Positions 1 to 64,000 of a DNA stretch of 64,000 nucleotides are shown one piece after another (within the stretch, counting starts at the first letter, position 1; each line of letters begins with the position of its first letter). The stretch comes from Cryobacterium lactosi (lineage in GTDB: Bacteria; Actinomycetota; Actinomycetes; Actinomycetales; Microbacteriaceae). The DNA is taken from the NCBI RefSeq assembly GCF_004403945.1, contig NZ_SOHM01000049.1:1-64000 (forward strand), read 5' to 3'. The position numbers and the translations under genes are program-made. Below the pieces are notes generated by a model. That model saw only the letters and a program-made list of their open reading frames with translations. It was not told the DNA's origin and searched no databases.

Positions 1-50
1 TCGAGGTCCTCGACGAGGCGGTGATCCTCCCCGAACTCGCCGCCGCCTAG
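1..50 (+). CDS. IS256 family transposase, C-terminal tail (cut by window edge)
   Basis: The first 50 bases read EVLDEAVILPELAAA followed by TAG. This is almost the same C-terminus as the complete IS256-type transposase on the opposite strand nearby (DAVDEAVILPELAAA). It is therefore the end of a second copy of the same or a closely related element, in inverted orientation. Everything upstream lies outside the window, so completeness cannot be judged. Confidence 0.85.
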   Translation, partial: EVLDEAVILPELAAA

Positions 51-71
51 ACTAGAACCACTGACCCGCAT

Positions 72-151
72 GGTGTTGAGAAATTCCACCACTCAGCGGG
101 ACGTGACCGCACCTGGTCACGTCCCGCTGAGTGGTGGAGTTTCTCGACACC
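72..151. repeat. Head-on junction of two IS256 terminal inverted repeats
   Basis: Bases 72-108 and 115-151 are inverted copies of each other (37 bp arms, two mismatches) separated by 6 bp (gcacct). Each arm contains the element end GGTCACGTCCCGCTGAGTGG. The left arm belongs to the element whose transposase tail is at the window start, the right arm to the complete element. The two elements thus sit tail to tail with almost nothing between them, and the locus could form a long hairpin. Confidence 0.85.
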
Positions 152-1537
152 GTGCAGGTCAGTTGTTTTAGTTTAAGCGGCAGCGAGTTCGGGGAGTATC
201 ACCGCCTCGTCGACGGCATCGGTTGGGTTGTTCATCGTGGTCAGCTCGTGCATCGAGGCTTCGGAGAAGTAGCGACGCTCGCCGGCTTCCCACTCGTCGT
301 GCTGCTCGATCAGGAATGACCCTGCAAGGCGCAGTAGAGCGGCGGAGTTGGGGAAGACGCCGACGACGTCGGTGCGGCGTTTGATCTCCTTGTTGACCCG
401 TTCCAACGGGTTTGTCGACCAGATCTGTCGCCAGTGACGCCGTGGGAACGCGGCGAAAGCGAGCGGATCGGGCTGGGCATCGGTGAGCATCGCCGCGACT
501 TTGGGGTGGGATCGGCTGAGCATGGTGGTGACCTCACGAAACTGCTTCTCGATGTGCTCTCGGTCGGGCTGGGCGAAGATGGTGCGGATGATCGAGGCGA
601 CCATCTCCTGCGATCCTTTCGGCACGACGGCGAGGACGTTGCGCATGAAGTGGACCCGGCATCTCTGCCAGCCGGCGCCCTGGAACACGGTCCCGATGGC
701 TTTCTTCAGTCCGGTGTGGGCGTCAGACATGACCAGCTTCACCCCATCCAGACCTCGAGTCTTCAACGACCGCAGGAAGCTGGTCCAGAAGCCTTCGTTC
801 TCGCTGTCGCCGACGTCGAACCCGAGGACTTCCCGGCGGCCGTCGGCGGCGACACCGATCGCGACGACGACGGCCTGGGACACGATCCGGTGCCTGACGC
901 GCGCTTTGCAGTACGTGGCGTCGAGGAACACATACGGGTAGTCCTGCGCGGCGAGGGTCCGGTCGCGGAAATCGGCCACTTCCGCGTCGAGGCCGGCGCA
1001 GATTCGGGACACTTCCGACTTGGAGATCCCCGTGTCAGCGCCGAGAGCTTTGACTTGGTCGTCGACTTTCCGGGTCGAGACGCCGTGAACGTAGGCCTCC
1101 ATCACGACCGCGAACAGGGCTTGGTCCACCCGGCGGCGCCGCTCCAGCAGCGCGGGGAAGAACGACTCGGCGCGCAGCTTCGGGATCTTCAGATCGAGGT
1201 CCCCGGCGGTTGTCGACAAGGTCCTCGAGCGGGTGCCGTTTCGGTGCGTGGTGCGGTCGCTGGAGCGTTCGAACGGGGCGGCGCCGATGAAGGCGCTCGC
1301 TTCCGCATCGATCAGTTCTTGATACAGGGTTTCGGTCGCGACGCGGATGCGGTCGGTGACATCGGTGAGTTTGAGTTCTCCCAGCAGGTTGAGCAGGGCA
1401 GACTGGTTTAGAGCCATCGTGTGGTGTCCTTCGTGAGTTGCTTTAGTCGGTACTCACTGACCATCGCACGATGGCTCCTCACGTCGGCAAAGCAACGCTC
1501 AAAGCGGGGAAACCACACCACTCAATGGGACGTGACC
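115..1537 (-). mobile_element. Complete IS256 family insertion sequence
   Basis: A single transposase gene is bounded by inverted repeats: the left end at 115 begins GGTCACGTCCCGCTGAG, and the right end at 1516-1537 reads CACCACTCAATGGGACGTGACC, its imperfect complement. The length of about 1.42 kb fits the family. The bases immediately outside the two ends do not match, so no target duplication is visible. That is expected if the element recombined with, or inserted into, the end of the neighbouring copy. Confidence 0.85.
173..1417 (-). CDS. IS256 family transposase (mutator type)
   Basis: This is a 414-residue DDE transposase of the mutator/IS256 family, the usual length, and it catalyses cut-out and insertion of its own element. 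Visible catalytic residues are Asp166 in VFLDATYCK, Asp232 in LVMSDAHTGL and Glu339 in TNPLERVNKEIKRR. The last motif is the family signature. The N-terminal part (residues 50-100) holds the usual RNGTRSRTL and IPKLR stretches. The gene fills the element between its terminal repeats and has no internal stop, so it is probably active. Confidence 0.95.
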   Translation of the reverse strand: MALNQSALLNLLGELKLTDVTDRIRVATETLYQELIDAEASAFIGAAPFERSSDRTTHRNGTRSRTLSTTAGDLDLKIPKLRAESFFPALLERRRRVDQALFAVVMEAYVHGVSTRKVDDQVKALGADTGISKSEVSRICAGLDAEVADFRDRTLAAQDYPYVFLDATYCKARVRHRIVSQAVVVAIGVAADGRREVLGFDVGDSENEGFWTSFLRSLKTRGLDGVKLVMSDAHTGLKKAIGTVFQGAGWQRCRVHFMRNVLAVVPKGSQEMVASIIRTIFAQPDREHIEKQFREVTTMLSRSHPKVAAMLTDAQPDPLAFAAFPRRHWRQIWSTNPLERVNKEIKRRTDVVGVFPNSAALLRLAGSFLIEQHDEWEAGERRYFSEASMHELTTMNNPTDAVDEAVILPELAAA

Positions 1538-1724
1538 CGCGTGGCTCACGCATCAATGTTGCCTAGCGATGCTGTTTGGCCCAGAAGGTGGAAAGATTTT
1601 CTTCGAGAACGAAGACGTCAGTATTGTCGGACTTACTAGCTGACGGGTCGCGTTTGGTTCGGCACACGGCAGTATCGGCGACTGAACGGTGTTTACCGCG
1701 TCGGCTGAGAATTTCGGCGAAGGG

Positions 1725-3092
1725 TCAGCCGATGCGGATGAGTTTCTTGTTCACGAATTCGCTTGTGCCGTAGCGTCCGAGTTCGCGTCCGAAGCCGCTT
1801 CTTTTCACGCCGCCGAACGGGAGCTCTGCGCTGCCTGCGGCGACGAGGTTGACGTAGACCATGCCGGCTTCGATACGGTCGGCGACTCGCAATGCCTGCT
1901 CGGGATCGGTCGTGAAGAGGTAGGAACCAAGCCCGAAGGGAGTGTCATTCGCGAGGGTGACGGCGTCATCCTCGGAGGCTGCTCGGTAGACGAATGCTAC
2001 GGGTCCGAAGAACTCCTCGTGGTAGGTGTCGTTGTCCCGCGTGACATCGGTGAGCACGGTAGGCGGGTAGAAGGTGCCAGAGCGTGTGCCCGTAGTTGCC
2101 AGGGTGGCTCCTTGCGCGACTGCGCGTTCTACCTGCTCCTGGAGATTCTCGGCCGCGCCGAGGGACGAAAGGGGGCCGTAGTCTGCGCCGTGAACGGTCG
2201 GGTCACTGGGGGACATTGCCAGAATGGCGGCGGTGAACTTCTCCGTGAACTCATCGTAAAGTTCATCGATCACGATGAAGCGCTTAGCCGCGTCGCAGGC
2301 CTGCCCACCGTTGCGTAGACGGCCGGCGACAGCGGCGCTCACTGTCGCGGCCATGTCGTCGGTACTCAGCAGGATGAACGGGTCTGACCCACCAAGTTCC
2401 AGCACGACTTTTTTGAGGTGGCGACCGGCCACCTCAGCAACGGCCGCGCCGGCGCCCTCCGAACCGGTAAGAGAGACGCCTTGCACCCTTGGGTCGGCGA
2501 TGACCGTGGCGACCTGCTCGCTGTCGGCATACACGTTCGTGTAGGCGCCGGCAGGGAATCCTGCATCATGGAAGATTTGCTCTATTGCCGCCGCCGATTC
2601 CGGGCACTGCGACGCATGCTTGAGAATGATCGTGTTCCCTGTCATGAGGTTCGGACCGGCGAAGCGCGCAACCTGGTAGTACGGGAAATTCCACGGCATG
2701 ACGCCAATGAGCACCCCCAGTGAGGTGGAGCGCATGAACGCGGAACCCCCTCCGCCGCGCAGGGTGATTGGTTCGTCCTTCAGAAATTCCTGCGCGTTGT
2801 CGGCGTAGTACCGGTAAATGTTGGCGGCATAGTCGACCTCGCCGAGCGCTTCATCGACGGGCTTACCCATCTCGCGTACGATTACGGCCGCCAGCTCCTC
2901 GCGGCGTTCTTCATGCAAATCGCCGACCTTCCGAAGGAGTGCAGCTCGCTCGTCGGTCGAAGAGTTCCGAGACCAGCCTTGGTGGGCCTCATCAGCCGAT
3001 GCGATGACCTGCTGGAGTTGATCATCGGAAATTTGGGGGTATGTTTTGATGGTCTCGCCGGTGGCGGGGTTGATCACGGCAGGGTGGCTCAC
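1725..3092 (-). CDS. NAD(P)-dependent aldehyde dehydrogenase, succinate-semialdehyde type
   Basis: A 455-residue aldehyde dehydrogenase superfamily enzyme that oxidises an aldehyde to its acid with NAD(P). It has Asn135 in PWNFP, Glu232 in LELGG and the nucleophile Cys266 in NGGQACDAAKRF, all in canonical order and spacing. The short N-terminus (VINPATGE) and overall length are most like succinate-semialdehyde dehydrogenases of the GabD/Sad group; substrate is inference. The GTG start at 3092 is supported by a strong ribosome binding site (AAAGGAGGTGGCTC) just upstream. It stands alone between an IS256 element and an IS3 scrap, without an obvious GABA pathway partner. Confidence 0.9.
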   Translation of the reverse strand: MSHPAVINPATGETIKTYPQISDDQLQQVIASADEAHQGWSRNSSTDERAALLRKVGDLHEERREELAAVIVREMGKPVDEALGEVDYAANIYRYYADNAQEFLKDEPITLRGGGGSAFMRSTSLGVLIGVMPWNFPYYQVARFAGPNLMTGNTIILKHASQCPESAAAIEQIFHDAGFPAGAYTNVYADSEQVATVIADPRVQGVSLTGSEGAGAAVAEVAGRHLKKVVLELGGSDPFILLSTDDMAATVSAAVAGRLRNGGQACDAAKRFIVIDELYDEFTEKFTAAILAMSPSDPTVHGADYGPLSSLGAAENLQEQVERAVAQGATLATTGTRSGTFYPPTVLTDVTRDNDTYHEEFFGPVAFVYRAASEDDAVTLANDTPFGLGSYLFTTDPEQALRVADRIEAGMVYVNLVAAGSAELPFGGVKRSGFGRELGRYGTSEFVNKKLIRIG

Positions 3093-3194
3093 GAGCCACC
3101 TCCTTTCACGGTCGAAATACTGTGCCGGAAATTGTCACGTAATACGAGCCAATCATGTTCGCTGAATTTGTCAAGACGAATCAGACCAGCGGTG

Positions 3195-3352
3195 TCGTTA
3201 CGGGCCTTAAATGCACCGACCCACCAGCCCCGCGATGCATCGTTGATGCCGATTTCGCGGGCCACGGTCACTATCGCCCTGCCAGTGTTGATCACGAGCA
3301 TTACGGCCTCGTCTTTGCACCCAGGAGTGAACTCCCTGCGTGTCCTTCCCAT
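3195..3352 (-). pseudogene. IS3 family OrfA fragment
   Basis: Reading from 3352 gives MGRTRREFTPGCKDEAV, then TVAREIGIND and WWVGAFKARND. This is the helix-turn-helix half of an IS3/IS911-type OrfA. The match stops after about 53 residues, and the frame then drifts into unrelated sequence until the start of the aldehyde dehydrogenase gene. No OrfB or terminal repeats remain, so this is a dead remnant. Confidence 0.7.
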
Positions 3353-3384
3353 GTGAACATTCTCTCTTGTGAGGTGTCCACTCA

Positions 3385-4029
3385 ATGGGGGCAGGGCCAA
3401 CTGATCGGCCACGCGCGCGCATCGACGCGTCAGCAATCCACCGACCGACAGCAAGTCGATATCCTCGCCGCTGGCGTCTGGCGTCCGGCGTCTGGCGTCT
3501 GGCGTCTGGCGTCTGGCGTCTGGCGTCCGGCGTGATGACGTCTACGTCGACCATGGGTTCTCAGGAGCTCGCACATCACGGCCCTTCTTCGATCGTGCGC
3601 TTGACGCCCTCAAGGCGGGCGATACTCTCGTCATCACGGCTCTGGACCGGCTCGGGTGATCGACGCAGAACATGCTCGCTTTCGCCGAAGAGCTCTGCGC
3701 CCGCGGTGGCGGCCTGAGGGTGCTCAACCCGGGCGGCGACGACGTCGATACCGCGACACCGATGGGGTCCATGCTATTCACGATCATGGCGGCGCTCGGG
3801 CAAATGGAACACGAAATCAAGTGAGAGCGCGTAGTCGACTCGATCAACAAGCGCCGCGACGCCGGAAAAAATCTGGGCGGGCGACCTCGACTTATTACCG
3901 ACAGTCAAATCCGAAACGCCCACCGGCTCATAAAAGGTGGAGAGACAGCGGCGCAGGTCGCGGTCGATCTTGGAATGTCCAGAGCGACCTTCTACCGCCG
4001 GGCGCGCGTCCTCGGGTTACTGCCAGATC
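3385..4029 (+). pseudogene. Serine recombinase (resolvase/invertase) pseudogene
   Basis: Pieces of a small serine recombinase can be followed in order. The catalytic-serine N-terminus is LIGHARASTRQQSTDRQQ, then come DVYVDHGFSGARTSRPFFD, LVITALDRLG, MGSMLFTIMAALGQMEHEI, NLGGRPRLITDSQI and the C-terminal helix-turn-helix MSRATFYRRAR. Three lesions break it. A 7-bp tandem repeat after ILAAGV shifts the frame, and two CGA-to-TGA stops follow, one just after DRLG and one after MEHEIK. The C-terminal part is very similar to the fragment at 20214-20518. No function is expected in its present state. Confidence 0.85.
3471..3533. repeat. Nine-copy 7-bp tandem repeat (CTGGCGT/CCGGCGT)
   Basis: Nine uninterrupted 7-bp units fill 3471-3533. 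Units 3 and 9 are CCGGCGT and the other seven are CTGGCGT. The tract lies inside the resolvase pseudogene between the codons for ILAAG and RDDVYVDHG. Comparing the flanking frames shows that 2, 5 or 8 copies would keep the reading frame, while the present 9 copies break it. Slipped-strand expansion is the obvious origin. Confidence 0.9.
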
Positions 4030-4240
4030 AACCTACTGACGACACTCTGACACCTGCCCGCACTTGCGTTCTCTTGATCGTTTCGCATGGCCGGTAACAG
4101 GTGATGACAGAGTCTGACCTCCACGACATTCTGGATAAAACACAGTGGTCAGAGAGCGAGCAAGGGGTACGTTCGCACTAGCAGATCGAAAACTGCTGTG
4201 GGCGTACGGCCCGCCGGCGCTGAATGAAATGGAGCAGCAC

Positions 4241-4384
4241 ATGGCAACAATTCTCTGGATCATTGCGGTAGTCCTCGTTATTGCAGGCATTGTCGCGTTA
4301 TTTCGACGCCAGATTCTCTGGGGTATTGTGCTCATCGTCTTGGGACTGTTGATTGGTCCAGGTGGCGTGAGCCTCTTCACCTGA
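4241..4384 (+). CDS. GPGG-motif small membrane protein
   Basis: A 47-residue protein with two hydrophobic segments (ILWIIAVVLVIAGIVALF and WGIVLIVLGLLI) joined by a short RRQ turn. It ends in GPGGVSLFT, the hallmark of a widespread family of tiny actinobacterial membrane proteins of unknown role. An upstream in-frame extension exists, but the ATG at 4241, preceded by ATGGAGCAGCAC, gives the length typical of the family. There are no obvious operon partners; the neighbours are a resolvase pseudogene and a sigma-factor remnant. Confidence 0.75.
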   Translation: MATILWIIAVVLVIAGIVALFRRQILWGIVLIVLGLLIGPGGVSLFT

Positions 4385-4786
4385 GACTGCGGGTCGAGGA
4401 GCCGTTTCGGGGCGTGGCGGAACTCCGGAACGCTTTCGGCGTGAATGATCCACTGACGCTCTTTGCTGTCTGAGGGCTGCATAACGTCGAGGAGGCCAAA
4501 GCTTTTCCTGACACTTGCGATCGTCTCGCGGAACGGACCGGCATAGACGGGTCTAATCGAGCCTTCACCACACCCGGGGCTCGACAAAGCCAGATGGACG
4601 CGCGGGCGGGAGGGACTGCACCTTTACGAAATCAGAACCCCACTCACGACTTGAAGAAATCCATAGCACCCCCCCCTCAGGTCACAAAGATTTTTAGCGT
4701 TGCCCGAGACCCTGCTAGCGGACTCACTCACCACGTCTAGGAAGTGCCTTGTCTACACTTGTCATTCGATCATCCGGGACCGCACC
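4385..4786. other. Intergenic stretch without a recognisable gene
   Basis: About 400 bases between the small membrane protein and the sigma-factor remnant. Reading frames on both strands are short or compositionally poor. One plus-strand frame (DPLTLFAV, stop, NVEEAKAFPDTCDRL) could be the trace of a small enzyme but is too weak to name. A C-tract (CCCCCCCC) lies near 4671. Confidence 0.5.
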
Positions 4787-5108
4787 ATGACCGCTGCCGA
4801 GGCGGGGCCGCGTTCCCTGGGGGACAGTATCGGCGATCATCTGGTTCTCGAACGAGTGGCCACAGGTGACGCACTCGCCCTCAGCACCTTGTATGACGCC
4901 TTCACCGCCGAAACCTATGCAATCTGTTGGTTCAAGTTCGTGATGCCATCGTCGGCCGACAGAGCCGTGGTCTGAACGTGGATCTTCATATGGACCCACG
5001 CCGCCGCACTCAACAAACAAGCCGGCTCAACGAAATCCATCATCCTGTCCACTACGTGGGCCGTCACCTCGCAGCGCCGCAGAAACCTCTTTCAGATGAT
5101 TACGCGTA
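4787..5108 (+). pseudogene. ECF sigma factor remnant
   Basis: The start MTAAEAGPRSLGDSIGDHL, followed by VATGDALALSTLYDAFTAETYAI, matches the beginning of SigK-like extracytoplasmic-function sigma factors (region 2.1). The match degrades at WFKFVMPSSADRAVV and hits a stop. Further downstream another frame reads ILSTTWAVTSQRRRNLFQM, resembling the end of the linker to region 4. Regions 2.4 and 4 are not recognisable. It is a decayed gene; no anti-sigma partner is visible. Confidence 0.6.
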
Positions 5109-5115
5109 GTGCCTG

Positions 5116-6621
5116 CTAGTCGACGTGTTCGGGCCGACCATACGCTTCGAGCAGGCGCAGCCAGACCTCGCTGAGTGTCGGATAGCTCGGCACCGCGTGC
5201 CATAGCCGGTCGATCGGGACCTCAGCAACGACCGCGATCGTCGCCGAATGCAGGAGCTCGGCGACGTCCTGGCCCACGAAGGTTGCGCCGATCAGCACCT
5301 CCCGATCGACATCGACAATCGCCCGGGCGTGACCCACGTAGTCGTCGGCGAGCACCGTGGAACCGCCGAGCGAACTGAGGTCGTAGTCGAGGATGCGCAC
5401 CCGATACCCTGCCTTCACTGCCGCGGCAGCGGTCAGGCCGACGGATGCGACCTCCGGGTCGGTGAAGGTGACCTGCGGCACCGCGTTGTGGTCGGCTGTG
5501 GCAACGTGTGAGCCCCATGGCTTGTCGTCGACCGGGGTGCCTGCTGCGCGAGCGACGATCACGTCACCTACGGCCCGGGCCTGGTACTTGCCCTGGTGGG
5601 TGAGCAAGGCCCGGTGGTTGACATCGCCGGCCGCATACAGCCATCCACTGTCTGGTCGCTCGGTGCCGAGTGCGGAGACGGATGCGGGGGACTCACCGAC
5701 TACCCGCAGGGTGTCGTCGACCGTGAGCCAGTCTCCGTCAATGAGCCCCACGGTGGCAAGCCCGAGACCGCCAGTGTTGGGGACCCGGCCGGTGGCCACC
5801 AAAACCTCGTTCGCGATCACGGTGCCGCCGCTGGCGAGGGTCAGCTCCACGTCGCCGGCATCGGTGCGGCGGGCGGCCGTGGGGGAGTCATTAAGGAGCA
5901 GTGTCGCGCCGGAATCGCGCAGCGCGGTCGCGACCAGTTCGCCGACGAACGGCTCCGAGCCGCCGAGCAGTCCGCTGCGGGCGATGAGGGTGACGTGTGA
6001 GCCGAGAGCCGTATACGCGGTGGCCATCTCGGCGGCAACGACTCCACCGGCGATGATGGCCAAGCTCGTCGGGATCTCCGTTACCGAGGTCGCTTCACGG
6101 CTGGTCCACGGTGCGACCTCGGCGAGGCCCGGAACCTCGGGCAGCAGGGCCGCTGACCCGGTGCTGATAACGACGGCGTGGCTCGCGGTCAGCACTCGCG
6201 CGCTGCCGTCGGCTGCGGTGACGGTGACCTCGCGCGGGGCGGTCAGGGTGCCGTGCCCGCGCACCAAGTCGATTCCCGCCGATTCGAGCCAGTTCGCCTG
6301 ACCGGTGTCGGAGTAGTCGTTGACGATGGTGTCGCGGCGCTTCAGGGTCGCTCGCGGGTCGACTCCCGAGGTGACAGCTTCGGCGGCTCCGGGAACGCGC
6401 CGGGCGGCGGCGAGGGCGGCGCCGCTGCGCAGCAGCGCTTTCGACGGCATGCATGCCCAGTAGGAGCATTCACCGCCGATCAGGGATCTCTCGACGATCA
6501 CCGTGCGCAGGCCGCCCTGAGCCGTTCGGTCTGCCACGTTCTCACCAACGGCGCCGGCCCCCAGTACGATGACGTCCCAGGTGTTTGCGTCGGTGGAAGG
6601 TGCGGGGGCCTGAATCGTCAT
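5116..6621 (-). CDS. FAD-dependent pyridine nucleotide-disulfide oxidoreductase (class I)
   Basis: A 501-residue flavoprotein of the dihydrolipoamide dehydrogenase/mercuric reductase family. Residues 20-26 (LGAGAVG) form the FAD dinucleotide fold. Cys52 and Cys57 in GGECSYWACMPSK are the redox disulfide. A second Rossmann motif lies in AIIAGGVVAAEMA, the FAD-binding YAAGD lies near residue 340, and the C-terminal HAVPSYPTLSE carries the catalytic His-Glu pair. The true substrate cannot be told: it lacks the N-terminal heavy-metal domain and C-terminal Cys pair of mercuric reductase, and no lipoyl enzyme genes are nearby. I chose the ATG at 6621 because GGAG lies at the right distance; a start nine codons upstream is possible. 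Confidence 0.9.
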   Translation of the reverse strand: MTIQAPAPSTDANTWDVIVLGAGAVGENVADRTAQGGLRTVIVERSLIGGECSYWACMPSKALLRSGAALAAARRVPGAAEAVTSGVDPRATLKRRDTIVNDYSDTGQANWLESAGIDLVRGHGTLTAPREVTVTAADGSARVLTASHAVVISTGSAALLPEVPGLAEVAPWTSREATSVTEIPTSLAIIAGGVVAAEMATAYTALGSHVTLIARSGLLGGSEPFVGELVATALRDSGATLLLNDSPTAARRTDAGDVELTLASGGTVIANEVLVATGRVPNTGGLGLATVGLIDGDWLTVDDTLRVVGESPASVSALGTERPDSGWLYAAGDVNHRALLTHQGKYQARAVGDVIVARAAGTPVDDKPWGSHVATADHNAVPQVTFTDPEVASVGLTAAAAVKAGYRVRILDYDLSSLGGSTVLADDYVGHARAIVDVDREVLIGATFVGQDVAELLHSATIAVVAEVPIDRLWHAVPSYPTLSEVWLRLLEAYGRPEHVD

Positions 6622-6979
6622 CGAATCTCCAGCCGGGTCGGGATCCATGCCAACGGCACGGTTCGAGCAACCTATCCCGAGCGTTCCACAACTGCCACAG
6701 CCCGGCGATCAGCCGGCCATTGATCGGTCAAGAATCGAAAGTTAGGCCGCTCGTTTTTTTGAGGCGAACAAACGCGCGGTGAAACGAAACGCACGACGTT
6801 GGTAGCGGCAGTGAATCTGCCTACGCGCAAGCGCTGACAGACCGGCTACGCGAGCAAGTACACCAAGTACAGCCTTGCCTGCGTGCCAAGTACGCGATCA
6901 CGGCACTCTCGCACCGCACAGTATTTTAAATACGTGGGTTGACACTGCCTCCACTAATTGAAACGCCAGTAATCGCGAA
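6622..6979. other. Intergenic region, nothing recognised
   Basis: About 360 bases between two minus-strand genes. There is a seven-T run near 6755, but I see no convincing hairpin, RNA gene or open frame. It must contain the promoter of the downstream oxidoreductase gene. Confidence 0.5.
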
Positions 6980-7390
6980 TTACGGCGCCAAACCGAGCTG
7001 TTCGAGCATGCCCTGTTGGTCGCTGCTACCCCAACGCTCGATAAGTTTCCCGTTCTCAAACCGGCTAATTTGCATGCCACGAACCGACATCGTTTTGCCG
7101 CTGGCAGCGTGGCCCATCAAAGGTCCTTGATGGGTGCCGGTGAGGATATAAGCGAATGCGACGTCGGTATCGTTGGCCACGAGACGCTCAACTGTGATGT
7201 GCAGGTCTGGAAAAGCGGCAATCATCTCGCCAAAGAACGCTTTGTAGCCCTCAGGGCCAGGGCCTTGCCCAGGGGCAGGGTCGTTATCGACTGCATCTTT
7301 TGCTACGAGGTTGTCGAGAAGGTCGAGTTTTCCGCTGTTCACGACGTCACCAAACTTCTGCTGGGCTGCGATATTCATTTCTTGACTCAT
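6980..7390 (-). CDS. SnoaL-like ester cyclase family protein
   Basis: A 136-residue cone-fold (NTF2-like) protein of the SnoaL/ester cyclase group. It shows the family pattern: VNSGKLDLLDNLVAKDAVDNDP near the N-terminus, GYKAFFGEMIAAFPDLHITVERLVA in the middle, and SVRGMQISRFENGKLIERWGSSD before the end. It is a soluble cytoplasmic protein. Members include polyketide cyclases, but most plasmid- and island-borne copies have unknown substrates. It lies beside a DUF3140 remnant, a formaldehyde dehydrogenase and an SRPBCC gene, so a stress or detoxification context is likely. Confidence 0.85.
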   Translation of the reverse strand: MSQEMNIAAQQKFGDVVNSGKLDLLDNLVAKDAVDNDPAPGQGPGPEGYKAFFGEMIAAFPDLHITVERLVANDTDVAFAYILTGTHQGPLMGHAASGKTMSVRGMQISRFENGKLIERWGSSDQQGMLEQLGLAP

Positions 7391-7451
7391 GTGTTTACTC
7401 GCTTCCTAAACATTTACCGCGGATGGGTTTGTATTGGCCACGGGTGATCAT

Positions 7452-7613
7452 ATGTCTGCAATTCTTAGAATGAAAAAGGCCGAACTGACCGCGTCCGATA
7501 TCGAACACATGTCTGGGGTGGTTAGCTACGTGAAGCGGCACAGGGCACGGGGCACAGATTTCGACGCCGAGCACTCACGATGGCGATACTCGTGATGAAC
7601 TAGGGGAATGACC
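7452..7613 (+). pseudogene. DUF3140 protein, broken C-terminal remnant
   Basis: The frame LRMKKAELTASDIEHMSGVVSYVKRHRARG followed by RWRYS matches the C-terminal half of DUF3140 proteins, which end in a conserved RWRYSLMNWGHDPLKK-type stretch. Here one base is missing after RWRYS. In the shifted frame LMN is followed by TAG where Trp is expected, then GNDPLKT continues. The N-terminal half is absent. This is recognition from memory of the family, hence moderate confidence. Confidence 0.6.
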
Positions 7614-7627
7614 CACTAAAAACGTAG

Positions 7628-7664
7628 CGGCAGGGGAACTGCGCGGTCTAGTTCTCCTGCCGCG
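7628..7664. terminator. Hairpin, probable terminator of the formaldehyde dehydrogenase gene
   Basis: CGGCAGGGGAACT (7628-7640) pairs with AGTTCTCCTGCCG with one G-T wobble or mismatch and an 11-base loop. It lies about 55 bases beyond the stop of the minus-strand gene that ends at 7718. No long T-run follows on either strand, so termination is inferred from position and stem strength. Confidence 0.5.
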
Positions 7665-7717
7665 CACGCCGTAATTTGGACCACAGAAGCTAGGTCACAT
7701 GGGCCGCTAGGTGTGGC

Positions 7718-8860
7718 CTATTCGGGCTTGAGGATAACCTTGGTCCACCCGTCGGTGCGGTCGCCGAAGTTCTTGTAGGCATCCGCGGCGTCGCTGAGGG
7801 GAATCTCGTGGGAAACGATCCATGATGGCTTGGCTTTGCCCACGGCTATCAAGTCGCGCAATTGCCGATTATATTTTTTCACCGGGCATTGCCCACCGCC
7901 AATGTTTTGGCCCTTGAGCCACTGCATGCCATAGTCGATAGCAATCTTGCCCTGCTTGGCATTCTCGTCGAAGCCGCCAGGATCTGCGGGCAGGAAAACA
8001 CCGACCACACCAATTCCCCCGGTGATGCGCACGGACTGAATCAGCCGATTCAGAGTCATGGCGGGATCTTCGGTGCCCTGTGCGTCGTGGGCCTGATAGC
8101 CCACGCATTCACAACCCCGGTCCGCGCCAATACCCTTGGTCTGGTCCAAAACGAACTGAACCGGGTCAGTCTTCGAGTCATCAACGGCGATTGCACCGAT
8201 CTGCTCGGCGAGGGCAAGCCGGTCTGGGCGGCGATCCACAACCCAGATTTTACTTGCGCCTTTAATCGACGCGGACAGGGCTGCCATCAGCCCGACCGGA
8301 CCCGCACCGTAAATCACTACTGTGTCACCGGGTATGACGCCAGCCATCTCCGTAGCGTGATAGCCCGTAGGGAAGATGTCCGACAGCATCACGTAATCGT
8401 TTTGCTTTTCTACGGCGTCTTCACCCAGGCGCAAGCAGTTGTTATCGCCGTAGGGCACACGCAGCATTTGGGCCTGCCCTCCAGGATACGGTCCCATTCC
8501 CGCGAAGCCGTAGGCGGCGCCCGCGCCGAGCGGGTCTGGCTGTGTCGTCATGCAATAGTTGGTGAAACCGCGTTCGCAATTCTTGCAAAACCCGCAAGAA
8601 ATATTGAACGGCAGCACGACGCGTTCGCCGACTTTTACCTTGTCGACGCCGTTACCGATCTCGATGACCTCGCCCATATTTTCGTGGCCGAACGTGCGTC
8701 CAGTCTCAAAATTGGTGCGTCCCTCGTACATGTGTAAATCTGAACCGCAAATATTCGTGGCCGTGATGCGCACGAGAACGTCAGTGGGACGTTCAATCGT
8801 GGCATCCGGAACTTCTTCGACGTTGACCTCATTGGGGCCCTTATAAACGACTGCCTTCAT
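7718..8860 (-). CDS. fdhA: Glutathione-independent formaldehyde dehydrogenase, zinc type
   Basis: A 380-residue medium-chain zinc dehydrogenase that oxidises formaldehyde to formate with tightly bound NAD, without a thiol cofactor. Catalytic zinc ligands are Cys38 (NICGSDLH) and His59-Glu60 (FGHENMGE). The structural zinc lobe is CGFCKNCERGFTNYC, and the NAD fold is VIYGAGPVGLMAA followed by VVDRRPDR. The insertion DPLGAGAAYGFAGMGPYPGGQAQ and the QNIGGGQCPVKKYNRQL region are typical of this subgroup. It is single-gene, with a purine-rich ribosome binding site before the ATG at 8860. Some members act mainly as other alcohol/aldehyde dismutases. Confidence 0.9.
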   Translation of the reverse strand: MKAVVYKGPNEVNVEEVPDATIERPTDVLVRITATNICGSDLHMYEGRTNFETGRTFGHENMGEVIEIGNGVDKVKVGERVVLPFNISCGFCKNCERGFTNYCMTTQPDPLGAGAAYGFAGMGPYPGGQAQMLRVPYGDNNCLRLGEDAVEKQNDYVMLSDIFPTGYHATEMAGVIPGDTVVIYGAGPVGLMAALSASIKGASKIWVVDRRPDRLALAEQIGAIAVDDSKTDPVQFVLDQTKGIGADRGCECVGYQAHDAQGTEDPAMTLNRLIQSVRITGGIGVVGVFLPADPGGFDENAKQGKIAIDYGMQWLKGQNIGGGQCPVKKYNRQLRDLIAVGKAKPSWIVSHEIPLSDAADAYKNFGDRTDGWTKVILKPE

Positions 8861-9472
8861 TTCTTTTCACTCCCTGATTTTCATGACCGTAAACATGAAC
8901 GGTCCGTCTTCTTTCGGAGGTGTACAAATTTCAGTGCCGGGGCAACCTCAAGCTGCCCGCAGATTGTACCTGGTTTGTGTCTATCACCGTTCCATGTGCA
9001 CCACCTCACCGCCACAATGATCGCGACGCCCATACCGGACATCACAGGCCAGTGTCCGTCTCGTACGAACCGACCAGCAGTGTGCAGGCCGGATCAGAAG
9101 AAATTGACTGAGCCGAAAATCCTCATCACAAAAAAGCAAAAGCGCAGGGGGCATTACATTCCCAGCTGCTGCGTGCTGGGGAGAGTCAGAAACACGTTCT
9201 TCAGAGACGGACATTCTCCAGCGTCAAGGACCACCGCACCCGCACCGAAATTCTGACAAACGTGCTCGTTTGAACAGACTGTGCGGTTCACTTTCACAGA
9301 ACATGTGCTCGCGATGGCCAACGGACTTGGAGTTTATGTCGCGACCGAGAGAGCCAGTATTTCCCAAACGGTTACCACGTGTTGTGATGTCACGCACCCG
9401 GCCGGCGCTGTGGCGAACTTCGGTGTGCGGTGTCCGGACCATTACAAGTCGTAAGCCGGTCTTCCAGCAGCG
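8861..9472. other. Intergenic region, nothing recognised
   Basis: About 610 bases between the formaldehyde dehydrogenase and SRPBCC genes. Open frames of up to 90 codons exist but look like random GC-rich frames, with no domain I can name and no ribosome binding site. The formaldehyde dehydrogenase promoter must lie at the left end. Confidence 0.5.
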
Positions 9473-9928
9473 TCAGGCCTGCACATCTCCGCGCCATCCG
9501 ACATCGTCGGATCCTTTCGCCTCGATGAACTCCTTAAAGTTCGTGAGGTCTTTCTTGATGGCGTGGTCATCCAGGCTGAGGGCGGCTCCAGCTTTCTCAA
9601 ACAGCCCTTTGGCCTCCCAATCAAGCTGCACCGTCATACGCGTCTCATTCGCGGCCAACTTATGGAACGTGACAACTCCCGCGTGGTCGACCTGGCCGCC
9701 AGTGCTGTTCCAGGCAACACGCTCGTCGGGGTGCTGCTCAGTTATCCGAGCCTCAAACGTGCGCTCCACTCCGCCGATTTTAACCGTCCACTCGGTGAGA
9801 GTGTCGGTTACTTGCGTGATGGATTCAACAAAACTCAAAAACTTTGGAAACTCCTCGAATTTTGTCCATTGGTTGTACGCGACGGTAACGGGAACGTTCA
9901 CATCGACAGTCTCGATGGCGTTGGGCAT
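9473..9928 (-). CDS. SRPBCC family protein (polyketide cyclase/dehydrase type)
   Basis: A 151-residue START-like (SRPBCC) protein. It begins with the usual IETVDVNVPVTVAYNQWTKFEEFPKFL helix-grip start and continues with VTDTLTEWTVKIGGVERTFEARITEQHPDERVAW and a closing helix with NFKEFIEAKG. Such proteins bind a hydrophobic ligand in a deep pocket; this subgroup is common in actinobacterial stress loci and has no known substrate. The ATG at 9928 follows AGGAGGTCATT, a strong site. It is probably monocistronic. Confidence 0.85.
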   Translation of the reverse strand: MPNAIETVDVNVPVTVAYNQWTKFEEFPKFLSFVESITQVTDTLTEWTVKIGGVERTFEARITEQHPDERVAWNSTGGQVDHAGVVTFHKLAANETRMTVQLDWEAKGLFEKAGAALSLDDHAIKKDLTNFKEFIEAKGSDDVGWRGDVQA

Positions 9929-10089
9929 AATGACCTCCTAATGCGAATTCAACAGATGAAATAGCTTCTGCAACCCCCCTCACCGTACCGAAGGCTAATC
10001 CAAGGTCAACTCGGGTAGGGAAAAACTCGCAGGAACGTGCAGGTACCTGTGCGCGGAACCTCAGCAGCGTAAATAAGCGACGGGGCGGG

Positions 10090-11208
10090 CTAACCGACGG
10101 GCGTGGGAGACCCTTCAGAATCTCTCTCGGTCCCCGGGCGAAGGGCGACCAAAATGCGCTGTAGATCGATGACGATCGCGGCCGTGGGGCTGAGCGATGT
10201 CGCCTCGGCACCCAACTCTTGCATGCCGTGCAGAATCGCCTCGACTGCTGCTATGGCGGCATCAAAAGGTGCGCCATCATGCGGGCCGTCGTCCGTGGCG
10301 CGCAAAGTTACCGCTACCGCGTGCAGGGCATCGCTTAGAACCGGCCGCAGTTCGGGCGGCAGCTCAAGGGGAATCGGTTTACCCCAGATCATGCCCGCAA
10401 AAACCTCTGTCAGGTTGCGCACGTGAAAGGTGACGTTCTCCAGAGCCGCAAGGTCCTCATAGTCAACAACAAAATTTCTGCGATTGAACCGAGCGCGGGG
10501 GTTACCCTTACGACTCTCGTCGGCGTATTGCACAGCCGACCTGACGTCTCGTGCCGCGTCGGTGAGTGCGGTGCCCCTGGTCGCCCAGAGTTCACGCTCT
10601 GGAGGCCAACTCTCGACCAAGGCCACGCCAATATCGCTGAGATGTGTGGCGAGGGTGCCTCGAAAACTGGTCAACCGATCGACAGCCGTGCCGATGGCAA
10701 GCGGCGGAAAAATTAGCAGGTTGACTAAAAGCCCGACCACAATTCCCAGACAGACTTGAGCGAGATAACCGACCGAGTAGTCATCGGCCTCCGGGCCGCC
10801 GATGATGAGAACGAAAAGAGCAGTCAGGGGTACTTGTTCTCCGCCCACACCCAGCCATCGCATTCCTCCAATAAGAGAGCCGAGACCGATGACCAGCGAG
10901 ATCGTCCACACGGTGGGCTCGCTCAAGATGAGCACGGCCCCGGCGAGGGCGATTCCTACAGCGAGCCCAGCAAGAGTTTGCAAAGCGCTACGGAGCGAAC
11001 GCATAAGCGTGGGGTGCATGCTCAGAAGAGCGCCCAACGGCGCGTAATACCGCAATTCCTGAGCATCTCCGGGGAGCAAAGGGGACAGCGTCCAGGCAAT
11101 CGCCACAGCAACAGCGATCTTGGTGACCTGGAGGAATCGCAGAGGTTGAAGACGACGGCGAACCGACGCCAACCGTGATGCGTTCCACGGAAAAATCGTT
11201 CTCGGCAT
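10090..11208 (-). CDS. FUSC-type aromatic acid exporter family membrane protein
   Basis: A 372-residue inner-membrane protein. About six hydrophobic segments fill residues 20-190 (for example LQVTKIAVAVAIAWTL and GLVIGLGS-like stretches, then CLGIVVGLLVNLLIFPPLA). A soluble C-terminal half follows, with RFNRRNFVVDYEDLAALENVTFHVRNLTEVF. This is the half-size FUSC/DUF939 arrangement seen in actinobacteria and related to aromatic-acid exporters such as AaeB; substrate unknown. The ATG at 11208 has TAGGAGAG upstream; an in-frame extension to 11466 exists but reads as low-quality Arg-rich sequence. Confidence 0.8.
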   Translation of the reverse strand: MPRTIFPWNASRLASVRRRLQPLRFLQVTKIAVAVAIAWTLSPLLPGDAQELRYYAPLGALLSMHPTLMRSLRSALQTLAGLAVGIALAGAVLILSEPTVWTISLVIGLGSLIGGMRWLGVGGEQVPLTALFVLIIGGPEADDYSVGYLAQVCLGIVVGLLVNLLIFPPLAIGTAVDRLTSFRGTLATHLSDIGVALVESWPPERELWATRGTALTDAARDVRSAVQYADESRKGNPRARFNRRNFVVDYEDLAALENVTFHVRNLTEVFAGMIWGKPIPLELPPELRPVLSDALHAVAVTLRATDDGPHDGAPFDAAIAAVEAILHGMQELGAEATSLSPTAAIVIDLQRILVALRPGTERDSEGSPTPVG

Positions 11209-11528
11209 CGTCTGATTCTCTCCTAAAGCAACGGAGAGTTGGAATCCGCTCGCCCGCAGGTTAAGCGCGGATGCTGGCGAGGCGATGGGAAACATCCGAC
11301 AAGAGAAACACTCCCGCAGCAGGCCGGTACGGAGCTGTGGGATGTTCGGATGAGGTGTCCACTTTTGTTCATGCCGTGTCCGACGCTGCAGCCGTCGCGC
11401 GTCTTTCCCCTGGTGTCTTTTTGGGCCGCAACAACGCTGAGATCTCATTTGGTTCATCCGCGGCATTCGTGCAGCGCCGGTCAGTGAGCTGCCGCGGGCA
11501 TTTTGGACAGCGGAATAAGCAGACTCTT
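11209..11528. other. Intergenic region, nothing recognised
   Basis: About 320 bases between the exporter start and the end of the resolvase gene. It is open in several frames, but none resembles a known protein. It should carry the exporter promoter and may carry one boundary of the resolvase-bearing insertion. Confidence 0.45.
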
Positions 11529-12089
11529 TCAGGCTTTCGCGCGGAGATAGACGTAAACGGTTTCGCGGCTGATCCCAAACTCCCGAGCAAGCACAGACTT
11601 CGGCACACCCGCGGCAGCCTTCTCGCGCAGCTCAGCCGCGCGGACCGTGTCCAGCGACGCGGTACGACCGCGGTAGACGCCACGCTTCTTCGCCAGGGCA
11701 ATTCCCTCGCGCTGGCGTTCACGGATCAAAGACCGCTCAAACTCAGCAAACGCCCCCATAACGTTCAAAAGCAGGTTCGCCATCGCGTTGTCATCGCCCG
11801 TGAAGGTGAGCTGCTCTTTCACGAACTCAACCCGGACCTTTTTCGCCGTGAGCCGGCGCACGATCAAGCGAAGGTCATCGAGGTTGCGGGCCAACCGGTC
11901 CATGGAGTGCACGAGAACGGTATCGCCGTCGCGAACGAACTTGATCATCTCCTCCAGCTCGGGCCGGTTCTGATTCTTCCCCGACGCCTTATCCTCAAAC
12001 ACCCGATCAACTTCGACGCCAGCAAGCTGACGGATGGTGTTCTGATCTAAAGCGCTCACTCGCACATATCCAACTCGCTGACCCGCCAT
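11529..12089 (-). CDS. Serine recombinase, resolvase/invertase family
   Basis: A 186-residue small serine recombinase, full length for the family. Ser12 in VGYVRVSALDQN is the expected nucleophile. FEDKASGKNQNRPELEEMI and VHSMDRLARNLDDL carry the conserved arginines of the catalytic core. FAEFERSLIRERQREGIALAKKRG is the long E-helix, and GVPKSVLAREFGISRETVYVYLR is the C-terminal helix-turn-helix. It is the only intact recombinase of this type in the window and is most like Tn3-family resolvases. No transposase accompanies it, so it may be a relic of a Tn3-like unit or act on a res site upstream (12090-12180). Confidence 0.9.
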   Translation of the reverse strand: MAGQRVGYVRVSALDQNTIRQLAGVEVDRVFEDKASGKNQNRPELEEMIKFVRDGDTVLVHSMDRLARNLDDLRLIVRRLTAKKVRVEFVKEQLTFTGDDNAMANLLLNVMGAFAEFERSLIRERQREGIALAKKRGVYRGRTASLDTVRAAELREKAAAGVPKSVLAREFGISRETVYVYLRAKA

Positions 12090-12230
12090 GAGAATCTCTT
12101 ACCTGTTCTGTCAGGTTAAAGTCTAAAACCCGGCCACGAGTAGTGTCAACCAATCAGAATTGGACCCTATCCTGACAACATTTGTGGAATTTGGCGCTGT
12201 TTGGCGGTGTTCTGCGATCGCTTCGTGTCG

Positions 12231-12902
12231 CTAGTTGGCGCTGGCCGAGATGCTCTTCCTTCGGGCGGCAATCGCGCGAATAAGAATCGGCACGACCGAA
12301 AGGATGACGATCCCGATCAGAACGACGTCGATGTACTTAGCGGCGAAGTCGGTGACGCCGGGAATGTGCGCCAGGCCGAAGCCGAGCAGGATCACCAGAG
12401 TCGACCAGATGACACCGCCCAGGACGTTGAAGGTGGTGAACAACCGCCTTGGCATCTTCCCCACTCCCGCTGCCACGGGCGCGAAGGTACGTACGACCGG
12501 AACAAAGCGGGCGACTGTCACTGCAGCTGGCCCGAACCTGTCGAAGAAACCCTGAGTTCGCTCCACACTCTTGATGCTGAAGAGCCCGGATTCTCGGCGT
12601 TCGAAAATTCGCGGACCGGACTTTCGCCCGATGAAATATCCCATCTGGTCGCCGAGCACTGCAGAGAGCACAATCGCCGGGATGACGAGCCAGAGCGGTT
12701 GGCTGATCACGCCGCTGAACGCGAGGACTCCGGTGAAGAAGAGAAGTGTGTCACCGGGGAGGAAGAACCCGATGAGCAGCCCGGTCTCGGCAAAGACGAT
12801 CGCGCAGACGACGACAAGTCCCCACGCTCCTGCGCCGGCGATAACTGACTGAGGGTCGAGCAAGCCCGACATGGAGAAGGCTGAATGCAACATGATTCCC
12901 AT
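12231..12902 (-). CDS. DedA family membrane protein
   Basis: A 223-residue DedA/SNARE-associated integral membrane protein. Hallmarks are ETGLLIGFFLPGDTLLFFTGVLA, GDQMGYFIGRKSGPRIF and FFDRFGPAAVTVARFVPVVRTFAPVAAGVGKMPRRLF, with about five membrane segments. DedA proteins are thought to flip polyprenyl-phosphate or phospholipid carriers and support envelope homeostasis. A polyprenyl-phosphate-dependent GT39 enzyme lies nearby, which fits that role, though it is in a separate transcription unit. It is divergent from the COG4705 gene that starts at 13015. Confidence 0.9.
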   Translation of the reverse strand: MGIMLHSAFSMSGLLDPQSVIAGAGAWGLVVVCAIVFAETGLLIGFFLPGDTLLFFTGVLAFSGVISQPLWLVIPAIVLSAVLGDQMGYFIGRKSGPRIFERRESGLFSIKSVERTQGFFDRFGPAAVTVARFVPVVRTFAPVAAGVGKMPRRLFTTFNVLGGVIWSTLVILLGFGLAHIPGVTDFAAKYIDVVLIGIVILSVVPILIRAIAARRKSISASAN

Positions 12903-13014
12903 GCTCGCCGCCGCACTCTAAGGAAGAGCAAAGAAACTGCCGCGCTTCTGTGAAGAGTCTTAGACAGCTACGTGTTCGCTAGTGCCGACCACTCTTACAG
13001 AAGGAGCTCAGCCC

Positions 13015-13812
13015 ATGAACCAGACTGCTCTCGGTGTCGAGCCGATCACACGCCGCATGCTCAATAAAGTGCCCGAGGTCACTCTCATCTTTTGGGTGAT
13101 CAAGGTCCTCGCCACGACCGTCGGCGAGACCGCCGCAGACTTCCTCAACGTCGACCTCGGACTCGGACTCGCAGTGACGTCGATCATCATGGCCGTGCTG
13201 CTCGTCGCCGCGCTGATCGCACAGTTCGAGCTGCGTCGGTATGTACCCGCGGTCTACTGGCTCTCCGTCGTGCTCATCAGCGTCGTCGGCACCCTCATCA
13301 CCGATAATCTGACCGACAACCTCGGCGTACCGCTGTGGATCACCACCGTTGTGTTCGCCGTGGCGCTCGCCATCACCTTCGTCGTCTGGTTCACCTCGGA
13401 GAAGACCCTGTCGATCCACTCGATCTTCACCACCCGACGCGAGACTTTCTACTGGCTCGCAGTGCTGTTCACCTTCGCCCTAGGTACCGCCGCCGAAGAC
13501 CTGGTCGTCGAGAGCCTGAACCTCGGGTTCCTCGTCGCTCTGCTCGTATTCGCCGGAGCGATCGCGCTCGTCGCCGTGGCCTATTTCGTCTTCCACCTCA
13601 ACGCAGTCCTGGCGTTCTGGATCGCCTACATCCTCACCCGTCCGCTCGGCGCATCAACCGGCGACCTTCTCTCGCAGCCAACTGCAGACGGCGGCCTCGG
13701 CCTCGGCACGACCGGCACGAGCGCACTGTTCCTCGCGGTCATTCTCGCGCTGGTCATCGTGCTGTCGGTCCGGAACAAGAGGTCAGATGATGCGGTCGTA
13801 ACGAGCGCGTAG
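13015..13812 (+). CDS. COG4705 family membrane protein
   Basis: A 265-residue integral membrane protein of about eight hydrophobic segments, internally duplicated. The motif KVLATTVGETAADFLNVDLGLGL in the first half returns as FTFALGTAAEDLVVESLNLGF in the second. This doubled T-x-GEta/DxL pattern marks the uncharacterised COG4705 membrane family, which is often found beside two-component systems and stress genes. The ATG at 13015 follows AGAAGGAGC at ideal spacing. It is convergent with the GT39 gene, whose stop is only about 40 bases away. Function is unknown. Confidence 0.8.
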   Translation: MNQTALGVEPITRRMLNKVPEVTLIFWVIKVLATTVGETAADFLNVDLGLGLAVTSIIMAVLLVAALIAQFELRRYVPAVYWLSVVLISVVGTLITDNLTDNLGVPLWITTVVFAVALAITFVVWFTSEKTLSIHSIFTTRRETFYWLAVLFTFALGTAAEDLVVESLNLGFLVALLVFAGAIALVAVAYFVFHLNAVLAFWIAYILTRPLGASTGDLLSQPTADGGLGLGTTGTSALFLAVILALVIVLSVRNKRSDDAVVTSA

Positions 13813-13853
13813 TCGGTGGAGAGTGTCCGGGCTACGTTCGTTGCGTGCGGACA

Positions 13854-15413
13854 CTACCCGACTGTGCCGGGCAGCACGTATTCCTGGATCTCGCTGCGGT
13901 GTGTACCGTACTCGGCGACCGCCATGTAACCGAGCGTCTCGAGGGCGAGCGCGTCGGCGTCGTGTGCGCCGGCGGGACCGGCGTACTCGACGAGCCATAC
14001 CCGTTCGACACCGTCGAGCCTGCCGTGGGCGGCGGCGTCGTGCACGTCGTAGGCGGTGTCGTACCAGCTGGTTCCTGCGTCGTAGGCGAAGTCGAGCGTG
14101 ACGTCTCGCAGACCGGCGAAATCGGCGGGGTAGAGGTGCATCGCGAGCCGAGGGCGCCTAGACGGACGCACTGACTCGTCGAACGCGATCGCGTCGCCCG
14201 GCGAAGCATGGGCAGCGATCGTGGCACCAATATCGGCGAAGTCGCTGTTGTTCTTGGCATTCGACCCGCGTTGAGAGATCCAGACCGGAGCCGCGCAGAG
14301 CACAACGGCGAGCAGTAGGGCGGCCAGCGGCCTTGTGCGTCCGCGCACTGCCCGGTCGAGTCCGATAGCCATTAGGATCGCTGCCGCGGGGGCGGAGCAG
14401 GAGAGGTAGCGGGCCGCGTAGACGGGTACGACCGGGTTGCTGCCGATGAGGATGACGGCGGGGACGATCAGCCAGGATGCGGCGACGACGTCGAGCCGCG
14501 GCTTCCGGAATTGTCCTTTCAAGCCGGCCAGTGTGTTGGAGCGCCAGACGACGACTGCTGCGGCGAGGGCGCAGCCGATGAGTGCCCACGCGGCCGTAGC
14601 GAAGAGGGGCTGCCCGAACCAGAGCGACACGGCGAGCTTCGGGAACGTGATTTCGTCGCGGTGGCCCAGGAAGGCAATTTGTTTGCGCTCGAGCAACGCC
14701 CAGATGAAGACTGGTGTGGCGGCGATGAGCGCGGCCGCCACGCTCCCGACCCAGCGTGTCAGGAAAGCCTTGTCGGTGCGGACGGTCAGAAGGATCACGG
14801 CATGAGCGACCACGATCAAGGCCACGTAGAGAAACAGATATATGCCGACCGCGAGAAGAGCGGCATACGCGATCCACCAGCGCCGGCCCGGGTTGTGACG
14901 GTGCACGAGGTCGAGAAGAAGTGCGGTGAGCCAGGCCACGACCGCTGCGGCGAAGGCCGACGAACGGGCTTCGGCACCCATGTAGGTGACGCGGGGGACG
15001 ACCGCGCAGATGATCCCGGCGGCGATCGCGATGCGAGTGGAGGCTAGCCTTCGGGCGATCAGCATGACCGCGGCGACCGTGGCTCCGACGGCGAGTGCGC
15101 TCGGCAGCCGCACTGAGAACGGTGAGGCGCCGAACAGGCCGAGCCAGAAGTGCAGGCCGACGTAGTAGGTGCCGTGCACGGCATCGACAGTGCCGAGCAT
15201 GGCGATCAGGCTGGGCAGGCTGCGTGTGGCGGACATGACGCTCGCCGCCTCGTCGCCCCAGAGCGATGGAATCCAGGATCCCGCGAGGGAGACGATCGCA
15301 GCGGCGGACGCGACGAGAGCGACGACCCGCACGAACCCGTGGGATTGCGGCGCGGGCGTCCCGATGACGGGGCGGGACGTGGGCAGTTGCTTCGCCATGG
15401 GACCAGCCCACAT
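13854..15413 (-). CDS. GT39-family (ArnT/PMT-like) glycosyltransferase
   Basis: A 519-residue polytopic membrane glycosyltransferase. The acidic motif WGDEAAS near residue 53, just after the first membrane segment, is the catalytic loop signature of polyprenyl-phosphate-sugar transferases of the GT39/GT83 type. Some ten further hydrophobic segments follow, and a soluble domain lies after about residue 390. It should transfer a sugar from a lipid carrier to a cell-envelope acceptor outside the membrane; donor and acceptor are unknown. The first ATG (15413) is used here; MAKQL at 15398 is an alternative. It follows a truncated sensor kinase on the same strand. Confidence 0.85.
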   Translation of the reverse strand: MWAGPMAKQLPTSRPVIGTPAPQSHGFVRVVALVASAAAIVSLAGSWIPSLWGDEAASVMSATRSLPSLIAMLGTVDAVHGTYYVGLHFWLGLFGASPFSVRLPSALAVGATVAAVMLIARRLASTRIAIAAGIICAVVPRVTYMGAEARSSAFAAAVVAWLTALLLDLVHRHNPGRRWWIAYAALLAVGIYLFLYVALIVVAHAVILLTVRTDKAFLTRWVGSVAAALIAATPVFIWALLERKQIAFLGHRDEITFPKLAVSLWFGQPLFATAAWALIGCALAAAVVVWRSNTLAGLKGQFRKPRLDVVAASWLIVPAVILIGSNPVVPVYAARYLSCSAPAAAILMAIGLDRAVRGRTRPLAALLLAVVLCAAPVWISQRGSNAKNNSDFADIGATIAAHASPGDAIAFDESVRPSRRPRLAMHLYPADFAGLRDVTLDFAYDAGTSWYDTAYDVHDAAAHGRLDGVERVWLVEYAGPAGAHDADALALETLGYMAVAEYGTHRSEIQEYVLPGTVG

Positions 15414-16255
15414 CCACCGCTCTCAGATGCGGCTAAGAATCGGCGCTGTCTCACCCGCGGGACGGTGAACGAAATCGCTGTGCCGGCGTCAGAGCTGTCG
15501 ACGACGTCGACCGACCCGCCGTAGCGCACAGCGATTTCGCGCACGAGTGCCAAGCCGATTCCGAAACCCGTCTTCGCATCGCCGCCTCCGTCGACGGCCG
15601 CCCCAGAATGGGCGAACCGGTCGAACACGTGGGCGGGATCGATGCCCTGGATTCCGGGCCCGTGATCGCGAACCACGACCGTGACGCTTTTGTGAGTCGC
15701 CACGACCTGAACGGACACCGTGGATCCGGGCGGTGAGAACCGGAGGGCATTATCGACCAGCGCCACCGTGCACCGAGTGATGCTGGAAGGGGGCACGTAG
15801 GAGTGCGCGGAGGCGGGCGCGTCGAGTTCGACCGAGATCTGCTTCGCGGAGGCGATGAGCGACATCCGGTGCACCGCCAGGTCGACCGCGGCGACGACGT
15901 CGGCGGACTGGTCCTCGGTCGGCGCGATCCCGCCGACTTCGGCCGACTCCAGCAGGTCGTTGACGATCTGGATCAACGACTTCGCATCCTGCCGCAGTTC
16001 AGCCACGAGTTGCGTCGACGGGTCATTTTCGGGAAGCGCCCGTTGCAGGATTTGGATTCTCGCGTCGAGGACAGCGAGCGGTGTTCTCAGTTCGTGGCTC
16101 GCGTCGGCGACGAACGCCCGTTGGATCCGCAGCGCCTCGCCAAGAGGCTGCACGGCCCGGCGGGTGACGAGCCAACTCATCACGCCAGCGAGCACGATCA
16201 GCACGACCCCGAGAGCGGACGCCGCACGCAGAAGATCCACGGCATAACTCGACAA
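15206..16255 (-). pseudogene. Sensor histidine kinase, truncated at the N-terminus
   Basis: The surviving part has one membrane helix ([17 protein letters not shown]), the H-box ASHELRTPL, the N-box VDNALRFSPPG, DHGPGIQ and GFGIGLALVREIA, so dimerisation and ATPase domains are complete. The first membrane helix and sensor region are missing: the frame opens only at a TTG at 16255, right where a recombinase fragment begins on the other strand. At the 3' end the frame passes FTVPRVRQRRF without a stop and runs 208 bases into the GT39 gene. The original terminus was probably near 15423. No partner response regulator is left. Confidence 0.75.
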
Positions 16256-16261
16256 GGCTCT

Positions 16262-16688
16262 CCTCTCGGCCGACCGGACCGGCGATCAGCTCGTCGTGAC
16301 TAAACTCGACCGGCTCGGCAGGTCGCTGGAAAACCTCATCGATCTATCGAACACCCTCCAGGAGCGCGGCGTTGATCTGGTGGTCTTGGATCAGGGCATC
16401 GACACGTCCAGCATCACCGGGCGGATGTTCTTCCAGATCCTTGGCTCGATTGCCGAGTTTGAACATGCCCTGATGTCTGAACGCACCCGCGATGGGCTGG
16501 CCGCGGCCCGTGCCCGGGGACGGACCGGCGGGCAGAAACCCAAGCTCGGGCCTCGCCAGGTCAGACTGGCCCGCGACATGTATGAGGAGAAAGACGCCGA
16601 CGGCAAACGGGCCCACACCGTCCAGCACATCGCCGAGGAATTCGGAGTCACTCGCCCCACGATCTACCGGCACCTGGCCAAGCCATGA
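16262..16688 (+). pseudogene. Serine recombinase lacking its N-terminus
   Basis: The frame starts abruptly at [22 protein letters not shown] and continues through FFQILGSIAEFEHALMSERTRDGL to the C-terminal helix-turn-helix VQHIAEEFGVTRPTIYRHLAKP and a normal stop. About 55 residues including the catalytic serine are absent, so it cannot be active. The break coincides with the break in the histidine kinase gene, marking a rearrangement junction around 16256-16262. Confidence 0.85.
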
Positions 16689-17327
16689 GCCTCGAACGTC
16701 CGATGCGGCACGAGTTAGCAGCTCATCAATCTTGAGCAGCGACATGCCCGTTGGGGCGTAGTTCTTCCTGCGTTGTCAACCGCTTCTGCTCAAGGACGTT
16801 GAGATGTTGTGCAGAGGAGTATGAAAAACCAGTGTTCACACTCGCCTGCACAACCTTGAAATCTCAAGGGCTGGTGTGCAGACGACTTCGAAAAATGACA
16901 GGAACCCGCCGCGGTGAGAATGCTTATCTCGATGTCAGGGGCGCGGGCGCGTCCCCATTGGGGCTCGTCGATCACCGGTGGTGATCTGGCGGTTCGGCGG
17001 GGGAGGGACGATGATGGGCGGACGGGCCCTGGGGGAGGGTGATGGGTTTCCTCGTGATGCGGCTGTGTGTGATCAACTCTTTGTAGGCCGTTTCAGCACA
17101 GGAAACCGGCCAAGTTAGCGGCAGGTTTCCTGCCAAAAGAGCGATAAAAATCAGGCCAGGCAATCCCCCCTCCACGACGGTGGTTTTTGGGGATGGCGCA
17201 GAGATTGAGATCACCGGTGGCCGCGGCCCTCTTCAGCGAGCTGGAGACAGGGGCCCGCCACCCCAGATAGGTTCCTAAAAGGCGTGTCTACTGCCAAGCG
17301 GTCGCGCCGGAAGGAACCAGGAAGCAG
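16689..17327. other. Intergenic/IS-flank region without a recognisable gene
   Basis: About 640 bases between the recombinase remnant and an IS21 istA fragment. Small inverted repeats such as GATCACC-GGT-GGTGATC lie near 16970. A minus-strand frame of 80 codons (16972-17214) has no family resemblance I can name. The right part presumably includes the left end of the IS21 element whose istA starts at 17328. Confidence 0.45.
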
Positions 17328-17916
17328 ATGACGGTACCCATGTCCGTGCAAGAAAATATCAGAACACTCGATGCCCACGGAATCGCGGCCCGGGAAATCG
17401 CCCGCCGGTTGGGGATCAACCGCGACGCGGTGGTCAAGTACACCAAGCAACAGGATTTTTCGCCAAAGCCACCGGCGCGCGTGTCCCGGCCCGCTGGTTC
17501 GGTCTTGACCGGGTTCGAAGACACCATTGAGCTGTGGCTGGGCGAGGACCAGCGCCGGCCGCGCAAGCAACGCCACACCGCCAAACGGGTCTTTGACCGC
17601 CTCGTCGTCGAGGAGCGCTACACCGGCAGCTACTCCCCGGTGCAACGCTTCGTCAGGAAATGGAATGCCCAACACCGCCAGGCCGGGGAAGGCTTCACCG
17701 AACTGGTCTGGCCGGCCGGGACCGCGCAGGTCGATTTCGGCCAGGCCGAGGCCATCATCGCCGGGGTCCGGCAGATCCTGCACATCTTCGTCGTCACGTT
17801 CCCGTTCTCGAACATGCGCTTCGTGCAGGCCTACCGCGGCGAAACGGCCGAGTGTGTCTGCCACGGCTTGCGCACAGTGTTCGACCTCATCGGCGCAGCT
17901 CCCCGGCATCTGGTGA
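17328..17916 (+). pseudogene. IS21 family IstA, N-terminal half (element B)
   Basis: The start MTVPMSVQENIRTLDAHGIAAR begins a typical IstA helix-turn-helix (EIARRLGINRDAVVKY). It continues into the catalytic core with GTAQVDFGQAEAI (first Asp) and FVVTFPFSNMRFVQAYRGE. At GAAPRHLV the protein is cut, and the frame runs into a 28-bp palindrome and then antisense through another istA. The second Asp, the Glu and istB are missing. It differs clearly in sequence from the other two IS21 types in the window. A GGAAGGAACC-type ribosome site precedes it. Confidence 0.85.
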
Positions 17917-17944
17917 CCGAATATGTTCCGCGGAACATATTCGG
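17917..17944. repeat. 28-bp perfect palindrome joining two istA fragments
   Basis: A perfect 28-bp palindrome with core ATGTTCCGCGGAACAT and symmetry centre between 17930 and 17931. Read from either side it encodes EYVPRNIFG in frame with the truncated istA on that side. To the left lies IS21 element B in plus orientation, to the right element A in minus orientation. The palindrome is not part of a normal istA (the intact copy at 29783 reads YVLTDNEKTV here), so it is foreign to both. Confidence 0.9.
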
Positions 17945-18503
17945 GCAGGACGTAGGTCGGGGCGCCCTCGATGATGCGGAACGTGCGTTCCAACGCGGCG
18001 AACACCGTTGGAGCCGTTCGGTCCCGCAACGCGATCACGACCCGAAACCGGGACCAGGCCAACCAGGCGATGAACAACACCGTCTTCTTCCCCTCGATGA
18101 CGGGGCCGTCGCCGAAGTCGTGCTGCAACCACATGCCTGGTTCCGTGATCCACGGCCGGTGCACCCGCACCCGGCCGAACCGATACGCGACCCGCACCTG
18201 CGCGACCGCGCGCCGCGTCGAGCGTTCCGCGCCCGTGTAACCCAGCCCGCGGAGCTTGTCGTGCGCGATATCGGCGCGGATCTTCCCGAGGGACTTCTCC
18301 ATCCATTCCTCGATCTTGGGCAGGAACGCGTCGGTGACGCGGCCCCGATACGTCGGGTCCGCGACCGGTTTACCCGCGTCGCGCGCGGCGACATGCCGGG
18401 CGACGGTGTGGTGCGAGCAGCCGGTGAGCTCGGCCGTGGCGCGCAATGACTCGGTCAGATCGTAAGCAGCGAGTATTTCCACGATTTCTCCGTCAAACTT
18501 CAT
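17945..18503 (-). pseudogene. IS21 family IstA, N-terminal part (element A)
   Basis: The protein starts MKFDGEIVEILAAYDLTESL and stays aligned with the complete IstA at 29783 (many scattered substitutions, same length) up to RIIEGAPTYVL, residue about 186. It then enters the palindrome. The first catalytic Asp (MWLQHDFGDG) is present but the remainder is lost. It is a diverged relative of the intact inner IS21 element, not a recent copy. Confidence 0.85.
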
Positions 18504-18673
18504 TCAGGGCCTCTTCCTGGGCGAATTGATGCGTCTTAGACACCGCAATCAAACCCCAGGAGGAGGCTCGCGCCGCTTAAGCGGTCGGGTTCAGAAAAGG
18601 AAGTGGGCAGATCTCATGGCCACCAACGGGCAGTTCTGCTGGCCGTCAGTGGGCAGTTCCATGGCCGCTTGGG
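18504..18673 (-). mobile_element. IS21 element A, left terminal region remnant
   Basis: Upstream of the truncated istA lie the multiple short repeats typical of IS21 ends: GTGGGCAGATCTCATGGCC, then GGGCAGTTCTGCTGGCC and GGGCAGTTCCATGGCC. The same repeats border the complete element at 29587-32222. The outermost end is lost because an IS30 element begins at 18674. Confidence 0.75.
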
Positions 18674-20159
18674 TTCTAGTGATCGTCGCAACACTCACCA
18701 TTCTGAGAGTTGCAACGCCCATGCTCGAGACCCCGAACCCGCCGTTACCGCGCAGGACCTACCGCGAAGCCGAGAGGACCGCGTTCCTCGACGCGTTCGA
18801 ACGCCTCGGCAAGGTCAGCCTCGCAGCCCGAGAGGTCGGGCTTCATCCCGCCAGCTGTTACAAGTGGCTTGTCGATGCCGGCTTTGACGCTAAGAAACAC
18901 AGCCGGGCCCGACGCGCGGAGTACTTCCGACTCCGTCAGCCCGGCACCGCCCGCGCCGACGCAGCCCGACAGACCGGGCTGAACATTCGCACCGCGATCG
19001 ACTGGGACCAGGGAATCGAACACGCCAGCAACCGTCGGGTGTACCCCGACGGCCGCGTCGTCGACTACAACAAGGAAGTGCCTGTTCTCAGCGAAGCCCG
19101 TCAACGTCTGCTGCTTCCCCTGGTCGAGAGGCAGCTGGACCCGCGGTACCTGTCGCTCGTCGACCGGGAAAAGATCCGCGACCTCGCGGCCACCGGGGCA
19201 TCGATCCGATCCATCGCACAGAGCATGCTCAGGGCGCCTTCGACGATCAGTCGGGAGCTGCGCCGTAACCGCACCGACACGGGCAGCTACGAGCCCTACG
19301 CAGCCCACCGCGCGGCCGCTGAGCGCCGAACCCGCCCCAAGGACATCAAGCTGGTCGAAGGCTCACGATTGCGCGACTGCGTGCAGAAAAAAAGCTACAG
19401 ACCCGCTGGTCTCCCGAGCAAATCTGCCACGCTTTGATCAAGGAGTATCCCGATGATCAGGAGATGCGAGTGTCACCCGAGACGGTCTACCAAGCCCTAT
19501 ACCTGCAATCCCGGGGCGGGCTGAAGAAGGAAGTCCAGGCTGCGCTGCGCACCGGACGCACCCGCCGGAAAGCGCAGAACACCGGACAAGCCCGCAGGAA
19601 TAGATTCGCCGATCCCATGATCATGATCGCTGACCGGCCACCCGAAATTGAAGACCGCGCCGTTCCCGGCCACTGGGAAGGAGACCTCATCACCGGCATG
19701 CTGAACCAGTCCGCGATCGGCACCCTGGTCGAGCGGACCACCCGGTATGTGATGCTGGTGCACCTGCCCGACAACCACGCCGCCGAAGCCGTCAGAGACG
19801 GCCTCGTGGCCGCCATCGGCACCCTCCCGGAACACCTCCGCGGCTCGCTGACCTGGGACCAAGGATCCGAGATGGCGACCCACAGATCGTTCACCACAGC
19901 CACGGACATGCCCGTGTATTTCTGCGACCCGGCGAGCCCCTGGCAACGCGGCTCCAACGAAAACGCCAACGGTCTACTCCGGCAATATTTCCCGAAAAGC
20001 ACCGACCTCTCCGCCTACGGACTGGAAGATCTGGAGCACGTAGCCCAGGAACTCAACAGTCGTCCTCGCAAAACACTCGCTTGGGACACCCCAGCCGAGC
20101 GAATCCGTGATCTACTAATCCCGGCCTAATCCACCGCAGTGTTGCAACGACTGCTAGAA
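18674..20159 (+). mobile_element. IS30 family insertion sequence
   Basis: Imperfect inverted repeats bound the element: TTCTAGTGATCGTCGCAACACT at 18674 and its near complement ending CTGCTAGAA at 20159 (about 18 of 22 matching). Between them is one transposase, split by a frameshift. The left flank is an IS21 end. The right flank is different sequence, with no obvious duplication, so a deletion probably followed insertion. Confidence 0.75.
18721..20129 (+). pseudogene. IS30 family transposase with a -1 frameshift at an A7 run
   Basis: The first frame (from ATG 18721) gives a long N-terminal HTH region (RRTYREAERTAFLDAFERL, ASCYKWLVDAGF) and the IS30 helix-turn-helix SIRSIAQSMLRAPSTISRELRRN. 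After CVQKK it goes out of frame and stops at 19437. The next frame resumes with KLQTRWSPEQI and carries VPGHWEGDLI (Asp), TWDQGSEMATH (Asp) and PWQRGSNENANGLLR (Glu). The shift is at seven As, 19387-19393; re-reading one A restores a roughly 470-residue protein. It is either a mutation or slippage-dependent expression. Confidence 0.85.
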
Positions 20160-20175
20160 ACCGCCCCCGGAGTGG

Positions 20176-20213
20176 GGAATTTCAGTGAGCAGAACTGAGG
20201 AATTTCAGTGAGC
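20176..20213. repeat. Two direct copies of GGAATTTCAGTGAGC
   Basis: The 15-base motif occurs at 20176-20190 and 20199-20213, 23 bp apart. Spaced short direct repeats of this sort are typical of IS21-family ends, so this is probably the tip of an otherwise lost element lying between the IS30 and the recombinase fragment. Confidence 0.5.
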
Positions 20214-20518
20214 GCCGTCACGGCGGTGACGTCGACACGGCAACGCCTATGGGTTCCATGCTGTTCACGATCATGGCCGCACTCGGTCAGATGGAACATG
20301 AAATCAAGCGAGAACGTGTAATCGACTCGATCGTCAAACGCCGGGACGCCGGGAAGAACCTAGGCGGCCGTCCGCGCTCCATCACCGACAGCCAAATCCG
20401 CCACGCCCGCAGCCTCATAGGGCACGGTGAGATAGCGGCCGAGGTCGCGCGCAATCTCGGCATGTCTAGAGCGACCTTCTATCGCCGGGCGCGCGCCCTG
20501 GGTCTCCTGCCGGATTAG
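20214..20518 (+). pseudogene. Serine recombinase, C-terminal half
   Basis: The frame reads GGDVDTATPMGSMLFTIMAALGQ, then MEHEIKRERVIDSIVKRRDAGKNLGGRPR and a helix-turn-helix ending MSRATFYRRARALGLLPD, stop. It is a close homologue of the pseudogene at 3385-4029 but lacks the first 95 or so residues with the catalytic serine. The junction with the preceding IS end repeats at about 20214 is sharp. Confidence 0.85.
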
Positions 20519-20599
20519 GAAGCGCCTGACGCTCGATAGCGCCAACCGGCCCGCGTGGACGTCGATCAGGGCCGCTCAGGCTCCAATCGAGACAGGCCG

Positions 20600-20724
20600 G
20601 CCTGGCCCGCGCTCTCGCTGCGTCACTCGATCGCGGAACTAGCAGAGCTGTTCACGGTCGGTCGAGCGACGGTCTACCGGGCGATTAAGCGTAGGGCTGC
20701 CGTTGACGTTTCGCGAGGCGCATA
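20600..20724 (+). pseudogene. Recombinase helix-turn-helix scrap
   Basis: A short frame, HSIAELAELFTVGRATVYRAIKRR, is the DNA-binding tail of another Hin-type serine recombinase, different in sequence from the fragment just upstream. Nothing else of the gene remains. Confidence 0.6.
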
Positions 20725-20874
20725 ACCCCCGGCTATGTACGCTGAGCGCGTCAGGAACGGCTGGGATGGCCATGACCCACCCTCAACCTCGAGACCCCAG
20801 CCAACCGGCTGAACCAACTGCTACTCGCAGCATAAAACCCCGCGTTGCCCCGACCGCTTGACTTTGCCGCCTGG

Positions 20875-22197
20875 CTACTCCTGCCAAGTCTCAGCGAGGG
20901 CGGATGCGGGCACGGGTCGTCCGAGGAAATAGCCCTGGACCTGGTCGCATCCGAGGCGTCGAAGGTGCTCGAGCTGCTCGGCGGTCTCCACTCCCTCGGC
21001 GACGCAGGTCATATCTAGTGCGTGCGCGAGTGCGATAACTGCCGAGACAAGGACTTCGTCACGGGCATTCGTTGTGAGACCGGCAACGAAGGATCGGTCG
21101 ATTTTGAGCTCTTTTGCCGGAAGATAGCGAAGATAGGCCAGGGACGAATAGCCGGTTCCAAAATCGTCGATGGACAGCCCGACTCCGGCGGCAGCAAGTC
21201 CTTTAACTGTGGCTTGCATGCGCGACTCGTCCGCCATGAATGCCGTTTCGGTCATCTCCAGCAGGAGATCGGACGGCGCGAGATGATGTTTGGTCAGAAG
21301 CTGTCGCACGAGACCGACGAGGTTTGGGTTAGCCAGCTGGAAGGGTGAAACGTTGACGGAGACGGTGAGCTTGGCAGGAAACCGGTTCGATTGCCTCCAT
21401 TCACTTAATTGCCGCAATGCCTCGTCTATCACCCAGTCTCCGATTCGGAGTATCAGTCCCGTGCTTTCGGCAGCCGGAATGAACTCATCCGGGGGGACCA
21501 TTCCGCGACCAGGTCGGTTCCACCGAACGAGGGCTTCGAATCCATGGAGGGCGCCGTCGAAGGCGTTGTAGATAGGTTGGAAATTGAGTATAAATTCCTC
21601 ACGATCCAGAGCCTTGCGCAGAGCCTGCTCCAATTCGAGGAAGTGCAATGCCCGGCTGCTGTATCCCTGCTCGAAGAGGGAGGCTTGGTTCCCTCCCTGG
21701 CTCTTTGCGCGCTGCATGGCGGAGTCGACTTCGTGCATTATGTCGATCGAGTTCTGCCGGCGGGTGACGCTGGTGATGCCTACGGAAACGGACAACTGCA
21801 GCTCGACCCCGTTCAGGACGGCGGGTCTGTCGAAGGACTGCACGATGCGGTCGCCGATCGCGATGGCGCTTTGGGCATCGTTTGCATCCATGCACAGGAT
21901 AAGGAATTCATCGCTGCCCACCCTGGCGGCGGTGTCTTCGGGCTGAAGGGCCGCGGTGATTTGCTGCGCTGCATACCGTAAGACCTCATCTCCGACGTCA
22001 TGGCCCAGGGAGTTGTTCACGACGCTGAATCGGTCCAGATCGACGAGGAGCAAGGCTGACTCGTGCCCGATTTCTTGCCGATAAAACAGCTCTTCAGCGC
22101 GCTTCATGAACTGGGAGCTGTTTAACAGCCCCGTCACAGAATCGTTCACCAGGAAGGCTGAGGCGTTAGCGCCGTGTCGGGCAGCATCGTTGCCCAT
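20875..22197 (-). CDS. Bifunctional GGDEF-EAL c-di-GMP protein
   Basis: A 440-residue cytoplasmic protein with no membrane segment. Residues 20-180 form a GGDEF domain whose signature is GSDEF (ARVGSDEFLIL), with VDLDRFSVVNNSLGHDVGDEVL. Residues 200-435 form an EAL domain with GFEALVRW, SVNVSPFQL, EMTETAFM, DDFGTGYSSL and KIDRSFV, so the metal-binding residues needed for c-di-GMP hydrolysis look complete. The cyclase signature varies only at the first Gly, which may lower or keep activity. The chosen ATG (22197) overlaps the stop of the preceding gene (TAATG), indicating translational coupling. It is the last gene of an operon headed by a c-di-GMP riboswitch. Confidence 0.9.
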   Translation of the reverse strand: MGNDAARHGANASAFLVNDSVTGLLNSSQFMKRAEELFYRQEIGHESALLLVDLDRFSVVNNSLGHDVGDEVLRYAAQQITAALQPEDTAARVGSDEFLILCMDANDAQSAIAIGDRIVQSFDRPAVLNGVELQLSVSVGITSVTRRQNSIDIMHEVDSAMQRAKSQGGNQASLFEQGYSSRALHFLELEQALRKALDREEFILNFQPIYNAFDGALHGFEALVRWNRPGRGMVPPDEFIPAAESTGLILRIGDWVIDEALRQLSEWRQSNRFPAKLTVSVNVSPFQLANPNLVGLVRQLLTKHHLAPSDLLLEMTETAFMADESRMQATVKGLAAAGVGLSIDDFGTGYSSLAYLRYLPAKELKIDRSFVAGLTTNARDEVLVSAVIALAHALDMTCVAEGVETAEQLEHLRRLGCDQVQGYFLGRPVPASALAETWQE

Positions 22198-22466
22198 TAT
22201 TGGGTGCCCATCAGATTTGGTTCCGTTTCGTCTACGGGGGCCTTGTCCTGGTGGCGGCGGGATGGGGTTTGCTTCGTCCAGTGGTAGACGGTTTCTCGAG
22301 TGTCGCGATTCAGCCACATTCCGGCGACGGCCGTGCCGCTGTCGTCAAGTGGGTCGACGAGCAGGACGGGGAGTTCACCGGTCTGGTTCAGTCGCAGCGT
22401 GATGCGTTCGACGGCCGCGGAATCTGCGGGATGCAATTCAACCTGAATCAGTTTGCTGGAATTCAT
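22197..22466 (-). CDS. Small protein of unknown function in the WxL-like operon
   Basis: An 89-residue soluble protein that I do not recognise. It starts MNSSKLIQVELHPADSAAVERITLRLNQTG and has a central VLLVDPLDDSGTAVAGMWLNRDTRETVYHWTKQ; the end is charged. It has no signal peptide. It sits 56 bases after the DUF916-like gene and its stop overlaps the GGDEF-EAL start, so it is almost certainly translated. An adaptor or regulator of the following enzyme is conceivable but unsupported. Confidence 0.65.
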   Translation of the reverse strand: MNSSKLIQVELHPADSAAVERITLRLNQTGELPVLLVDPLDDSGTAVAGMWLNRDTRETVYHWTKQTPSRRHQDKAPVDETEPNLMGTQ

Positions 22467-22522
22467 CGATTGCCTTCAATCTTCAATGTAGGGATGCACC
22501 GGCCTTTTTGGTGCTTCAGCAT

Positions 22523-23563
22523 CTAGCGCCGGCGTTGGCGTCGCGCCCACATCATCGTGACAAACGTGAGGAAGACGAGGATGCCTAGCGAGACGACCAC
22601 GACTGGCCACATGTTGAGACCGTTTCCGGTCGCGAGAGTGACTGTTTGGCCGGCCCGGGGGAAGGTGATTTCGGCAGTCGCTTCATGCTCGATCAACCCG
22701 CTTTGGAGTGTGAGCACGGCCTGCCAGGGCCCTGCCGGGAAGCCTTCCTCAAGTGTCACCACCACCTGTCCTTGATCCCCCGGTGCCAAGGTCGTGGCGT
22801 TCTCAGTTGGAAACGGGCCCGCTGAGAGACCGCTTGGGCCCTCGGTTAGGGTAAGCGAGCCGACGACGTCCAGGGCGCGTCCGCCAGTGTTTGTCAGTGT
22901 CGCGGTGACTTGTGGCAGCCCCTCCGGTGTCCGGCTTGCTTCCACAGTCCCAATCGAGAAGTCTGTGGCTTCACCATTGCCGGCGCCGACGGAGACGTAC
23001 ATGCGAATGCCGACTCGACTAGCGTTGATGATGGTGGTGTCTTCGTCGCTGGGGGCACGTACTTCAGCCCACACGGCCGCGTATCTCTCACCGCTTGAGG
23101 CATCGCCGGGGACCGCCACGGTTATCGTCACATCCGCTGTGGCGCGGGCCTGAAGCGTGAGTTGGGATTCGCTAAGTGTGGTCCAGGTCGTCAGCTCGTT
23201 GACGGTATCTCCTTCATCGCCGATGAAGGAACCGGATTCGATGCGGGCAGATCCGGCATACACCGTCACGGATAGCGGGGAAGCTGAGTGGTTAGCCAGC
23301 TGTGCTCGACGATCGATGGTGGTTCCGGGGGGCAGGTTGTCGACTATGTATGAACGGGCACGCGGGTCGTTCTGGGCGGCCTTGGGAACATCGAGCAGTC
23401 GGATCCCGATGCCCTCGTCAGCCGTGGCTGTCCGTTCCTGGGTTGTGAAGCCACTTGTCGAGCCCGCGGCGGGCACCGAGGTTGCCGCAAAAATATTCAA
23501 CAGAACGATCGTGAATACTGTGAGTAATAGACGCAATGTGACATGCCTCTTTCGTGGTTCCAC
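22523..23563 (-). CDS. DUF916-like cell-surface protein with C-terminal membrane anchor
   Basis: A 346-residue exported protein. It has an N-terminal signal (LRLLLTVFTIVLLNIFAATSVPAAG). The first Ig-like domain, with GIRLLDVPKAAQNDPRARSYIVDNLPPGTTI and SGERYAAVWAEVRAP, matches the DUF916 (WxL-interacting protein) pattern. A second beta domain holds VTATLTNTGGRALDVVGSLTL. A C-terminal membrane helix (MWPVVVVSLGILVFLTFVTMMW) ends in RRQRRR. In Firmicutes such proteins bind WxL proteins and anchor them at the surface; here the gene directly follows a WxL-like gene, so the same pairing is inferred. Confidence 0.8.
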   Translation of the reverse strand: MEPRKRHVTLRLLLTVFTIVLLNIFAATSVPAAGSTSGFTTQERTATADEGIGIRLLDVPKAAQNDPRARSYIVDNLPPGTTIDRRAQLANHSASPLSVTVYAGSARIESGSFIGDEGDTVNELTTWTTLSESQLTLQARATADVTITVAVPGDASSGERYAAVWAEVRAPSDEDTTIINASRVGIRMYVSVGAGNGEATDFSIGTVEASRTPEGLPQVTATLTNTGGRALDVVGSLTLTEGPSGLSAGPFPTENATTLAPGDQGQVVVTLEEGFPAGPWQAVLTLQSGLIEHEATAEITFPRAGQTVTLATGNGLNMWPVVVVSLGILVFLTFVTMMWARRQRRR

Positions 23564-23635
23564 GGACAGAGCGCCCGTCGTCGATTCGCAAAGCGAAGCG
23601 AAGGGGCGGCGCGCACGCCACCCCTTCGAGACAAC

Positions 23636-24172
23636 CTAGAGAAGCGAGTGAGTCAGAGTGCCTGTGTAGTCACCAGCAAGGGCGTTCGCCGGGATGGTCA
23701 GGGCGACCTCGGCGGTCCACGTCGCGGCGTTGTTTCCCGCGGCAGTTGCGGTTTGCACGGTTGAGGACGCGCCGCCCGTCACCGTACCAGATCCAGTCAC
23801 TACGCCTTGGCCGGCTCCAGTCGGTGTCGCTGCGCTGGCCGTGTAGCTGAATGCTGTGGCAGGAATCACCGGCGAATTTGCAACCAGGGACGTGAAGTCA
23901 GAGACGGTGATGCTGGCAGTCCAGCCGACGGTGCTTGCTGTGGCGTCTGTCACGGTGACCGTTCCCAGAGACCCGGTTGCTGGTGCGCCTGGGCCGGTCG
24001 AGTTGAGAGTCAGCGCTGCGGGCACATCGAGGGTAAGGTCGCCTCCCTGAACGGTCACGGTTGCGTCGGTGTCCTTGGGAGGGTCCGTGGCGGCGGTAGC
24101 TGAGAGGGCGGTGGTTCCGGTCAATGCAATGGCGCCGATAAGGGCGATGGAGGCACGGGTGATCGTACGCAT
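23636..24172 (-). CDS. WxL-like secreted surface protein
   Basis: A 178-residue protein with a clear signal peptide (MRTITRASIALIGAIALTGT, cleavage probably after SATAA) and an all-beta mature part rich in Thr, Ser, Ala and Gly. VGWTASITVSDFTSL supplies a W-x-A/W-x-V type motif, and WTAEVALTIPANALAGDYTGTLTHSLL is the typical closing strand of WxL-domain proteins. It is the first gene of the operon, 18 bases downstream of a c-di-GMP riboswitch. Likely role: non-covalent attachment to the cell wall and adhesion or matrix formation, by analogy. Confidence 0.8.
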   Translation of the reverse strand: MRTITRASIALIGAIALTGTTALSATAATDPPKDTDATVTVQGGDLTLDVPAALTLNSTGPGAPATGSLGTVTVTDATASTVGWTASITVSDFTSLVANSPVIPATAFSYTASAATPTGAGQGVVTGSGTVTGGASSTVQTATAAGNNAATWTAEVALTIPANALAGDYTGTLTHSLL

Positions 24173-24189
24173 GATGAGTGGGGTTCTCT

Positions 24190-24264
24190 CGGTTCGGTAG
24201 CCCGGCTAACCCTGAGGGGGTCCCGTAGCTTTGCGTCCCCGGCTTGCACCGAGTTTGCCTTTTT
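24190..24264 (-). promoter_or_regulatory. c-di-GMP-I (GEMM) riboswitch
   Basis: Read on the minus strand, the leader contains GGCAAAC, then CGGGGACGCAAAGCUACGGG, then UUAGCCGGGCUACCGA. These are the conserved J1/2 segment, the GNRA-like loop (GUGCAAGC), the invariant GACGCAAAGCYACGGG block and the 3' P3/P1 strand of class I cyclic-di-GMP riboswitches, in correct order and spacing. The aptamer ends about 18 bases before the ATG of the WxL-like gene, next to its GAGAGA ribosome site, with no terminator between. Control is therefore probably at translation initiation. Confidence 0.92.
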
Positions 24265-24387
24265 CGATGAGGCCTGCCGCGAATGCGGGAGCGAGAAAAT
24301 CTCGCTTGTACCTCAACCCCAGTGTGGGGATTTTTGTGTTGATCTGCTAATCCACTCCACCCCCAGTTAGGGGGGCTTATGTGCTTG

Positions 24388-24654
24388 TCAAGCGGCGAGT
24401 TGGTGGTCGGCTTGGTAGAGGGTGCCGTCGCGGAGCATGGCGTAGAGGACGTCGCGGCACCTGCGGGCGAGGGTGACGAGGGCTTGATTGTGGCGTTTGC
24501 CTTGGGCGATTTTGCGGTCGTAGTAGGCGCGTGAGGTGGGAACGGGGAGCGCTGCGAAGGCCGAGAGGAACAGCGCTCGTTTGAGAATCTTGGTTCCGCG
24601 TCGGGACGGGTGTTCACTGCGGATGGAGCTGCCCGAGTGGCGGGTTCCAGCCCG
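24388..24654 (-). pseudogene. IS110 family transposase, C-terminal fragment
   Basis: The minus frame reads HPSRRGTKILKRALFLSAFAAL, SRAYYDRKIAQGKRHNQALVTLARRRC, DVLYAMLRDGTLY and a stop. This is the end of the transposase_20 domain of IS110/IS1111 elements, including the serine region's downstream signature. The N-terminal RuvC-like DEDD part is missing. Confidence 0.85.
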
Positions 24655-24733
24655 CTAAACTGAGCGCAGCCACTTCGGCGTGACGTCTTCGAGTCACACG
24701 CAGCAGGACACCAGCTGTGAGGACAGACACCCC

Positions 24734-25303
24734 ATGAAAAAGAAGACCGCCATTATCGCATCCGCTGCCGGCCTAGTGCTGGTACTCGGTACAGTTGGCA
24801 TCACCTATGCCGTCACTGAGATGGGCGATGACACGCTCACTGGCAATATACTCGAGCGCACCAGCAATGCTGCGCTAGCCGAGGTTGGGCCCGGCACTGT
24901 GACAACGGCCGAGCGCAACGATGATGGCGGCTCGGCCTATGACCTGTCTGTGCGGCTCGACAATGGCGGCGAGGTCGATGTTGAACTCAACGAGTCCTTC
25001 GACGTCGTCTGGGTCGGCGACTTCGACAACGATGATGACGGAAGCTATGTTCCGAGCGCTTCCGCTGCACCGAGCGCTGCAGCCACGACCGCGTCCACTG
25101 CGGAGCAGGCTGCGGCCGAGCAGGCCAGCGCCGAAGCGGCCGCGCTGGCCGCAGTCGGCAGCGGACGCGTTACGGAATTCGATCGCAGCGATGACGCTAA
25201 CCACCTCTACGAGGTCGAGGTCACCCTGGATAACGGCCAGGACGTCGACGTCGAACTCGCCGCCTCATTCGTCGTCCTCACTCTGGACAACGGGCGTCAG
25301 TAA
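24734..25303 (+). CDS. Exported PepSY-like domain protein
   Basis: A 189-residue protein with an N-terminal membrane/signal helix (KKKTAIIASAAGLVLVLGTVGITYAV) and two similar domains. LAEVGPGTVTTAERNDDGGSAYDLSVRLDNGGEVDVELNESFDVV is repeated as LAAVGSGRVTEFDRSDDANHLYEVEVTLDNGQDVDVELAASFVVL. Both look like PepSY units. A low-complexity Ala/Ser/Glu linker lies between. PepSY proteins are secreted or lipoprotein-like and may inhibit peptidases or modulate sensors. The true start is ATG 24734. No kinase gene is adjacent. Confidence 0.8.
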   Translation: MKKKTAIIASAAGLVLVLGTVGITYAVTEMGDDTLTGNILERTSNAALAEVGPGTVTTAERNDDGGSAYDLSVRLDNGGEVDVELNESFDVVWVGDFDNDDDGSYVPSASAAPSAAATTASTAEQAAAEQASAEAAALAAVGSGRVTEFDRSDDANHLYEVEVTLDNGQDVDVELAASFVVLTLDNGRQ

Positions 25304-25390
25304 CCCGCACTCCTGCTTCAGGCCTCTCGGGTATCCGAGGAAAGCACAGAAGCCTTCCCACCAGGAGCCTCGACCGTGAGGTGCAGAGGC

Positions 25391-25876
25391 CTAGCGTTCG
25401 AACCCAGGCCATCTCATGGCGATCATGACCGGATCGGACAGCGGACGACCGAAGCGCGTCCCGTTCTGCCGGGCGGCGGCAATCCCGGCATTGACGCGTT
25501 CGACGATAAGTTCGCGCTCGTACTCGGCGAGGGTGGCGAGCATGTTCAGCATCAGCCTGCCCGTCGACGTCGCCGGGTCGATGCCATCCGAAATGGATCG
25601 CACCTGGACGCCGCGCTCGCGCAGCAGGTTCACCGTGTTCAGGACGTCGATGAGGGAGCGGCCGAGCCGGTCGATTCGCCACACGACGACCGTGTCACCA
25701 GGTTCCGCGTACCCGAGGAGCTTCTTCATCCCGGGCCGCTCGATCGCGGTCTTGCTTCCTGACGTGACGTCAGCGAACACGTCGCGTTTCTGCACGCCAG
25801 CATTGACGAGCGCGTCGAGCTGCAGCTGCGCATCCTGGCTCGATGTGCTCACACGCGTGTACCCAATAGGCCTCAT
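25391..25876 (-). CDS. Serine recombinase missing its C-terminal DNA-binding domain
   Basis: A 161-residue recombinase with an intact catalytic domain: Ser10 in IGYTRVSTSSQDAQLQLDAL, SGSKTAIERPGMKKLL, VVWRIDRLGRSLIDVL, and the E-helix TLAEYERELIVERVNAGIAAAR. It breaks off after GRPLSDPVMIA into MRWPGFER and a stop, where the helix-turn-helix should follow. It is thus probably unable to bind its site. A long palindrome lies about 140 bases upstream. Confidence 0.85.
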   Translation of the reverse strand: MRPIGYTRVSTSSQDAQLQLDALVNAGVQKRDVFADVTSGSKTAIERPGMKKLLGYAEPGDTVVVWRIDRLGRSLIDVLNTVNLLRERGVQVRSISDGIDPATSTGRLMLNMLATLAEYERELIVERVNAGIAAARQNGTRFGRPLSDPVMIAMRWPGFER

Positions 25877-26013
25877 TCTTCCATTGTGACTCACAAACCC
25901 AGTCTCTCCAGTCGCCTGAGACGTTTTACGGCGAGACACATTTATGGGACATCGAGCGGCCCGCCACCTTGTGGGTGGGGACCATGGGGGGATCGAGTGT
26001 CTCGGAAATCTTA

Positions 26014-26079
26014 GGCGGCTTCAAGGGGTCGTAGCAACACCTCACTCATACGGTGTTGCTACGACCCCTTGAAGCCGCC
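26014..26079. repeat. Perfect 28-bp inverted repeat with 10-base spacer
   Basis: Bases 26014-26041 and 26052-26079 are perfect reverse complements (arms start GGCGGCTTCAAGGGGTCG, spacer TCACTCATAC). Outside them, TGTCTCGGAAATC and GGTTTCGAGACA form a further imperfect pair. The inner ends (GGTGTTGCTACGACC) resemble IS30-type terminal repeats such as AGTGTTGCAACGAC at 20138. Two abutted IS ends without a transposase is the likely origin. Confidence 0.85.
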
Positions 26080-26243
26080 CCAGGGTTTCGAGACAGAAGG
26101 ATGGGGTGCTCGTCCATATGTTCACGACGTCCCGCGTCAGGCCTAAAGACTGGACAGCCGACCGCCCCTTTGGAGCTACGGGCTCACGGTGGAACCGCTG
26201 CTCGCGGATGTGGCCCTACCCCATTTCAATCTGATGGGTCGCC

Positions 26244-27152
26244 TTAGGACGAAGCTGAACCGTCGAGTGCCTGGGACGAAGGCAGCAGCCCGTTTCGGTA
26301 CGCGTGGGCCACAATCTGTGACCGAGAAGTAAATCCGAGCTTGCTGAGGATGCTGCTGAGGTGGGTTTTCACCGTCGACTCGCCGATGTGAGCGCTCTGG
26401 GCGATGTCACTATTGCTCAGCCCGCGGGCAGCGAGGAGGAAAATCTCCCGTTCGCGTGACGACAGTGCGCCAATCGAGTTCATGTCGCCTAACGCCGGGC
26501 TCTGGGTTTCGGAATCGATAACGGCCGTGCGGGTCTTGTCTCCGGCAGCATCCGGAAGAACCTCGCCGGACAATTCCGGCCCTGGCTTGGTAGTTCGTGA
26601 TCGAATGCGCGACCCGACGTGCCAGGCACCCACAGTCAGGAGAATCCCCACGGCTGTCCAGCTGAGAAAGCCTTGGACAACTTCGACGGATGCGCCCTCC
26701 TTGCCGTTGATTGTCCCGAACACACCGGATAACGACAGGAACGGGAAGTTGAGCAACGCACTGACAACAACGCTTCCCAGAATCGAAAGTCCAAGCAGCG
26801 ACCGACGCATCACGGCCTTGCCAGACGCGCTGATTCCAATCACCAGAAGAACAAGCGCGAGATAGGCAACCCAGCTTGTCTGGCTGAAACGTGTTGGCCA
26901 GAACAGCAGCTGCACGACAAGCAGGCCACCGGTGAGAGATAGCGCGGCACCGGGCCTCACCCGACAAAGCGCAATAGCCAATGCGAATCCCAGCGCGATC
27001 AACACGGCGTAGGGGTTCGTGATGAACGTCTCCGACCGCAGGGGCACGTCGCCGACAATCTGACTGGACGATCGCGCTACCCAGGCCGCAAAGAACACCG
27101 CCCCGAGCAATGGCTCCAGAATATGACGAAGGTGCGAGCGGGACTTTGGCAT
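26244..27152 (-). CDS. Membrane-anchored LuxR-type transcriptional regulator
   Basis: A 302-residue protein with about six membrane helices in residues 8-185. A linker follows, then a C-terminal LuxR/GerE helix-turn-helix (LSSREREIFLLAARGLSNSDIAQSAHIGESTVKTHLSSILSKLG). There is no receiver domain, so it is a one-component regulator acting from the membrane. The ligand or signal is unknown. It is transcribed divergently from a 47-residue membrane protein gene and a DUF1648-like gene, which are candidate targets. Confidence 0.8.
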   Translation of the reverse strand: MPKSRSHLRHILEPLLGAVFFAAWVARSSSQIVGDVPLRSETFITNPYAVLIALGFALAIALCRVRPGAALSLTGGLLVVQLLFWPTRFSQTSWVAYLALVLLVIGISASGKAVMRRSLLGLSILGSVVVSALLNFPFLSLSGVFGTINGKEGASVEVVQGFLSWTAVGILLTVGAWHVGSRIRSRTTKPGPELSGEVLPDAAGDKTRTAVIDSETQSPALGDMNSIGALSSREREIFLLAARGLSNSDIAQSAHIGESTVKTHLSSILSKLGFTSRSQIVAHAYRNGLLPSSQALDGSASS

Positions 27153-27349
27153 GGTCCAACGTTAGGTGTCGCGGCACCGATTGCGCGGTCGATAACGAGG
27201 GATTCCTCCCTTTGGGGGATGCCTCTCCGACGAAGGACCGAGGATCCTTTTTTTGACCGCGGCGGGCGCCGCGAACCGCTTTCCCGTGGCTGCGTTGGAG
27301 GTTCCTCGTCGGGGCCTGCCGCCGCTCCCTTGTAAGTGAACTGTCTCCA

Positions 27350-27378
27350 AACCTGAGCGTCTCGTATCCCATGGGATA
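27350..27378. repeat. 29-bp direct repeat, copy 1 (palindromic core)
   Basis: This 29-base block matches 28743-28771 at 24 of 29 positions, same orientation; the shared 3' part is CCCATGGGATA. In this copy TATCCCATGGGATA (27365-27378) is a perfect 14-bp palindrome. The pair brackets the two membrane protein genes. Confidence 0.55.
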
Positions 27379-27543
27379 TGCGGCAGGGAGGCATTTGCCA
27401 TCTTCTGCCGCAAGACCGCTGCGGAACAACGAGGTGCAGAAGAGATCGACACGAGAAGAACGCCTAGGCGCGTTCACGGCGGTAGGGTTACCGCAAGAAT
27501 CGGACCGAGCAGGTACACCAATTGGCCGCGAAGGGGGGGCGTA

Positions 27544-27687
27544 CTGCCCGAAAAAGAAGCATGGTTCGGTCCGAAGAAGATCGGCTTCGGCTGGGGACCT
27601 CGAACATGGCAAGGATGGCTGGTCATGGCACTCATCACCGCAACGGTGATTGGCATAGCAATCTTCGGAGCCACCCAGAGCGGATAG
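27544..27687 (+). CDS. Small membrane protein, WFGPK/TWQGW type
   Basis: A 47-residue protein with EAWFGPKKIGFGWGPRTWQGW followed by a single membrane helix (LVMALITATVIGIAIFGATQ). The W-F-G-P-K/R...G-W-G-W...T-W-Q-G-W pattern is shared by small uncharacterised membrane proteins of many bacteria. There is no ATG, GTG or TTG at a sensible place; a CTG at 27544 sits four bases after the G-rich AAGGGGGGG, so CTG may be the start, or the gene may have lost it. It lies 74 bases before the DUF1648-like gene. Confidence 0.55.
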   Translation: MPEKEAWFGPKKIGFGWGPRTWQGWLVMALITATVIGIAIFGATQSG

Positions 27688-27761
27688 ATTTGCGCCAGTC
27701 CACACGAAACTACTGGCCGCTGCGTTACACAATCAGCCTCATTGAGAGAAAGCGCCTCATC

Positions 27762-28724
27762 GTGAATACACGCAAAGCGGGGCAAGCGGGCATTCGTGAT
27801 GTCGTCGCGGCGTCCACGCTCTGGGCGCCCCTGGTCGTTGTCGCCACAACGTGGGCAGCGTGGCGGGACTTACTCCCGACCAACTTGCCCCGTCAGTGGG
27901 GTAGCGATGGCGTGAGCTCGACGTGGCCGACGTGGGTCGCGATCGCCCTCGTCGCGCTAATCTGCCTCGGTTCGGCGGTCACGGCAACGGTCGCGCTTCG
28001 TCCGGGCGCAGCCCGGAGCCGTCGGACAACATTCCTGTGGGCCGGGTTCGCCGCCGGACTGGCGTGCGGCGCCTGGCTGCTGGTTGCGGGTTCAACGTTC
28101 TCCGCCGGCGCGAATGCCGAGCCCGAGGTGGGTGCGTGGCCCCTGCTCCTCATGTTGCTGATGGGATACGGCCTAATCCCTTTCCTGATCGCACATCGGT
28201 GGGTGGACGATGCACCCAAGCCGCCCGCTGTGGTGGTCACTTTTGTACCTGCTGAAACTGGCGCGTGGATCACAACCGTAACGGTGCCACTGTTCGCTCT
28301 AACTAGCCTTGCGCTCCTAGTCACCGCAGCAGTTCTGTTCTTCCTCGCAGTGCGCGACGGCACAGCGGGAGAAGATCTCTGGGGCGCAGCGGTCCTGGCA
28401 GTCCTCTCCGTACCGATGCTGGCGTTCGCGCGGCTGCGGATCAGTGCGGACTGGCGCGGTCTCAAAGTCGTTACAGGGATATTGGGTATCTCGCTGAAGA
28501 CAATTCCGTTGATCGCCATCGAGTCTGTTCGCACCGAGACTCTGGAACCGATGCACTGGGGCGGCTGGGGCTACCGATTCATGCCAGGCCGATCGGCAAT
28601 CATCCTCCGTGCCGGACCCGGGATCATCGTCAACCTCACCAACGGCAAGCAATTCGCCCTCTCGCTGAAGGCCCCCGAGATCCCTGCCGCAGTCCTGTCA
28701 ACGATGATCGCTTCCGACGCCTAG
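27762..28724 (+). CDS. DUF1648-like membrane protein with PH-like C-terminal domain
   Basis: A 320-residue membrane protein. The first segment LWAPLVVVATTWAAW, followed by LLPTNLPRQWGSDG, resembles the DUF1648 start. About five more helices follow (residues 60-230). A soluble C-terminal domain contains LRISADWRGLKVVTGILGISLKTIPLIAIESVR and SAIILRAGPGIIVNLTNGKQFALSL, a bacterial PH-like pattern. GTG 27762 gives the family length; longer in-frame sequence upstream is not protein-like. Function unknown; neighbouring LuxR gene is divergent. Confidence 0.75.
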   Translation: MNTRKAGQAGIRDVVAASTLWAPLVVVATTWAAWRDLLPTNLPRQWGSDGVSSTWPTWVAIALVALICLGSAVTATVALRPGAARSRRTTFLWAGFAAGLACGAWLLVAGSTFSAGANAEPEVGAWPLLLMLLMGYGLIPFLIAHRWVDDAPKPPAVVVTFVPAETGAWITTVTVPLFALTSLALLVTAAVLFFLAVRDGTAGEDLWGAAVLAVLSVPMLAFARLRISADWRGLKVVTGILGISLKTIPLIAIESVRTETLEPMHWGGWGYRFMPGRSAIILRAGPGIIVNLTNGKQFALSLKAPEIPAAVLSTMIASDA

Positions 28725-28742
28725 CGGCGGCGGGTGTCGCAC

Positions 28743-28771
28743 AACCTCAGAGTGTCGAAACCCATGGGATA
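28743..28771. repeat. 29-bp direct repeat, copy 2
   Basis: This is the second copy of the block described at 27350 (five mismatches). It starts 18 bases after the stop of the DUF1648-like gene. Here it is extended into a partial hairpin (AGTGTC ... GACACT). Confidence 0.55.
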
Positions 28772-28942
28772 CAAGACACTGACACCTGCTCCGAAGCGGC
28801 GCACGCAATGAGTTGGATGCGCCAAATAGCGATCACTGAACGCCGCCACATATCGCCGAAAGTCACATCGAACGCTTTCGCGGTGTTCGTGATGTTCACT
28901 AGGACCTTGACCCAAGCTAGGCGTGAACCATGCCTGTTTGGG

Positions 28943-29137
28943 TTATTGACTCGAGCCGTCCCAGCCCAACGCTGCGGTTAGTTCGTCAGCGTCAGGGAGG
29001 GCGTCCTGTTCAGTCGAGGGGAGCGCATCGTAGGTGTACGTGGAGACTGCCATTGGTGATCCGCTCCGGCTGAGTGCGTAGCGAACCGTGTGGTCGTTTC
29101 GGTCTCCGCAAATCAGTATGCCGACGGTGGGGGCATG
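28943..29137 (-). pseudogene. YhcG-type PDDEXK nuclease, C-terminal segment (interrupted gene)
   Basis: This is the last 60 or so codons of the nuclease gene whose first part is at 33916-34800. The frame is HAPTVGILICGDRNDHTVRYAL to TAALGWDGSSQ and TAA. An IS21 element separates the two parts. The 6-bp duplication GGCATG is present on both sides (29132-29137 and 33916-33921). Removing the element and one duplication rejoins KLRRAAHA and PTVGILICG in frame to give a 357-residue protein. Confidence 0.9.
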
Positions 29138-29205
29138 TGTTAACGCCAACTGAAAACAGGGCCAGAAACGCCAACTGAAAATAGGGCCACCAACCACTAT
29201 GGAAG

Positions 29206-29586
29206 GTGATCAAATTGGATGATTGGGCAGAGATTCGCCACCTGCATTCGACAGGGAGGCGCTCGAAGAGAGAGATAGCCCGACTTGTCGGAGTGTCTCG
29301 GGGGACGGTTGATCGGGCGTTGGCCGTGGACCGGGCGCCGACGTATCAACGAGAGCCGACCGGGTCGAGTTTCGACGCGTTCGCCGCTCAGGTGAGGGTG
29401 TTGCTCGCGGCAACACCGAACATGCCGGCCGCGACAGCGGCCGAACGCGTGGGCTGGTCCGGGTCGCCGTCGTTGTTTCGGGCGAAGGTCGCCGAGCTCC
29501 GGCCCGAGTACCGGGTGCCTGACCCCGCGGATCGGCTCGTTCACCCGCCCGGGTTCCAGGTCCAGTGCGACCTCTGGTTCCCGCAC
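29206..29586 (+). pseudogene. istA: istA of outer IS21, 5' part
   Basis: The GTG start begins IKLDDWAEIRHLHSTGRRSKR and the helix-turn-helix EIARLVGVSRGTVDRAL; the frame reaches FQVQCDLWFP, containing the first catalytic Asp. It is cut at the duplicated target CCGCAC (29581-29586) by the inner element. Joined to 32229-33089 it restores a 413-residue IstA in frame. Confidence 0.9.
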
Positions 29587-29782
29587 TGTTAGCGGCCATG
29601 ACAAACTGCCCATAGGCGGCCACGGAACTGCCCACTGACGGCCAGTAGAACTGCCCGCTGGTGGCCATGAGATCTGCCCACTTCTATTTCTGAACCCCCG
29701 CCCGGTTACACGGCGGGAGCCCCTTCCTGGGTTTTGATGACGGTGTCTAGTCGCATCAAAGTCGCCCAGGAAGAGGCCCTGA

Positions 29783-31309
29783 ATGAAGTTTGACGGAGAA
29801 ATCATGGAAATACTCGCTGCCTACGACCTGACCGGGTCGTTGCGCGCCACAGCCGAGCTCACCGGCTGCTCGCACCACACTGTTGCCCGGCACGTCGCTG
29901 CCCGCGACGCCGGCCGGCCCATCGCGGAACCCGCGTTCCGGGGCCGGGTCACGGACCCGTTTATGCCCAAGATCGAGGAATGGGTCGAGAAGTCCAAAGG
30001 CAAGATCCGCGCCGACAAAGCCCACGAGAAGCTCCGGGCCCTCGGCTATGACGGGTCGGAGCGGTCGACCCGGCGGGCGGTCGCGCAGGTTCGCGCCGCG
30101 TTCCGGCTGGGCCAGGTGCGAGTGCACCGGCCCTGGATTACCGAGCCGGGCATGTGGTTGCAGTACGACTTCGGCGACGGCCCCGTCATCGACGGGAAGA
30201 AGACCGTGTTGTTCGTCGCCTGGCTGGCCTGGGCCAGGTTCCGCATCGTGATCGCGCTGCGCGACCGGACGGCGCCGAGCGTGTTCGCAGCGTTGGATCG
30301 CTCCTTCCGGATTCTCGGCGGAGCACCGACCTACGTCCTCACCGACAACGAGAAAACCGTCACCATCTCGCATGTTGCGGGCGTTCCGGTGCGCAATCCA
30401 CAGACGGTCGAGTTCGCTCGGCACTACGGCGTGACCGTGCTCACCTGCCAGCCCGCGGACCCGGCTTCCAAGGGTGGGGTGGAGTCGTCGGTGAAGCTAG
30501 CCAAGGCTGACATCGTGCCCAAAGACACCAACCTGCGCCCCGAATATGCCTCGTTCGCTGAGGTCGAAGCGGCCTGCGAGGCGTTCATGGTCGAGGTCAA
30601 CAACCGGGAGCACCGCGCCACCAAGCGGAAGCCCGCGGTGATGCTCGAGGAGGAACGGCCCCGGCTGCACCGGGTTCCCGACACCGCGCACACCGTCGCG
30701 CTGGGCCTGACCCGGGCCGTTCCGGAGAACACGCCGATGGTCACGTTCGAGACCGGCCAGTACTCCGTTCCGGCGCACCTGCTCGGCGCCCGGGTGTTCG
30801 TCCGCAGCCACGGCGTTGGGGCCGACGAGCAGGTCGTCATCGTCCACGTCGGCAGCGACGGCCCCGTCGAGGTCGCCCGGCACCACCGGGCCCGGCCCGG
30901 CAGCCCACGCCTCGACGAGGCCCACTTCCCGGGCCACAAGGAGAAGGTCCCGGGTGACTACACGATCACCCCGCGCAGCACCGCAGAGACCGAGTTCTTG
31001 GCCATCGGCGCCGGCGCTCACGCCTGGCTCCTCGAGGCCGCCGCGGCCGGCACCGCGCGGATGAACGTGAAAATGGCTGAGGCCGTCGCCTTAGCTAAGA
31101 TCAGCGGCACCGCCCGAGTCGACGAGGCCCTCGGCCAAGCGGCCACTTACGGTCGGTTCGCGACCGGTGATCTCGCCTCGCTACTCAGCGCGGGCGGCAC
31201 CCGTCCGCCGGCACGCTCAGCGGCGGAGACCAGTTCGCTGGCGCAGGGCACCGCCGGGTGGGCAGCCATCGGACAGCCCGCCGAGGACGAGCTGGAGCAG
31301 AGCGCATGA
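29783..31309 (+). CDS. istA: IS21 family transposase IstA (inner element)
   Basis: A 508-residue transposase with no internal stop. It has an N-terminal helix-turn-helix region (ATAELTGCSHHTVARHV). The catalytic core has Asp in MWLQYDFGDGPV, a second Asp in YVLTDNEKTV, and Glu in DPASKGGVESSVKLAK. A C-terminal part follows that contacts the terminal repeats and IstB. It catalyses insertion of the element with strand transfer. Its start codon lies within the sequence AGGCCCTGAATGAAG, behind a long imperfect hairpin that may damp translation. Confidence 0.95.
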   Translation: MKFDGEIMEILAAYDLTGSLRATAELTGCSHHTVARHVAARDAGRPIAEPAFRGRVTDPFMPKIEEWVEKSKGKIRADKAHEKLRALGYDGSERSTRRAVAQVRAAFRLGQVRVHRPWITEPGMWLQYDFGDGPVIDGKKTVLFVAWLAWARFRIVIALRDRTAPSVFAALDRSFRILGGAPTYVLTDNEKTVTISHVAGVPVRNPQTVEFARHYGVTVLTCQPADPASKGGVESSVKLAKADIVPKDTNLRPEYASFAEVEAACEAFMVEVNNREHRATKRKPAVMLEEERPRLHRVPDTAHTVALGLTRAVPENTPMVTFETGQYSVPAHLLGARVFVRSHGVGADEQVVIVHVGSDGPVEVARHHRARPGSPRLDEAHFPGHKEKVPGDYTITPRSTAETEFLAIGAGAHAWLLEAAAAGTARMNVKMAEAVALAKISGTARVDEALGQAATYGRFATGDLASLLSAGGTRPPARSAAETSSLAQGTAGWAAIGQPAEDELEQSA

Positions 31310-32085
31310 GCGTCACCCAGGCCGCCGCACCGGCCCTGCCAGCGGAGCTGGAAGCGTTGATGCGGCAGCTGAAGATGCCCTACGCCCGAGCCCTGGCCCC
31401 TGAGCTCATCGCGACCGCCCGGGCGCAACGATGGGAACCCACCGAGATCATCAAGGCCCTTTTCGTCGAGGAAGTTACCGGCCGGTCCCGGTCAATGCTC
31501 GCGACCCGGCGGCGGGCGGCGGGGTTCCCGACCGGGAAGACGTTCGATACCTGGGACGAGTCGGCGTCCTCGATCCCGGTGCCCACGCAACAAGCTTTGC
31601 GGACGTTGGAGTGGATCGGCCGGAAGGAGAACGTCGTCGTTTGCGGCCCGTCAGGGACCGGGAAGACGTTCTTCCTCGAGGCCCTCGGCCAGCAAGTCGT
31701 CGAGGCCGGCATGCGAGTCGCGTGGTTCCGCCTCGAAGATCTCGGCGCCCTGGTTAGGGCGCACCGGGCTGACGACTCCGTCGGCCGGGTCGTGGCCAGG
31801 ATCCTGCGCTCTGACCTGATCGTGATCGACGACATCGGCCTGCTTGAAGTCGGTGCCGATGCCGCCGAGGGCCTCTATCGACTCGTCGATGCTGCTTACG
31901 AAAAACGGTCCATCGCGATCTCGTCGAACCTGCACCCGGCGGGCTTTGACGAGCTCATGCCCAAGACACTCGCGACGGCGACCGTTGACCGGCTCCTGCA
32001 CCACGCCCACGTCTGCCAAACCTCGGGCGACTCGATCCGCCTCACCCAGGCCCTCGCCGGGAAGGGCGTCACAAAGATGAGCTAA
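31306..32085 (+). CDS. istB: IS21 helper ATPase IstB (inner element)
   Basis: A 259-residue AAA+ ATPase related to DnaA/DnaC. Walker A is VCGPSGTGKTFF, Walker B LIVIDDIGLL, and ISSNLHPAGFDELM is the sensor region. The N-terminal helical domain has YARALAPELIATARAQRW. IstB bends target DNA and directs IstA to its insertion site. Its ATG overlaps the istA stop (ATGA), so the two are translationally coupled. Confidence 0.95.
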   Translation: MSVTQAAAPALPAELEALMRQLKMPYARALAPELIATARAQRWEPTEIIKALFVEEVTGRSRSMLATRRRAAGFPTGKTFDTWDESASSIPVPTQQALRTLEWIGRKENVVVCGPSGTGKTFFLEALGQQVVEAGMRVAWFRLEDLGALVRAHRADDSVGRVVARILRSDLIVIDDIGLLEVGADAAEGLYRLVDAAYEKRSIAISSNLHPAGFDELMPKTLATATVDRLLHHAHVCQTSGDSIRLTQALAGKGVTKMS

Positions 32086-32228
32086 ACCACCCACGACCGC
32101 GCATGGCCAACGCCACCAACACCCAGGTGGGCAGATCTGTTGGCCATGAGTGGGCAGTTTCCCTGGCCACCAGCGGGCAATTCTGCTGGCCGCCTACGGG
32201 CAGTTCCTAATGGCCATTGACACCGCAC

Positions 32229-33089
32229 GAGGCCCTGCCGCTGGGTCATGACCAGGCCGGCACGCCTCCGGTGCTGGTGATGACGTCCACGTTCTCCGGG
32301 TTCATCCAAGGCCGCATGCTCCCGACGCGGACGACACCGGATCTACTCGGCGGAATGTGGTCGATGGTCGAGGAAGCCGGCGCGGTGCCGACCCGGCTGA
32401 CCTGGGACAACGAAGCGGGCATCGGCCGCGGGAAACTCACCGAGCCAGCCGCCGCGTTCGCCGGCACGCTGGGCACCCAGATCAAACTGCTCAAGGCCCG
32501 CGACCCCGAGTCCAAGGGAATGGTCGAGCGGATGAACCAGTTCTTCCGCAGCCGCTTCATGTCTGGTCGCACGTTCACCTCGCCCGACGACTTCAACGAA
32601 CAGCTCACCGACTGGCTGCCGATCGCGAACAACCGGCTCTCCCGGTCCCGGCGCGGCCGGCCCAACGATCTGGTCAGCATCGACCGGGCCGCGATGCGCG
32701 GGCTCCCACCGATGGCACCGGAGGTGATGTTCCGCAACAGCGTCCGGTTGCCCCGCGATTACTACGTTCGGGCGTTCAGCAACGACTACTCCGTGGACCC
32801 GAGCATGATCGGCCGGGTCGTGGACGTCACGGTGAGCCTGGACACCGTCTCCGTTCATCACGATGGGATTCTTATCGCCCAGCACCGGCGGAAATGGGCG
32901 CGGCAGCTGACCGTGACCGACCCCGAACCTGTTGCCCGAGCGGCCGAGCTCCGCGCCCAGTTCCAAGCCCAACGCGCCCACCGGCCCGCCGTGACACCGG
33001 TCGTTGAGACGGCGTCGCTGGCCCGCTACGACGAACTGTTCAGCGTTGACATCGACGCCGCGCCTGTCGTCTTGGCGGTCGCGTCGTGA
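32229..33089 (+). pseudogene. istA: istA of outer IS21, 3' part
   Basis: The frame resumes with HEALPLGHDQAG and contains LTWDNEAGIG (second Asp), DPESKGMVERMNQFFRSRFM (Glu) and the C-terminal region to VVLAVAS. Its last codons overlap the start of istB at 33086. It is broken only by the inner insertion and would be whole without it. Confidence 0.9.
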
Positions 33090-33850
33090 TCGGCCCGGAG
33101 GCGGTCTCGCAGATCGAGTACTACTCCCGCGCGCTGCGGGCGCCGCGGATCAGTGAAGCGTTCCGCCGCCTGGGCGACCAGGCCCGCGACGCGGGTTGGT
33201 CTCACGAGGAGTACTTGGCCGCGGTGCTCTCCAAAGAAGTCGCTGAACGCGAAGCCTCCGGTGCCAATCTGCGGATCAAGGCCGCCCGGTTCCCCGGCCA
33301 CAAGATCCTCGAAGACTTCAACTTCGACCACCAACCGTCAGCAGACCGGAACCTGATCGCGCACCTGGGCACCAGCGTGTTCCTGACCGAAGCGAAGAAC
33401 GTTGTCCTGCTCGGCCCGCCCGGGACCGGAAAAACGCACCTCGCCGTCGGAATTGGCATCAAGGCCGCTAAAGCGGGCCACCGGGTCCTCTTCGACACCG
33501 CGACCGGCTGGGTCAGCCGCCTCCAAGACGCTCATTCTCGGGGCAAGCTCCCCGCCGAACTGGCCCGGCTCCGCCGATACAGCCTGCTCATCGTCGATGA
33601 AGTCGGCTACATCCCGTTCGACCAAGACGCCGCGAACCTGTTCTTCCAACTCGTCTCGAGCCGCTACGAACACGCGTCGCTGGTCATGACGAGCAACTTA
33701 CCCTTCGCCCGCTGGGGCGACGTGTTCGGCGACTTGACCATCGCTTCCGCGATGATCGACCGCATCGTCCACCACGCCGACGTGATCAGCCTCAAAGGCA
33801 ACAGCTACCGGCTCAAGCAACACCAACCCACCGCGACTACGGCACACTAG
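33086..33850 (+). CDS. istB: IS21 helper ATPase IstB (outer element)
   Basis: A 254-residue AAA+ ATPase with Walker A LLGPPGTGKTHLAV, Walker B LLIVDEVGYIPFDQDAA and sensor MTSNLPFARWGDVFGD. It starts GTGATC, overlapping the end of its istA by four bases (GTGA). It is intact, but its istA partner is interrupted, so the outer element cannot move on its own unless another IstA works for it. Confidence 0.95.
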   Translation: MIGPEAVSQIEYYSRALRAPRISEAFRRLGDQARDAGWSHEEYLAAVLSKEVAEREASGANLRIKAARFPGHKILEDFNFDHQPSADRNLIAHLGTSVFLTEAKNVVLLGPPGTGKTHLAVGIGIKAAKAGHRVLFDTATGWVSRLQDAHSRGKLPAELARLRRYSLLIVDEVGYIPFDQDAANLFFQLVSSRYEHASLVMTSNLPFARWGDVFGDLTIASAMIDRIVHHADVISLKGNSYRLKQHQPTATTAH

Positions 33851-33915
33851 AACCACACGACGGTGGCCCTGTTTTCAGTTGGCAGAAGTGGCCCTATTTT
33901 CAGTCGGCGTTAACA

Positions 33916-34800
33916 GGCATGGGCTGCCCTGCGGAGTTTGTCGTCGACGAGGGAGATGTAGAAGCCGAGCTGGCCGGCGTGCTCGGGTTGGAATTTCCCG
34001 GTTTTGAGTTCGATGACGACGTAGCGCAGCTGCTCTACGTGGAAGAAGAGCAGATCGAGGTAGAAGTCGTCGCCGCCGACGTCGAAATGTACTTGCCGGC
34101 CGACGAAGGCGAACCCCGTTCCCAGCTCGCGGAGTGTGTCGACGATGCGGTCCATGAGCGCTTGTTCGAGGTCACGTTCGGCGGCATCCTCAGTGAGTTC
34201 CAGGAAGTCGAATACGTACGGGTCTTTGGCGATCTGGCGGGCGAGATCCGAGTCAGCGGGTGTCAGCTCCGCCGTGAAGTTCGAGGGGGCCGAGCCTGTG
34301 CGCTCGACGGTGCGGTTCATGATCTGGTTGAGCAGCACGTTGCGGGACCAACCGTTCTTGACTGCCGCACTCGCGTACCATTCGCGGCTTTCAGAGCTGT
34401 CCAACTTGTCGAGCAGTACGGTGATGTGGCCCCACGGCAATCCTGCAACAGCCTGTTGCACAATTGGGTCGGTCTCCGGCCAGGCCACGGCGAAGGCTCT
34501 CATGTACTGGTGGTTTCTCGACGAGAAGCCTTTCATCTGGGGGAACTCGCTTCTCAGATCCCCGGCCAGGCGGACCAGCACCCCAGTGCCCCAGTGCCCC
34601 AGTGCCCCAGTGCCCCAGTGCCCCAGTGCCCCAGTGCCCCAGCCTTGTCTGGCCTGCTGGCTGATAATTTCGCGACCAATGGTCCAGTACAGCTCGATGA
34701 GTTGGGTGTTCACCGTGCGCTGAGCGCGAAGTTGAGTCTCGTGCACTCGGCGCTTAAGAGAACCGAGTAATTTCTGGGTAGCCGTCGGGGAGAACAACAT
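33916..34800 (-). pseudogene. YhcG-type PDDEXK nuclease, N-terminal part (interrupted, with repeat expansion)
   Basis: A DUF1016/YhcG protein, read from ATG 34800. It has an N-terminal helical domain (QRTVNTQLIELYWTIGREI, MKGFSSRNHQYMRAFA, LPWGHITVLLDKL) and a C-terminal nuclease domain (DPYVFDFL, GFAFVGRQVHFDVGGDDFYLDLLFFH, RYVVIELKTGKF with the D...ExK active site). The IS21 pair interrupts it after KLRRAAHA. Around residue 65, GWGTGALGHWGTGALGHWGTGV shows an in-frame 16-residue expansion from an 8-bp DNA repeat. It lies 77 bases downstream of the relaxase gene. Confidence 0.9.
34581..34642. repeat. 8-bp tandem repeat (CCCCAGTG, seven copies)
   Basis: Seven perfect copies of CCCCAGTG occupy 34581-34636, followed by a partial CCCCAG. 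Compared with the homologous gene at 39412 (GGWGTGVLNQL), one copy is ancestral. The six extra copies add 48 bp, which stays in frame; gain or loss of one copy would shift the frame. Confidence 0.9.
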
Positions 34801-34877
34801 CGCTATGGGCCATAACCCTATTGTCCTGGGCGCGGGTCGAGTGGGGGACCTACCACCGTCGCAGCGAGTCCAGCGAC

Positions 34878-37800
34878 CTAGAGTGCGCGGCCATCGTCCC
34901 GGGTGCGCTGATCCTCGGGTCGCTGCGTCGCTTGGTCGCCTCGGGTCACTTGCCGTGCCGTGACGGTGAGGCCGGCGGCCCGCTGCGCCTCGCGCTGTCT
35001 GTCGGCTGTGGCCCGGTTCGCCGCTCGCATCGCCTCGAGCGCGGTAGAGGGCTTCTGCCGGCCAGCGTCTGTGGTGTTCGACTGGGTGCTCGGGGTCTGC
35101 GCCTGGTGCTGCGCCGCCACGCGGGCAGCGAGCTCCGCACCCACAGCACGCTCCCGGTATGCCGCGGGTATGGCGTCGGCTTGGGCAGGGTCGACCCGGT
35201 AGCGGTCGCGGAACACGGCGACCTCGGCAGCGAGCCGCACCCATTCTTCGCGCGGCGCCCCTTCGGCCGGGACGTCGCCGAGCTGCTGCGCCCAGGTAGG
35301 CCGTTCGGCGACGATGGAGGTTCCGCGTTCTTCGAACCGTACGGCCAGGTACTCGTAGCGTTCGGCGAGATGTTCACGCCAGGCGGGGTCCGTGCCGGGG
35401 GAGTCGAGCGTACGCCGGTCCGCGATCCACGCCGGGACGGACGGTCGGTTAGGTTTCGAGGCCTGGTCGATGGCGCGGGTCGTTTCGAGGCGTCGTTCCA
35501 TCCGGTAGGACAGAACGGCACCGACATCGTCGGCCGTTCCGCGTTCTCGTTCGTTCCACGATTCCCGCAGCACGATGGCTGCGTCGAGGCCCTGTGTTTC
35601 GGCGCGGGTCAGGGCGGCGTTGACAGCGACCCAGCTTTCGGAGCTGGTGAGGCTGGTGGCCTCTGCGCCCGGGAGGGTGCGATGTACGAGTTGGTCGAAT
35701 CGGACCGTGTTTGCGCGCTCGGCGACGTCGCCGTACTGGTCGATGAGAGTAACCAGGTCATCGACCCGGGCTTGTTCGGCGCGGATGGTTTCGGTCGCGG
35801 AGAGCAAGCCGGCACTGTGGCGGGCGATGCTCTCCAGAACGTCACTCACAGGCTGGGCATCCTCAGTCTCGACGTACAGGTGATTCGTTTCCTTGCCACG
35901 GGTCAGCCCGACGTAGACAAGTTCCCGCGACGTCGACGCGTCCGCCAGGACGTGGGCAGTGTCGGCGGTCAGGCCCTGCGCGCGGTGGATGGTGGATGCG
36001 TAGCCCAGCTCAACGCTTCGCTGCACGTACTCGGCCGGCAACGTAATGCGCCCGCCATGCCCGGCGTGGATGACGGTAAGTGCTCCGTCGCCGTGCACCT
36101 TTCGAACTGTCCAGACGTCGCCGTTCTTGACCCGGTCCGTGCCGCGGCCGGTGCGGAGGGTGGCATCGTTCAGCCGGGTGACGATCCGGTCGCCCTGGTA
36201 CGCGGCCAGACCGTCGCGTAGCTGCGAGAACGTCCGCCCGGCAACTTGGCCGGCACCCATCCGGTACGCCTGCGCCCTCGTGTTGAGGTCGGTGACGGTC
36301 ACGTTCTGCTGAGCCAGCATGACCGTATCCTTGCCGGCTTCGTCGTCGTGCTGCCAGGCCGCGAACACGTTGTCGCTCATCCGGTCGATGCTGCCGCCGG
36401 TGACGCGGTCGTTGTCGACATACCACCGGAACGGGTCACCGACCGTGGCCGGGTCGCGCAACTGGCGGGATGCTTCTGCTTCAGCCTGAGAGGCGAACCG
36501 GTGGATCTGCTCGAGTTGGACCGAGCCAACTTCACGTTCCAGCAGGCGCAGCGCCCCACCGGATTCGACGGCGGCGAGCTGCCGATCGTCACCAATCAGG
36601 CGCACGTGGGCGCCGTGACGTTCAGCGATGCTGGTGACCTTCGCCAGGTTGACCGTGCCGGCCATGCCCGCCTCGTCGACCACGACGATATCGCCCGGCC
36701 GCAGCTTCAACTCGTTTGGGTGACGGCTGTCAGGTGTGGCGTCGCCGTGGGTTTCGTAGGCGCCGACGAACGAGTGGATCGTCGCCGCCGGCACACCCAC
36801 AGCGTCACGGAACACGGTGGCTGCAGTCGCGGACGGGGCCAACCCGATCAGCCGGCCACCGGCGTGCTCGGTAGCGCGGGCAGCCAACGCCAGCGCGGTT
36901 GTCTTACCCGCACCTGCAGGACCAGTCCCAACGACCAGCAGCGTGCCCGACGTCGTGAACTCCCGAGCGAGGGCCCGCTGGCCGGCGTCAAGTGGGCCGC
37001 TGTGCGCAGCGGCGGTCCGGTCGAACTCGGCCAGGGTCACCGGTGCGATTGACCGGGTTCGGGCAGCCGCAAGCAGGGTGTCTTCGGCGGCCAGTAGCCC
37101 GGTGGAGGTGAAGAGCATGCGGCCCTTGTGCTCGTAAATGCTCACCCCGTCCCGACGGGTCAGCGGCTGGAACGCACCGTGCGGGGCCGGCGGGGTGACC
37201 GCGATCGAGTCCGTCTCCAACGCTCGCCGAGTGATCTGCTCCACGGTGCCGGCGGGCACGGAGCCGTGGCTGGTTTCGTTCTGGACCCAGCGGCGGGCTT
37301 CGGCTTCGATCATGTGCGGACCCCAGACCGCGTGGTGCTCCGACACCGTCGCGACGACCTCGCGAGCAGCACGGTCGAGGTCGACCAGGCACGGCCCGGT
37401 CCTCGCCTCCTCCGTGGCACGTGCTGCGGCACGGGCGTCCGGCAGGAGGTTTCGGATGGTGGCTGCGCCGACGCGTTCAGTGCCCTTCGCCGCCCACTCA
37501 GTGCGCAGTGCAGCGAGGGACCGGGCGTGGAGCTTTTGCGGGCGGGTGTCGAGGGTGGCCTGCTGGGCGAGCTTGATGCGTGCGGTCGCGTCGGGGGAAC
37601 GGCCGTGGCTGGCCCGGTAGTCCTTCTCGAGCTGACCAACAGCCTTCTTGATATCCGCAGACCGGGTCGAGAACTGCGACGTGAGGCGCTCGTCGATACC
37701 CGCGATCTCGACCACGGGACGCTTGCCCGGGGTAACTTCACGCAACTCCGTGGCCAGGCCCAGGGTGCCGGTGACCTCATCCATGACGCGTTGATTGTAG

Positions 37801-38690
37801 AACTCAGAAGCGGCAACACCCTGACGATGGAGAAGCTTGGAATCAAGCGTCCGCCACTTGCCATCGACGCCCCTGACCTTGTTCGCGACGACCAAGTGAT
37901 CGTGCAGCTGCGGGTCGCCGTTGCGGGAATCGTAATGGCGGAACAGGGTTGCGATAAGACCGCCCTCGACGTCGATCTGTGCGACGCCGTTCGCGCCGGC
38001 GCGGGTGGCGACAGCCTCCCGCTCGAGGTACTTCACCGTGTCAGCGATAGCGACAGCCTGCGCGGCCTCGATCGCCTTCCGGGTGGGCTCGTCACCCAGC
38101 CCCCAGAGCACAGACACGCTCTTCGCAGGGGAGAAGACCAGGTCGAATCCGGCGACGGCTTGCTGCGTCGGCCGGGTCGCCGCAGTGATGAATCGGCCGA
38201 GCTCTTCCTTGTCCGCGGCTGGACGTCCCTTGGCCTCGCGGAACGCCAGGGCGCCCTCGCGGGCCCGGATCACGCGCCGCTCGGCGACGTTAGGTTCACG
38301 TCGTTCCGCTTTCTCGAACGCGGCGCAACCGGCGTCGATCTTGTCCTTCAAGTCTGTGCCGCCGGTGCTATAGCCGTAGTACGACCGCCCCAGCTTGGCC
38401 TCCGCGATAGCCCCGGTCGCTGTCTTCCCCTGCGCCTGAGCGGCGGCGATGATCCGTTCGGCGTCCGGGTGCAACCCTTCACCGTAGAGCGCCTTCATCT
38501 GCTCCTCGGTGACCGTCCCGGACACACCCAACGCGGCCAGCCCGCCACCGACCCAAACACCAGGAGGGTTGCCATCCTCGGTGTAGTAATCACCCAGCTC
38601 ACGGCCATTCTCGCGCTTCACGTCACCGGTCACGGTCTCGCTCGTGTAGTACACATACCCGTCTCCCGCGGAGAGGATATGCATGGTCAT
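34878..38690 (-). CDS. MobF family conjugative relaxase-helicase
   Basis: A 1270-residue relaxase of the TraI/TrwC class, the enzyme that nicks oriT and leads plasmid DNA into the recipient. The start MTMHILSAGDGYVYYTSETV carries the Tyr-rich nicking region. FDLVFSPAKSVSVLWGL and DPQLHDHLVVANKVRG (His263, His265) form the metal-binding triad. The helicase domain has Walker A GPAGAGKTT (Lys596), Walker B VVVDEAGMAG (Asp672-Glu673), and later motifs GYASTIHRAQGLTAD and VYVGLTRGKE. The C-terminal 250 residues are low in known motifs. No frameshift is seen. No coupling protein or type IV secretion gene is in the window, so it may act in mobilisation. Confidence 0.92.
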   Translation of the reverse strand: MTMHILSAGDGYVYYTSETVTGDVKRENGRELGDYYTEDGNPPGVWVGGGLAALGVSGTVTEEQMKALYGEGLHPDAERIIAAAQAQGKTATGAIAEAKLGRSYYGYSTGGTDLKDKIDAGCAAFEKAERREPNVAERRVIRAREGALAFREAKGRPAADKEELGRFITAATRPTQQAVAGFDLVFSPAKSVSVLWGLGDEPTRKAIEAAQAVAIADTVKYLEREAVATRAGANGVAQIDVEGGLIATLFRHYDSRNGDPQLHDHLVVANKVRGVDGKWRTLDSKLLHRQGVAASEFYNQRVMDEVTGTLGLATELREVTPGKRPVVEIAGIDERLTSQFSTRSADIKKAVGQLEKDYRASHGRSPDATARIKLAQQATLDTRPQKLHARSLAALRTEWAAKGTERVGAATIRNLLPDARAAARATEEARTGPCLVDLDRAAREVVATVSEHHAVWGPHMIEAEARRWVQNETSHGSVPAGTVEQITRRALETDSIAVTPPAPHGAFQPLTRRDGVSIYEHKGRMLFTSTGLLAAEDTLLAAARTRSIAPVTLAEFDRTAAAHSGPLDAGQRALAREFTTSGTLLVVGTGPAGAGKTTALALAARATEHAGGRLIGLAPSATAATVFRDAVGVPAATIHSFVGAYETHGDATPDSRHPNELKLRPGDIVVVDEAGMAGTVNLAKVTSIAERHGAHVRLIGDDRQLAAVESGGALRLLEREVGSVQLEQIHRFASQAEAEASRQLRDPATVGDPFRWYVDNDRVTGGSIDRMSDNVFAAWQHDDEAGKDTVMLAQQNVTVTDLNTRAQAYRMGAGQVAGRTFSQLRDGLAAYQGDRIVTRLNDATLRTGRGTDRVKNGDVWTVRKVHGDGALTVIHAGHGGRITLPAEYVQRSVELGYASTIHRAQGLTADTAHVLADASTSRELVYVGLTRGKETNHLYVETEDAQPVSDVLESIARHSAGLLSATETIRAEQARVDDLVTLIDQYGDVAERANTVRFDQLVHRTLPGAEATSLTSSESWVAVNAALTRAETQGLDAAIVLRESWNERERGTADDVGAVLSYRMERRLETTRAIDQASKPNRPSVPAWIADRRTLDSPGTDPAWREHLAERYEYLAVRFEERGTSIVAERPTWAQQLGDVPAEGAPREEWVRLAAEVAVFRDRYRVDPAQADAIPAAYRERAVGAELAARVAAQHQAQTPSTQSNTTDAGRQKPSTALEAMRAANRATADRQREAQRAAGLTVTARQVTRGDQATQRPEDQRTRDDGRAL

Positions 38691-38693
38691 CAC

Positions 38694-38988
38694 ACGCTCA
38701 CTTTACCTCGTTGATTACTAATGCCAGAGGTGTGACAGATTGATTGACGAAGAATGAGGAATGAAAGTGGCCAGGCTCGAAGAGACTGCGGCTGTGCTTT
38801 GAGACCGCTGGGAGTGCACGGAGCCGACGAGGAACGAGGAGAGCACAGTAAACGCGGTCGAAAAGCAACGGCCGGGCACTCTGCGGTTGGTGACCTCATT
38901 TTGTGTCTTAGCTACTCCCTACCGGGCGGCTTTTGCGGCCGCGGGCCTTGCCTGCATAATGGAAAACTGACCAACTGAGGGGGACCCC
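38694..38988. promoter_or_regulatory. Divergent promoter region between relaxase and plasmid protein; candidate oriT
   Basis: About 295 bases between two divergent starts. For the rightward gene, TTGCGG and CATAAT are 16 bases apart (about 38934-38961), followed by GAGGGGGA ribosome site just before 38989. The GC-rich CCGGGCGGCTTTTGCGGCCGCGGG stretch near 38920 can fold. MobF oriTs often lie beside the relaxase gene, so oriT may be here; I cannot identify a nic site. Confidence 0.45.
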
Positions 38989-39384
38989 ATCGCCGAAGCA
39001 CGCAAGTCCTCAAAACTGACCGCCGCCCGGCAGCTCGCCCGCGAGAAGTCCGCGCAGTTCCGTGAGCGCGAGGACAAACTAGAATCTCTGGCCGTCGATT
39101 ACTTCACCTACCTCGAGCAGATCGAAGAAGTGAACGCGCTGGCGGAGAAGGAAATCGTGCGTATCCGTGCGCAGTCCGAGAAGAACACCGCCGACCGGCG
39201 GGCCAGTGCGGCCCGAACCATTGGCGAGATGCTGACCGCTGGTGCGTCCCGCACCGAAGTTGCGGGGCGTCTCGGCATCGCCACACGCGACGTCAAGCGA
39301 GCCGCGCCAGTCCTCGCAAATCCTGTGGGCACTGTTCCGGCCGGCAGCGGGCTCGGTGACGGGTCGGACCAGGCGCGGGTGTGA
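38989..39384 (+). CDS. Small plasmid-associated coiled-coil/HTH protein, apparent ATC start
   Basis: A 131-residue protein: AEARKSSKLTAARQLAREKSAQFREREDKL, then SLAVDYFTYLEQIEEV, then a basic helix region and MLTAGASRTEVAGRLGIATRDVKRA, which looks like a helix-turn-helix. This layout is familiar from short genes near actinobacterial plasmid relaxases. An in-frame TGA lies 21 bases upstream, and the conserved-looking N-terminus starts at ATC 38989, directly behind GAGGGGGACCCC. The first NTG is GTG 39130, too late. An auxiliary relaxosome role is possible but inferred only from context. Confidence 0.7.
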   Translation: MAEARKSSKLTAARQLAREKSAQFREREDKLESLAVDYFTYLEQIEEVNALAEKEIVRIRAQSEKNTADRRASAARTIGEMLTAGASRTEVAGRLGIATRDVKRAAPVLANPVGTVPAGSGLGDGSDQARV

Positions 39385-39411
39385 CCCGACCGGGCAGGTA
39401 TGCTCCGACTA

Positions 39412-40446
39412 ATGTCTGACAACTCACTTGCACCTGATGACTATCGGCTCGTCCTCGAGGAACTCAAAATTCGTGTCCGCGCCGCCCGCCGGCGGGCACA
39501 ACGCCGCGTCAACACAGACCTGCTCGAGCTGTACTGGAACATCGGCAACACCCTTTCCCTCCGCCAGGCACATGGCGGCTGGGGCACCGGCGTGCTCAAT
39601 CAACTAGCTGACGACCTGCGAGCCGAATTCAAAGGAATGAAGGGTTTCTCGCGCTCCAACCTGAAGTACATGCGGGCATTCGCGCAAGCCTGGAACGACC
39701 AGCGCCCAATTGGCCAACAAGCTGTTGGCCAATTGCCCTGGGGCCACGTCACCGTCCTCCTCGACAAACTCGATGCGCACGAAGACCGCGAATGGTACGC
39801 AGCTGCGGCAGCCGAACACGGCTGGTCTCGCAACGTGCTGATGAACCAGATCATGAATCAGACCCGCGCGCGGATCGGCTCCTCACCCTCGAACTTCAGC
39901 ACCCAACTCGCACCAGCAGACTCCGACCTGGCCCACCAACTCGCTAAAGACCCCTACGTCTTCGACTTCCTCGACCTCACCGCAGATGTCGCCGAACGTG
40001 AACTCGAACAAGCGCTCATGGACCGCATCGTCGACACCCTCCGCGAACTCGGCGCCGGATTCGCCTTCGTCGGCCGACAAGTCCACTTCGACGTCGACGG
40101 CGACGACTTCTACCTCGACCTCCTGTTCTTCCACGTCGAACAACTGCGATACGTCGTCATCGAACTCAAGACAGGAAAGTTCCTCCCCGAACACGCCGGG
40201 CAGCTCGGGTTCTACGTCGCCCTGGTCGACGACCGACTCCGCCGCAGCGCTCACGCACCAACAGTCGGGATCCTGATCTGCGGCAGCCGCAACGAACACA
40301 CCGTGAGGTACTCCCTGGGCAGCGCCACCTCGCCGATGGCCGTTTCGACGTACTCCTACGACACCCTCCCCGCCGCCGAACGCAATGCCCTTCCCGCCGC
40401 TGAACAGCTCGCGGCCGCCCTAGACTGGGTTCCCGACGAGCCCTGA
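39412..40446 (+). CDS. YhcG-type PDDEXK nuclease (DUF1016), intact copy
   Basis: A 344-residue protein, full length for the family. It has an N-terminal helical DUF1016 domain (RRVNTDLLELYWNIGNTLSL, FKGMKGFSRSNLKYMRAFA, LPWGHVTVLLDKL) and a C-terminal restriction-endonuclease-like domain with DDFYLDLLFFHVEQLRYVV and IELKTGKFLPEHAGQLGFY (D...E-x-K). It is a predicted DNA nuclease; biological role uncertain, sometimes linked to restriction or plasmid competition. It follows the small plasmid protein by 27 bases, probably as one operon. The C-terminal half is nearly the same as the interrupted copy at 33916-34800. Confidence 0.9.
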   Translation: MSDNSLAPDDYRLVLEELKIRVRAARRRAQRRVNTDLLELYWNIGNTLSLRQAHGGWGTGVLNQLADDLRAEFKGMKGFSRSNLKYMRAFAQAWNDQRPIGQQAVGQLPWGHVTVLLDKLDAHEDREWYAAAAAEHGWSRNVLMNQIMNQTRARIGSSPSNFSTQLAPADSDLAHQLAKDPYVFDFLDLTADVAERELEQALMDRIVDTLRELGAGFAFVGRQVHFDVDGDDFYLDLLFFHVEQLRYVVIELKTGKFLPEHAGQLGFYVALVDDRLRRSAHAPTVGILICGSRNEHTVRYSLGSATSPMAVSTYSYDTLPAAERNALPAAEQLAAALDWVPDEP

Positions 40447-40897
40447 GGACGTCAACCGCGGACACTCAATCCAGACATGGAGAAGGCTGTTCCAAGCCTC
40501 AACGCGTAGGGCCGAAAGTCTGAGTCGCACCGCTCATCCAAGGCCTCAGATTTGAGACTGAGACGGTCTGTGCCGCTTGGGGAATGAGGGGGAATGGGCT
40601 ATGGCGGATCACGACCGTACTCTTGGCTCATGAGTATCGAGAATCGTTTCGGCCTCGCTGACTCGAGCGGGCCGCTGCTAACCGTGATTCAGGCCACCGG
40701 GGTAGCGATACCGCCTGGTTGTTTAGCGCCATCGCCCTGGTCGCGGTTGCGAACGGCGCGTTGCTGACCACTGGCGACGTAAAGCGAGTCGCACTAATCC
40801 CCTCAAAACCTGCGGGCACTGTTTCGGCTGGCGGGGACCCAGTGACGGGTCAAACCAGGCTCGGAAGTGACCCCACAGGGCAGGTATGCTCCGACTA
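40447..40897 (+). pseudogene. Degenerate duplicate of the small plasmid gene 3' end
   Basis: Downstream of the intact nuclease, the 120 bases ending at 40897 repeat the sequence before its start. TTGCTGACCACTGGCGACGT-like codons give GDVKRVALIPSKPAGTVSAG versus ATRDVKRAAPVLANPVGTVPAG at 39280, and GGGCAGGTATGCTCCGACTA recurs exactly. Between 40447 and about 40770 no gene is recognisable. This is the eroded left half of a tandem duplication. Confidence 0.65.
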
Positions 40898-41174
40898 ATG
40901 TCTGACAACTCACTTGCACCTGATGGCTACCGGCTCGTCCTCGAGGAGCTCAAGACCAGCGCCCGCGGCGCCCGCCTGCGCACCCAACGCCGCGTCAATA
41001 CAGACCTATTAGAGCTGTACTGGAACATCGGCAACGCCCTTTCCCTTGCCAAGCACAAGGCGGCTGGGCACAGGCGTGCTTGACCAACTAGCTGACGACC
41101 TGCGAGCCGAATTCCAAGGAATGAAAGGCTTTTCGCGCTTCAACCTCAAGTACATGCCAGCGTTCGCGCAGGCA
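40898..41174 (+). pseudogene. YhcG-type nuclease, third copy, frameshifted and truncated
   Basis: MSDNSLAPDGYRLVLEELK and RRVNTDLLELYWNIGNALSL match the intact copy. One G is missing in GGCTGGGCAC, so the frame ends early. The other frame continues GVLDQLADDLRAEFQGMKGFSRFNLKYM, and similarity stops near 41174. The catalytic domain is absent. Confidence 0.9.
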
Positions 41175-41655
41175 GGTTACCGGCGTGAAACATGAGAGGT
41201 AGGAAGTGTCCCGCAACGGATACAAGAATGCTCCCTCTTGGAGACGTAACGCGAGTTATGGAACGACCAGAAGCGCACCGACCGGAGACGCCGGCGGCGT
41301 GGGTCCCGGTCGTGACGTCTCCGGTCGCTGCGGTGAGTTGGAACCCTTCTTGGTCGGCTCTGTCGCGTAGCGAGAGACCAATCCGACTTCGATACGCCTC
41401 TCATCCGCGGCGCAGCGCTAGACTCCTTGCTGATTTCGCTGATCGAGCGCCCCCGGGTGAATGATCAAGATTCGATGATCCGGCGAGGTGTAGAGATTTG
41501 CCCTACGATCGGCGAATGACTGCCTCTTCATGTGGTGTCCGTAGGGTAGTCCACCATTCGAGGCCAGTCGCCGAAACCCGTCGCGAGCCGGACCAGGTAC
41601 GCTCAGCGCCAACGCGCAAAGGGGAGTTGCCCTTGATCCTTGATGAAAGATAGCC
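41175..41655. other. Intergenic region, nothing recognised
   Basis: About 480 bases between the nuclease remnant and the response regulator. There is no convincing open frame on either strand and no peptide gene resembling an autoinducer precursor. It marks a change from the mobilisation module to the carbohydrate locus and must hold the response regulator promoter. Confidence 0.5.
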
Positions 41656-42369
41656 ATGTTAAATGTCGCCATTGTTGATGACGATGCGAGCGCTGTAGAA
41701 CTGCTGCGTGCCTCGCTTAGCACCTACTCGGCCCGTACGGGCGAGAATTTTGAGATCACCGCCTTTCCCGAGGCAACTCGATTTCTTGATGGGTACCGTG
41801 CGCGCTTCGATATCGTTTTTATGGACATCGAAATGCCGACAATGGACGGAATGACTGCGGCAGCGCACCTGCGGGCGGTAGATGCTCAGGTCGCGCTGAT
41901 CTTTGTGACGAACATAGTTCAGCTGGCCGCGAAGGGCTACGAAGTCGATGCACTTGACTACATAATCAAGCCTTTCGCCTATCCGGATTTTGAACGCAAG
42001 TTGCGGCGCGCTGTTCGTGCCTGCCAGCACTTCACAGGGGCACTTGTAGTTGCACAGCAAGGGGGGACACGTAGGGTGCTCCTCCGAGATATTCAATTTA
42101 TCGAGGTGCGCGGTCATAGTCTCTTGCTGCATACCGAGGACGGCATAATCCATGGGTCGGGCACACTGCAGGACACCGAACGAAAGCTCTCGGGGGAGGG
42201 GTTTCTTCGTTGCTCTAAAGCCTATTTGGTCAATCAAAAGCACGTAACCGTCGTCAAAGGAATGATCCTGACCATGAGCAGTGGCGAGCGACTGAGTATC
42301 GGCCGCAGCTACCGAAAGACGTTCATGAGCGAACTCGCGGAGTTCTTAGGCGAGGCTTATGTTATCTGA
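41656..42369 (+). CDS. LytTR family response regulator
   Basis: A 237-residue regulator with an N-terminal receiver (VAIVDDDASAVELL; phospho-acceptor Asp57 in FMDIEMPTMDGM; the switch Thr in IFVTNI; Lys in DYIIKPF). It has a C-terminal LytTR DNA-binding domain (VLLRDIQFIEVRGHSLLLHTEDG, EGFLRCSKAYLVNQKHVTVVKG, RLSIGRSYRKTFMSELAEFL). It is an AgrA/VirR-type regulator. Its end overlaps the following kinase gene by 11 bases, so the two form a two-component pair. The most likely targets are the glycoside hydrolase genes just downstream. Confidence 0.95.
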   Translation: MLNVAIVDDDASAVELLRASLSTYSARTGENFEITAFPEATRFLDGYRARFDIVFMDIEMPTMDGMTAAAHLRAVDAQVALIFVTNIVQLAAKGYEVDALDYIIKPFAYPDFERKLRRAVRACQHFTGALVVAQQGGTRRVLLRDIQFIEVRGHSLLLHTEDGIIHGSGTLQDTERKLSGEGFLRCSKAYLVNQKHVTVVKGMILTMSSGERLSIGRSYRKTFMSELAEFLGEAYVI

Positions 42370-43690
42370 GCTGGATTGGAGTTTCGCTGGCTTCTTCGAG
42401 GCTAACGGTCTGATCTTCGAGCTACTGATTTCCGTCGCGATGCTCACTTTGGGGCTCACCCGTCGTGATCGCTTTGAGAAGCGGGTCACCGTCAGCAGTT
42501 TGACACTGGTGGCTATGTCATCTGTATGGGGCGGGTTGGTCCCCGACGGCATGTGGGCGAATATGGCGCGGTTTCTGCTGCTGATTGCGTGCTCGGGGTT
42601 CGCAATCATGATGTGCTGGCGTGTCACGGCGCGCCAAGCGATGTTCTACCTAGCTGCTGCGGCAATGATGCAACACTTCGCCTTTCGCGGGGCAAGTATC
42701 GTAACCGTGCTGGTCGAGTACGCTGCCCCAAACGTCACGTGGTCTGCAATGGTGGTGTATCCCCTTGCGCTGCTACCGTTTTTCGTGGTCGGCTATCTGC
42801 TGTTCGCACGCCCCATAAATCGCCACAGCACAGAGGAAATGCGCAGCGGTTCCGTCCTCATGTTGCTCATCGCGATGCTCGCCAGCGTGAACGTCTTCAC
42901 TCATCTCTTCGATGAATTCGGCACGGAGCACTCGATCAGCCTGGCCGCCGTCTACTTCCCCCTGGACCTTGTCACTTGCGCGTTCCTGCTCGCCCTGACC
43001 ACAGCGATCGTGCAGCGACAATCCGCAGAGCACGATTCTGAGATCCTTCGGCACCTGCTGCATCAGCAGAAGACGCAGATGGAAGGCTCAAAGGAAACCA
43101 TCGATCTCATCAACCTCAAGACGCATGACCTGAAGAAACAGATCGGGAGGCTCGGCGACCGCATTCCGCAGGACGAGATCGATGAACTACGCGCACTGGT
43201 CAGCATCTACGACGCGGCCGCCCGCACTGGGAACGAAACTTTGGACGTCTTGCTGGCGGAGAAACTCCTGCTCTGCGAGCTTCGCGGCATCCATTTCGAC
43301 CGCATCGTGGACGGCGGACTGCTGGGTTTCATGCGACCCGGAGACGTCTATTCACTTTTCGGGAATGCGTTGGATAACGCGATGGAAGCGGTTGCTAACG
43401 TTGCTGACCCCGCTCACCGCTATATCGCTCTGCGTGTCCGCCAGCGCAAGGGGCTCATCGCCGTCCAGGTTGAGAACGCATACCTAGGGGAGCGTAGCTT
43501 CAAGAACGGACTTCCCGTCACGACGAAGAGCGACACACGGTATCACGGCTTCGGGATGCGGTCTGTGCGAATGATCACAGATAAGTACGGTGGCACGATG
43601 GCCGTGACCGCCAAAGATGGAGTGTTCACGCTCACCCTCCTGCTGCCCGTCGCCGAGAGCCAGAACACACCGATGACGAATACCGTCTGA
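42359..43690 (+). CDS. GHKL-type sensor histidine kinase (AgrC-like)
   Basis: A 443-residue kinase. Six or seven membrane helices occupy residues 12-225. A cytoplasmic region has INLKTHDLKKQIGRL, where His256 is the likely phosphorylation site (HPK10-type H-box with DLK). The GHKL ATPase has the N-box FGNALDNAMEA and the G-box YHGFGMRSVRMITDKYGG. The overlap with the response regulator supports pairing. In Firmicutes such kinases sense peptides; no agrB/agrD-like genes are present here, so the signal could be a glycan fragment or membrane cue. Confidence 0.92.
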   Translation: MLSELDWSFAGFFEANGLIFELLISVAMLTLGLTRRDRFEKRVTVSSLTLVAMSSVWGGLVPDGMWANMARFLLLIACSGFAIMMCWRVTARQAMFYLAAAAMMQHFAFRGASIVTVLVEYAAPNVTWSAMVVYPLALLPFFVVGYLLFARPINRHSTEEMRSGSVLMLLIAMLASVNVFTHLFDEFGTEHSISLAAVYFPLDLVTCAFLLALTTAIVQRQSAEHDSEILRHLLHQQKTQMEGSKETIDLINLKTHDLKKQIGRLGDRIPQDEIDELRALVSIYDAAARTGNETLDVLLAEKLLLCELRGIHFDRIVDGGLLGFMRPGDVYSLFGNALDNAMEAVANVADPAHRYIALRVRQRKGLIAVQVENAYLGERSFKNGLPVTTKSDTRYHGFGMRSVRMITDKYGGTMAVTAKDGVFTLTLLLPVAESQNTPMTNTV

Positions 43691-43791
43691 GCTCGACCAG
43701 ACACAGATAGTCGTTCGATGCGTAAAAACGACCTGTCATGATCCCGCAGCCGAGAATCCTCCGGCTCCTGCATATCGTGAAGCGATAAGAA

Positions 43792-43806
43792 CGCCGATCA
43801 TCGGCG
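43792..43806. repeat. Short hairpin upstream of the GH3 operon
   Basis: CGCCGAT and ATCGGCG flank a single C. It lies about 60 bases before the GH3 start and about 100 after the kinase stop. It may be a weak terminator or an operator; I could not fit the spaced direct repeats expected for a LytTR binding site to this interval. Confidence 0.35.
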
Positions 43807-43867
43807 CTATCCGACCGCGGGCGTCGATGTTGCCCGAGGAATTTCGGCATCGTTAAGGAGAACAAAG

Positions 43868-46800
43868 ATGTTCCGGACCGTGAACAAATGGCGTGGTTTC
43901 GTAGCCATAGGGGTGATCCTCGTAATGCTCGCTTCAGTGACGGGGCAAGTGCTGGAGACGTACCGCTCTGCTGTTGACCAGTTCTTCGGCACTCGCAGTC
44001 AGATCACCGAATCAGACAAACTGGCAAACGACAAGGACTCCTGGATCTACGAGTCCGAGTTCAAGAGCGCTGAGCAGGCTTACGAGGGTCTAAGCGCGTT
44101 CGCGCAGGAGGAAGCGAACGAAACGTTCTCCTTGCTTAAGAACGAAAGTGGCGTGCTCCCACTTGCAGAAAAATCAAAGATCACAATGCTGGGGGTTCGT
44201 AGCTACGCCCCGATCTACGGCAGCTCGGGTGGGAGCATCACCGATGGATTCTCCGTCGTAAAAATCTCCGACGCGTTCGCGGAAAAGGGCTTGAAGCTCA
44301 ACCCATCCATGCTGACTACATACGAGTCGTACTTCGCCGACAAAAAGTGGGTGGAATCTCGATACGGCTCGGGAATCACGCCCGAGTACGCCGAGATCAC
44401 GGCATACGATGACCCGCATGAGTTCTCTCTAGACGATCTTTCGGCGCTCAACCCGGATTACCGCGCGGATTTTGAAGAGTATTCGGATGCGGCGATCGTC
44501 GTAGTTGGGCGGTCCGCAGGCGAAAACGGTCAGGGCTATGTCGCCGGCGACGGAGGTCTCGCAGACGGCGTCAGCACGACCACCGGCAACATTCTCTCCC
44601 TCTCAGTCGAAGAGCGTGAGATTGTGGAAGAGGCAAAAGCCAACTTCGACAAAGTTGTTGTCTTGGTGAACTCGGTGAACCCTATGGAGATCGCAGAGCT
44701 CCAGGATGACCCCGAGATCGATTCGATCCTGTGGATCGGCTTCCCCGGCGCCTACGGGTTTTACAGCGTCGCGGACGTTCTGACTGGTGCAGTTGCGCCG
44801 TCGGCGCATCTCGGCGACGCGATGGCCAAGAACACAGCTCTTGCTCCCGCTATGGCGAATTATGGCGACATTCCGTGGGCCAATGCGAGCGACTTCGCAG
44901 AAGAGGACAGCGTCAACTCGTACCTGATCCAGGCCGAGGGAATCTATACCGGATATCGCTACTACGAGACGCGCTATGCGGACATCGTGATGGGCAACGG
45001 TGGCACGGAGGCATCAGCCGGAACTTATGCGAACGCCGATGGGACCGTCGCAGAAACCGACGGCACCTGGAACTACTCGAACGAGATGGTCTATCCCTTT
45101 GGATATGGTCTGAGCTACACCGAGTTCGAGCAATCCCTCGACGAGGTGAACGTGCAGGGCGACAAGCGCTCCGCGACGGCCACAGTAACGGTCACCAACA
45201 CCGGCGACGTGGCCGCGAAGGACGTGGTGCAAGTGTATGGAGCGGCCCCCTACACGGACTACGACATCGAGAACGGCGTTGAGAAGTCAGCGATCCAGCT
45301 TCTGGACTTCGAGAAGACAACGACCCTCGAACCGGGCGAATCTCAAACCATAAAGATCAATCTCGACCTGAACAATCTCGCCAGCTATGACTCTAAGTCG
45401 GCGGCTACCTACATCGTCGACCCGGGGCAATACATCATCTCAATCGGAGATGATGCGCACGAAGCGCTCAACAATAAGCTCGCGGCTCAGGGCTACTCGA
45501 CTGCCGACGGCATGACCGCTGACGGTGACGAAGCGAAGGCTTACAGCTGGACGTGGGACGGCGAGGTTGATGCCGACACTTTCTCTGTGAGCTCAACAGG
45601 CGTAGAGATCACGAACAGCCTGAGCGAGGGCGATTCGGCGATGGACTACAACTCCTTTGAGCCTGGTGCCGTGACCTACCTGACGCGCAGCGACTGGAAT
45701 GGCACGTTCCCCGAGACCTACGCCGCAATCGAGGCCAACGAGGCGGTCTCGCGTGTACTTCGCAACGACATCATCCCGCTGAAGACGAATGAAGACACGT
45801 CAGACATCATCTTCAATGACACCACCAGCGATCTCGAGCTCAACGACCTGAAGGGCGCGAGCTTCGATGATCCGCGCTGGGACGAGCTCCTGAACAAGCT
45901 GGACGTGCAGGAGTTTCTCGACCACGCAGCGAACGCGTTCCACAACGTGGACGCAATCGAATCGGTCGGGCTGCTACAGACGGGTTTTGACGATGGACCC
46001 GGTGGCTCCGACTCCCATTATCTGAAGGAGGGGCAATACCAGGGCGACCCCTGGGAAGACGCCGACGAGTACGACACCGGCATGCGTGTTGCGCCATCAG
46101 CCGTCAACCTCGCTTACGCCTGGAACAAAGAGCTGTCCTATCGCTACGGGGAGTTGATTCTCGGCGAGAGCACACTGTCTCTCAACTTGCCAGTCATGGG
46201 GGGTCCGGGCATGAATCTACACCGCCACGCGTATAACTCTCGCGGGGTGGAGTACTACTCCGAAGACCCGATCCTCTCGGGCTTTATCGGTTCTGCCGTC
46301 GTTCAGGGTGCTCAGTCGAAGGGCACGCTAGTCAACATCAAGCACGTCGCTTTCAACGATCAGGAGATCAACCGGAAGGGCGTCGCGGTGTTCATGTCTG
46401 AGCAGAAAGCGCGCGAGCTCGAATTGCGCAACGTACAGCAGGCGGTGGAGGCGAAGGGTAAGCCGGCGTCTTTCGTCGCCGACCCTGAAAGGGACGGTAC
46501 CTACCTCGATAAGGCACGTGGCATCATGACTTCGTACAACCGCATTGGAGCCATTGCAGCCAGCGCTAACACGGGCGTTATGGTCGATATTCTCCGAAAC
46601 GAATGGGGCTTTCTGGGCTACAACGTTACGGACTTCACCGGTGTCACTCCGTTGGCGGCTCCCAAAGAATCGTTGCTGGCCGGAACAACCGCGTTTTGTG
46701 GCTTCAAAGTCGAGGGCATTGACTACTGGACTGCCGACGCGATCGCAGGAGATCGAGATCTGCTGCTGGCGGTGAAAGATGCCGCGCATAACACGCTATA

Positions 46801-46987
46801 TGCCTTGGCGAATTCCGCCGCAATGAACGGTGTCAACTCGACGACACGCACCGTTGATGTCATGACGGGGTGGCGTGTGGCGTATGGGTCCACGATCGGT
46901 CTAGGCGTACTCATTCTGCTGATCGGTGCCGGCGGCTACACGGTGACGGCAGTGCGCTCGTCCCGAGGGATGAAGGGAGCAAACTGA
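43868..46987 (+). CDS. Membrane-anchored glycoside hydrolase family 3 with permuted domains
   Basis: A 1039-residue enzyme with a membrane helix at each end (residues about 9-28 and 1000-1025). Domain order is swapped relative to ordinary GH3. The C-type alpha/beta domain comes first (EANETFSLLKNESGVLPL, AIVVVGRSAGENGQGYV, VYPFGYGLSYTEF), then a fibronectin-like domain (ATVTVTNTGDVAAKDVVQVY). The catalytic barrel follows (LNLPVMGGPGMNLHRHAYN, EYYSEDPILSG, NIKHVAFNDQEINRKG), with nucleophile Asp922 in GYNVTDFTG. The ribosome site TTAAGGAGAAC precedes ATG 43868. Likely beta-glucosidase-type activity outside the membrane; substrate unknown. Confidence 0.9.
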   Translation: MFRTVNKWRGFVAIGVILVMLASVTGQVLETYRSAVDQFFGTRSQITESDKLANDKDSWIYESEFKSAEQAYEGLSAFAQEEANETFSLLKNESGVLPLAEKSKITMLGVRSYAPIYGSSGGSITDGFSVVKISDAFAEKGLKLNPSMLTTYESYFADKKWVESRYGSGITPEYAEITAYDDPHEFSLDDLSALNPDYRADFEEYSDAAIVVVGRSAGENGQGYVAGDGGLADGVSTTTGNILSLSVEEREIVEEAKANFDKVVVLVNSVNPMEIAELQDDPEIDSILWIGFPGAYGFYSVADVLTGAVAPSAHLGDAMAKNTALAPAMANYGDIPWANASDFAEEDSVNSYLIQAEGIYTGYRYYETRYADIVMGNGGTEASAGTYANADGTVAETDGTWNYSNEMVYPFGYGLSYTEFEQSLDEVNVQGDKRSATATVTVTNTGDVAAKDVVQVYGAAPYTDYDIENGVEKSAIQLLDFEKTTTLEPGESQTIKINLDLNNLASYDSKSAATYIVDPGQYIISIGDDAHEALNNKLAAQGYSTADGMTADGDEAKAYSWTWDGEVDADTFSVSSTGVEITNSLSEGDSAMDYNSFEPGAVTYLTRSDWNGTFPETYAAIEANEAVSRVLRNDIIPLKTNEDTSDIIFNDTTSDLELNDLKGASFDDPRWDELLNKLDVQEFLDHAANAFHNVDAIESVGLLQTGFDDGPGGSDSHYLKEGQYQGDPWEDADEYDTGMRVAPSAVNLAYAWNKELSYRYGELILGESTLSLNLPVMGGPGMNLHRHAYNSRGVEYYSEDPILSGFIGSAVVQGAQSKGTLVNIKHVAFNDQEINRKGVAVFMSEQKARELELRNVQQAVEAKGKPASFVADPERDGTYLDKARGIMTSYNRIGAIAASANTGVMVDILRNEWGFLGYNVTDFTGVTPLAAPKESLLAGTTAFCGFKVEGIDYWTADAIAGDRDLLLAVKDAAHNTLYALANSAAMNGVNSTTRTVDVMTGWRVAYGSTIGLGVLILLIGAGGYTVTAVRSSRGMKGAN

Positions 46988-46988
46988 A

Positions 46989-47438
46989 ATGTCAAAACTG
47001 ACTCGAGGCACCGCACTTGGTACTCTGATCGCTCTGATCGCAGGCGGACTCATTTTCTACATCGTCACCTCTACGACCGGGTATCTGGTCGGGAGCGTCA
47101 TCGATCCTCTGCCGATCGTGCTCACGGCGATTGCGATTCTGTTGCTCGGTGCCGAAATATGGCTAGGCGGACGCATCCGACCGTTTCTCCGTGACCTAGC
47201 GCTCATCGCGTCGATCGCGTTGCTCGCGTTGAGTTTCGCAACCTTCTTGCTCGCGCGTGTTCCGCTGGCGGGAGATGTGTACTTCATCCCGGTTAACTAC
47301 CCCGAGGCGGAAGCGGTAACCCTCCACCTGTCCTTCGTCGGTCTCGGGTTATACGCGGTTGCCATCGTCGTGCTCACCGTGGCCGCGTTCAGCGCAAAAA
47401 GGACCTCCCGACTGCCGCAGCCAATCGTTGTGAACTGA
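46989..47438 (+). CDS. Small four-helix membrane protein of the GH operon
   Basis: A 149-residue protein with about four hydrophobic segments (GTLIALIAGGLIFYIV, PLPIVLTAIAILLLGAEIW, DLALIASIALLALSFATFLL, LHLSFVGLGLYAVAIVVLTVAAF). I do not recognise its family. It starts one base after the GH3 stop, so it is co-translated, and a partner of the membrane-anchored GH3 is the natural guess. A strong hairpin follows its stop. Confidence 0.75.
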   Translation: MSKLTRGTALGTLIALIAGGLIFYIVTSTTGYLVGSVIDPLPIVLTAIAILLLGAEIWLGGRIRPFLRDLALIASIALLALSFATFLLARVPLAGDVYFIPVNYPEAEAVTLHLSFVGLGLYAVAIVVLTVAAFSAKRTSRLPQPIVVN

Positions 47439-47458
47439 CGTCCGCAGGCAAATAAAAC

Positions 47459-47502
47459 CTGCTGTGCCCGCTGCCCGATCACTCGGGCAGCGGGCACAGC
47501 AG
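47459..47502. terminator. Perfect 20-bp stem between the GH3 and GH2 parts of the operon
   Basis: CTGCTGTGCCCGCTGCCCGA and its exact complement enclose the loop TCAC. No T-run follows; the sequence continues CCAGAGCAAAAGAAGGATCC into the GH2 ribosome site. It may terminate or process the transcript between genes, giving different levels for the two parts, or protect an upstream mRNA 3' end. Confidence 0.7.
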
Positions 47503-47522
47503 CCAGAGCAAAAGAAGGATCC

Positions 47523-49952
47523 ATGAAAGCGATCGACTTCAACAGCGGATGGAGCTGGCGTCACTTCCCCGCAGCCCCGACGGATGAGGTGGAACCCTTG
47601 ACCTCTGTCGTGCTCCCGCACGACGCGATGCTTAGCGAGCCCCGCTCTCCTGAGGCCAGCGGCGGACAGAACACTGGTTGGTTTGCTGGCCGAGACTACG
47701 AGTACGTGAAGAGCTTCTATGCTGACACCGACTTCGAAGACAAGGTAGCAATACTCCAATTCGAGGGAGTCTATAGAAAAGCTGAAGTTTGGGTCAATGG
47801 GCAGCAAGTCGCGTATCGCCCCAATGGGTACACCGATTTCCTCGTCGACATCACTTCTGCGTTGCGGATCGGACAAGCCAACGAAATCGTCGTAATCGCG
47901 CGGAACGCAGATCAACCGAATAGCCGTTGGTACTCAGGAGCAGGCATCTACCGTCCCGTCACGATGTGGCTTGGAGAGCGGCAACACATACTTCTGGGGG
48001 GCATCGTCGTTCGCACGGTGTCCATCGATCCCCCGACCGTTGATGTAATCGTTAGATCTTCTGGTGGCGGTGCGGTGACAATCAACATCACCGACGAGAC
48101 GAGCGGAACTTCGTTGCATCGGGAGTCCGGTATGAGCGACGGCGAAACGCGGTTTCGTGTGGAACTGCCCACTGCGTCACTATGGAACCCCGGCTCACCT
48201 GCGCTCTATAGGTGCGCCGCTGAGCTGGCTGTCGATGGTCGCACCGACCAAGCCGATTCCACCTTCGGGATACGCACCCTCGAGTGGAACGAACGAGGGT
48301 TTCTCGTCAATGGAGAGCGCATAATTCTGCAGGGTGCATGCGTCCATCACGACAACGGAATCCTCGGCGCGCGCGCCTACGCCGATGCCGAGGAGCGAAA
48401 GGTACGCCTGCTCCAAGAAAACGGCTATAACGCCATCCGGAGCGCGCACAATCCTTGTTCCGATGCACTTCTGGACGCTTGTGACCGCTTAGGAATTCTC
48501 GTCGTCGATGAATATATCGACCATTGGTATACACACAAAACCCGCTTCGATCTCGCCGAGACGTTTGACGAGTGGTGGGAGCAGGACCTCAAAGACATGG
48601 TGAGGAAGGATCGTAACCACCCGAGCGTGATCATGTATTCGATCGGCAACGAAGTGGGTGAGACGGCAGAGGCCCGCGGAATCGACCTGGCCGATCAAAT
48701 GACCCGGTTTTTGCACGCGCTGGACGATAGCCGGCCCGTTACATGTGGCGTCAACATCTTCTTCAACTATCTCTCCTCGATTGGTCTCGGAGTGTACTCA
48801 GACCAGAAATCAAATCGGACGCCGAAGAAGGAAAAGCCCGTCGGCAGTGAGTTTTTCAACAATATGGCTGGGCTGCTCGGTGCGAACTTCATGAAATGGG
48901 GCGCGACCCTGCGTGGAAGCGACCTGAAGACGCGGGACGCTTTTGCTCGACTCGACATCGCCGGATATAACTACGGCATCCGACGCTATGAGCGTGATCT
49001 GAAAAAGTACCCCAATCGGCTTATCCTCGGCACCGAGACATTTTGTGCCGACGCCTTCCATTTCCGCGAGCTCGCTAAAGCTCATCCCCGACTGATAGGT
49101 GACTTCGTCTGGTCAGGTATCGACTACCTGGGCGAAACCGGTATCGGTGCATGGGAGTACCGCGACTACGCGCCGGAATTCAGTGGGTTCGGATGGCTAA
49201 CTGCGGGTTCGGGGCGCCTCGACATCACCGGCAAGGCGCTCGGTGAGGCGCTCTATACTCGGGTCGCCTTGGAACAGCATGCTGGGCCACTTATCGCAGT
49301 CCGTCCGGTGAACTACACCGGACAGAAACACTCTCCCTCGGCGTGGAAAATGAGCAATGCGATCGAATCGTGGAGCTGGAACGGATGTGAGGGTCGTCGC
49401 GCGCAAGTCGAGGTATACGCACGAGCCCACAGGGTCGAACTTCATCTCAATGGGCGCCGTGTTGCTAGCGCGAGATTGAGGGACGATTGCATCGCACGTC
49501 TGGAATGCAACTGGGAACCAGGCATTCTCGAGGCGATTGCTTACGACAGTTCCGGCCGCGAAACTGGTCGTCACGAGTTGCGCAGCGCGGGCGAGGAGAC
49601 CGAGCTGAGGGTAGAGCCTGAACAGGCGACCGTAACGCGGGGCGGTCTGAGTTTCATTCGGGTGCGGTACACGGACGCGCAGGGCACCGGTAAACCGCAG
49701 GAACGCGGGACACTGCAGGTTAAAGTGACGGGTGGCACTCTACTGGGTCTTGGCAGTGGCGCGCCCTACAACAGGGTCGGCTATGCGGGCGAACTAACGG
49801 ACACGTACTACGGCGAGGCGCTCGCGGTGGTGCAAGCCGCCGATCCCGGTGCGAAGGAGATCGCCGTTGAGGTCGAGGACGGGACCCTCCGCTCGCGAGC
49901 ACTCATTTCGGTGATGGAAGCGCAGGATCCGATCGTCATGGACTCGATGTGA
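47523..49952 (+). CDS. Glycoside hydrolase family 2 (beta-galactosidase-like)
   Basis: An 809-residue cytoplasmic enzyme without signal peptide. The N-terminal jelly-roll domain has LQFEGVYRKAEVWVNGQQV and YSGAGIYRPVTMW. An Ig-like domain follows. The TIM barrel contains NGYNAIRSAHNPCSDALLDACDRLG, acid/base Glu377 in YSIGNEVGE and nucleophile Glu505 in LGTETFC. C-terminal beta domains (DUF4982-like, VEVYARAHRVELHLNGRRV) complete it. It probably releases galactose, glucuronic acid or a related sugar from imported oligosaccharides. GAAGGATCC before the ATG is the ribosome site. The next gene overlaps its stop. Confidence 0.9.
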   Translation: MKAIDFNSGWSWRHFPAAPTDEVEPLTSVVLPHDAMLSEPRSPEASGGQNTGWFAGRDYEYVKSFYADTDFEDKVAILQFEGVYRKAEVWVNGQQVAYRPNGYTDFLVDITSALRIGQANEIVVIARNADQPNSRWYSGAGIYRPVTMWLGERQHILLGGIVVRTVSIDPPTVDVIVRSSGGGAVTINITDETSGTSLHRESGMSDGETRFRVELPTASLWNPGSPALYRCAAELAVDGRTDQADSTFGIRTLEWNERGFLVNGERIILQGACVHHDNGILGARAYADAEERKVRLLQENGYNAIRSAHNPCSDALLDACDRLGILVVDEYIDHWYTHKTRFDLAETFDEWWEQDLKDMVRKDRNHPSVIMYSIGNEVGETAEARGIDLADQMTRFLHALDDSRPVTCGVNIFFNYLSSIGLGVYSDQKSNRTPKKEKPVGSEFFNNMAGLLGANFMKWGATLRGSDLKTRDAFARLDIAGYNYGIRRYERDLKKYPNRLILGTETFCADAFHFRELAKAHPRLIGDFVWSGIDYLGETGIGAWEYRDYAPEFSGFGWLTAGSGRLDITGKALGEALYTRVALEQHAGPLIAVRPVNYTGQKHSPSAWKMSNAIESWSWNGCEGRRAQVEVYARAHRVELHLNGRRVASARLRDDCIARLECNWEPGILEAIAYDSSGRETGRHELRSAGEETELRVEPEQATVTRGGLSFIRVRYTDAQGTGKPQERGTLQVKVTGGTLLGLGSGAPYNRVGYAGELTDTYYGEALAVVQAADPGAKEIAVEVEDGTLRSRALISVMEAQDPIVMDSM

Positions 49953-50539
49953 GCGTCGTACGATTCCGATCCACTGTCATGTCTTGGTGGGCCCGCCTGG
50001 GGCAACGGCACGTGCTCCTCAGGCAATTTGCACTCTTCTATGCTTTCTCATTATTCGTCACCGTCTTGCAATACCTGCTGCTGACTTTTCTCCCCGGGTT
50101 GATATACCGCCACACTGACTGGTCGACAATTCCGGCTCAGTACATTCAACTCCAGCTTGGACCAGTGAACACTTATGTCTTCGACTACCCCGTCACTGGT
50201 GACGAGACCGGAGGTATCGGCTACTTCGTCGCCGTGGCTGTCACACTCTTGGTGGCTCAGTGCGTTAACTTCCCCATGCAACGCAACATCGTTTTCAAGT
50301 CGAAGGGCAACATCTGGTACCAAGTGTTTTGGTATGTAGTCGCGTTCGTGATCATCACACTTGTTTGCAGCTTTCTGATGGGTCTATACGTACCTTGGTG
50401 CAAGGCGAACTTTTCACCGCAGGTATACAACATTCTCATCACGGTGATCAACGGGGGAGTTCAGATGGTCATCTACTTTCCGATCTACAAGATTATCTTT
50501 CCATCGTCTCCCCGCGTCCCGGCGTCGACGAGCACATGA
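49949..50539 (+). CDS. GtrA-like membrane protein (first)
   Basis: A 196-residue protein with four membrane segments. QFALFYAFSLFVTVLQYLLLTFL comes first, and AQCVNFPMQRNIVFKSKGN is the GtrA-family loop between helices 2 and 3; helices 3 and 4 follow. GtrA proteins are thought to flip or help transfer undecaprenyl-linked sugars across the membrane. It is longer than the usual 120-150 residues because of an inserted loop after helix 1. A GTG start overlaps the GH2 stop (GTGA); ATG 49979 is an alternative. It resembles the second GtrA-like protein at 53439 in layout. Confidence 0.8.
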   Translation: MSVVRFRSTVMSWWARLGQRHVLLRQFALFYAFSLFVTVLQYLLLTFLPGLIYRHTDWSTIPAQYIQLQLGPVNTYVFDYPVTGDETGGIGYFVAVAVTLLVAQCVNFPMQRNIVFKSKGNIWYQVFWYVVAFVIITLVCSFLMGLYVPWCKANFSPQVYNILITVINGGVQMVIYFPIYKIIFPSSPRVPASTST

Positions 50540-50716
50540 TGACGACGCAGGTCTTTGGCCGGCCGCTGAAGACCCCGCGCGACCGACCGCCGGTGCTCGG
50601 ACCGACGATCAGGTAAGAGCGATGCAATACACCCACGGTGGTTTTGCTTCCGCAATGGGGCGGTTACTGGTCATCCGTCATGCCCGCGAAACGGGGGCGC
50701 GCGGTCTGGATCTGAG
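50540..50716. other. Short scar before the istB remnant
   Basis: No gene is recognised. Together with the following remnant it separates the two halves of the carbohydrate locus. Confidence 0.4.
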
Positions 50717-50920
50717 CACTACATCTCTCTGCCGGATTGGCTGCCCGACCTTGAGGAAGCCAGTGTCACCGCACAAACACCTCGGCGTGGCCGCGAAATT
50801 CCACCGCAAATACGCCGCTTTACCCTGCTTGTGATTGACGACTGGTTGTTGGACCGGCCCTGGAATCGATCGCAACGACAACAGGTCACAGATGCGGGCC
50901 AGGCCAGTGAGACCCCATAA
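50717..50920 (+). pseudogene. IS21 istB remnant
   Basis: The frame HYISLPDWLPDLEEASVTAQ, followed by FTLLVIDDWLLD, resembles the middle of IstB-type ATPases (region before and including Walker B, LLIxDEWL). Flanking parts are lost or unrecognisable. It is a likely footprint of an IS21 element that once lay between the GtrA and GH3 genes. Confidence 0.45.
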
Positions 50921-50978
50921 CCGAACGGTTCGACCTGGTCCTCAGCTGGGCACACACACGACTAGAAAGCAGCGGAGC

Positions 50979-53384
50979 ATGATCGAGAACCTGACCTTGC
51001 TGGAAAAAGCCGCGATGCTGAGCGGCAAGAACATCTGGGAGAGTCGCCCCATTCCGCGCTACGGCGTGCCCTCTTTCTTCATGTCGGATGGCCCGCACGG
51101 TGTGCGCAAGCAGCTTGGCTCCTCCGACCACTTGGGCATCAATGCCTCACAGCAGGCCACCTGCTTTCCCACAGCAGCCACGGTCGCCAATAGCTGGGAC
51201 CCGGTGCTCGCCGAGCTGATCGGTGAAGCCCTAGGCGAGGAGGCGGCCAGCCTCGACGTGGACGTGCTGCTCGGTCCCGGTCTTAACATCAAGCGCAGCC
51301 CGCTCTGCGGCCGTAACTTCGAGTACTTTTCCGAAGACCCCTACCTGGCCGGCAAGATGGCCGCCGGCTACGTGCGCGGCATCCAGTCCCAAGGCGTCGC
51401 GGCCACCCCCAAGCATTTTGCGGTGAACAGTCAAGAGTCGCGCCGCATGACCACCGACTCGGTGCTGGATGAACGTACGTTACGGGAAATTTTCCTCACC
51501 GCGTTCGAGATCGTGGTGCGCGAGGCAGAACCCCGTGCCTTGATGACCAGTTACAACCTCGTGAACGGGGTGTACGCCAACGAGAACGCGTTCCTGCTAC
51601 AGAAGGTACTACGTGACGAGTGGGGCTTCGACGGCGCCGTGATCACCGACTGGGGTGGCGGAAACGACGCTGTCGAGGGAGCACGCAACGGCAGCGCGCT
51701 TGAAATGCCCTCGCCCGGCCTGGACTCCGTTCGCCAGCTCGTCGCTGCTGTCGAAAACGGCGCCCTTCCAGAAGCCGAGCTGGATGCTCGGGTGCGCGAG
51801 GTCATCGAGCTCGGCTTGGCCTTCCGCTCGCCGCTCGACCCCGTGGCACCGCTGGATGTGCAGGGCCACCACCAGCTCGCTCAGCGAGCGGCCGAACAGA
51901 GTATCGTGCTGCTCAAGAACGATGGGCACTTGTTGCCGTTGGCCCCCGGCACTCGAGTGGCGGTGATCGGCGATTTCGCCGAGACGCCACGCTACCAGGG
52001 CGCCGGCTCGTCCCTGGTGAACCCCACCCAGCTCACCACCACCCTGCAGGCGATCGGGACCGCCGACCTGAAACTAGTGGACTTCGCCCGCGGCTTCGAC
52101 CGGCACGGCGCCGCCGACGAAGAGCTCGCCGCCGAGGCGGTACTCGCCGCCAGGTCCTCCGACGTCGTGCTGCTCTACCTGGGACTCGACGAGATCAGCG
52201 AATCAGAGGGTCTGGACCGCAGCGACATGCGGATGGCCCCCAACCAGCTGGCGCTGCTCACCCGGCTGCATGCGGCGAATCCCAACATTGTCGTGGTGCT
52301 CAGTGCCGGCAGCGCCGTGGAGATCCCCTGGCTGGACGACTGCGCGGCCCTGGTGCACGGCTACCTAGCCGGCCAGGCCGGCGCCGCCGCGCTACTCAAC
52401 GTGATCACCGGCGCGGTCAACCCGTCGGGCAAGCTCGCCGAGACTTACCCAGTCCGGCACGAAGACACCCCAGCGTTCCACTACTTTCCCGGCACCGAGC
52501 GCACCGCCGAGTACCGCGAAGGCCCGTACGTGGGCTACCGCTACTACGACACCGCCAACGTCCCGGTGCGTTTCCCCTTCGGCTTCGGCCTGAGCTACAC
52601 CGAGTTTGCTTACAGCGACCTCACCGTCACCGATACCGCCGTATGTTTCACAGTGAAGAACACCGGCGCCGTCGACGGGGCGGAGATCGCGCAGCTCTAC
52701 ATCGGCCGCAACGGCACCGGCGTTCACCGCCCCACAAAAGAGCTCAAAGGCTTCATCAAGGTGCCCCTGGCCGCGGGCGAGAAACGGGCCGTAACGATCC
52801 CGCTGGATGACAAGGCCTTCCGCCACTTCGACGTTGCGAGCGGCGCCTGGCAGGTGGAGTCCGCCGAGTACACGGTGCACGTCGGAGCGAGTCTGTCCGA
52901 CATTCGTCTGACCGGCATTCTTGCCGTTCAGGGCACCATCGCCCCAGTCGCGCCTACGGTGCCGGGTCCCTATGACACCGGGCTGATCACTGATGTCTCC
53001 GACGCCCACTTCGCCGCCCTGCTGGGACATGAGATTCCCGCGGCCCGCTGGACCCCGGGGCCGCTCGGCCTCAATGACGCCCTTTGCCAGATGCGCGATG
53101 CCGAGAGCGTGCTGGCCCGGCTGGCCTTTCGTATCCTCAATCGGCTGCTCAGAAAGAGCGAGGCCGCGCACAAGCCCGACCTCAACCTGCTCTTCCTGTA
53201 CAATATGCCGTTCCGTGCCATCGCGAAGATGACGAACGGTGCCGTCAGCCTGCAGATGGTGGAGTCCATGCTGCTGATCGTGAACGGCCACTTCGCCCGC
53301 GGTGCCGGCGCTCTGATCCGTGGTTATCTGCATAACCGCCGCGCCAATACCCAGACCCGCAAGGCGCTCCGGGCCGGTGCCTGA
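50979..53384 (+). CDS. Glycoside hydrolase family 3, classical order with C-terminal extension
   Basis: An 801-residue cytoplasmic enzyme. The barrel domain is first (GVPSFFMSDGPHGVRKQ, LLGPGLNIKRSPLCGRNFEYF, VAATPKHFAVNSQESRRM), with nucleophile Asp224 in GAVITDWGGG. Next come the alpha/beta domain (ESEGLDRSDMRM) and a fibronectin-like domain (VCFTVKNTGAVDGAEIAQLY), then about 130 extra residues that form a helical tail (LLRKSEAAHKPDLNLLFLYNMPFRAIAKM). Such tails occur in some actinobacterial GH3 beta-glucosidases. The ATG 50979 follows AGCGGAGC. Codon use is markedly GC-richer than in the GH3 and GH2 genes upstream. Confidence 0.9.
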   Translation: MIENLTLLEKAAMLSGKNIWESRPIPRYGVPSFFMSDGPHGVRKQLGSSDHLGINASQQATCFPTAATVANSWDPVLAELIGEALGEEAASLDVDVLLGPGLNIKRSPLCGRNFEYFSEDPYLAGKMAAGYVRGIQSQGVAATPKHFAVNSQESRRMTTDSVLDERTLREIFLTAFEIVVREAEPRALMTSYNLVNGVYANENAFLLQKVLRDEWGFDGAVITDWGGGNDAVEGARNGSALEMPSPGLDSVRQLVAAVENGALPEAELDARVREVIELGLAFRSPLDPVAPLDVQGHHQLAQRAAEQSIVLLKNDGHLLPLAPGTRVAVIGDFAETPRYQGAGSSLVNPTQLTTTLQAIGTADLKLVDFARGFDRHGAADEELAAEAVLAARSSDVVLLYLGLDEISESEGLDRSDMRMAPNQLALLTRLHAANPNIVVVLSAGSAVEIPWLDDCAALVHGYLAGQAGAAALLNVITGAVNPSGKLAETYPVRHEDTPAFHYFPGTERTAEYREGPYVGYRYYDTANVPVRFPFGFGLSYTEFAYSDLTVTDTAVCFTVKNTGAVDGAEIAQLYIGRNGTGVHRPTKELKGFIKVPLAAGEKRAVTIPLDDKAFRHFDVASGAWQVESAEYTVHVGASLSDIRLTGILAVQGTIAPVAPTVPGPYDTGLITDVSDAHFAALLGHEIPAARWTPGPLGLNDALCQMRDAESVLARLAFRILNRLLRKSEAAHKPDLNLLFLYNMPFRAIAKMTNGAVSLQMVESMLLIVNGHFARGAGALIRGYLHNRRANTQTRKALRAGA

Positions 53385-53438
53385 GTTGCCGTCGCCCGAG
53401 GCGTCACCCACCTTTAGCATCCCAATAGAGAGATTCTG

Positions 53439-54086
53439 ATGATCACCCGCATCAAGGCCAGTTGGTCAGCCTTCGTCGAGAAGCGTCCCGCCATCGCTCA
53501 ATTCATCGTCTTCACCGTGCTCAGCATTGGTATGACCGTACTGCAGCTCATTATGATGCCGGTCATCAAGTGGATCTTCGGTATGACCAGCCTCGTTGAC
53601 ACCGGATTCCAGGTTCTGCCGGTCGCCACGAACTTCGACGGCAGCACCTACTACCTCTTTGACTACGCCGCGGGCGCCCTCCCGCTCGGCGGCGGCGGCC
53701 TGGCCTACTTCCTGGCGGTTCAGATCACCCTGGCCATCGCCCAGGTGATCAACTTCTTTGCCCAGCGCAACATCACCTTCAAGTCCAACAGCAGCCCGTG
53801 GGTGGCGGCGTTCTGGTACTCCGCCGCGTATATCGTCATCAGCTTCGGCGCTGCGGCGCTGCAGGGCCTCTATAAGGCGCCGGTCTACGAGCTGCTGATC
53901 TCTACCTGGGGCCTCGGCGCCAGCGGTGAGGCGCTCGCTGACGTGATCACTATGCTCATTAACGCAATCATCTCGTTCTGGGTGTTCTTCCCCATTTTCA
54001 AGGTGATCTTCAAGCGCGAGCCCGACTTGGAAGACGGCCCCACCGGCGCAGCTCGGCACGTCGAGATCGGGAGCGCACAGCGGTGA
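53439..54086 (+). CDS. GtrA-like membrane protein (second)
   Basis: A 215-residue protein with four membrane segments (AQFIVFTVLSIGMTVLQLIM, YFLAVQITLAIAQVINFFAQ, AAFWYSAAYIVISFGAAAL, ITMLINAIISFWVFFPIFKVIF). It carries the GtrA-type loop INFFAQRNITFKSN. It shares its inserted loop after helix 1 and the position of all motifs with the first GtrA-like protein. A role in lipid-linked sugar translocation is inferred. It lies seven bases before the GT2 gene, so the two are co-expressed. Confidence 0.85.
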   Translation: MITRIKASWSAFVEKRPAIAQFIVFTVLSIGMTVLQLIMMPVIKWIFGMTSLVDTGFQVLPVATNFDGSTYYLFDYAAGALPLGGGGLAYFLAVQITLAIAQVINFFAQRNITFKSNSSPWVAAFWYSAAYIVISFGAAALQGLYKAPVYELLISTWGLGASGEALADVITMLINAIISFWVFFPIFKVIFKREPDLEDGPTGAARHVEIGSAQR

Positions 54087-54093
54087 CACTGAG

Positions 54094-55110
54094 ATGAAGA
54101 CCCTTTCTGTCGTGGTGCCCTGCTACAACTCGGCCGACTACATGCGGCGGTGCCTGGATTCCCTAGTAATCGGGGGAACCGATGTCGAGATACTCGTGAT
54201 CAACGACGGCTCCACCGACCGGACCGGTGAGATCGCCGACGACTACCAAGCCAGGTTCCCTGGCATCGTGCGGGCCATCCACAAGCCGAATGGCGGGCAC
54301 GGTTCGGCCATCAACACAGGCATCGACGAGGCTACCGGCCAACACATTAAGGTCGTCGACAGCGATGACTGGGTGGATGCGGATTCCTACGCAGCCATCC
54401 TGGCAACCCTGAACGGCTTCGCCGACGACGGCGACGAGCTCGACATGATGCTGAGCAACTTCGTCTACGAAAAGGTGGGCAAGCGCATCACCCACGTGGT
54501 GCGCTACCGCAGCGCCCTCCCGCGGGGCCGCCTGTTCGGCTGGGACGAAGTGGGCCGGTTCCGGCCGACCCAGTACATTCTGATGCACGCTCTGATCTAC
54601 CGCACCCAACTACTCCGTGACTGCGGACTGCGCCTGCCAGAACACACCTTCTACGTCGACAACCTGTACGCATTCGTTCCGCTGCCGCACGTCCGCACCC
54701 TGTTCTATCTCGACGTGGACTTCTATCGGTATTTCATCGGCCGGGAAGGGCAGTCGGTGAACGAGACGGTAATGATCCGCCGCATCGACCAGCAGATCCG
54801 GGTGAACCGTCTGATGCAGCAGAATCTGCCTGCCATCGACGAGGTGCCGCCGCCGCTGCACGCTTACATGCTGCACTACTTCTCGATCATCTGCGGGGTC
54901 ACGTCGATGATGCTGATCCGATCGGGCACTGCCGAGAGCTTCGCGAAAAAGAAAGAGTTCTGGAGCGCTCTGCGGCAGGAGCAACCCCGGCTGCACCGGC
55001 GGATGCGACGCCGCCCGGTCGCGCAGATCACCAACCTCCCCGGCCGCGCCGGTCGTGGTGTGTCGGTGTGCGCCTACCTCTTGATGCGGCGGGTGGTCGG
55101 CTTCAATTGA
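54094..55110 (+). CDS. Glycosyltransferase family 2
   Basis: A 338-residue GT-A fold enzyme. SVVVPCYNSADYMRRCLDSL and EILVINDGSTDRTGEIADDY bind the nucleotide sugar, HKPNGGHGSAINTGIDEATG follows, and VVDSDDWVD holds the DxD-like motif. The C-terminal 150 residues have no clear pair of membrane helices, unlike typical GtrB partners of GtrA. The tight spacing with the GtrA-like gene still suggests they decorate an envelope glycan together. It is the last gene of the operon. Confidence 0.9.
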   Translation: MKTLSVVVPCYNSADYMRRCLDSLVIGGTDVEILVINDGSTDRTGEIADDYQARFPGIVRAIHKPNGGHGSAINTGIDEATGQHIKVVDSDDWVDADSYAAILATLNGFADDGDELDMMLSNFVYEKVGKRITHVVRYRSALPRGRLFGWDEVGRFRPTQYILMHALIYRTQLLRDCGLRLPEHTFYVDNLYAFVPLPHVRTLFYLDVDFYRYFIGREGQSVNETVMIRRIDQQIRVNRLMQQNLPAIDEVPPPLHAYMLHYFSIICGVTSMMLIRSGTAESFAKKKEFWSALRQEQPRLHRRMRRRPVAQITNLPGRAGRGVSVCAYLLMRRVVGFN

Positions 55111-55300
55111 GCCGGGGACTGTGCCTTCAACTAGCAGGGAGGCGGCCTTGCGGGTCAGCACCCGCAGCACGAATCAGTTGTCTTCGGCGTGGACGGTGGC
55201 CGAGCCGCCGTAATGCTCGGCTGCGTGGCGGCGAGTGCGTTGAGCATGGGTGGGAAGTCGCGCTACTTCGGGCGTACTTGAAGACCGTCGGTAAGGAGAC

Positions 55301-55633
55301 TTGGCTGCACGTCAGTTAGACCACCCCCGCGCTACAAATGCCAAACGGTTCGATGCTGAGATTGCCGTGGCGAACATCGCGCATCTCATATCGGTATTCA
55401 CGGTGGTGATGCTGCGAGATCACAGCGGAGCGCCGAAACGCTGTGTCGCGTGCGGCTCTTATCTAGCCGGCGGTGGGACCTGCGCTCGATGTGGATGGCT
55501 GGATGAGTCCCACGTCCCGCATGATCCGCTACCTGAGCTATCACCTGAAGAGATGGCCACAAGGATTGGAACGCCTCACACACTGAGCTCCGACGTCAGC
55601 ACCCTCGTATCGCCACAGCATTTGTCTAGCTGA
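55301..55633 (+). CDS. Hypothetical zinc-ribbon protein
   Basis: An open frame of up to 110 residues with CVACGSYLAGGGTCARCGW, a convincing four-cysteine zinc ribbon, followed by an acidic Pro/Ser-rich tail. The start is doubtful: TTG 55301 has AGGAGA but only one base away, and no ATG lies upstream of the helix region. It could be the 3' part of a broken gene. The 190 bases before it hold nothing I can name. Confidence 0.4.
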   Translation: MAARQLDHPRATNAKRFDAEIAVANIAHLISVFTVVMLRDHSGAPKRCVACGSYLAGGGTCARCGWLDESHVPHDPLPELSPEEMATRIGTPHTLSSDVSTLVSPQHLSS

Positions 55634-55699
55634 ATGGGATTACAACTAGGACTACCTCGGTTAATTTGATCGAATCGTGCGCGAAAAAAAAGTTATGCG

Positions 55700-55713
55700 A
55701 TAGTGTTGACTAT
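55700..55713. promoter_or_regulatory. Inverted repeat ATAGT-GTTG-ACTAT before the ImmA/IrrE cluster
   Basis: This symmetric element lies 16 bases before the ATG of the first gene and inside the likely promoter (AT-rich AAAAAAAAGTTATGCGATAG just upstream). The XRE-type domain in the second gene makes an autoregulatory operator plausible. Confidence 0.4.
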
Positions 55714-55729
55714 ATCGAACGGAGCAGAC

Positions 55730-56485
55730 ATGGCAGAGGCAGAAGATCCGCGCAGCTGGATCGAGAATGAGTTCACGCCCGATATCGCCGCGTACATGCG
55801 GCGCGAGTTGCCGCAGGCGCTCATACGCGCGCAGCGTCAGGCTTCCAACGCGCATGACGGCTTCGACCCGGAGGGCATTGAGCTGTACGTCTACGGCACG
55901 GCGATGTCGCGTGCGGATTACGATCAGATTCGCTCCTGCCTTGCATCGTTGGATACCTTCTCCGTGGTCCGACCAGAGGGTGCCAAGCGTGATGTCCTGC
56001 TGGTCAATGGGAAGGTTATCCTCCCGCTGCGCGTCGGTACGAAAATGCCGAAGCGGATCGACCAGGTCCGCCTCAAACGGGTTTCCCCATACCGACAGGG
56101 GCTCCTCACTGCGACTTCGATGAAGAAGTACGACCACGTCTTTGAGATGTTCAAAGACGAGCCCGCGGACGAGGACGTCGAACACAACGTTGAGGAAGGT
56201 GAGCTGGACTTCCTGAAGTCCGCGGCCGCCCGAAATTCGCTCATCGCCATCTACTACAGCAGCACACCGTCCGGGCTGGGCTCGATGTTCTGGGCGCCGG
56301 CAATCTTTGGTGAGAAGAACTACCTCCGTTTCACTGACCCGCGCCGCCTAACCATCGACGACCCCTCGACCACGCCGCTGGCCCGCCCGAAGCCAATGCC
56401 CGCTGACCCCGACGCCTTCGGTGCGGGGGAGCGGCCCCAGACCCCCGCCCGTCTGCGCAAGCCGCCGCAGCCTGCAGAGGGGTAA
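55730..56485 (+). CDS. Protein of unknown function, partner of the ImmA/IrrE protein
   Basis: A 251-residue soluble protein that I do not recognise. It contains WIENEFTPDIAAYMRRELPQALIRAQR, then GIELYVYGTAMSRADYDQIRSCL, then VLLVNGKVILPLRVGTKMPKRIDQVRLKRVSPYRQ, and a Pro-rich tail. No membrane segment or cysteine cluster is present. The ATG at 55730 follows CGGAGCAG. Its stop is three bases before the next gene, so the two are a translational pair. In toxin-antitoxin-like or defence operons, such a first gene is often the effector controlled by the XRE-protease protein; this is inference. Confidence 0.75.
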   Translation: MAEAEDPRSWIENEFTPDIAAYMRRELPQALIRAQRQASNAHDGFDPEGIELYVYGTAMSRADYDQIRSCLASLDTFSVVRPEGAKRDVLLVNGKVILPLRVGTKMPKRIDQVRLKRVSPYRQGLLTATSMKKYDHVFEMFKDEPADEDVEHNVEEGELDFLKSAAARNSLIAIYYSSTPSGLGSMFWAPAIFGEKNYLRFTDPRRLTIDDPSTTPLARPKPMPADPDAFGAGERPQTPARLRKPPQPAEG

Positions 56486-56488
56486 GCA

Positions 56489-57673
56489 ATGCGTCGAATA
56501 GAGACGACGCCAATCTCGGATGAAACCCTGCAGCAGGTGGCTAGGGCATTCGATCCGGCGCGCCTCGTGCAAGCGAGGCAGCTGGCGAAGGCCACGAAGG
56601 CGAAGTTACAGGAGAGTGTGGGCGTGACAGCCACCGCGATAGGCCAATATGAACGTGGTGAGGTGCGCCCGCGTGCCGACACCGTCGCGCAACTAGCCAT
56701 GGCCTTGGCGGTCCCGGTTGGCTTCTTCGCGTACGGGCGCCCTCGGGTTCCACTTGAGATTGCCCAGGCATCGTTCCGGCGACTGCGGGCGACGTCGGTT
56801 TTGCAGCAACAGCAGGCCGTTGCATACGCGGAACAGGTTTGGGAGTTGAGCGCTTACCTCGAGGAGCATGTGGAGTTCCCCGAACTCGATCTGCCACCGT
56901 GGGCGTGGGCCGACGAGACGGAATTACCGGCGTCAATTGATCCAGTCTCGGCGGCACGCTCGCTGCGGGAGCACTGGGGCCTAGGCATGAAGCCGATTCG
57001 TCACCTGGTGGCGGAGATCGAGCGGCACGGGATATTGGTTGTGCTGTTCAGCTTGCGCGAAGAAGGGGACGACCAGAAGCGTCATATTGATGCGTTCTCG
57101 ACAATTGCGACCCCGCGGCCGATGATCGTCCTCACGCCGGACAAGGCCGACGATGTGATGCGCCATCGTTTTTCTGCTGCGCACGAACTGGGGCATATTG
57201 TGCTCCACCGTTGGCACCAGACCCGTGACGCACACATGGAGCGTGAGGCCGATGCGTTTGCGGCGGAGTTCCTGACTCCCCGTGACGAGATCGGTCGTGA
57301 ACTTCCGCGCCGATTCAACTTGTCGAGGTTGCAGGAGATCGGTCTGCGTTGGGGAGTCTCGGTGAAGTCGCTGGTGTTCCGGTCCAAAGAGCTCGAGCTG
57401 ATATCGGAAGCCACCGCTCGGCGCGCATATCTGACCTTGACCGCTCTTACCCGCGACGGGATCATCCGGTCGGAGTCGATTGCCCGTTATGCGGGCGAAG
57501 TGCCGGATCTGCTGAAGAACGCTGTCGCCCTGTTGGAGTCCGTCGGGATCACCGTCGCTGAGATCGCTCGCGCGTTGCAGTGGTCGCCGGCGCACGTCAG
57601 AAAGATTGCAGGCATCGACGACCCGAAGCCCCGCCTGTCGTTGGTGCCTCCGCTCCCAAGCAACGACGAATGA
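56489..57673 (+). CDS. XRE-family regulator with ImmA/IrrE metallopeptidase domain
   Basis: A 394-residue protein. Residues 25-75 form an XRE helix-turn-helix (LVQARQLAKATKAKLQESVGV, TATAIGQYERGEVRPRADTV). Residues 170-290 form an M78 peptidase domain with H232-E-L-G-H236 in RFSAAHELGHIVLHRW and EREADAFAAEFLTPRDEI as third-ligand helix. A C-terminal helical region ends in LQWSPAHVRKIAG, possibly a second DNA-binding unit. Such proteins cleave or inactivate a partner or repressor on a stress signal. The overlap-like spacing ties it to the preceding unknown gene. Confidence 0.92.
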   Translation: MRRIETTPISDETLQQVARAFDPARLVQARQLAKATKAKLQESVGVTATAIGQYERGEVRPRADTVAQLAMALAVPVGFFAYGRPRVPLEIAQASFRRLRATSVLQQQQAVAYAEQVWELSAYLEEHVEFPELDLPPWAWADETELPASIDPVSAARSLREHWGLGMKPIRHLVAEIERHGILVVLFSLREEGDDQKRHIDAFSTIATPRPMIVLTPDKADDVMRHRFSAAHELGHIVLHRWHQTRDAHMEREADAFAAEFLTPRDEIGRELPRRFNLSRLQEIGLRWGVSVKSLVFRSKELELISEATARRAYLTLTALTRDGIIRSESIARYAGEVPDLLKNAVALLESVGITVAEIARALQWSPAHVRKIAGIDDPKPRLSLVPPLPSNDE

Positions 57674-57914
57674 CGTCGCCGCGGCATTGAAATGCGGGAC
57701 GACGAGTTACCGATCCATCTCGTGAGAATCTGGTTCTGGCGCGGCAACCCTCTGGCATGTGGGTGCAATCCAGGTTCGGCATGTCGAATGGTGTCGCAAC
57801 GAGGCATCCCATCGGAGTATCGCAGCGGAGCATCGCATTATCTGGAGTGAGACGACAAACGTGAAATCGTCGTTTCCGAGATAGTGATTCGATCCATATG
57901 GTTTGATATGCCCT

Positions 57915-58751
57915 ATGACTTTGGAATCGACCGGCTCTACACCGGCAGAAACACGGGCTGAGCTCACACGGCTCTCCGCGAGAGGGTACACACAGCTGCG
58001 CCACGTTCTGGTGCAACTGCCGGATCGGGATGCACCCCGGGCATCCACCCTCGCACGTGTGCTCCCGGAGCGGAAGCATCGCGCTCTGTTGCTGTACCTG
58101 TTGCTGCTGACCTGCTGGCCGTGGCTCGCTGAACGGCGGAAGCCGTTGCAGGCCGACGTCTGGATTCGCGCGTTGACTGCACCCGGAGGGTTGACCTGGT
58201 CGGCATCAACGTTATCGCGGGCCTGGGCCGATCTTGCCGACCTCGGCCTGGTGACCAAGGAGCGGGAGCACCGGCTGGTAAGAATCGTTCCGCGCCGCGA
58301 AGATGGACAGGCAGAATACGAGATCCCGGGCGGCCGTCGGGACCGGTGGAATACGTACTTCGCGCTTCCCGATCAGTTCTGGCTGGATGAGCTGTTCGCG
58401 AAGCTCTCCCTCCCTGGCTTGGTGATGTTGCTGCTTGTGGCGAAAGAGACCAATGCCAAGCCGGAGGTGTGGTTCACCTACGAGTCCGCGGAGGAGTGGT
58501 ACGGGATCAAGCCGAAATCGGCTCAGAACGGCCTCAAGCAGCTCGAGCGCTTGGGAATCGTTCACCGCCGTCGGCAGGTGGTGAAGGCCCCCTTGTCGCC
58601 CACGGGTGCGACGGTGCGGATGTGGTATTCGCTTACCGGGCCGTATGGCCACGACTCTCGCGCCGCGCTGCAGCAGCGCGCGATGAAGGAACGTCGGAGG
58701 CGGCTCAAACGGGAGAGCGCTCCCGTCACGATCGATGGAGGCCAGTCATGA
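57915..58751 (+). CDS. Winged-helix-like protein of unknown function
   Basis: A 278-residue soluble protein. LTWSASTLSRAWADLADLGLVTKERE looks like a winged helix, and YESAEEWYGIKPKSAQNGLKQLERLGIVHRRRQ like a second one, so DNA binding by tandem winged helices is likely. The C-terminal tail is very basic (KERRRRLKRES). A replication-initiator-like fold cannot be excluded. I use ATG 57915; upstream TTG 57903 is in frame. Its stop overlaps the DUF3800 start (ATGA), 240 bases after the protease gene. Confidence 0.75.
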   Translation: MTLESTGSTPAETRAELTRLSARGYTQLRHVLVQLPDRDAPRASTLARVLPERKHRALLLYLLLLTCWPWLAERRKPLQADVWIRALTAPGGLTWSASTLSRAWADLADLGLVTKEREHRLVRIVPRREDGQAEYEIPGGRRDRWNTYFALPDQFWLDELFAKLSLPGLVMLLLVAKETNAKPEVWFTYESAEEWYGIKPKSAQNGLKQLERLGIVHRRRQVVKAPLSPTGATVRMWYSLTGPYGHDSRAALQQRAMKERRRRLKRESAPVTIDGGQS

Positions 58752-59437
58752 CCATTTCACGCATGTTGTATGTCGACGACTCTGGTTCCGTCGACAGCGG
58801 TCTGATCATCTACGGCTGGATCGAGTGCTCGCCTGACCGGTGGCGCAATGGTCTCCGGGCGGTTCTGGAACTACGGAAGCAGCTCTATCGCGACTACCAG
58901 GTCCCGCCGGCTACCGAATTGCACGCGACGAAGTTCGTCAACGGACGGGACCGGATCTCGACCGGGGGCGATGACGACAAAACTCACTGGAAGACGCTGG
59001 GGCGGGCGGTGGCAGTCGAGTGTTTGACGGTGCTGCGCGATTGTCCGGATGTGAAAATTGGCGCCGTGTGGAGGCGGACCACCGCCAAAGGTCGCGCCTA
59101 CTACGACGAACGAGGAGCCGTGTACAACGCCCTAGTCGAGATGTGGAACGCGGAGCACCGCTCATCGGACAGCTACGCCTTTGTGAGCATGGACGGCAAC
59201 GGTTCTGACCCCACCTATTTCGATGCTCATCGAGCACTACCCCTGGACACGCGCCACCTTATCGAGGACCCGATGTTCCACGACTCCAGACGCTCACAGT
59301 GGGTACAGATGGCAGATTTGGTTGCGTACACAGTATTTACGCACCTGAACCGGCATGCCGGTAACGAGTTCGGCTGGAACTGGTACGAAGACTTCCTGCA
59401 GGGGAAAGACCTCGCCGGTGCGCCGGTAGAGCTTTAG
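58748..59437 (+). CDS. DUF3800 domain protein
   Basis: A 229-residue protein. MLYVDDSGSVDSGLIIYGWIEC opens the RNase H-like DUF3800 fold (Asp10, Asp11), followed by ELHATKFVNGRDR, YAFVSMDGNGSDPTYFDAHRAL and, near the end, WVQMADLVAYTVFTHLNR, whose QMADLVAY is the family signature. DUF3800 proteins are predicted nucleases often found in plasmids, prophages and defence loci. It is translationally coupled to the winged-helix gene and ends in a terminator-like hairpin. Confidence 0.9.
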   Translation: MTISRMLYVDDSGSVDSGLIIYGWIECSPDRWRNGLRAVLELRKQLYRDYQVPPATELHATKFVNGRDRISTGGDDDKTHWKTLGRAVAVECLTVLRDCPDVKIGAVWRRTTAKGRAYYDERGAVYNALVEMWNAEHRSSDSYAFVSMDGNGSDPTYFDAHRALPLDTRHLIEDPMFHDSRRSQWVQMADLVAYTVFTHLNRHAGNEFGWNWYEDFLQGKDLAGAPVEL

Positions 59438-59451
59438 CCTTAAAACAGCAA

Positions 59452-59482
59452 GACCCGCTAATCCACGAGTGTGGGGCGGGTC
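59452..59482. terminator. Hairpin after the DUF3800 gene
   Basis: GACCCGC and GCGGGTC, 17 bases apart, form a stem that starts 14 bases past the stop codon, so it probably ends the four-gene unit. No strong T-run follows. Confidence 0.55.
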
Positions 59483-59776
59483 CGCAACATCATTATGCGG
59501 GCCACCCATCGATTTGTCAACTCTTGTTGTCGAGAAATTGCTTTGATCAGCATTTTCATTTCGCCGATAATAATGATTATGTCAACAAGTAGCCGACATC
59601 TTCGCATTGGGCGCGAATACGCCGGCTCGGTCGACCTCCCCTACGCGGCGCGGATCCACCCGTCTGCACGATGACGCTGGAGTGCTCGCGGAGTGGTGGG
59701 GTTGCTCATTACTGGAGTGATGATGTCGCCCGATGGAGTGTTTGATCAAGGATTTCATCCTTCCGCTTGACAGGTA
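59483..59776. other. Intergenic region, nothing recognised
   Basis: About 295 bases. It contains an AT-rich spot (GATAATAATGATTATG near 59571) in an otherwise GC-rich region, perhaps a regulator or integration site. No gene seen. Confidence 0.4.
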
Positions 59777-59884
59777 TTCGAGCTGCGCGATGCCCTGACC
59801 GGCACCAGCGCCGAGACGCTCACGAACCGACTAAACCTACGGGCTCGTGACGAAGACCGCGCATGCCGATCTGTAGCGCGTTGA
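59777..59884 (+). pseudogene. HxlR-type regulator remnant
   Basis: The frame FELRDALTGTSAETLTNRLNL resembles the recognition-helix region of HxlR winged-helix regulators (F-x-E-L-R...G-I-S-x-x-x-L-T-x-R-L). It is followed by unrelated residues and a stop. Only about 22 residues match. It may have controlled the SMR or oxidoreductase genes to the right. Confidence 0.4.
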
Positions 59885-59981
59885 GCAGGGCAGTCGCTGA
59901 ATAGAGCCGTCTGGTCCCTGTCATATGTTGTGGATGAGGCCAATTCTCATCGCTCACTAGAGCGATTAGCTGTGGGTGTGG

Positions 59982-60299
59982 TCAGTGGGGTGCGCCGATT
60001 TCGATGAGGAGGACGCCTCCGATGATGAGGATGATGCCGAGGCTCATGAGCCAGGTGAGGGGATCCTTGAACAGGAATCGGGACAGGATGGCGGTGAGGG
60101 CGACGCCTGCTGCGGCCCAAATGCCGTAGGCGATGCCAATGGGCATTCCTTGGGCGAGGGCGAGCCCGAGCATGCTGAAGGACACCAGGTATCCGATCGC
60201 GACGGCCGTGTACCAGCGCCTGTTGTCGATGGCGAGGCGGAGGCTGATGGTGCCGGAGACCTCGAACAGGATGGCGCCGATGAGGAGGAGATAGGCCAT
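59982..60299 (-). CDS. Small multidrug resistance (SMR) transporter subunit 2
   Basis: A 105-residue protein with four membrane helices. It has the essential Glu in LIGAILFEVSGTISL, the dimer motif GMPIGIAYGIWAAAGVALTAIL, and LGIILIIGGVLLIEIGAPH as the last helix. Its ATG overlaps the stop of the other SMR gene (ATGA). Paired SMR genes of this type (EbrAB/YkkCD-like) make heterodimeric drug or guanidinium exporters driven by protons. Confidence 0.92.
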   Translation of the reverse strand: MAYLLLIGAILFEVSGTISLRLAIDNRRWYTAVAIGYLVSFSMLGLALAQGMPIGIAYGIWAAAGVALTAILSRFLFKDPLTWLMSLGIILIIGGVLLIEIGAPH

Positions 60300-60652
60300 C
60301 AGACGGTCGCTGACTTCTTGTGGGCGGTCTGAGCTCCGAGTTCCACGCAGAGGACGCCAGCGATGATGACGATGATGCCGATGCCCATGAGGGTGGTGAT
60401 CGGTTCTCCGAAGATCAGGAGAGAGCCAACGGCTGTGAGTGCGACGCCGGTCGCTCCCCAAATACCGTAGGCAACCCCGAGGGCCATGCCCGTGCGTAGT
60501 ATCGCGGAGAGTAGGACGAATCCGCTGAGGTAGCCGGTGACGACGACGATGTAGAGGGCGGGGTGCTCGAGGGCGCCCTTGAGAGCGAGCGAGGCTGTCA
60601 CTTCGACCAGGACGGCGGGAATCAGAAGTAGCCAGGCTTTGGGGTTGGTCAT
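60299..60652 (-). CDS. Small multidrug resistance (SMR) transporter subunit 1
   Basis: A 117-residue SMR protein with four helices, Glu in LIPAVLVEVTASLALKGAL, GMALGVAYGIWGATGVALTAVGSLL, and IGIIVIIAGVLCVELG. The C-terminus is longer (QTAHKKSATV), as in the larger subunit of paired systems. AAGGAAACC precedes the ATG. It is the first gene of the pair. I looked for a guanidine riboswitch in its leader and found none. Confidence 0.92.
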   Translation of the reverse strand: MTNPKAWLLLIPAVLVEVTASLALKGALEHPALYIVVVTGYLSGFVLLSAILRTGMALGVAYGIWGATGVALTAVGSLLIFGEPITTLMGIGIIVIIAGVLCVELGAQTAHKKSATV

Positions 60653-60868
60653 GAGCGGTTTCCTTGTACGTTGTGCTTCTGGATGGCCTGCGTCTCACCC
60701 ACGCTAATCACCACCGTCGAGACATATCCGCACGGTTCGTGAGTGGGCACGTTGGCGATGGTTCGCCTACCGGCCCGCTACCAGCGCGGCGGGATCTGCG
60801 CGGCTGGTGGCTGACCTCCATAGATGGTCCGGGTGTCTCGGGCGGGAGAGAAGGACCGCTTCCTGGTT

Positions 60869-61498
60869 CTAGCGGGTACTGCGGCCTTGAGTGGCGGAGG
60901 TGACCAGGTCGCTCTTGGTCAGCGTCGCGCTTGTGCGTAGTGCGGTGGCCCAGGTCGCAGTGTCGGTGACAGCGGCCCAGTTCGAGTGCAGTAATGCCAT
61001 GAGGGTTTCGTGAACCTGGCGTGCGGGTGCGGTACCGGCCTCGTTAGCGAGGTCGATTGCTCCGGTCGCGTCTGCGAGGACTTCCACGGCGAAGCCGAGG
61101 GGTTCGGCGGCTGCAGCGGAGGCGACCACGCAGTTGTTGGTCATGTAGCCGACGAGAGTGATCGTGTCGATGTTCTGTTCGCGCAACCAGGCTTCAAGGT
61201 CCGTGTCCGCGAAGATGCTGGAAAACTGCTTACTGATGCGCTTGGCTGCGGCGTCCTCGTAGGCGGCTACCGTGGGGTGGTTCTGCCAGGTCGGCGATCC
61301 GGAGGCGAACACGGGGGCTTCCGCCGGGAGTTCGTGCTGGACGAGCACCACAGGCGTGTCGGTTTGCTGGGCCGCGTCGATCGCCGTGTGGATGCTAGCG
61401 ATGGAGTCGTCGCGAGCCGGGAATTGGATGGGGAGCAGTCCGTCGAAGTACTCATGTTGGGCGTCGATGACGATAAGGACTCGGCGTGGTGCGGACAT
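60869..61498 (-). CDS. Isochorismatase-like cysteine hydrolase
   Basis: A 209-residue cysteine hydrolase. Asp in LIVIDAQHEYFDG, Lys in RISKQFSSIFADTDLEAWLREQ and Cys in LVGYMTNNCVVASAAAAEPLG form the catalytic triad of the isochorismatase superfamily. The family includes nicotinamidases and N-carbamoyl hydrolases; the true substrate is unknown. AAGGAGAACCCC gives a good ribosome site for ATG 61498. The gene lies 55 bases after the luciferase-like monooxygenase and is probably co-transcribed with it. Confidence 0.9.
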   Translation of the reverse strand: MSAPRRVLIVIDAQHEYFDGLLPIQFPARDDSIASIHTAIDAAQQTDTPVVLVQHELPAEAPVFASGSPTWQNHPTVAAYEDAAAKRISKQFSSIFADTDLEAWLREQNIDTITLVGYMTNNCVVASAAAAEPLGFAVEVLADATGAIDLANEAGTAPARQVHETLMALLHSNWAAVTDTATWATALRTSATLTKSDLVTSATQGRSTR

Positions 61499-61553
61499 GG
61501 GGTTCTCCTTCAGAGAGGGTTGGTCACGAATGTGTGGAATCAGGAGTTGGGTT

Positions 61554-62648
61554 CTACTGCGCGGCGGCCGCGAGCGATGTTTCTAGGCGGGGCATTGCGT
61601 AGTGATCGGCGATCAGGCTGATCCCTTCCTGGTCGAGCGATGTGGAGTGGCCGCCGACGACGAGCATCACCTCATCGGCGCCGGTACGCTCCTGTAGGGC
61701 TTCGATACGAGCGCCGACCGTCTCGGCCGTGCCGTGGAAACTGCGGTCCGTGTAGGCGTCGAGAATGTGGCGCTCCTGCAGAGTGGCTTGGTAGGCCTCG
61801 ACCTCGTCCGGGGGCAGGAGCAGGTAGCCCTCGCCCTTAAACATGCGCAGCATCGCCATTGCCGACGTTGCCGACTGCCGCTTAGCCTCGATCGGGTCGT
61901 TGCTGATTGCCACGGGCACGCTGACAAGGGTGTGGGGCTCGGCGAGCACATCGGAGGGCTGGAAGCTCTCACGGTAGACGCGCATGGCCGTGTCGACGTC
62001 GGCGTCACCGAACTGCAGCGCGAACGCATATGGTCGACCGAGCTGCCCGGCCAGTTGAGCCGAGTACGGCGAAGAGCCCAGCACCCACACCTGCGGCGTG
62101 CTCGGAGGTACGGTCACCCGGTTTTCCTTCGCTTGCCAAGGGCCAGGTACCGCGTGGACCTGTCGATACGGGTGCCCGGAAGGGAAGTCATCGCCCAGGA
62201 ATCCGAGCAGTTCCAGTATTTGCTGTGGGAATGCGTCATTGGCGTCCGCTCCCCGGCGCAACGCGGTGGCGGTGGCCCCATCAGTGCCTGGAGCTCGACC
62301 GAGGCCGAGATCGATTCGGCCCGGGGCCAGCGCCTCCAGCATTCCGAATTGCTCGGCGATCAGCAACGGTGAATGGTTAGGTAGCATCACCCCTCCAGCT
62401 CCAAGACGGATGTGCATCGTTTCTGCGATGAGGCGGGCGATCATCAATGGAGGCGAAGACACGGAGGTCGCTCCCATCCCGTGATGCTCAGACATCCAGA
62501 ACCTATGAAAGCCGCGTTGATCGGCGGTCCGCGCAAGCGAGATGGTGCCTTCGAGCCCCTCATCAGCGGTCATCCCGACGCCGGTGCCGCCAGCGGACAG
62601 CACGGACAATATGAACGACGCCGCGCCGGGTGGACGACTCAACCTCAC
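61554..62648 (-). CDS. LLM class flavin-dependent oxidoreductase
   Basis: A 364-residue luciferase-like TIM-barrel enzyme using FMNH2 or F420. Conserved parts include RFWMSEHHGMGATSVSSPPL, IRLGAGGVMLPNHSPLLIAEQFGMLEALAPGRIDLGLGRAPGTD, PQVWVLGSSPYSAQLAGQLGRPYAFAL and GADEVMLVVGGHS near the end. It belongs to the MsnO8-like group. The GTG start at 62648 follows GAGGAGTTGCT. It is divergent from a CGNR regulator, which probably controls it, and upstream of an isochorismatase-like gene. Confidence 0.92.
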   Translation of the reverse strand: MRLSRPPGAASFILSVLSAGGTGVGMTADEGLEGTISLARTADQRGFHRFWMSEHHGMGATSVSSPPLMIARLIAETMHIRLGAGGVMLPNHSPLLIAEQFGMLEALAPGRIDLGLGRAPGTDGATATALRRGADANDAFPQQILELLGFLGDDFPSGHPYRQVHAVPGPWQAKENRVTVPPSTPQVWVLGSSPYSAQLAGQLGRPYAFALQFGDADVDTAMRVYRESFQPSDVLAEPHTLVSVPVAISNDPIEAKRQSATSAMAMLRMFKGEGYLLLPPDEVEAYQATLQERHILDAYTDRSFHGTAETVGARIEALQERTGADEVMLVVGGHSTSLDQEGISLIADHYAMPRLETSLAAAAQ

Positions 62649-62674
62649 AGCAACTCCTCATGGGAAAATGCCTT

Positions 62675-62732
62675 TTTTAACATGATGCGAGCCTAGCATC
62701 TGTCTCATGTTTAAAAGTCACTGATAACATGA
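62675..62732. promoter_or_regulatory. Operator-like repeats (AACATGA) in the divergent promoter
   Basis: TTTTAACATGA (62675-62685) and TCATGTTTAAAA (62705-62716) form an inverted pair with one mismatch, spaced two helical turns apart. A third copy, TAACATGA, overlaps the start of the regulator gene at 62725-62732. Placement between a regulator and its divergent neighbour suggests binding by the CGNR protein. Confidence 0.6.
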
Positions 62733-63334
62733 TAACCATGTTGGAAGCACTGCTAGTCGCCGCACCGGGCGCCCAGGAACATCCGAGCCTCGCCTTGGTC
62801 AATAGCGCAGGTGACGCTGCGGGCGGCAAAGGCTACGATGAAATGAGCACTCCCGAGGCCGCGACGGCGTGGCTGATGGCACGTGATCTCGTCGGACCGG
62901 AAGCTGTGCTGCACGAGCATTGCCAAGGCCGGCTCGTGGCGCTGCGCGCGGATCTGCGCGATCTCTTCACCGCTCACACCACCGGAACTATCCCCACGAC
63001 GTCCGCGGTACACGCGCTGAACGCCGCCCTCACCTGCGTCCCCGGCGCTTCGCTGTTGCAGTTCGACCCCCAGACGGGATTCACCCGTCGCGCCGACCAC
63101 CCCGTGACTCAGGTCGTAGAACACGTCATGGCCGTGATCGCCGAGGATGCCGCCTCGCTACTCAGTGGCGACCAAGCCTCGCAGCTCGCGTCCTGCGAAG
63201 CCGACTCCTGCCAGCGGTTCTTCGTCCGCACCCACGCCCGACGGCAATGGTGCTCAACCCGTTGCGGCGATCGGGTCCGCGCTGCGCGTGCCTACTCACG
63301 TAAACGCTCAATCCACAGCGCGCAGGTCGAGTGA
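62729..63334 (+). CDS. CGNR zinc-finger (ABATE domain) transcriptional regulator
   Basis: A 201-residue protein. The N-terminal ABATE-like domain has HPSLALVNSAGD and LRADLRDLFTAH. The C-terminal finger has CEADSCQRFFVRTHARRQWCSTRCGDRVRAARAYSRKR. The CGNR signature is CGDR here. Such proteins are small DNA-binding regulators in actinobacteria, often divergent from a metabolic gene. ATG 62729 overlaps an operator-like repeat; the ATG nine bases later is an alternative start. Confidence 0.88.
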   Translation: MITMLEALLVAAPGAQEHPSLALVNSAGDAAGGKGYDEMSTPEAATAWLMARDLVGPEAVLHEHCQGRLVALRADLRDLFTAHTTGTIPTTSAVHALNAALTCVPGASLLQFDPQTGFTRRADHPVTQVVEHVMAVIAEDAASLLSGDQASQLASCEADSCQRFFVRTHARRQWCSTRCGDRVRAARAYSRKRSIHSAQVE

Positions 63335-63438
63335 CGCACCCCGACAGACCGCCGCGTCATCCCAGGTCCCCGCTCGTGACTGTGTCGGATACGGCCGGTC
63401 CTGCGGAATCAGGCGATCGGTCATAAGGCGTTGCGAGG

Positions 63439-63561
63439 GTCGCCGCAGACTCCATCGTGAACCGGCTCGCGAACCGTTCCCGGACGATCGACCTCGGCCG
63501 AATCGACATGCGCAAGCTCCGCGACGACCACGCCCGCTCAGACAAGGACCACTGGGAGTAA
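63439..63561 (+). pseudogene. IS21 istB C-terminal remnant
   Basis: The frame ADSIVNRLANRSRTIDLGRIDMRKL, ending DHWE and TAA, matches the terminal part of one IstB subgroup (DRIVNRL...IDLGDIDMR...YWE). Only 41 codons survive. No ends of the element are identified nearby. Confidence 0.5.
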
Positions 63562-63678
63562 ACAGACAGGTTGTTGCTGGCGGCGGGCCCAGCTCGCCGC
63601 CAGTACCACCTACCCAGAAAAGGAGTACCACCTCGCTGGACTAGAGGTACCTACTCGGGCTACTCGCCACCCACGGTG

Positions 63679-64000
63679 ATGGCTCAGTTCAGCGACGACG
63701 TCCTATGGCACCAGCCCGGTGCCAACCAGTTCTCCGGAGACCACCACGGCATCGGCGGAGTCGGCGCCCTGCTCGGCGGGATGATGGACGCCAGCGCGGG
63801 AAGCTTCGAGCTCGTCGTCGCCGGACCAGCGATGGTCAATGGCGAGGCAGTCGCTGTACCAGTGCGGTTTACCGGCAACCGTGCGGACGCGACGATGGAC
63901 ATGGCCGGCATCGATCTACTCACTGTGCGTGACGGCAAGATCGTCGAAGTACGTCTGTTCTCCGAGGATGGGCACGGCGAGGACCTCTTCTGGGGCCTGA
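63679..64000 (+). CDS. SnoaL-like (NTF2 fold) protein, cut by window end
   Basis: The frame from ATG 63679 gives MAQFSDDVLWHQPGANQFSG, then HHGIGGVGALLGGMMDASAGSF, then LLTVRDGKIVEVRLFSEDGH. This matches the core of SnoaL/ketosteroid-isomerase-like proteins. About 30 N-terminal residues expected before SDDVLWHQPG are not visible, so the gene may be truncated at its 5' end, or the start lies in the untypical sequence just upstream. The 3' end is outside the window. Confidence 0.65.
   Translation, partial: MAQFSDDVLWHQPGANQFSGDHHGIGGVGALLGGMMDASAGSFELVVAGPAMVNGEAVAVPVRFTGNRADATMDMAGIDLLTVRDGKIVEVRLFSEDGHGEDLFWGL

Follow-up and report, generated by a model that had tools for sequence, protein, structure and literature searches.

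The window analysed here, a 64,000-nucleotide stretch of the Cryobacterium lactosi contig NZ_SOHM01000049.1, carries a predicted riboswitch on its minus strand, directly followed by four genes whose reading frames are all open in the window's ORF list. From the leader to the last gene, with a mobile-element remnant on the upstream side, the features are as follows.

24192..24268, minus strand: c-di-GMP-I-GGC riboswitch aptamer (RF03167), located by Rfam cmscan
24173..24191, minus strand: 19-nt spacer directly 3′ of the aptamer with a GAGAGA ribosome-site-like sequence, read from the sequence
23636..24172, minus strand: ORF1, 178 aa, WxL-like, predicted secreted beta protein with a hydrophobic N terminus, ATG at 24172
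23599..23628, minus strand: GC-rich hairpin of 13 bp in the ORF1–ORF2 gap, a putative attenuator, processing or stabilising element (pattern scan, ViennaRNA)
22523..23563, minus strand: ORF2, 346 aa from a GTG, WxLIP/DUF916-like, with a hydrophobic N terminus and a C-terminal transmembrane segment
22197..22466, minus strand: ORF3, 89 aa, a small domain fused to the GGDEF-EAL N terminus in two relatives
20875..22197, minus strand: ORF4, 440 aa, GGDEF-EAL protein (Pfam matches and motifs)
24378..24645, minus strand (assigned by eye): IS110-type transposase gene remnant close upstream of the leader (blastn)

The preliminary description had proposed a class I c-di-GMP aptamer ending about 18 nt before the first gene. 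The covariance-model search identifies it as the GGC variant (67.2 bits against a gathering cut-off of 59, E 1e-13, model positions 1–80 of 80), with all three motifs quoted earlier lying in the stated order within the match and a measured distance of 19 nt to the ATG. This is the sole cmscan match at the gathering threshold in the whole window and, at E≤0.001, the only RF03167 match in the 4.66-Mb genome. The score of the curated model, together with the recurrence of this gene order after aptamers of that family in other genomes, places the locus beyond chance. The 19-nt spacer leaves no room for a terminator, and a purine-rich stretch 3′ of the aptamer is seen by eye in most of the 77 leaders listed. 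ViennaRNA folding of 10 of 12 leaders, with the aptamer forced or unforced, gave no change at the start site that was consistent across them. The window RNA is predicted to bind c-di-GMP and to control ORF1.

ORF1 conforms to the WxL pattern of a single-domain beta protein of ~180 aa with a hydrophobic N terminus and a DUF916-like gene (ORF2) downstream, and its AlphaFold2 model is nearly all-beta (pLDDT 82.7). The earlier WxL assignment holds for the family, since 29 of 41 ORF1 relatives match PF13731 (WxL) at E≤0.1 (best 3.8e-7), but not for ORF1 itself, which scores 16.3 bits against a Pfam cut-off of 25. ORF1 lacks both W-x-L motifs; it has just two tryptophans, each within WTA, and we therefore name it WxL-like. 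The WxL-like profile matches ORF1 alone in the genome, with no large WxL protein. The DUF916 call for ORF2 divides in the same way: 30 of 33 relatives match PF06030 (DUF916) at E≤0.1 (best 1.3e-6), and the diverged WxLIP-like proteins of genomes G310 (33.4 bits) and G315 (31.3 bits) pass the cut-off of 27.3, but ORF2 reaches only 14.0 bits and DUF3324 is absent from its matches (E≤1) and from those of its 33 relatives (E≤0.1). Hydropathy peaks at residues 12–30 (2.28) and 321–339 (2.47) predict a signal peptide and a C-terminal transmembrane helix. An alternative ORF2 start, TTG 23536 (337 aa), is used by at least four relatives and has the better ribosome site.

The TAA of ORF3 (22199–22197) and the ATG of ORF4 (22197–22195) share one base, confirming the TAATG coupling described previously; the longest mechanical frame of ORF4 starts at GTG 22317 (480 aa). 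ORF3 has no match in Pfam or NCBIfam, and a protein search returned two relatives at 64% identity besides itself. Profile matches occur in 23 of 149 genomes, its own included. Because two relatives (L197 and L199) carry the 89-aa domain and GGDEF-EAL as one fused protein, ORF3 is best read as a domain split off from the N terminus of the ORF4 enzyme; in G324 the domain and the start of a large GGDEF-EAL gene overlap.

ORF4 is a GGDEF-EAL protein, as first described, with PF00563 (EAL, 261.7 bits) and PF00990 (GGDEF, 125.1 bits) its only two domains above cut-off. It carries EALVRW, SVN, EMTET, DDFG, KIDRSF and EGVET, which we take to be the canonical EAL-domain motifs, all intact, and GSDEF in place of the GG(D/E)EF cyclase motif. 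This combination suggests that ORF4 probably degrades c-di-GMP. Its best PDB match is 4rnh, ‘Motility regulator’ (321 bits), presumably MorA with its hydrolase role; the similarity runs along the whole tandem GGDEF-EAL, whereas ORF4 is a 440-aa protein with GSDEF for GGDEF and has the 89-aa domain as its partner. All four enzymes of the module retain the EAL motifs, and the cyclase motif reads GADEF in G302 and GGDEF in both G310 and G315; with GGDEF kept in two of the four, cyclase loss is therefore no rule. Judged by identity to ORF4, the enzyme family is not module-specific, as proteins of G313 (55%) and G318 (53%), both outside any WxL operon, compare with 54–56% for the module enzymes; three other enzymes share 36–40%.

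The gene order claimed for the window recurs behind the aptamer in other genomes. The survey covered 57 genomes from the genus, probably Cryobacterium; 49 matches to the riboswitch family, nine of them above cut-off, are spread over 20 of these genomes. A riboswitch precedes a WxL-like gene in six, four of which also have the 89-aa domain and GGDEF-EAL. The full order of riboswitch, WxL-like, WxLIP-like, 89-aa domain and GGDEF-EAL is also present in G302, G310 (with one extra gene between) and G315, the domain being fused to the enzyme in G302 and G310 and, in the window and in G315, encoded by a separate gene immediately preceding that of the enzyme. The two G315 aptamers (50.2 and 49.7 bits) lie below the Rfam cut-off, and Pfam returns no WxL match for the WxL-like protein of G315. 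G348 has neither the 89-aa domain nor the enzyme, and G347 has no same-strand GGDEF-EAL gene in reach and a divergent one on the other side. In three of the six operons the WxL-like gene lies far from the aptamer (438 nt in G310, 448 nt in G347, ~330 nt in G315), so direct start-site control cannot hold there. Genus-wide, 14 of the 49 riboswitches, the window's included, lie within 4.5 kb of a same-strand GGDEF/EAL match (five of the regions were shorter), and 42 have no downstream WxL match. Within the genus, motility genes too lie behind RF03167-type aptamers, an arrangement hard to square with a single, simple ON rule. ORF1, ORF2 and ORF3 each have a relative whose listed contig is 22,796 bases long, probably one and the same contig.

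The reading we put at somewhat better than even is a surface operon gated by c-di-GMP that encodes its own enzyme for this messenger. In this model, c-di-GMP would bind the GGC-variant class I aptamer of the 5′ leader and thereby alter ribosome access to the ORF1 start 19 nt downstream. The four genes would share one transcript, and ORF1 (secreted) and ORF2 (membrane-anchored) would form a wall-surface complex, with ORF1 possibly made in excess over ORF2 because of the hairpin directly after ORF1. ORF3 would modulate ORF4, which would mainly hydrolyse c-di-GMP through its intact EAL domain, while its GGDEF domain is probably no longer an active cyclase in this species. The operon would thus both read and reset c-di-GMP: an ON switch, which we slightly prefer, would give self-limiting negative feedback, and an OFF switch a latch keeping c-di-GMP low. 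A closed c-di-GMP loop remains an inference, one that the comparative evidence lifts above a guess. The aptamer, gene order, module recurrence and domain fusion are visible in the sequences, and the retention of the arrangement in some related species suggests a self-regulating surface switch.

The hairpin could instead cut transcription of the distal genes and weaken the loop. If most transcripts end there and ORF2–ORF4, or ORF3–ORF4, have their own promoter, the riboswitch would govern the surface protein alone and no loop would exist, which we consider possible though rather unlikely. A pattern scan found three hairpin sites against 3.3 expected in shuffles; the one at 23628–23599 has 13 GC-rich pairs with a weak T tail and occupies the ORF1–ORF2 gap of at least 72 nt, and G302, G348 and G315 have a hairpin at the corresponding position (ViennaRNA). 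Among 77 other WxL-WxLIP pairs, 44 have a hairpin that outscores each of 30 shuffles, and the occurrence of the enzyme family outside WxL operons also favours control of the surface protein alone. Yet hairpin-bearing pairs stay joined in many Actinomycetota, the distal gene presumably being read through; a scan for sigma-70-type sites found nothing promoter-like in 20500–24900; and in four species whose surface proteins have diverged, the enzyme gene follows the riboswitch operon.

It is improbable that the aptamer has drifted or senses another cyclic dinucleotide, leaving the operon outside c-di-GMP control. GGC is a variant subfamily, and an A for the first G of GGCAAAC, which shifts class I aptamers towards cGAMP, occurs in two aptamers (L015 and G348:C23); the window aptamer, however, retains GGCAAAC and the CUACCGA end, 29 columns are invariant across 26 aligned aptamers, and GGDEF/EAL genes are frequent riboswitch neighbours. 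Still less probable is a silent relic on mobile DNA: the operon is single copy in the genome and sits among the IS110 remnant (69.9–76.1% identity in the best 20 of 407 blastn records, most annotated IS110 family transposase), a resolvase at 25391–25939 and, by eye, more frames resembling transposases and resolvases to either side, but its four frames are open, its aptamer score is high, the closest relatives of ORF1 and ORF2 are 72–87% and 68–77% identical, and plasmids carry DUF916 genes preceded by a hypothetical gene (three among ten listed plasmid-borne ORF2 relatives are named ‘DUF916 domain-containing protein’).

The c-di-GMP-gated operon has partial counterparts in known systems. In Clostridioides difficile, PMC6366702 describes c-di-GMP riboswitches controlling the surface adhesins CD630_28310 and CD630_32460 and type IV pili. 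Common to both is a c-di-GMP-sensing leader RNA, predicted here, that sets surface-protein output, whereas those switches are class II and firmicute and ours is a class I GGC variant in an actinobacterium. WxL-type surface complexes are described almost only from Firmicutes (PMC9772566, PMC10599100). Like the WxL-WxLIP (DUF916-DUF3324) clusters outlined there, the window pairs a small secreted beta protein with an anchored DUF916-like protein bearing a C-terminal membrane helix; unlike them, it belongs to Actinomycetota, lacks both W-x-L motifs, a large WxL gene and a listed DUF3324, and adds a riboswitch and a c-di-GMP enzyme. Among the papers listed, the open PMC literature yielded none linking WxL/DUF916 with c-di-GMP, results for ‘WxL’ plus ‘cyclic di-GMP’ being judged by title. 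The operon would link the two, offers a first hypothesis for the role of the uncharacterised 89-aa domain, and makes a riboswitch that closes a feedback loop on its second messenger directly testable in cultivable bacteria.

Across Actinomycetota, RF03167 occurs in 157 of 396 genomes. Three MAGs of Aeromicrobium and one further Actinomycetota MAG have the aptamer ahead of WxL-like and WxLIP-like genes, and EAL genes directly follow WxL-WxLIP at three Arthrobacter/Pseudarthrobacter loci. Riboswitch-WxL-WxLIP sits in separate branches of the WxLIP tree, which would imply assembly more than once. We raise tentatively, as a doubtful extension, a mobile, conserved Actinomycetota ‘surface thermostat’ in which a riboswitch, an excess WxL-like subunit forming a surface layer or fibre, a membrane anchor, a small detachable regulatory domain and a dedicated hydrolase make up a riboswitch-closed loop. 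Thirty phylum-wide loci share the aptamer family and have no WxL, WxLIP, GGDEF or EAL match within the downstream region covered, which spanned at most 1.5 kb and fell short of that for five or more of them. By eye, many of these aptamers precede secreted-looking proteins or prepilins.

The element heading the operon is a c-di-GMP-I-GGC aptamer (RF03167), scoring 67.2 bits against a curated cut-off of 59 in the covariance-model search, which confirms the class I c-di-GMP aptamer proposed in the preliminary description. Its claimed position just ahead of the first ORF also holds, with 19 bases separating it from the ORF1 start. At E≤0.001 it is the single RF03167 match in the 4.66-Mb genome, and profiles of the ORF1 and ORF2 families each match once genome-wide. 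Four open frames follow downstream, ORF1 to ORF4 in order, and the expected TAATG overlap of ORF3 and ORF4 is present. The features are as follows.

25391-25939: resolvase (Pfam match)
24378-24645: IS110 remnant (blastn)
24268-24192, minus strand: c-di-GMP-I-GGC aptamer (Rfam)
23636-24172, minus strand: ORF1, WxL-like secreted protein
23599-23628: 13-bp GC-rich hairpin between ORF1 and ORF2 (scan of the window)
22523-23563, minus strand: ORF2, WxLIP/DUF916-like protein
22197-22466, minus strand: ORF3, 89-residue protein
20875-22197, minus strand: ORF4, 440-residue GGDEF-EAL protein

The contig carrying the operon (C41) spans 96,665 bases, and transposase- or resolvase-like frames or remnants, recognized by eye, flank the operon at 11529-12089, 16296-16688, 17211-20518 and 29783-33850 of the window.

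Judged by its sequence, ORF4 is a clear GGDEF-EAL protein, as had been claimed (EAL 261.7 bits, GGDEF 125.1 bits); its EAL motif set is intact and the GGDEF position reads GSDEF. The WxL and DUF916 assignments stood only in part: ORF1 and ORF2 fall below the Pfam cut-offs for WxL (16.3 bits, cut-off 25) and WxLIP_PGBD (14.0 bits, cut-off 27.3), but their relatives match these families at E≤0.1, 29 of 41 for ORF1 (best 3.8e-7) and 30 of 33 for ORF2 (best 1.3e-6). Three of ten plasmid-borne ORF2 relatives among those listed are annotated DUF916. Because inspection of ORF1 found neither W-x-L motif, and Pfam matches of ORF2 and its relatives include no DUF3324, we call the proteins WxL-like and WxLIP-like.

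Across the genus, probably Cryobacterium, RF03167 occurs at E≤0.001 in 20 of 57 genomes, at 49 sites, nine of them above the gathering score. The surroundings of the 48 further aptamers were retrieved and scanned beside the window's own. Within 4.5 kb downstream on the same strand, at least 7 of the 49 aptamers (six genomes) have a WxL-like match and at least 14 a GGDEF or EAL match, these being lower bounds because five regions are shorter than 4.5 kb and the window's own domains served as queries. EAL matches sum to 405 over the 57 genomes, roughly 7 in each, from which we estimate that enzyme genes beside aptamers would be rare by chance. The 89-residue domain and a GGDEF-EAL protein both occur in four of the six WxL operons, those of the window and genomes G302, G310 and G315. 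That of G347 has the domain, its nearest GGDEF-EAL gene being divergent, and neither was found in the region scanned in G348. Aptamers exceed the Rfam cut-off in five of the six genomes; the exceptions are the two of G315, at 50.2 and 49.7 bits. In both G310 and G315 the WxLIP gene scores above the Pfam cut-off, and the G315 WxL-like protein gave no WxL match in the Pfam run. Ten further WxL-like loci (>120 bits, nine genus genomes) showed no aptamer by Rfam or a custom model.

ORF4 shares 54-56% identity with the operon enzymes of G302, G310 and G315, 53-55% with the G318 and G313 enzymes, neither within a WxL operon, and 36-40% with three further GGDEF-EAL proteins. Of ORF4 and the three other operon enzymes, two retain the GGDEF motif and two have it altered. 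The ORF3 protein search returned two relatives besides ORF3 itself, and a profile built from these three sequences gave matches, many of them weak, in 23 of the 149 related genomes; the genus accounts for 22 of these. In G302 and G310 the GGDEF-EAL protein begins with this domain; in the window and G315 the domain is a separate gene immediately 5′ of the enzyme gene, and in G324 it lies in a frame overlapping the start of a 984-residue GGDEF-EAL frame. This fusion and gene overlap argue that the domain may act on the enzyme. Most loci with the domain have no GGDEF-EAL neighbour within 1.5-kb flanks, and in G303 it lies ahead of WxL-WxLIP genes.

In the window, the close start codon and purine-rich start site immediately 3′ of the aptamer point to probable control at translation initiation; folding leaders with and without the aptamer imposed gave no consistent difference at the start site from which the direction of the switch (ON or OFF) could be read. 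The aptamer lies 15-20 nt from the start codon in the window, G302 and G348, and some 330-450 nt in G310, G347 and G315. The main threat to the proposed feedback loop, in which the operon would both sense c-di-GMP and adjust its level, is the intergenic hairpin. In 44 of 77 gaps of other actinobacterial WxL-WxLIP pairs, each taken with 60 nt of coding sequence, a hairpin scored above all 30 mononucleotide shuffles. The G302 gap hairpin, at 11 versus a shuffle maximum of 12, falls outside the 44, although folding still shows it. These hairpins after its gene, in 44 pairs and the window, suggest that the secreted WxL-like protein would be made in excess. GC-rich hairpins also occupy this gap in loci L195, L197 and L181.

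The WxL operon is one riboswitch target among several, as genus aptamers also precede genes for a sigma-70-type factor (G338, locus L194, contig G338:C49; flagellin about 1 kb beyond), an MCP followed by a CheA-like protein (G239, L205, G239:C28) and an ice-binding-like protein (G307, L193 6854-7927, G307:C30; PF11999, 198.5 bits). The L193 aptamer is the highest-scoring of the genus search (74.2 bits). Another target (L195, 2053-3468) has a GDSL-lipase-like part, then a GAF domain, and by eye recurs in L004, L005, L010, L013 and L026. Many genus leaders (G347, G310, G239, G335, G300 and others) carry a start site 3′ of the aptamer with like opening codons (for example ATGAGCTTTCC or ATGAACTTC), independent of the main gene further downstream; this start is possibly a leader peptide or a pairing element. 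In two aptamers (L015 1501-1574; G348:C23:75000-75074) A replaces the first G of GGCAAAC, a change that would favour cGAMP in class I aptamers.

Phylum-wide, 157 of 396 genomes are RF03167-positive. At 30 such loci, the sequence covered behind the aptamer (at most 1.5 kb) contained no match to the WxL, WxLIP, GGDEF or EAL queries; in many, by eye, the aptamer precedes secreted-looking proteins or prepilins. Among the best 80 of 165 named actinobacterial loci with ORF2 relatives, a strong aptamer match precedes the WxL-like and WxLIP-like genes in four. Three of these are from Aeromicrobium MAGs, two of which are nearly identical, and the fourth is from an Actinomycetota MAG; the called WxL frames extend into the aptamer, so that their start codons are provisional. 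In the ORF2 tree (88 relatives), the eight riboswitch-linked rows are split between four positions. The window groups with G302 and G348 in a supported clade (99/90), the rows from Aeromicrobium form a second clade (100/98), and L070 and the very long-branched L181 each stand apart. The open PMC literature yielded no paper joining WxL, DUF916 and c-di-GMP; two papers mention WxL together with cyclic di-GMP, their titles being on other subjects.

A GGDEF or EAL match on either strand occurs in 14 of the best 80 loci. Three Arthrobacter/Pseudarthrobacter loci have an EAL frame that overlaps the WxLIP gene or lies directly against it; in the single one checked, this frame encodes a PAS-EAL protein. 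A DtxR-like protein lies 3′ of the WxLIP-like gene in L199 (4536-5072) and L198 (5643-6182); the L199 copy has Fe_dep_repr_C and FeoA domains and no DNA-binding domain in the Pfam run. On a conjugative Arthrobacter plasmid (NZ_CP110115.1 97724-106662, L279), two EAL genes, together with a MarR gene, lie divergent from a hypothetical-DUF916 pair.
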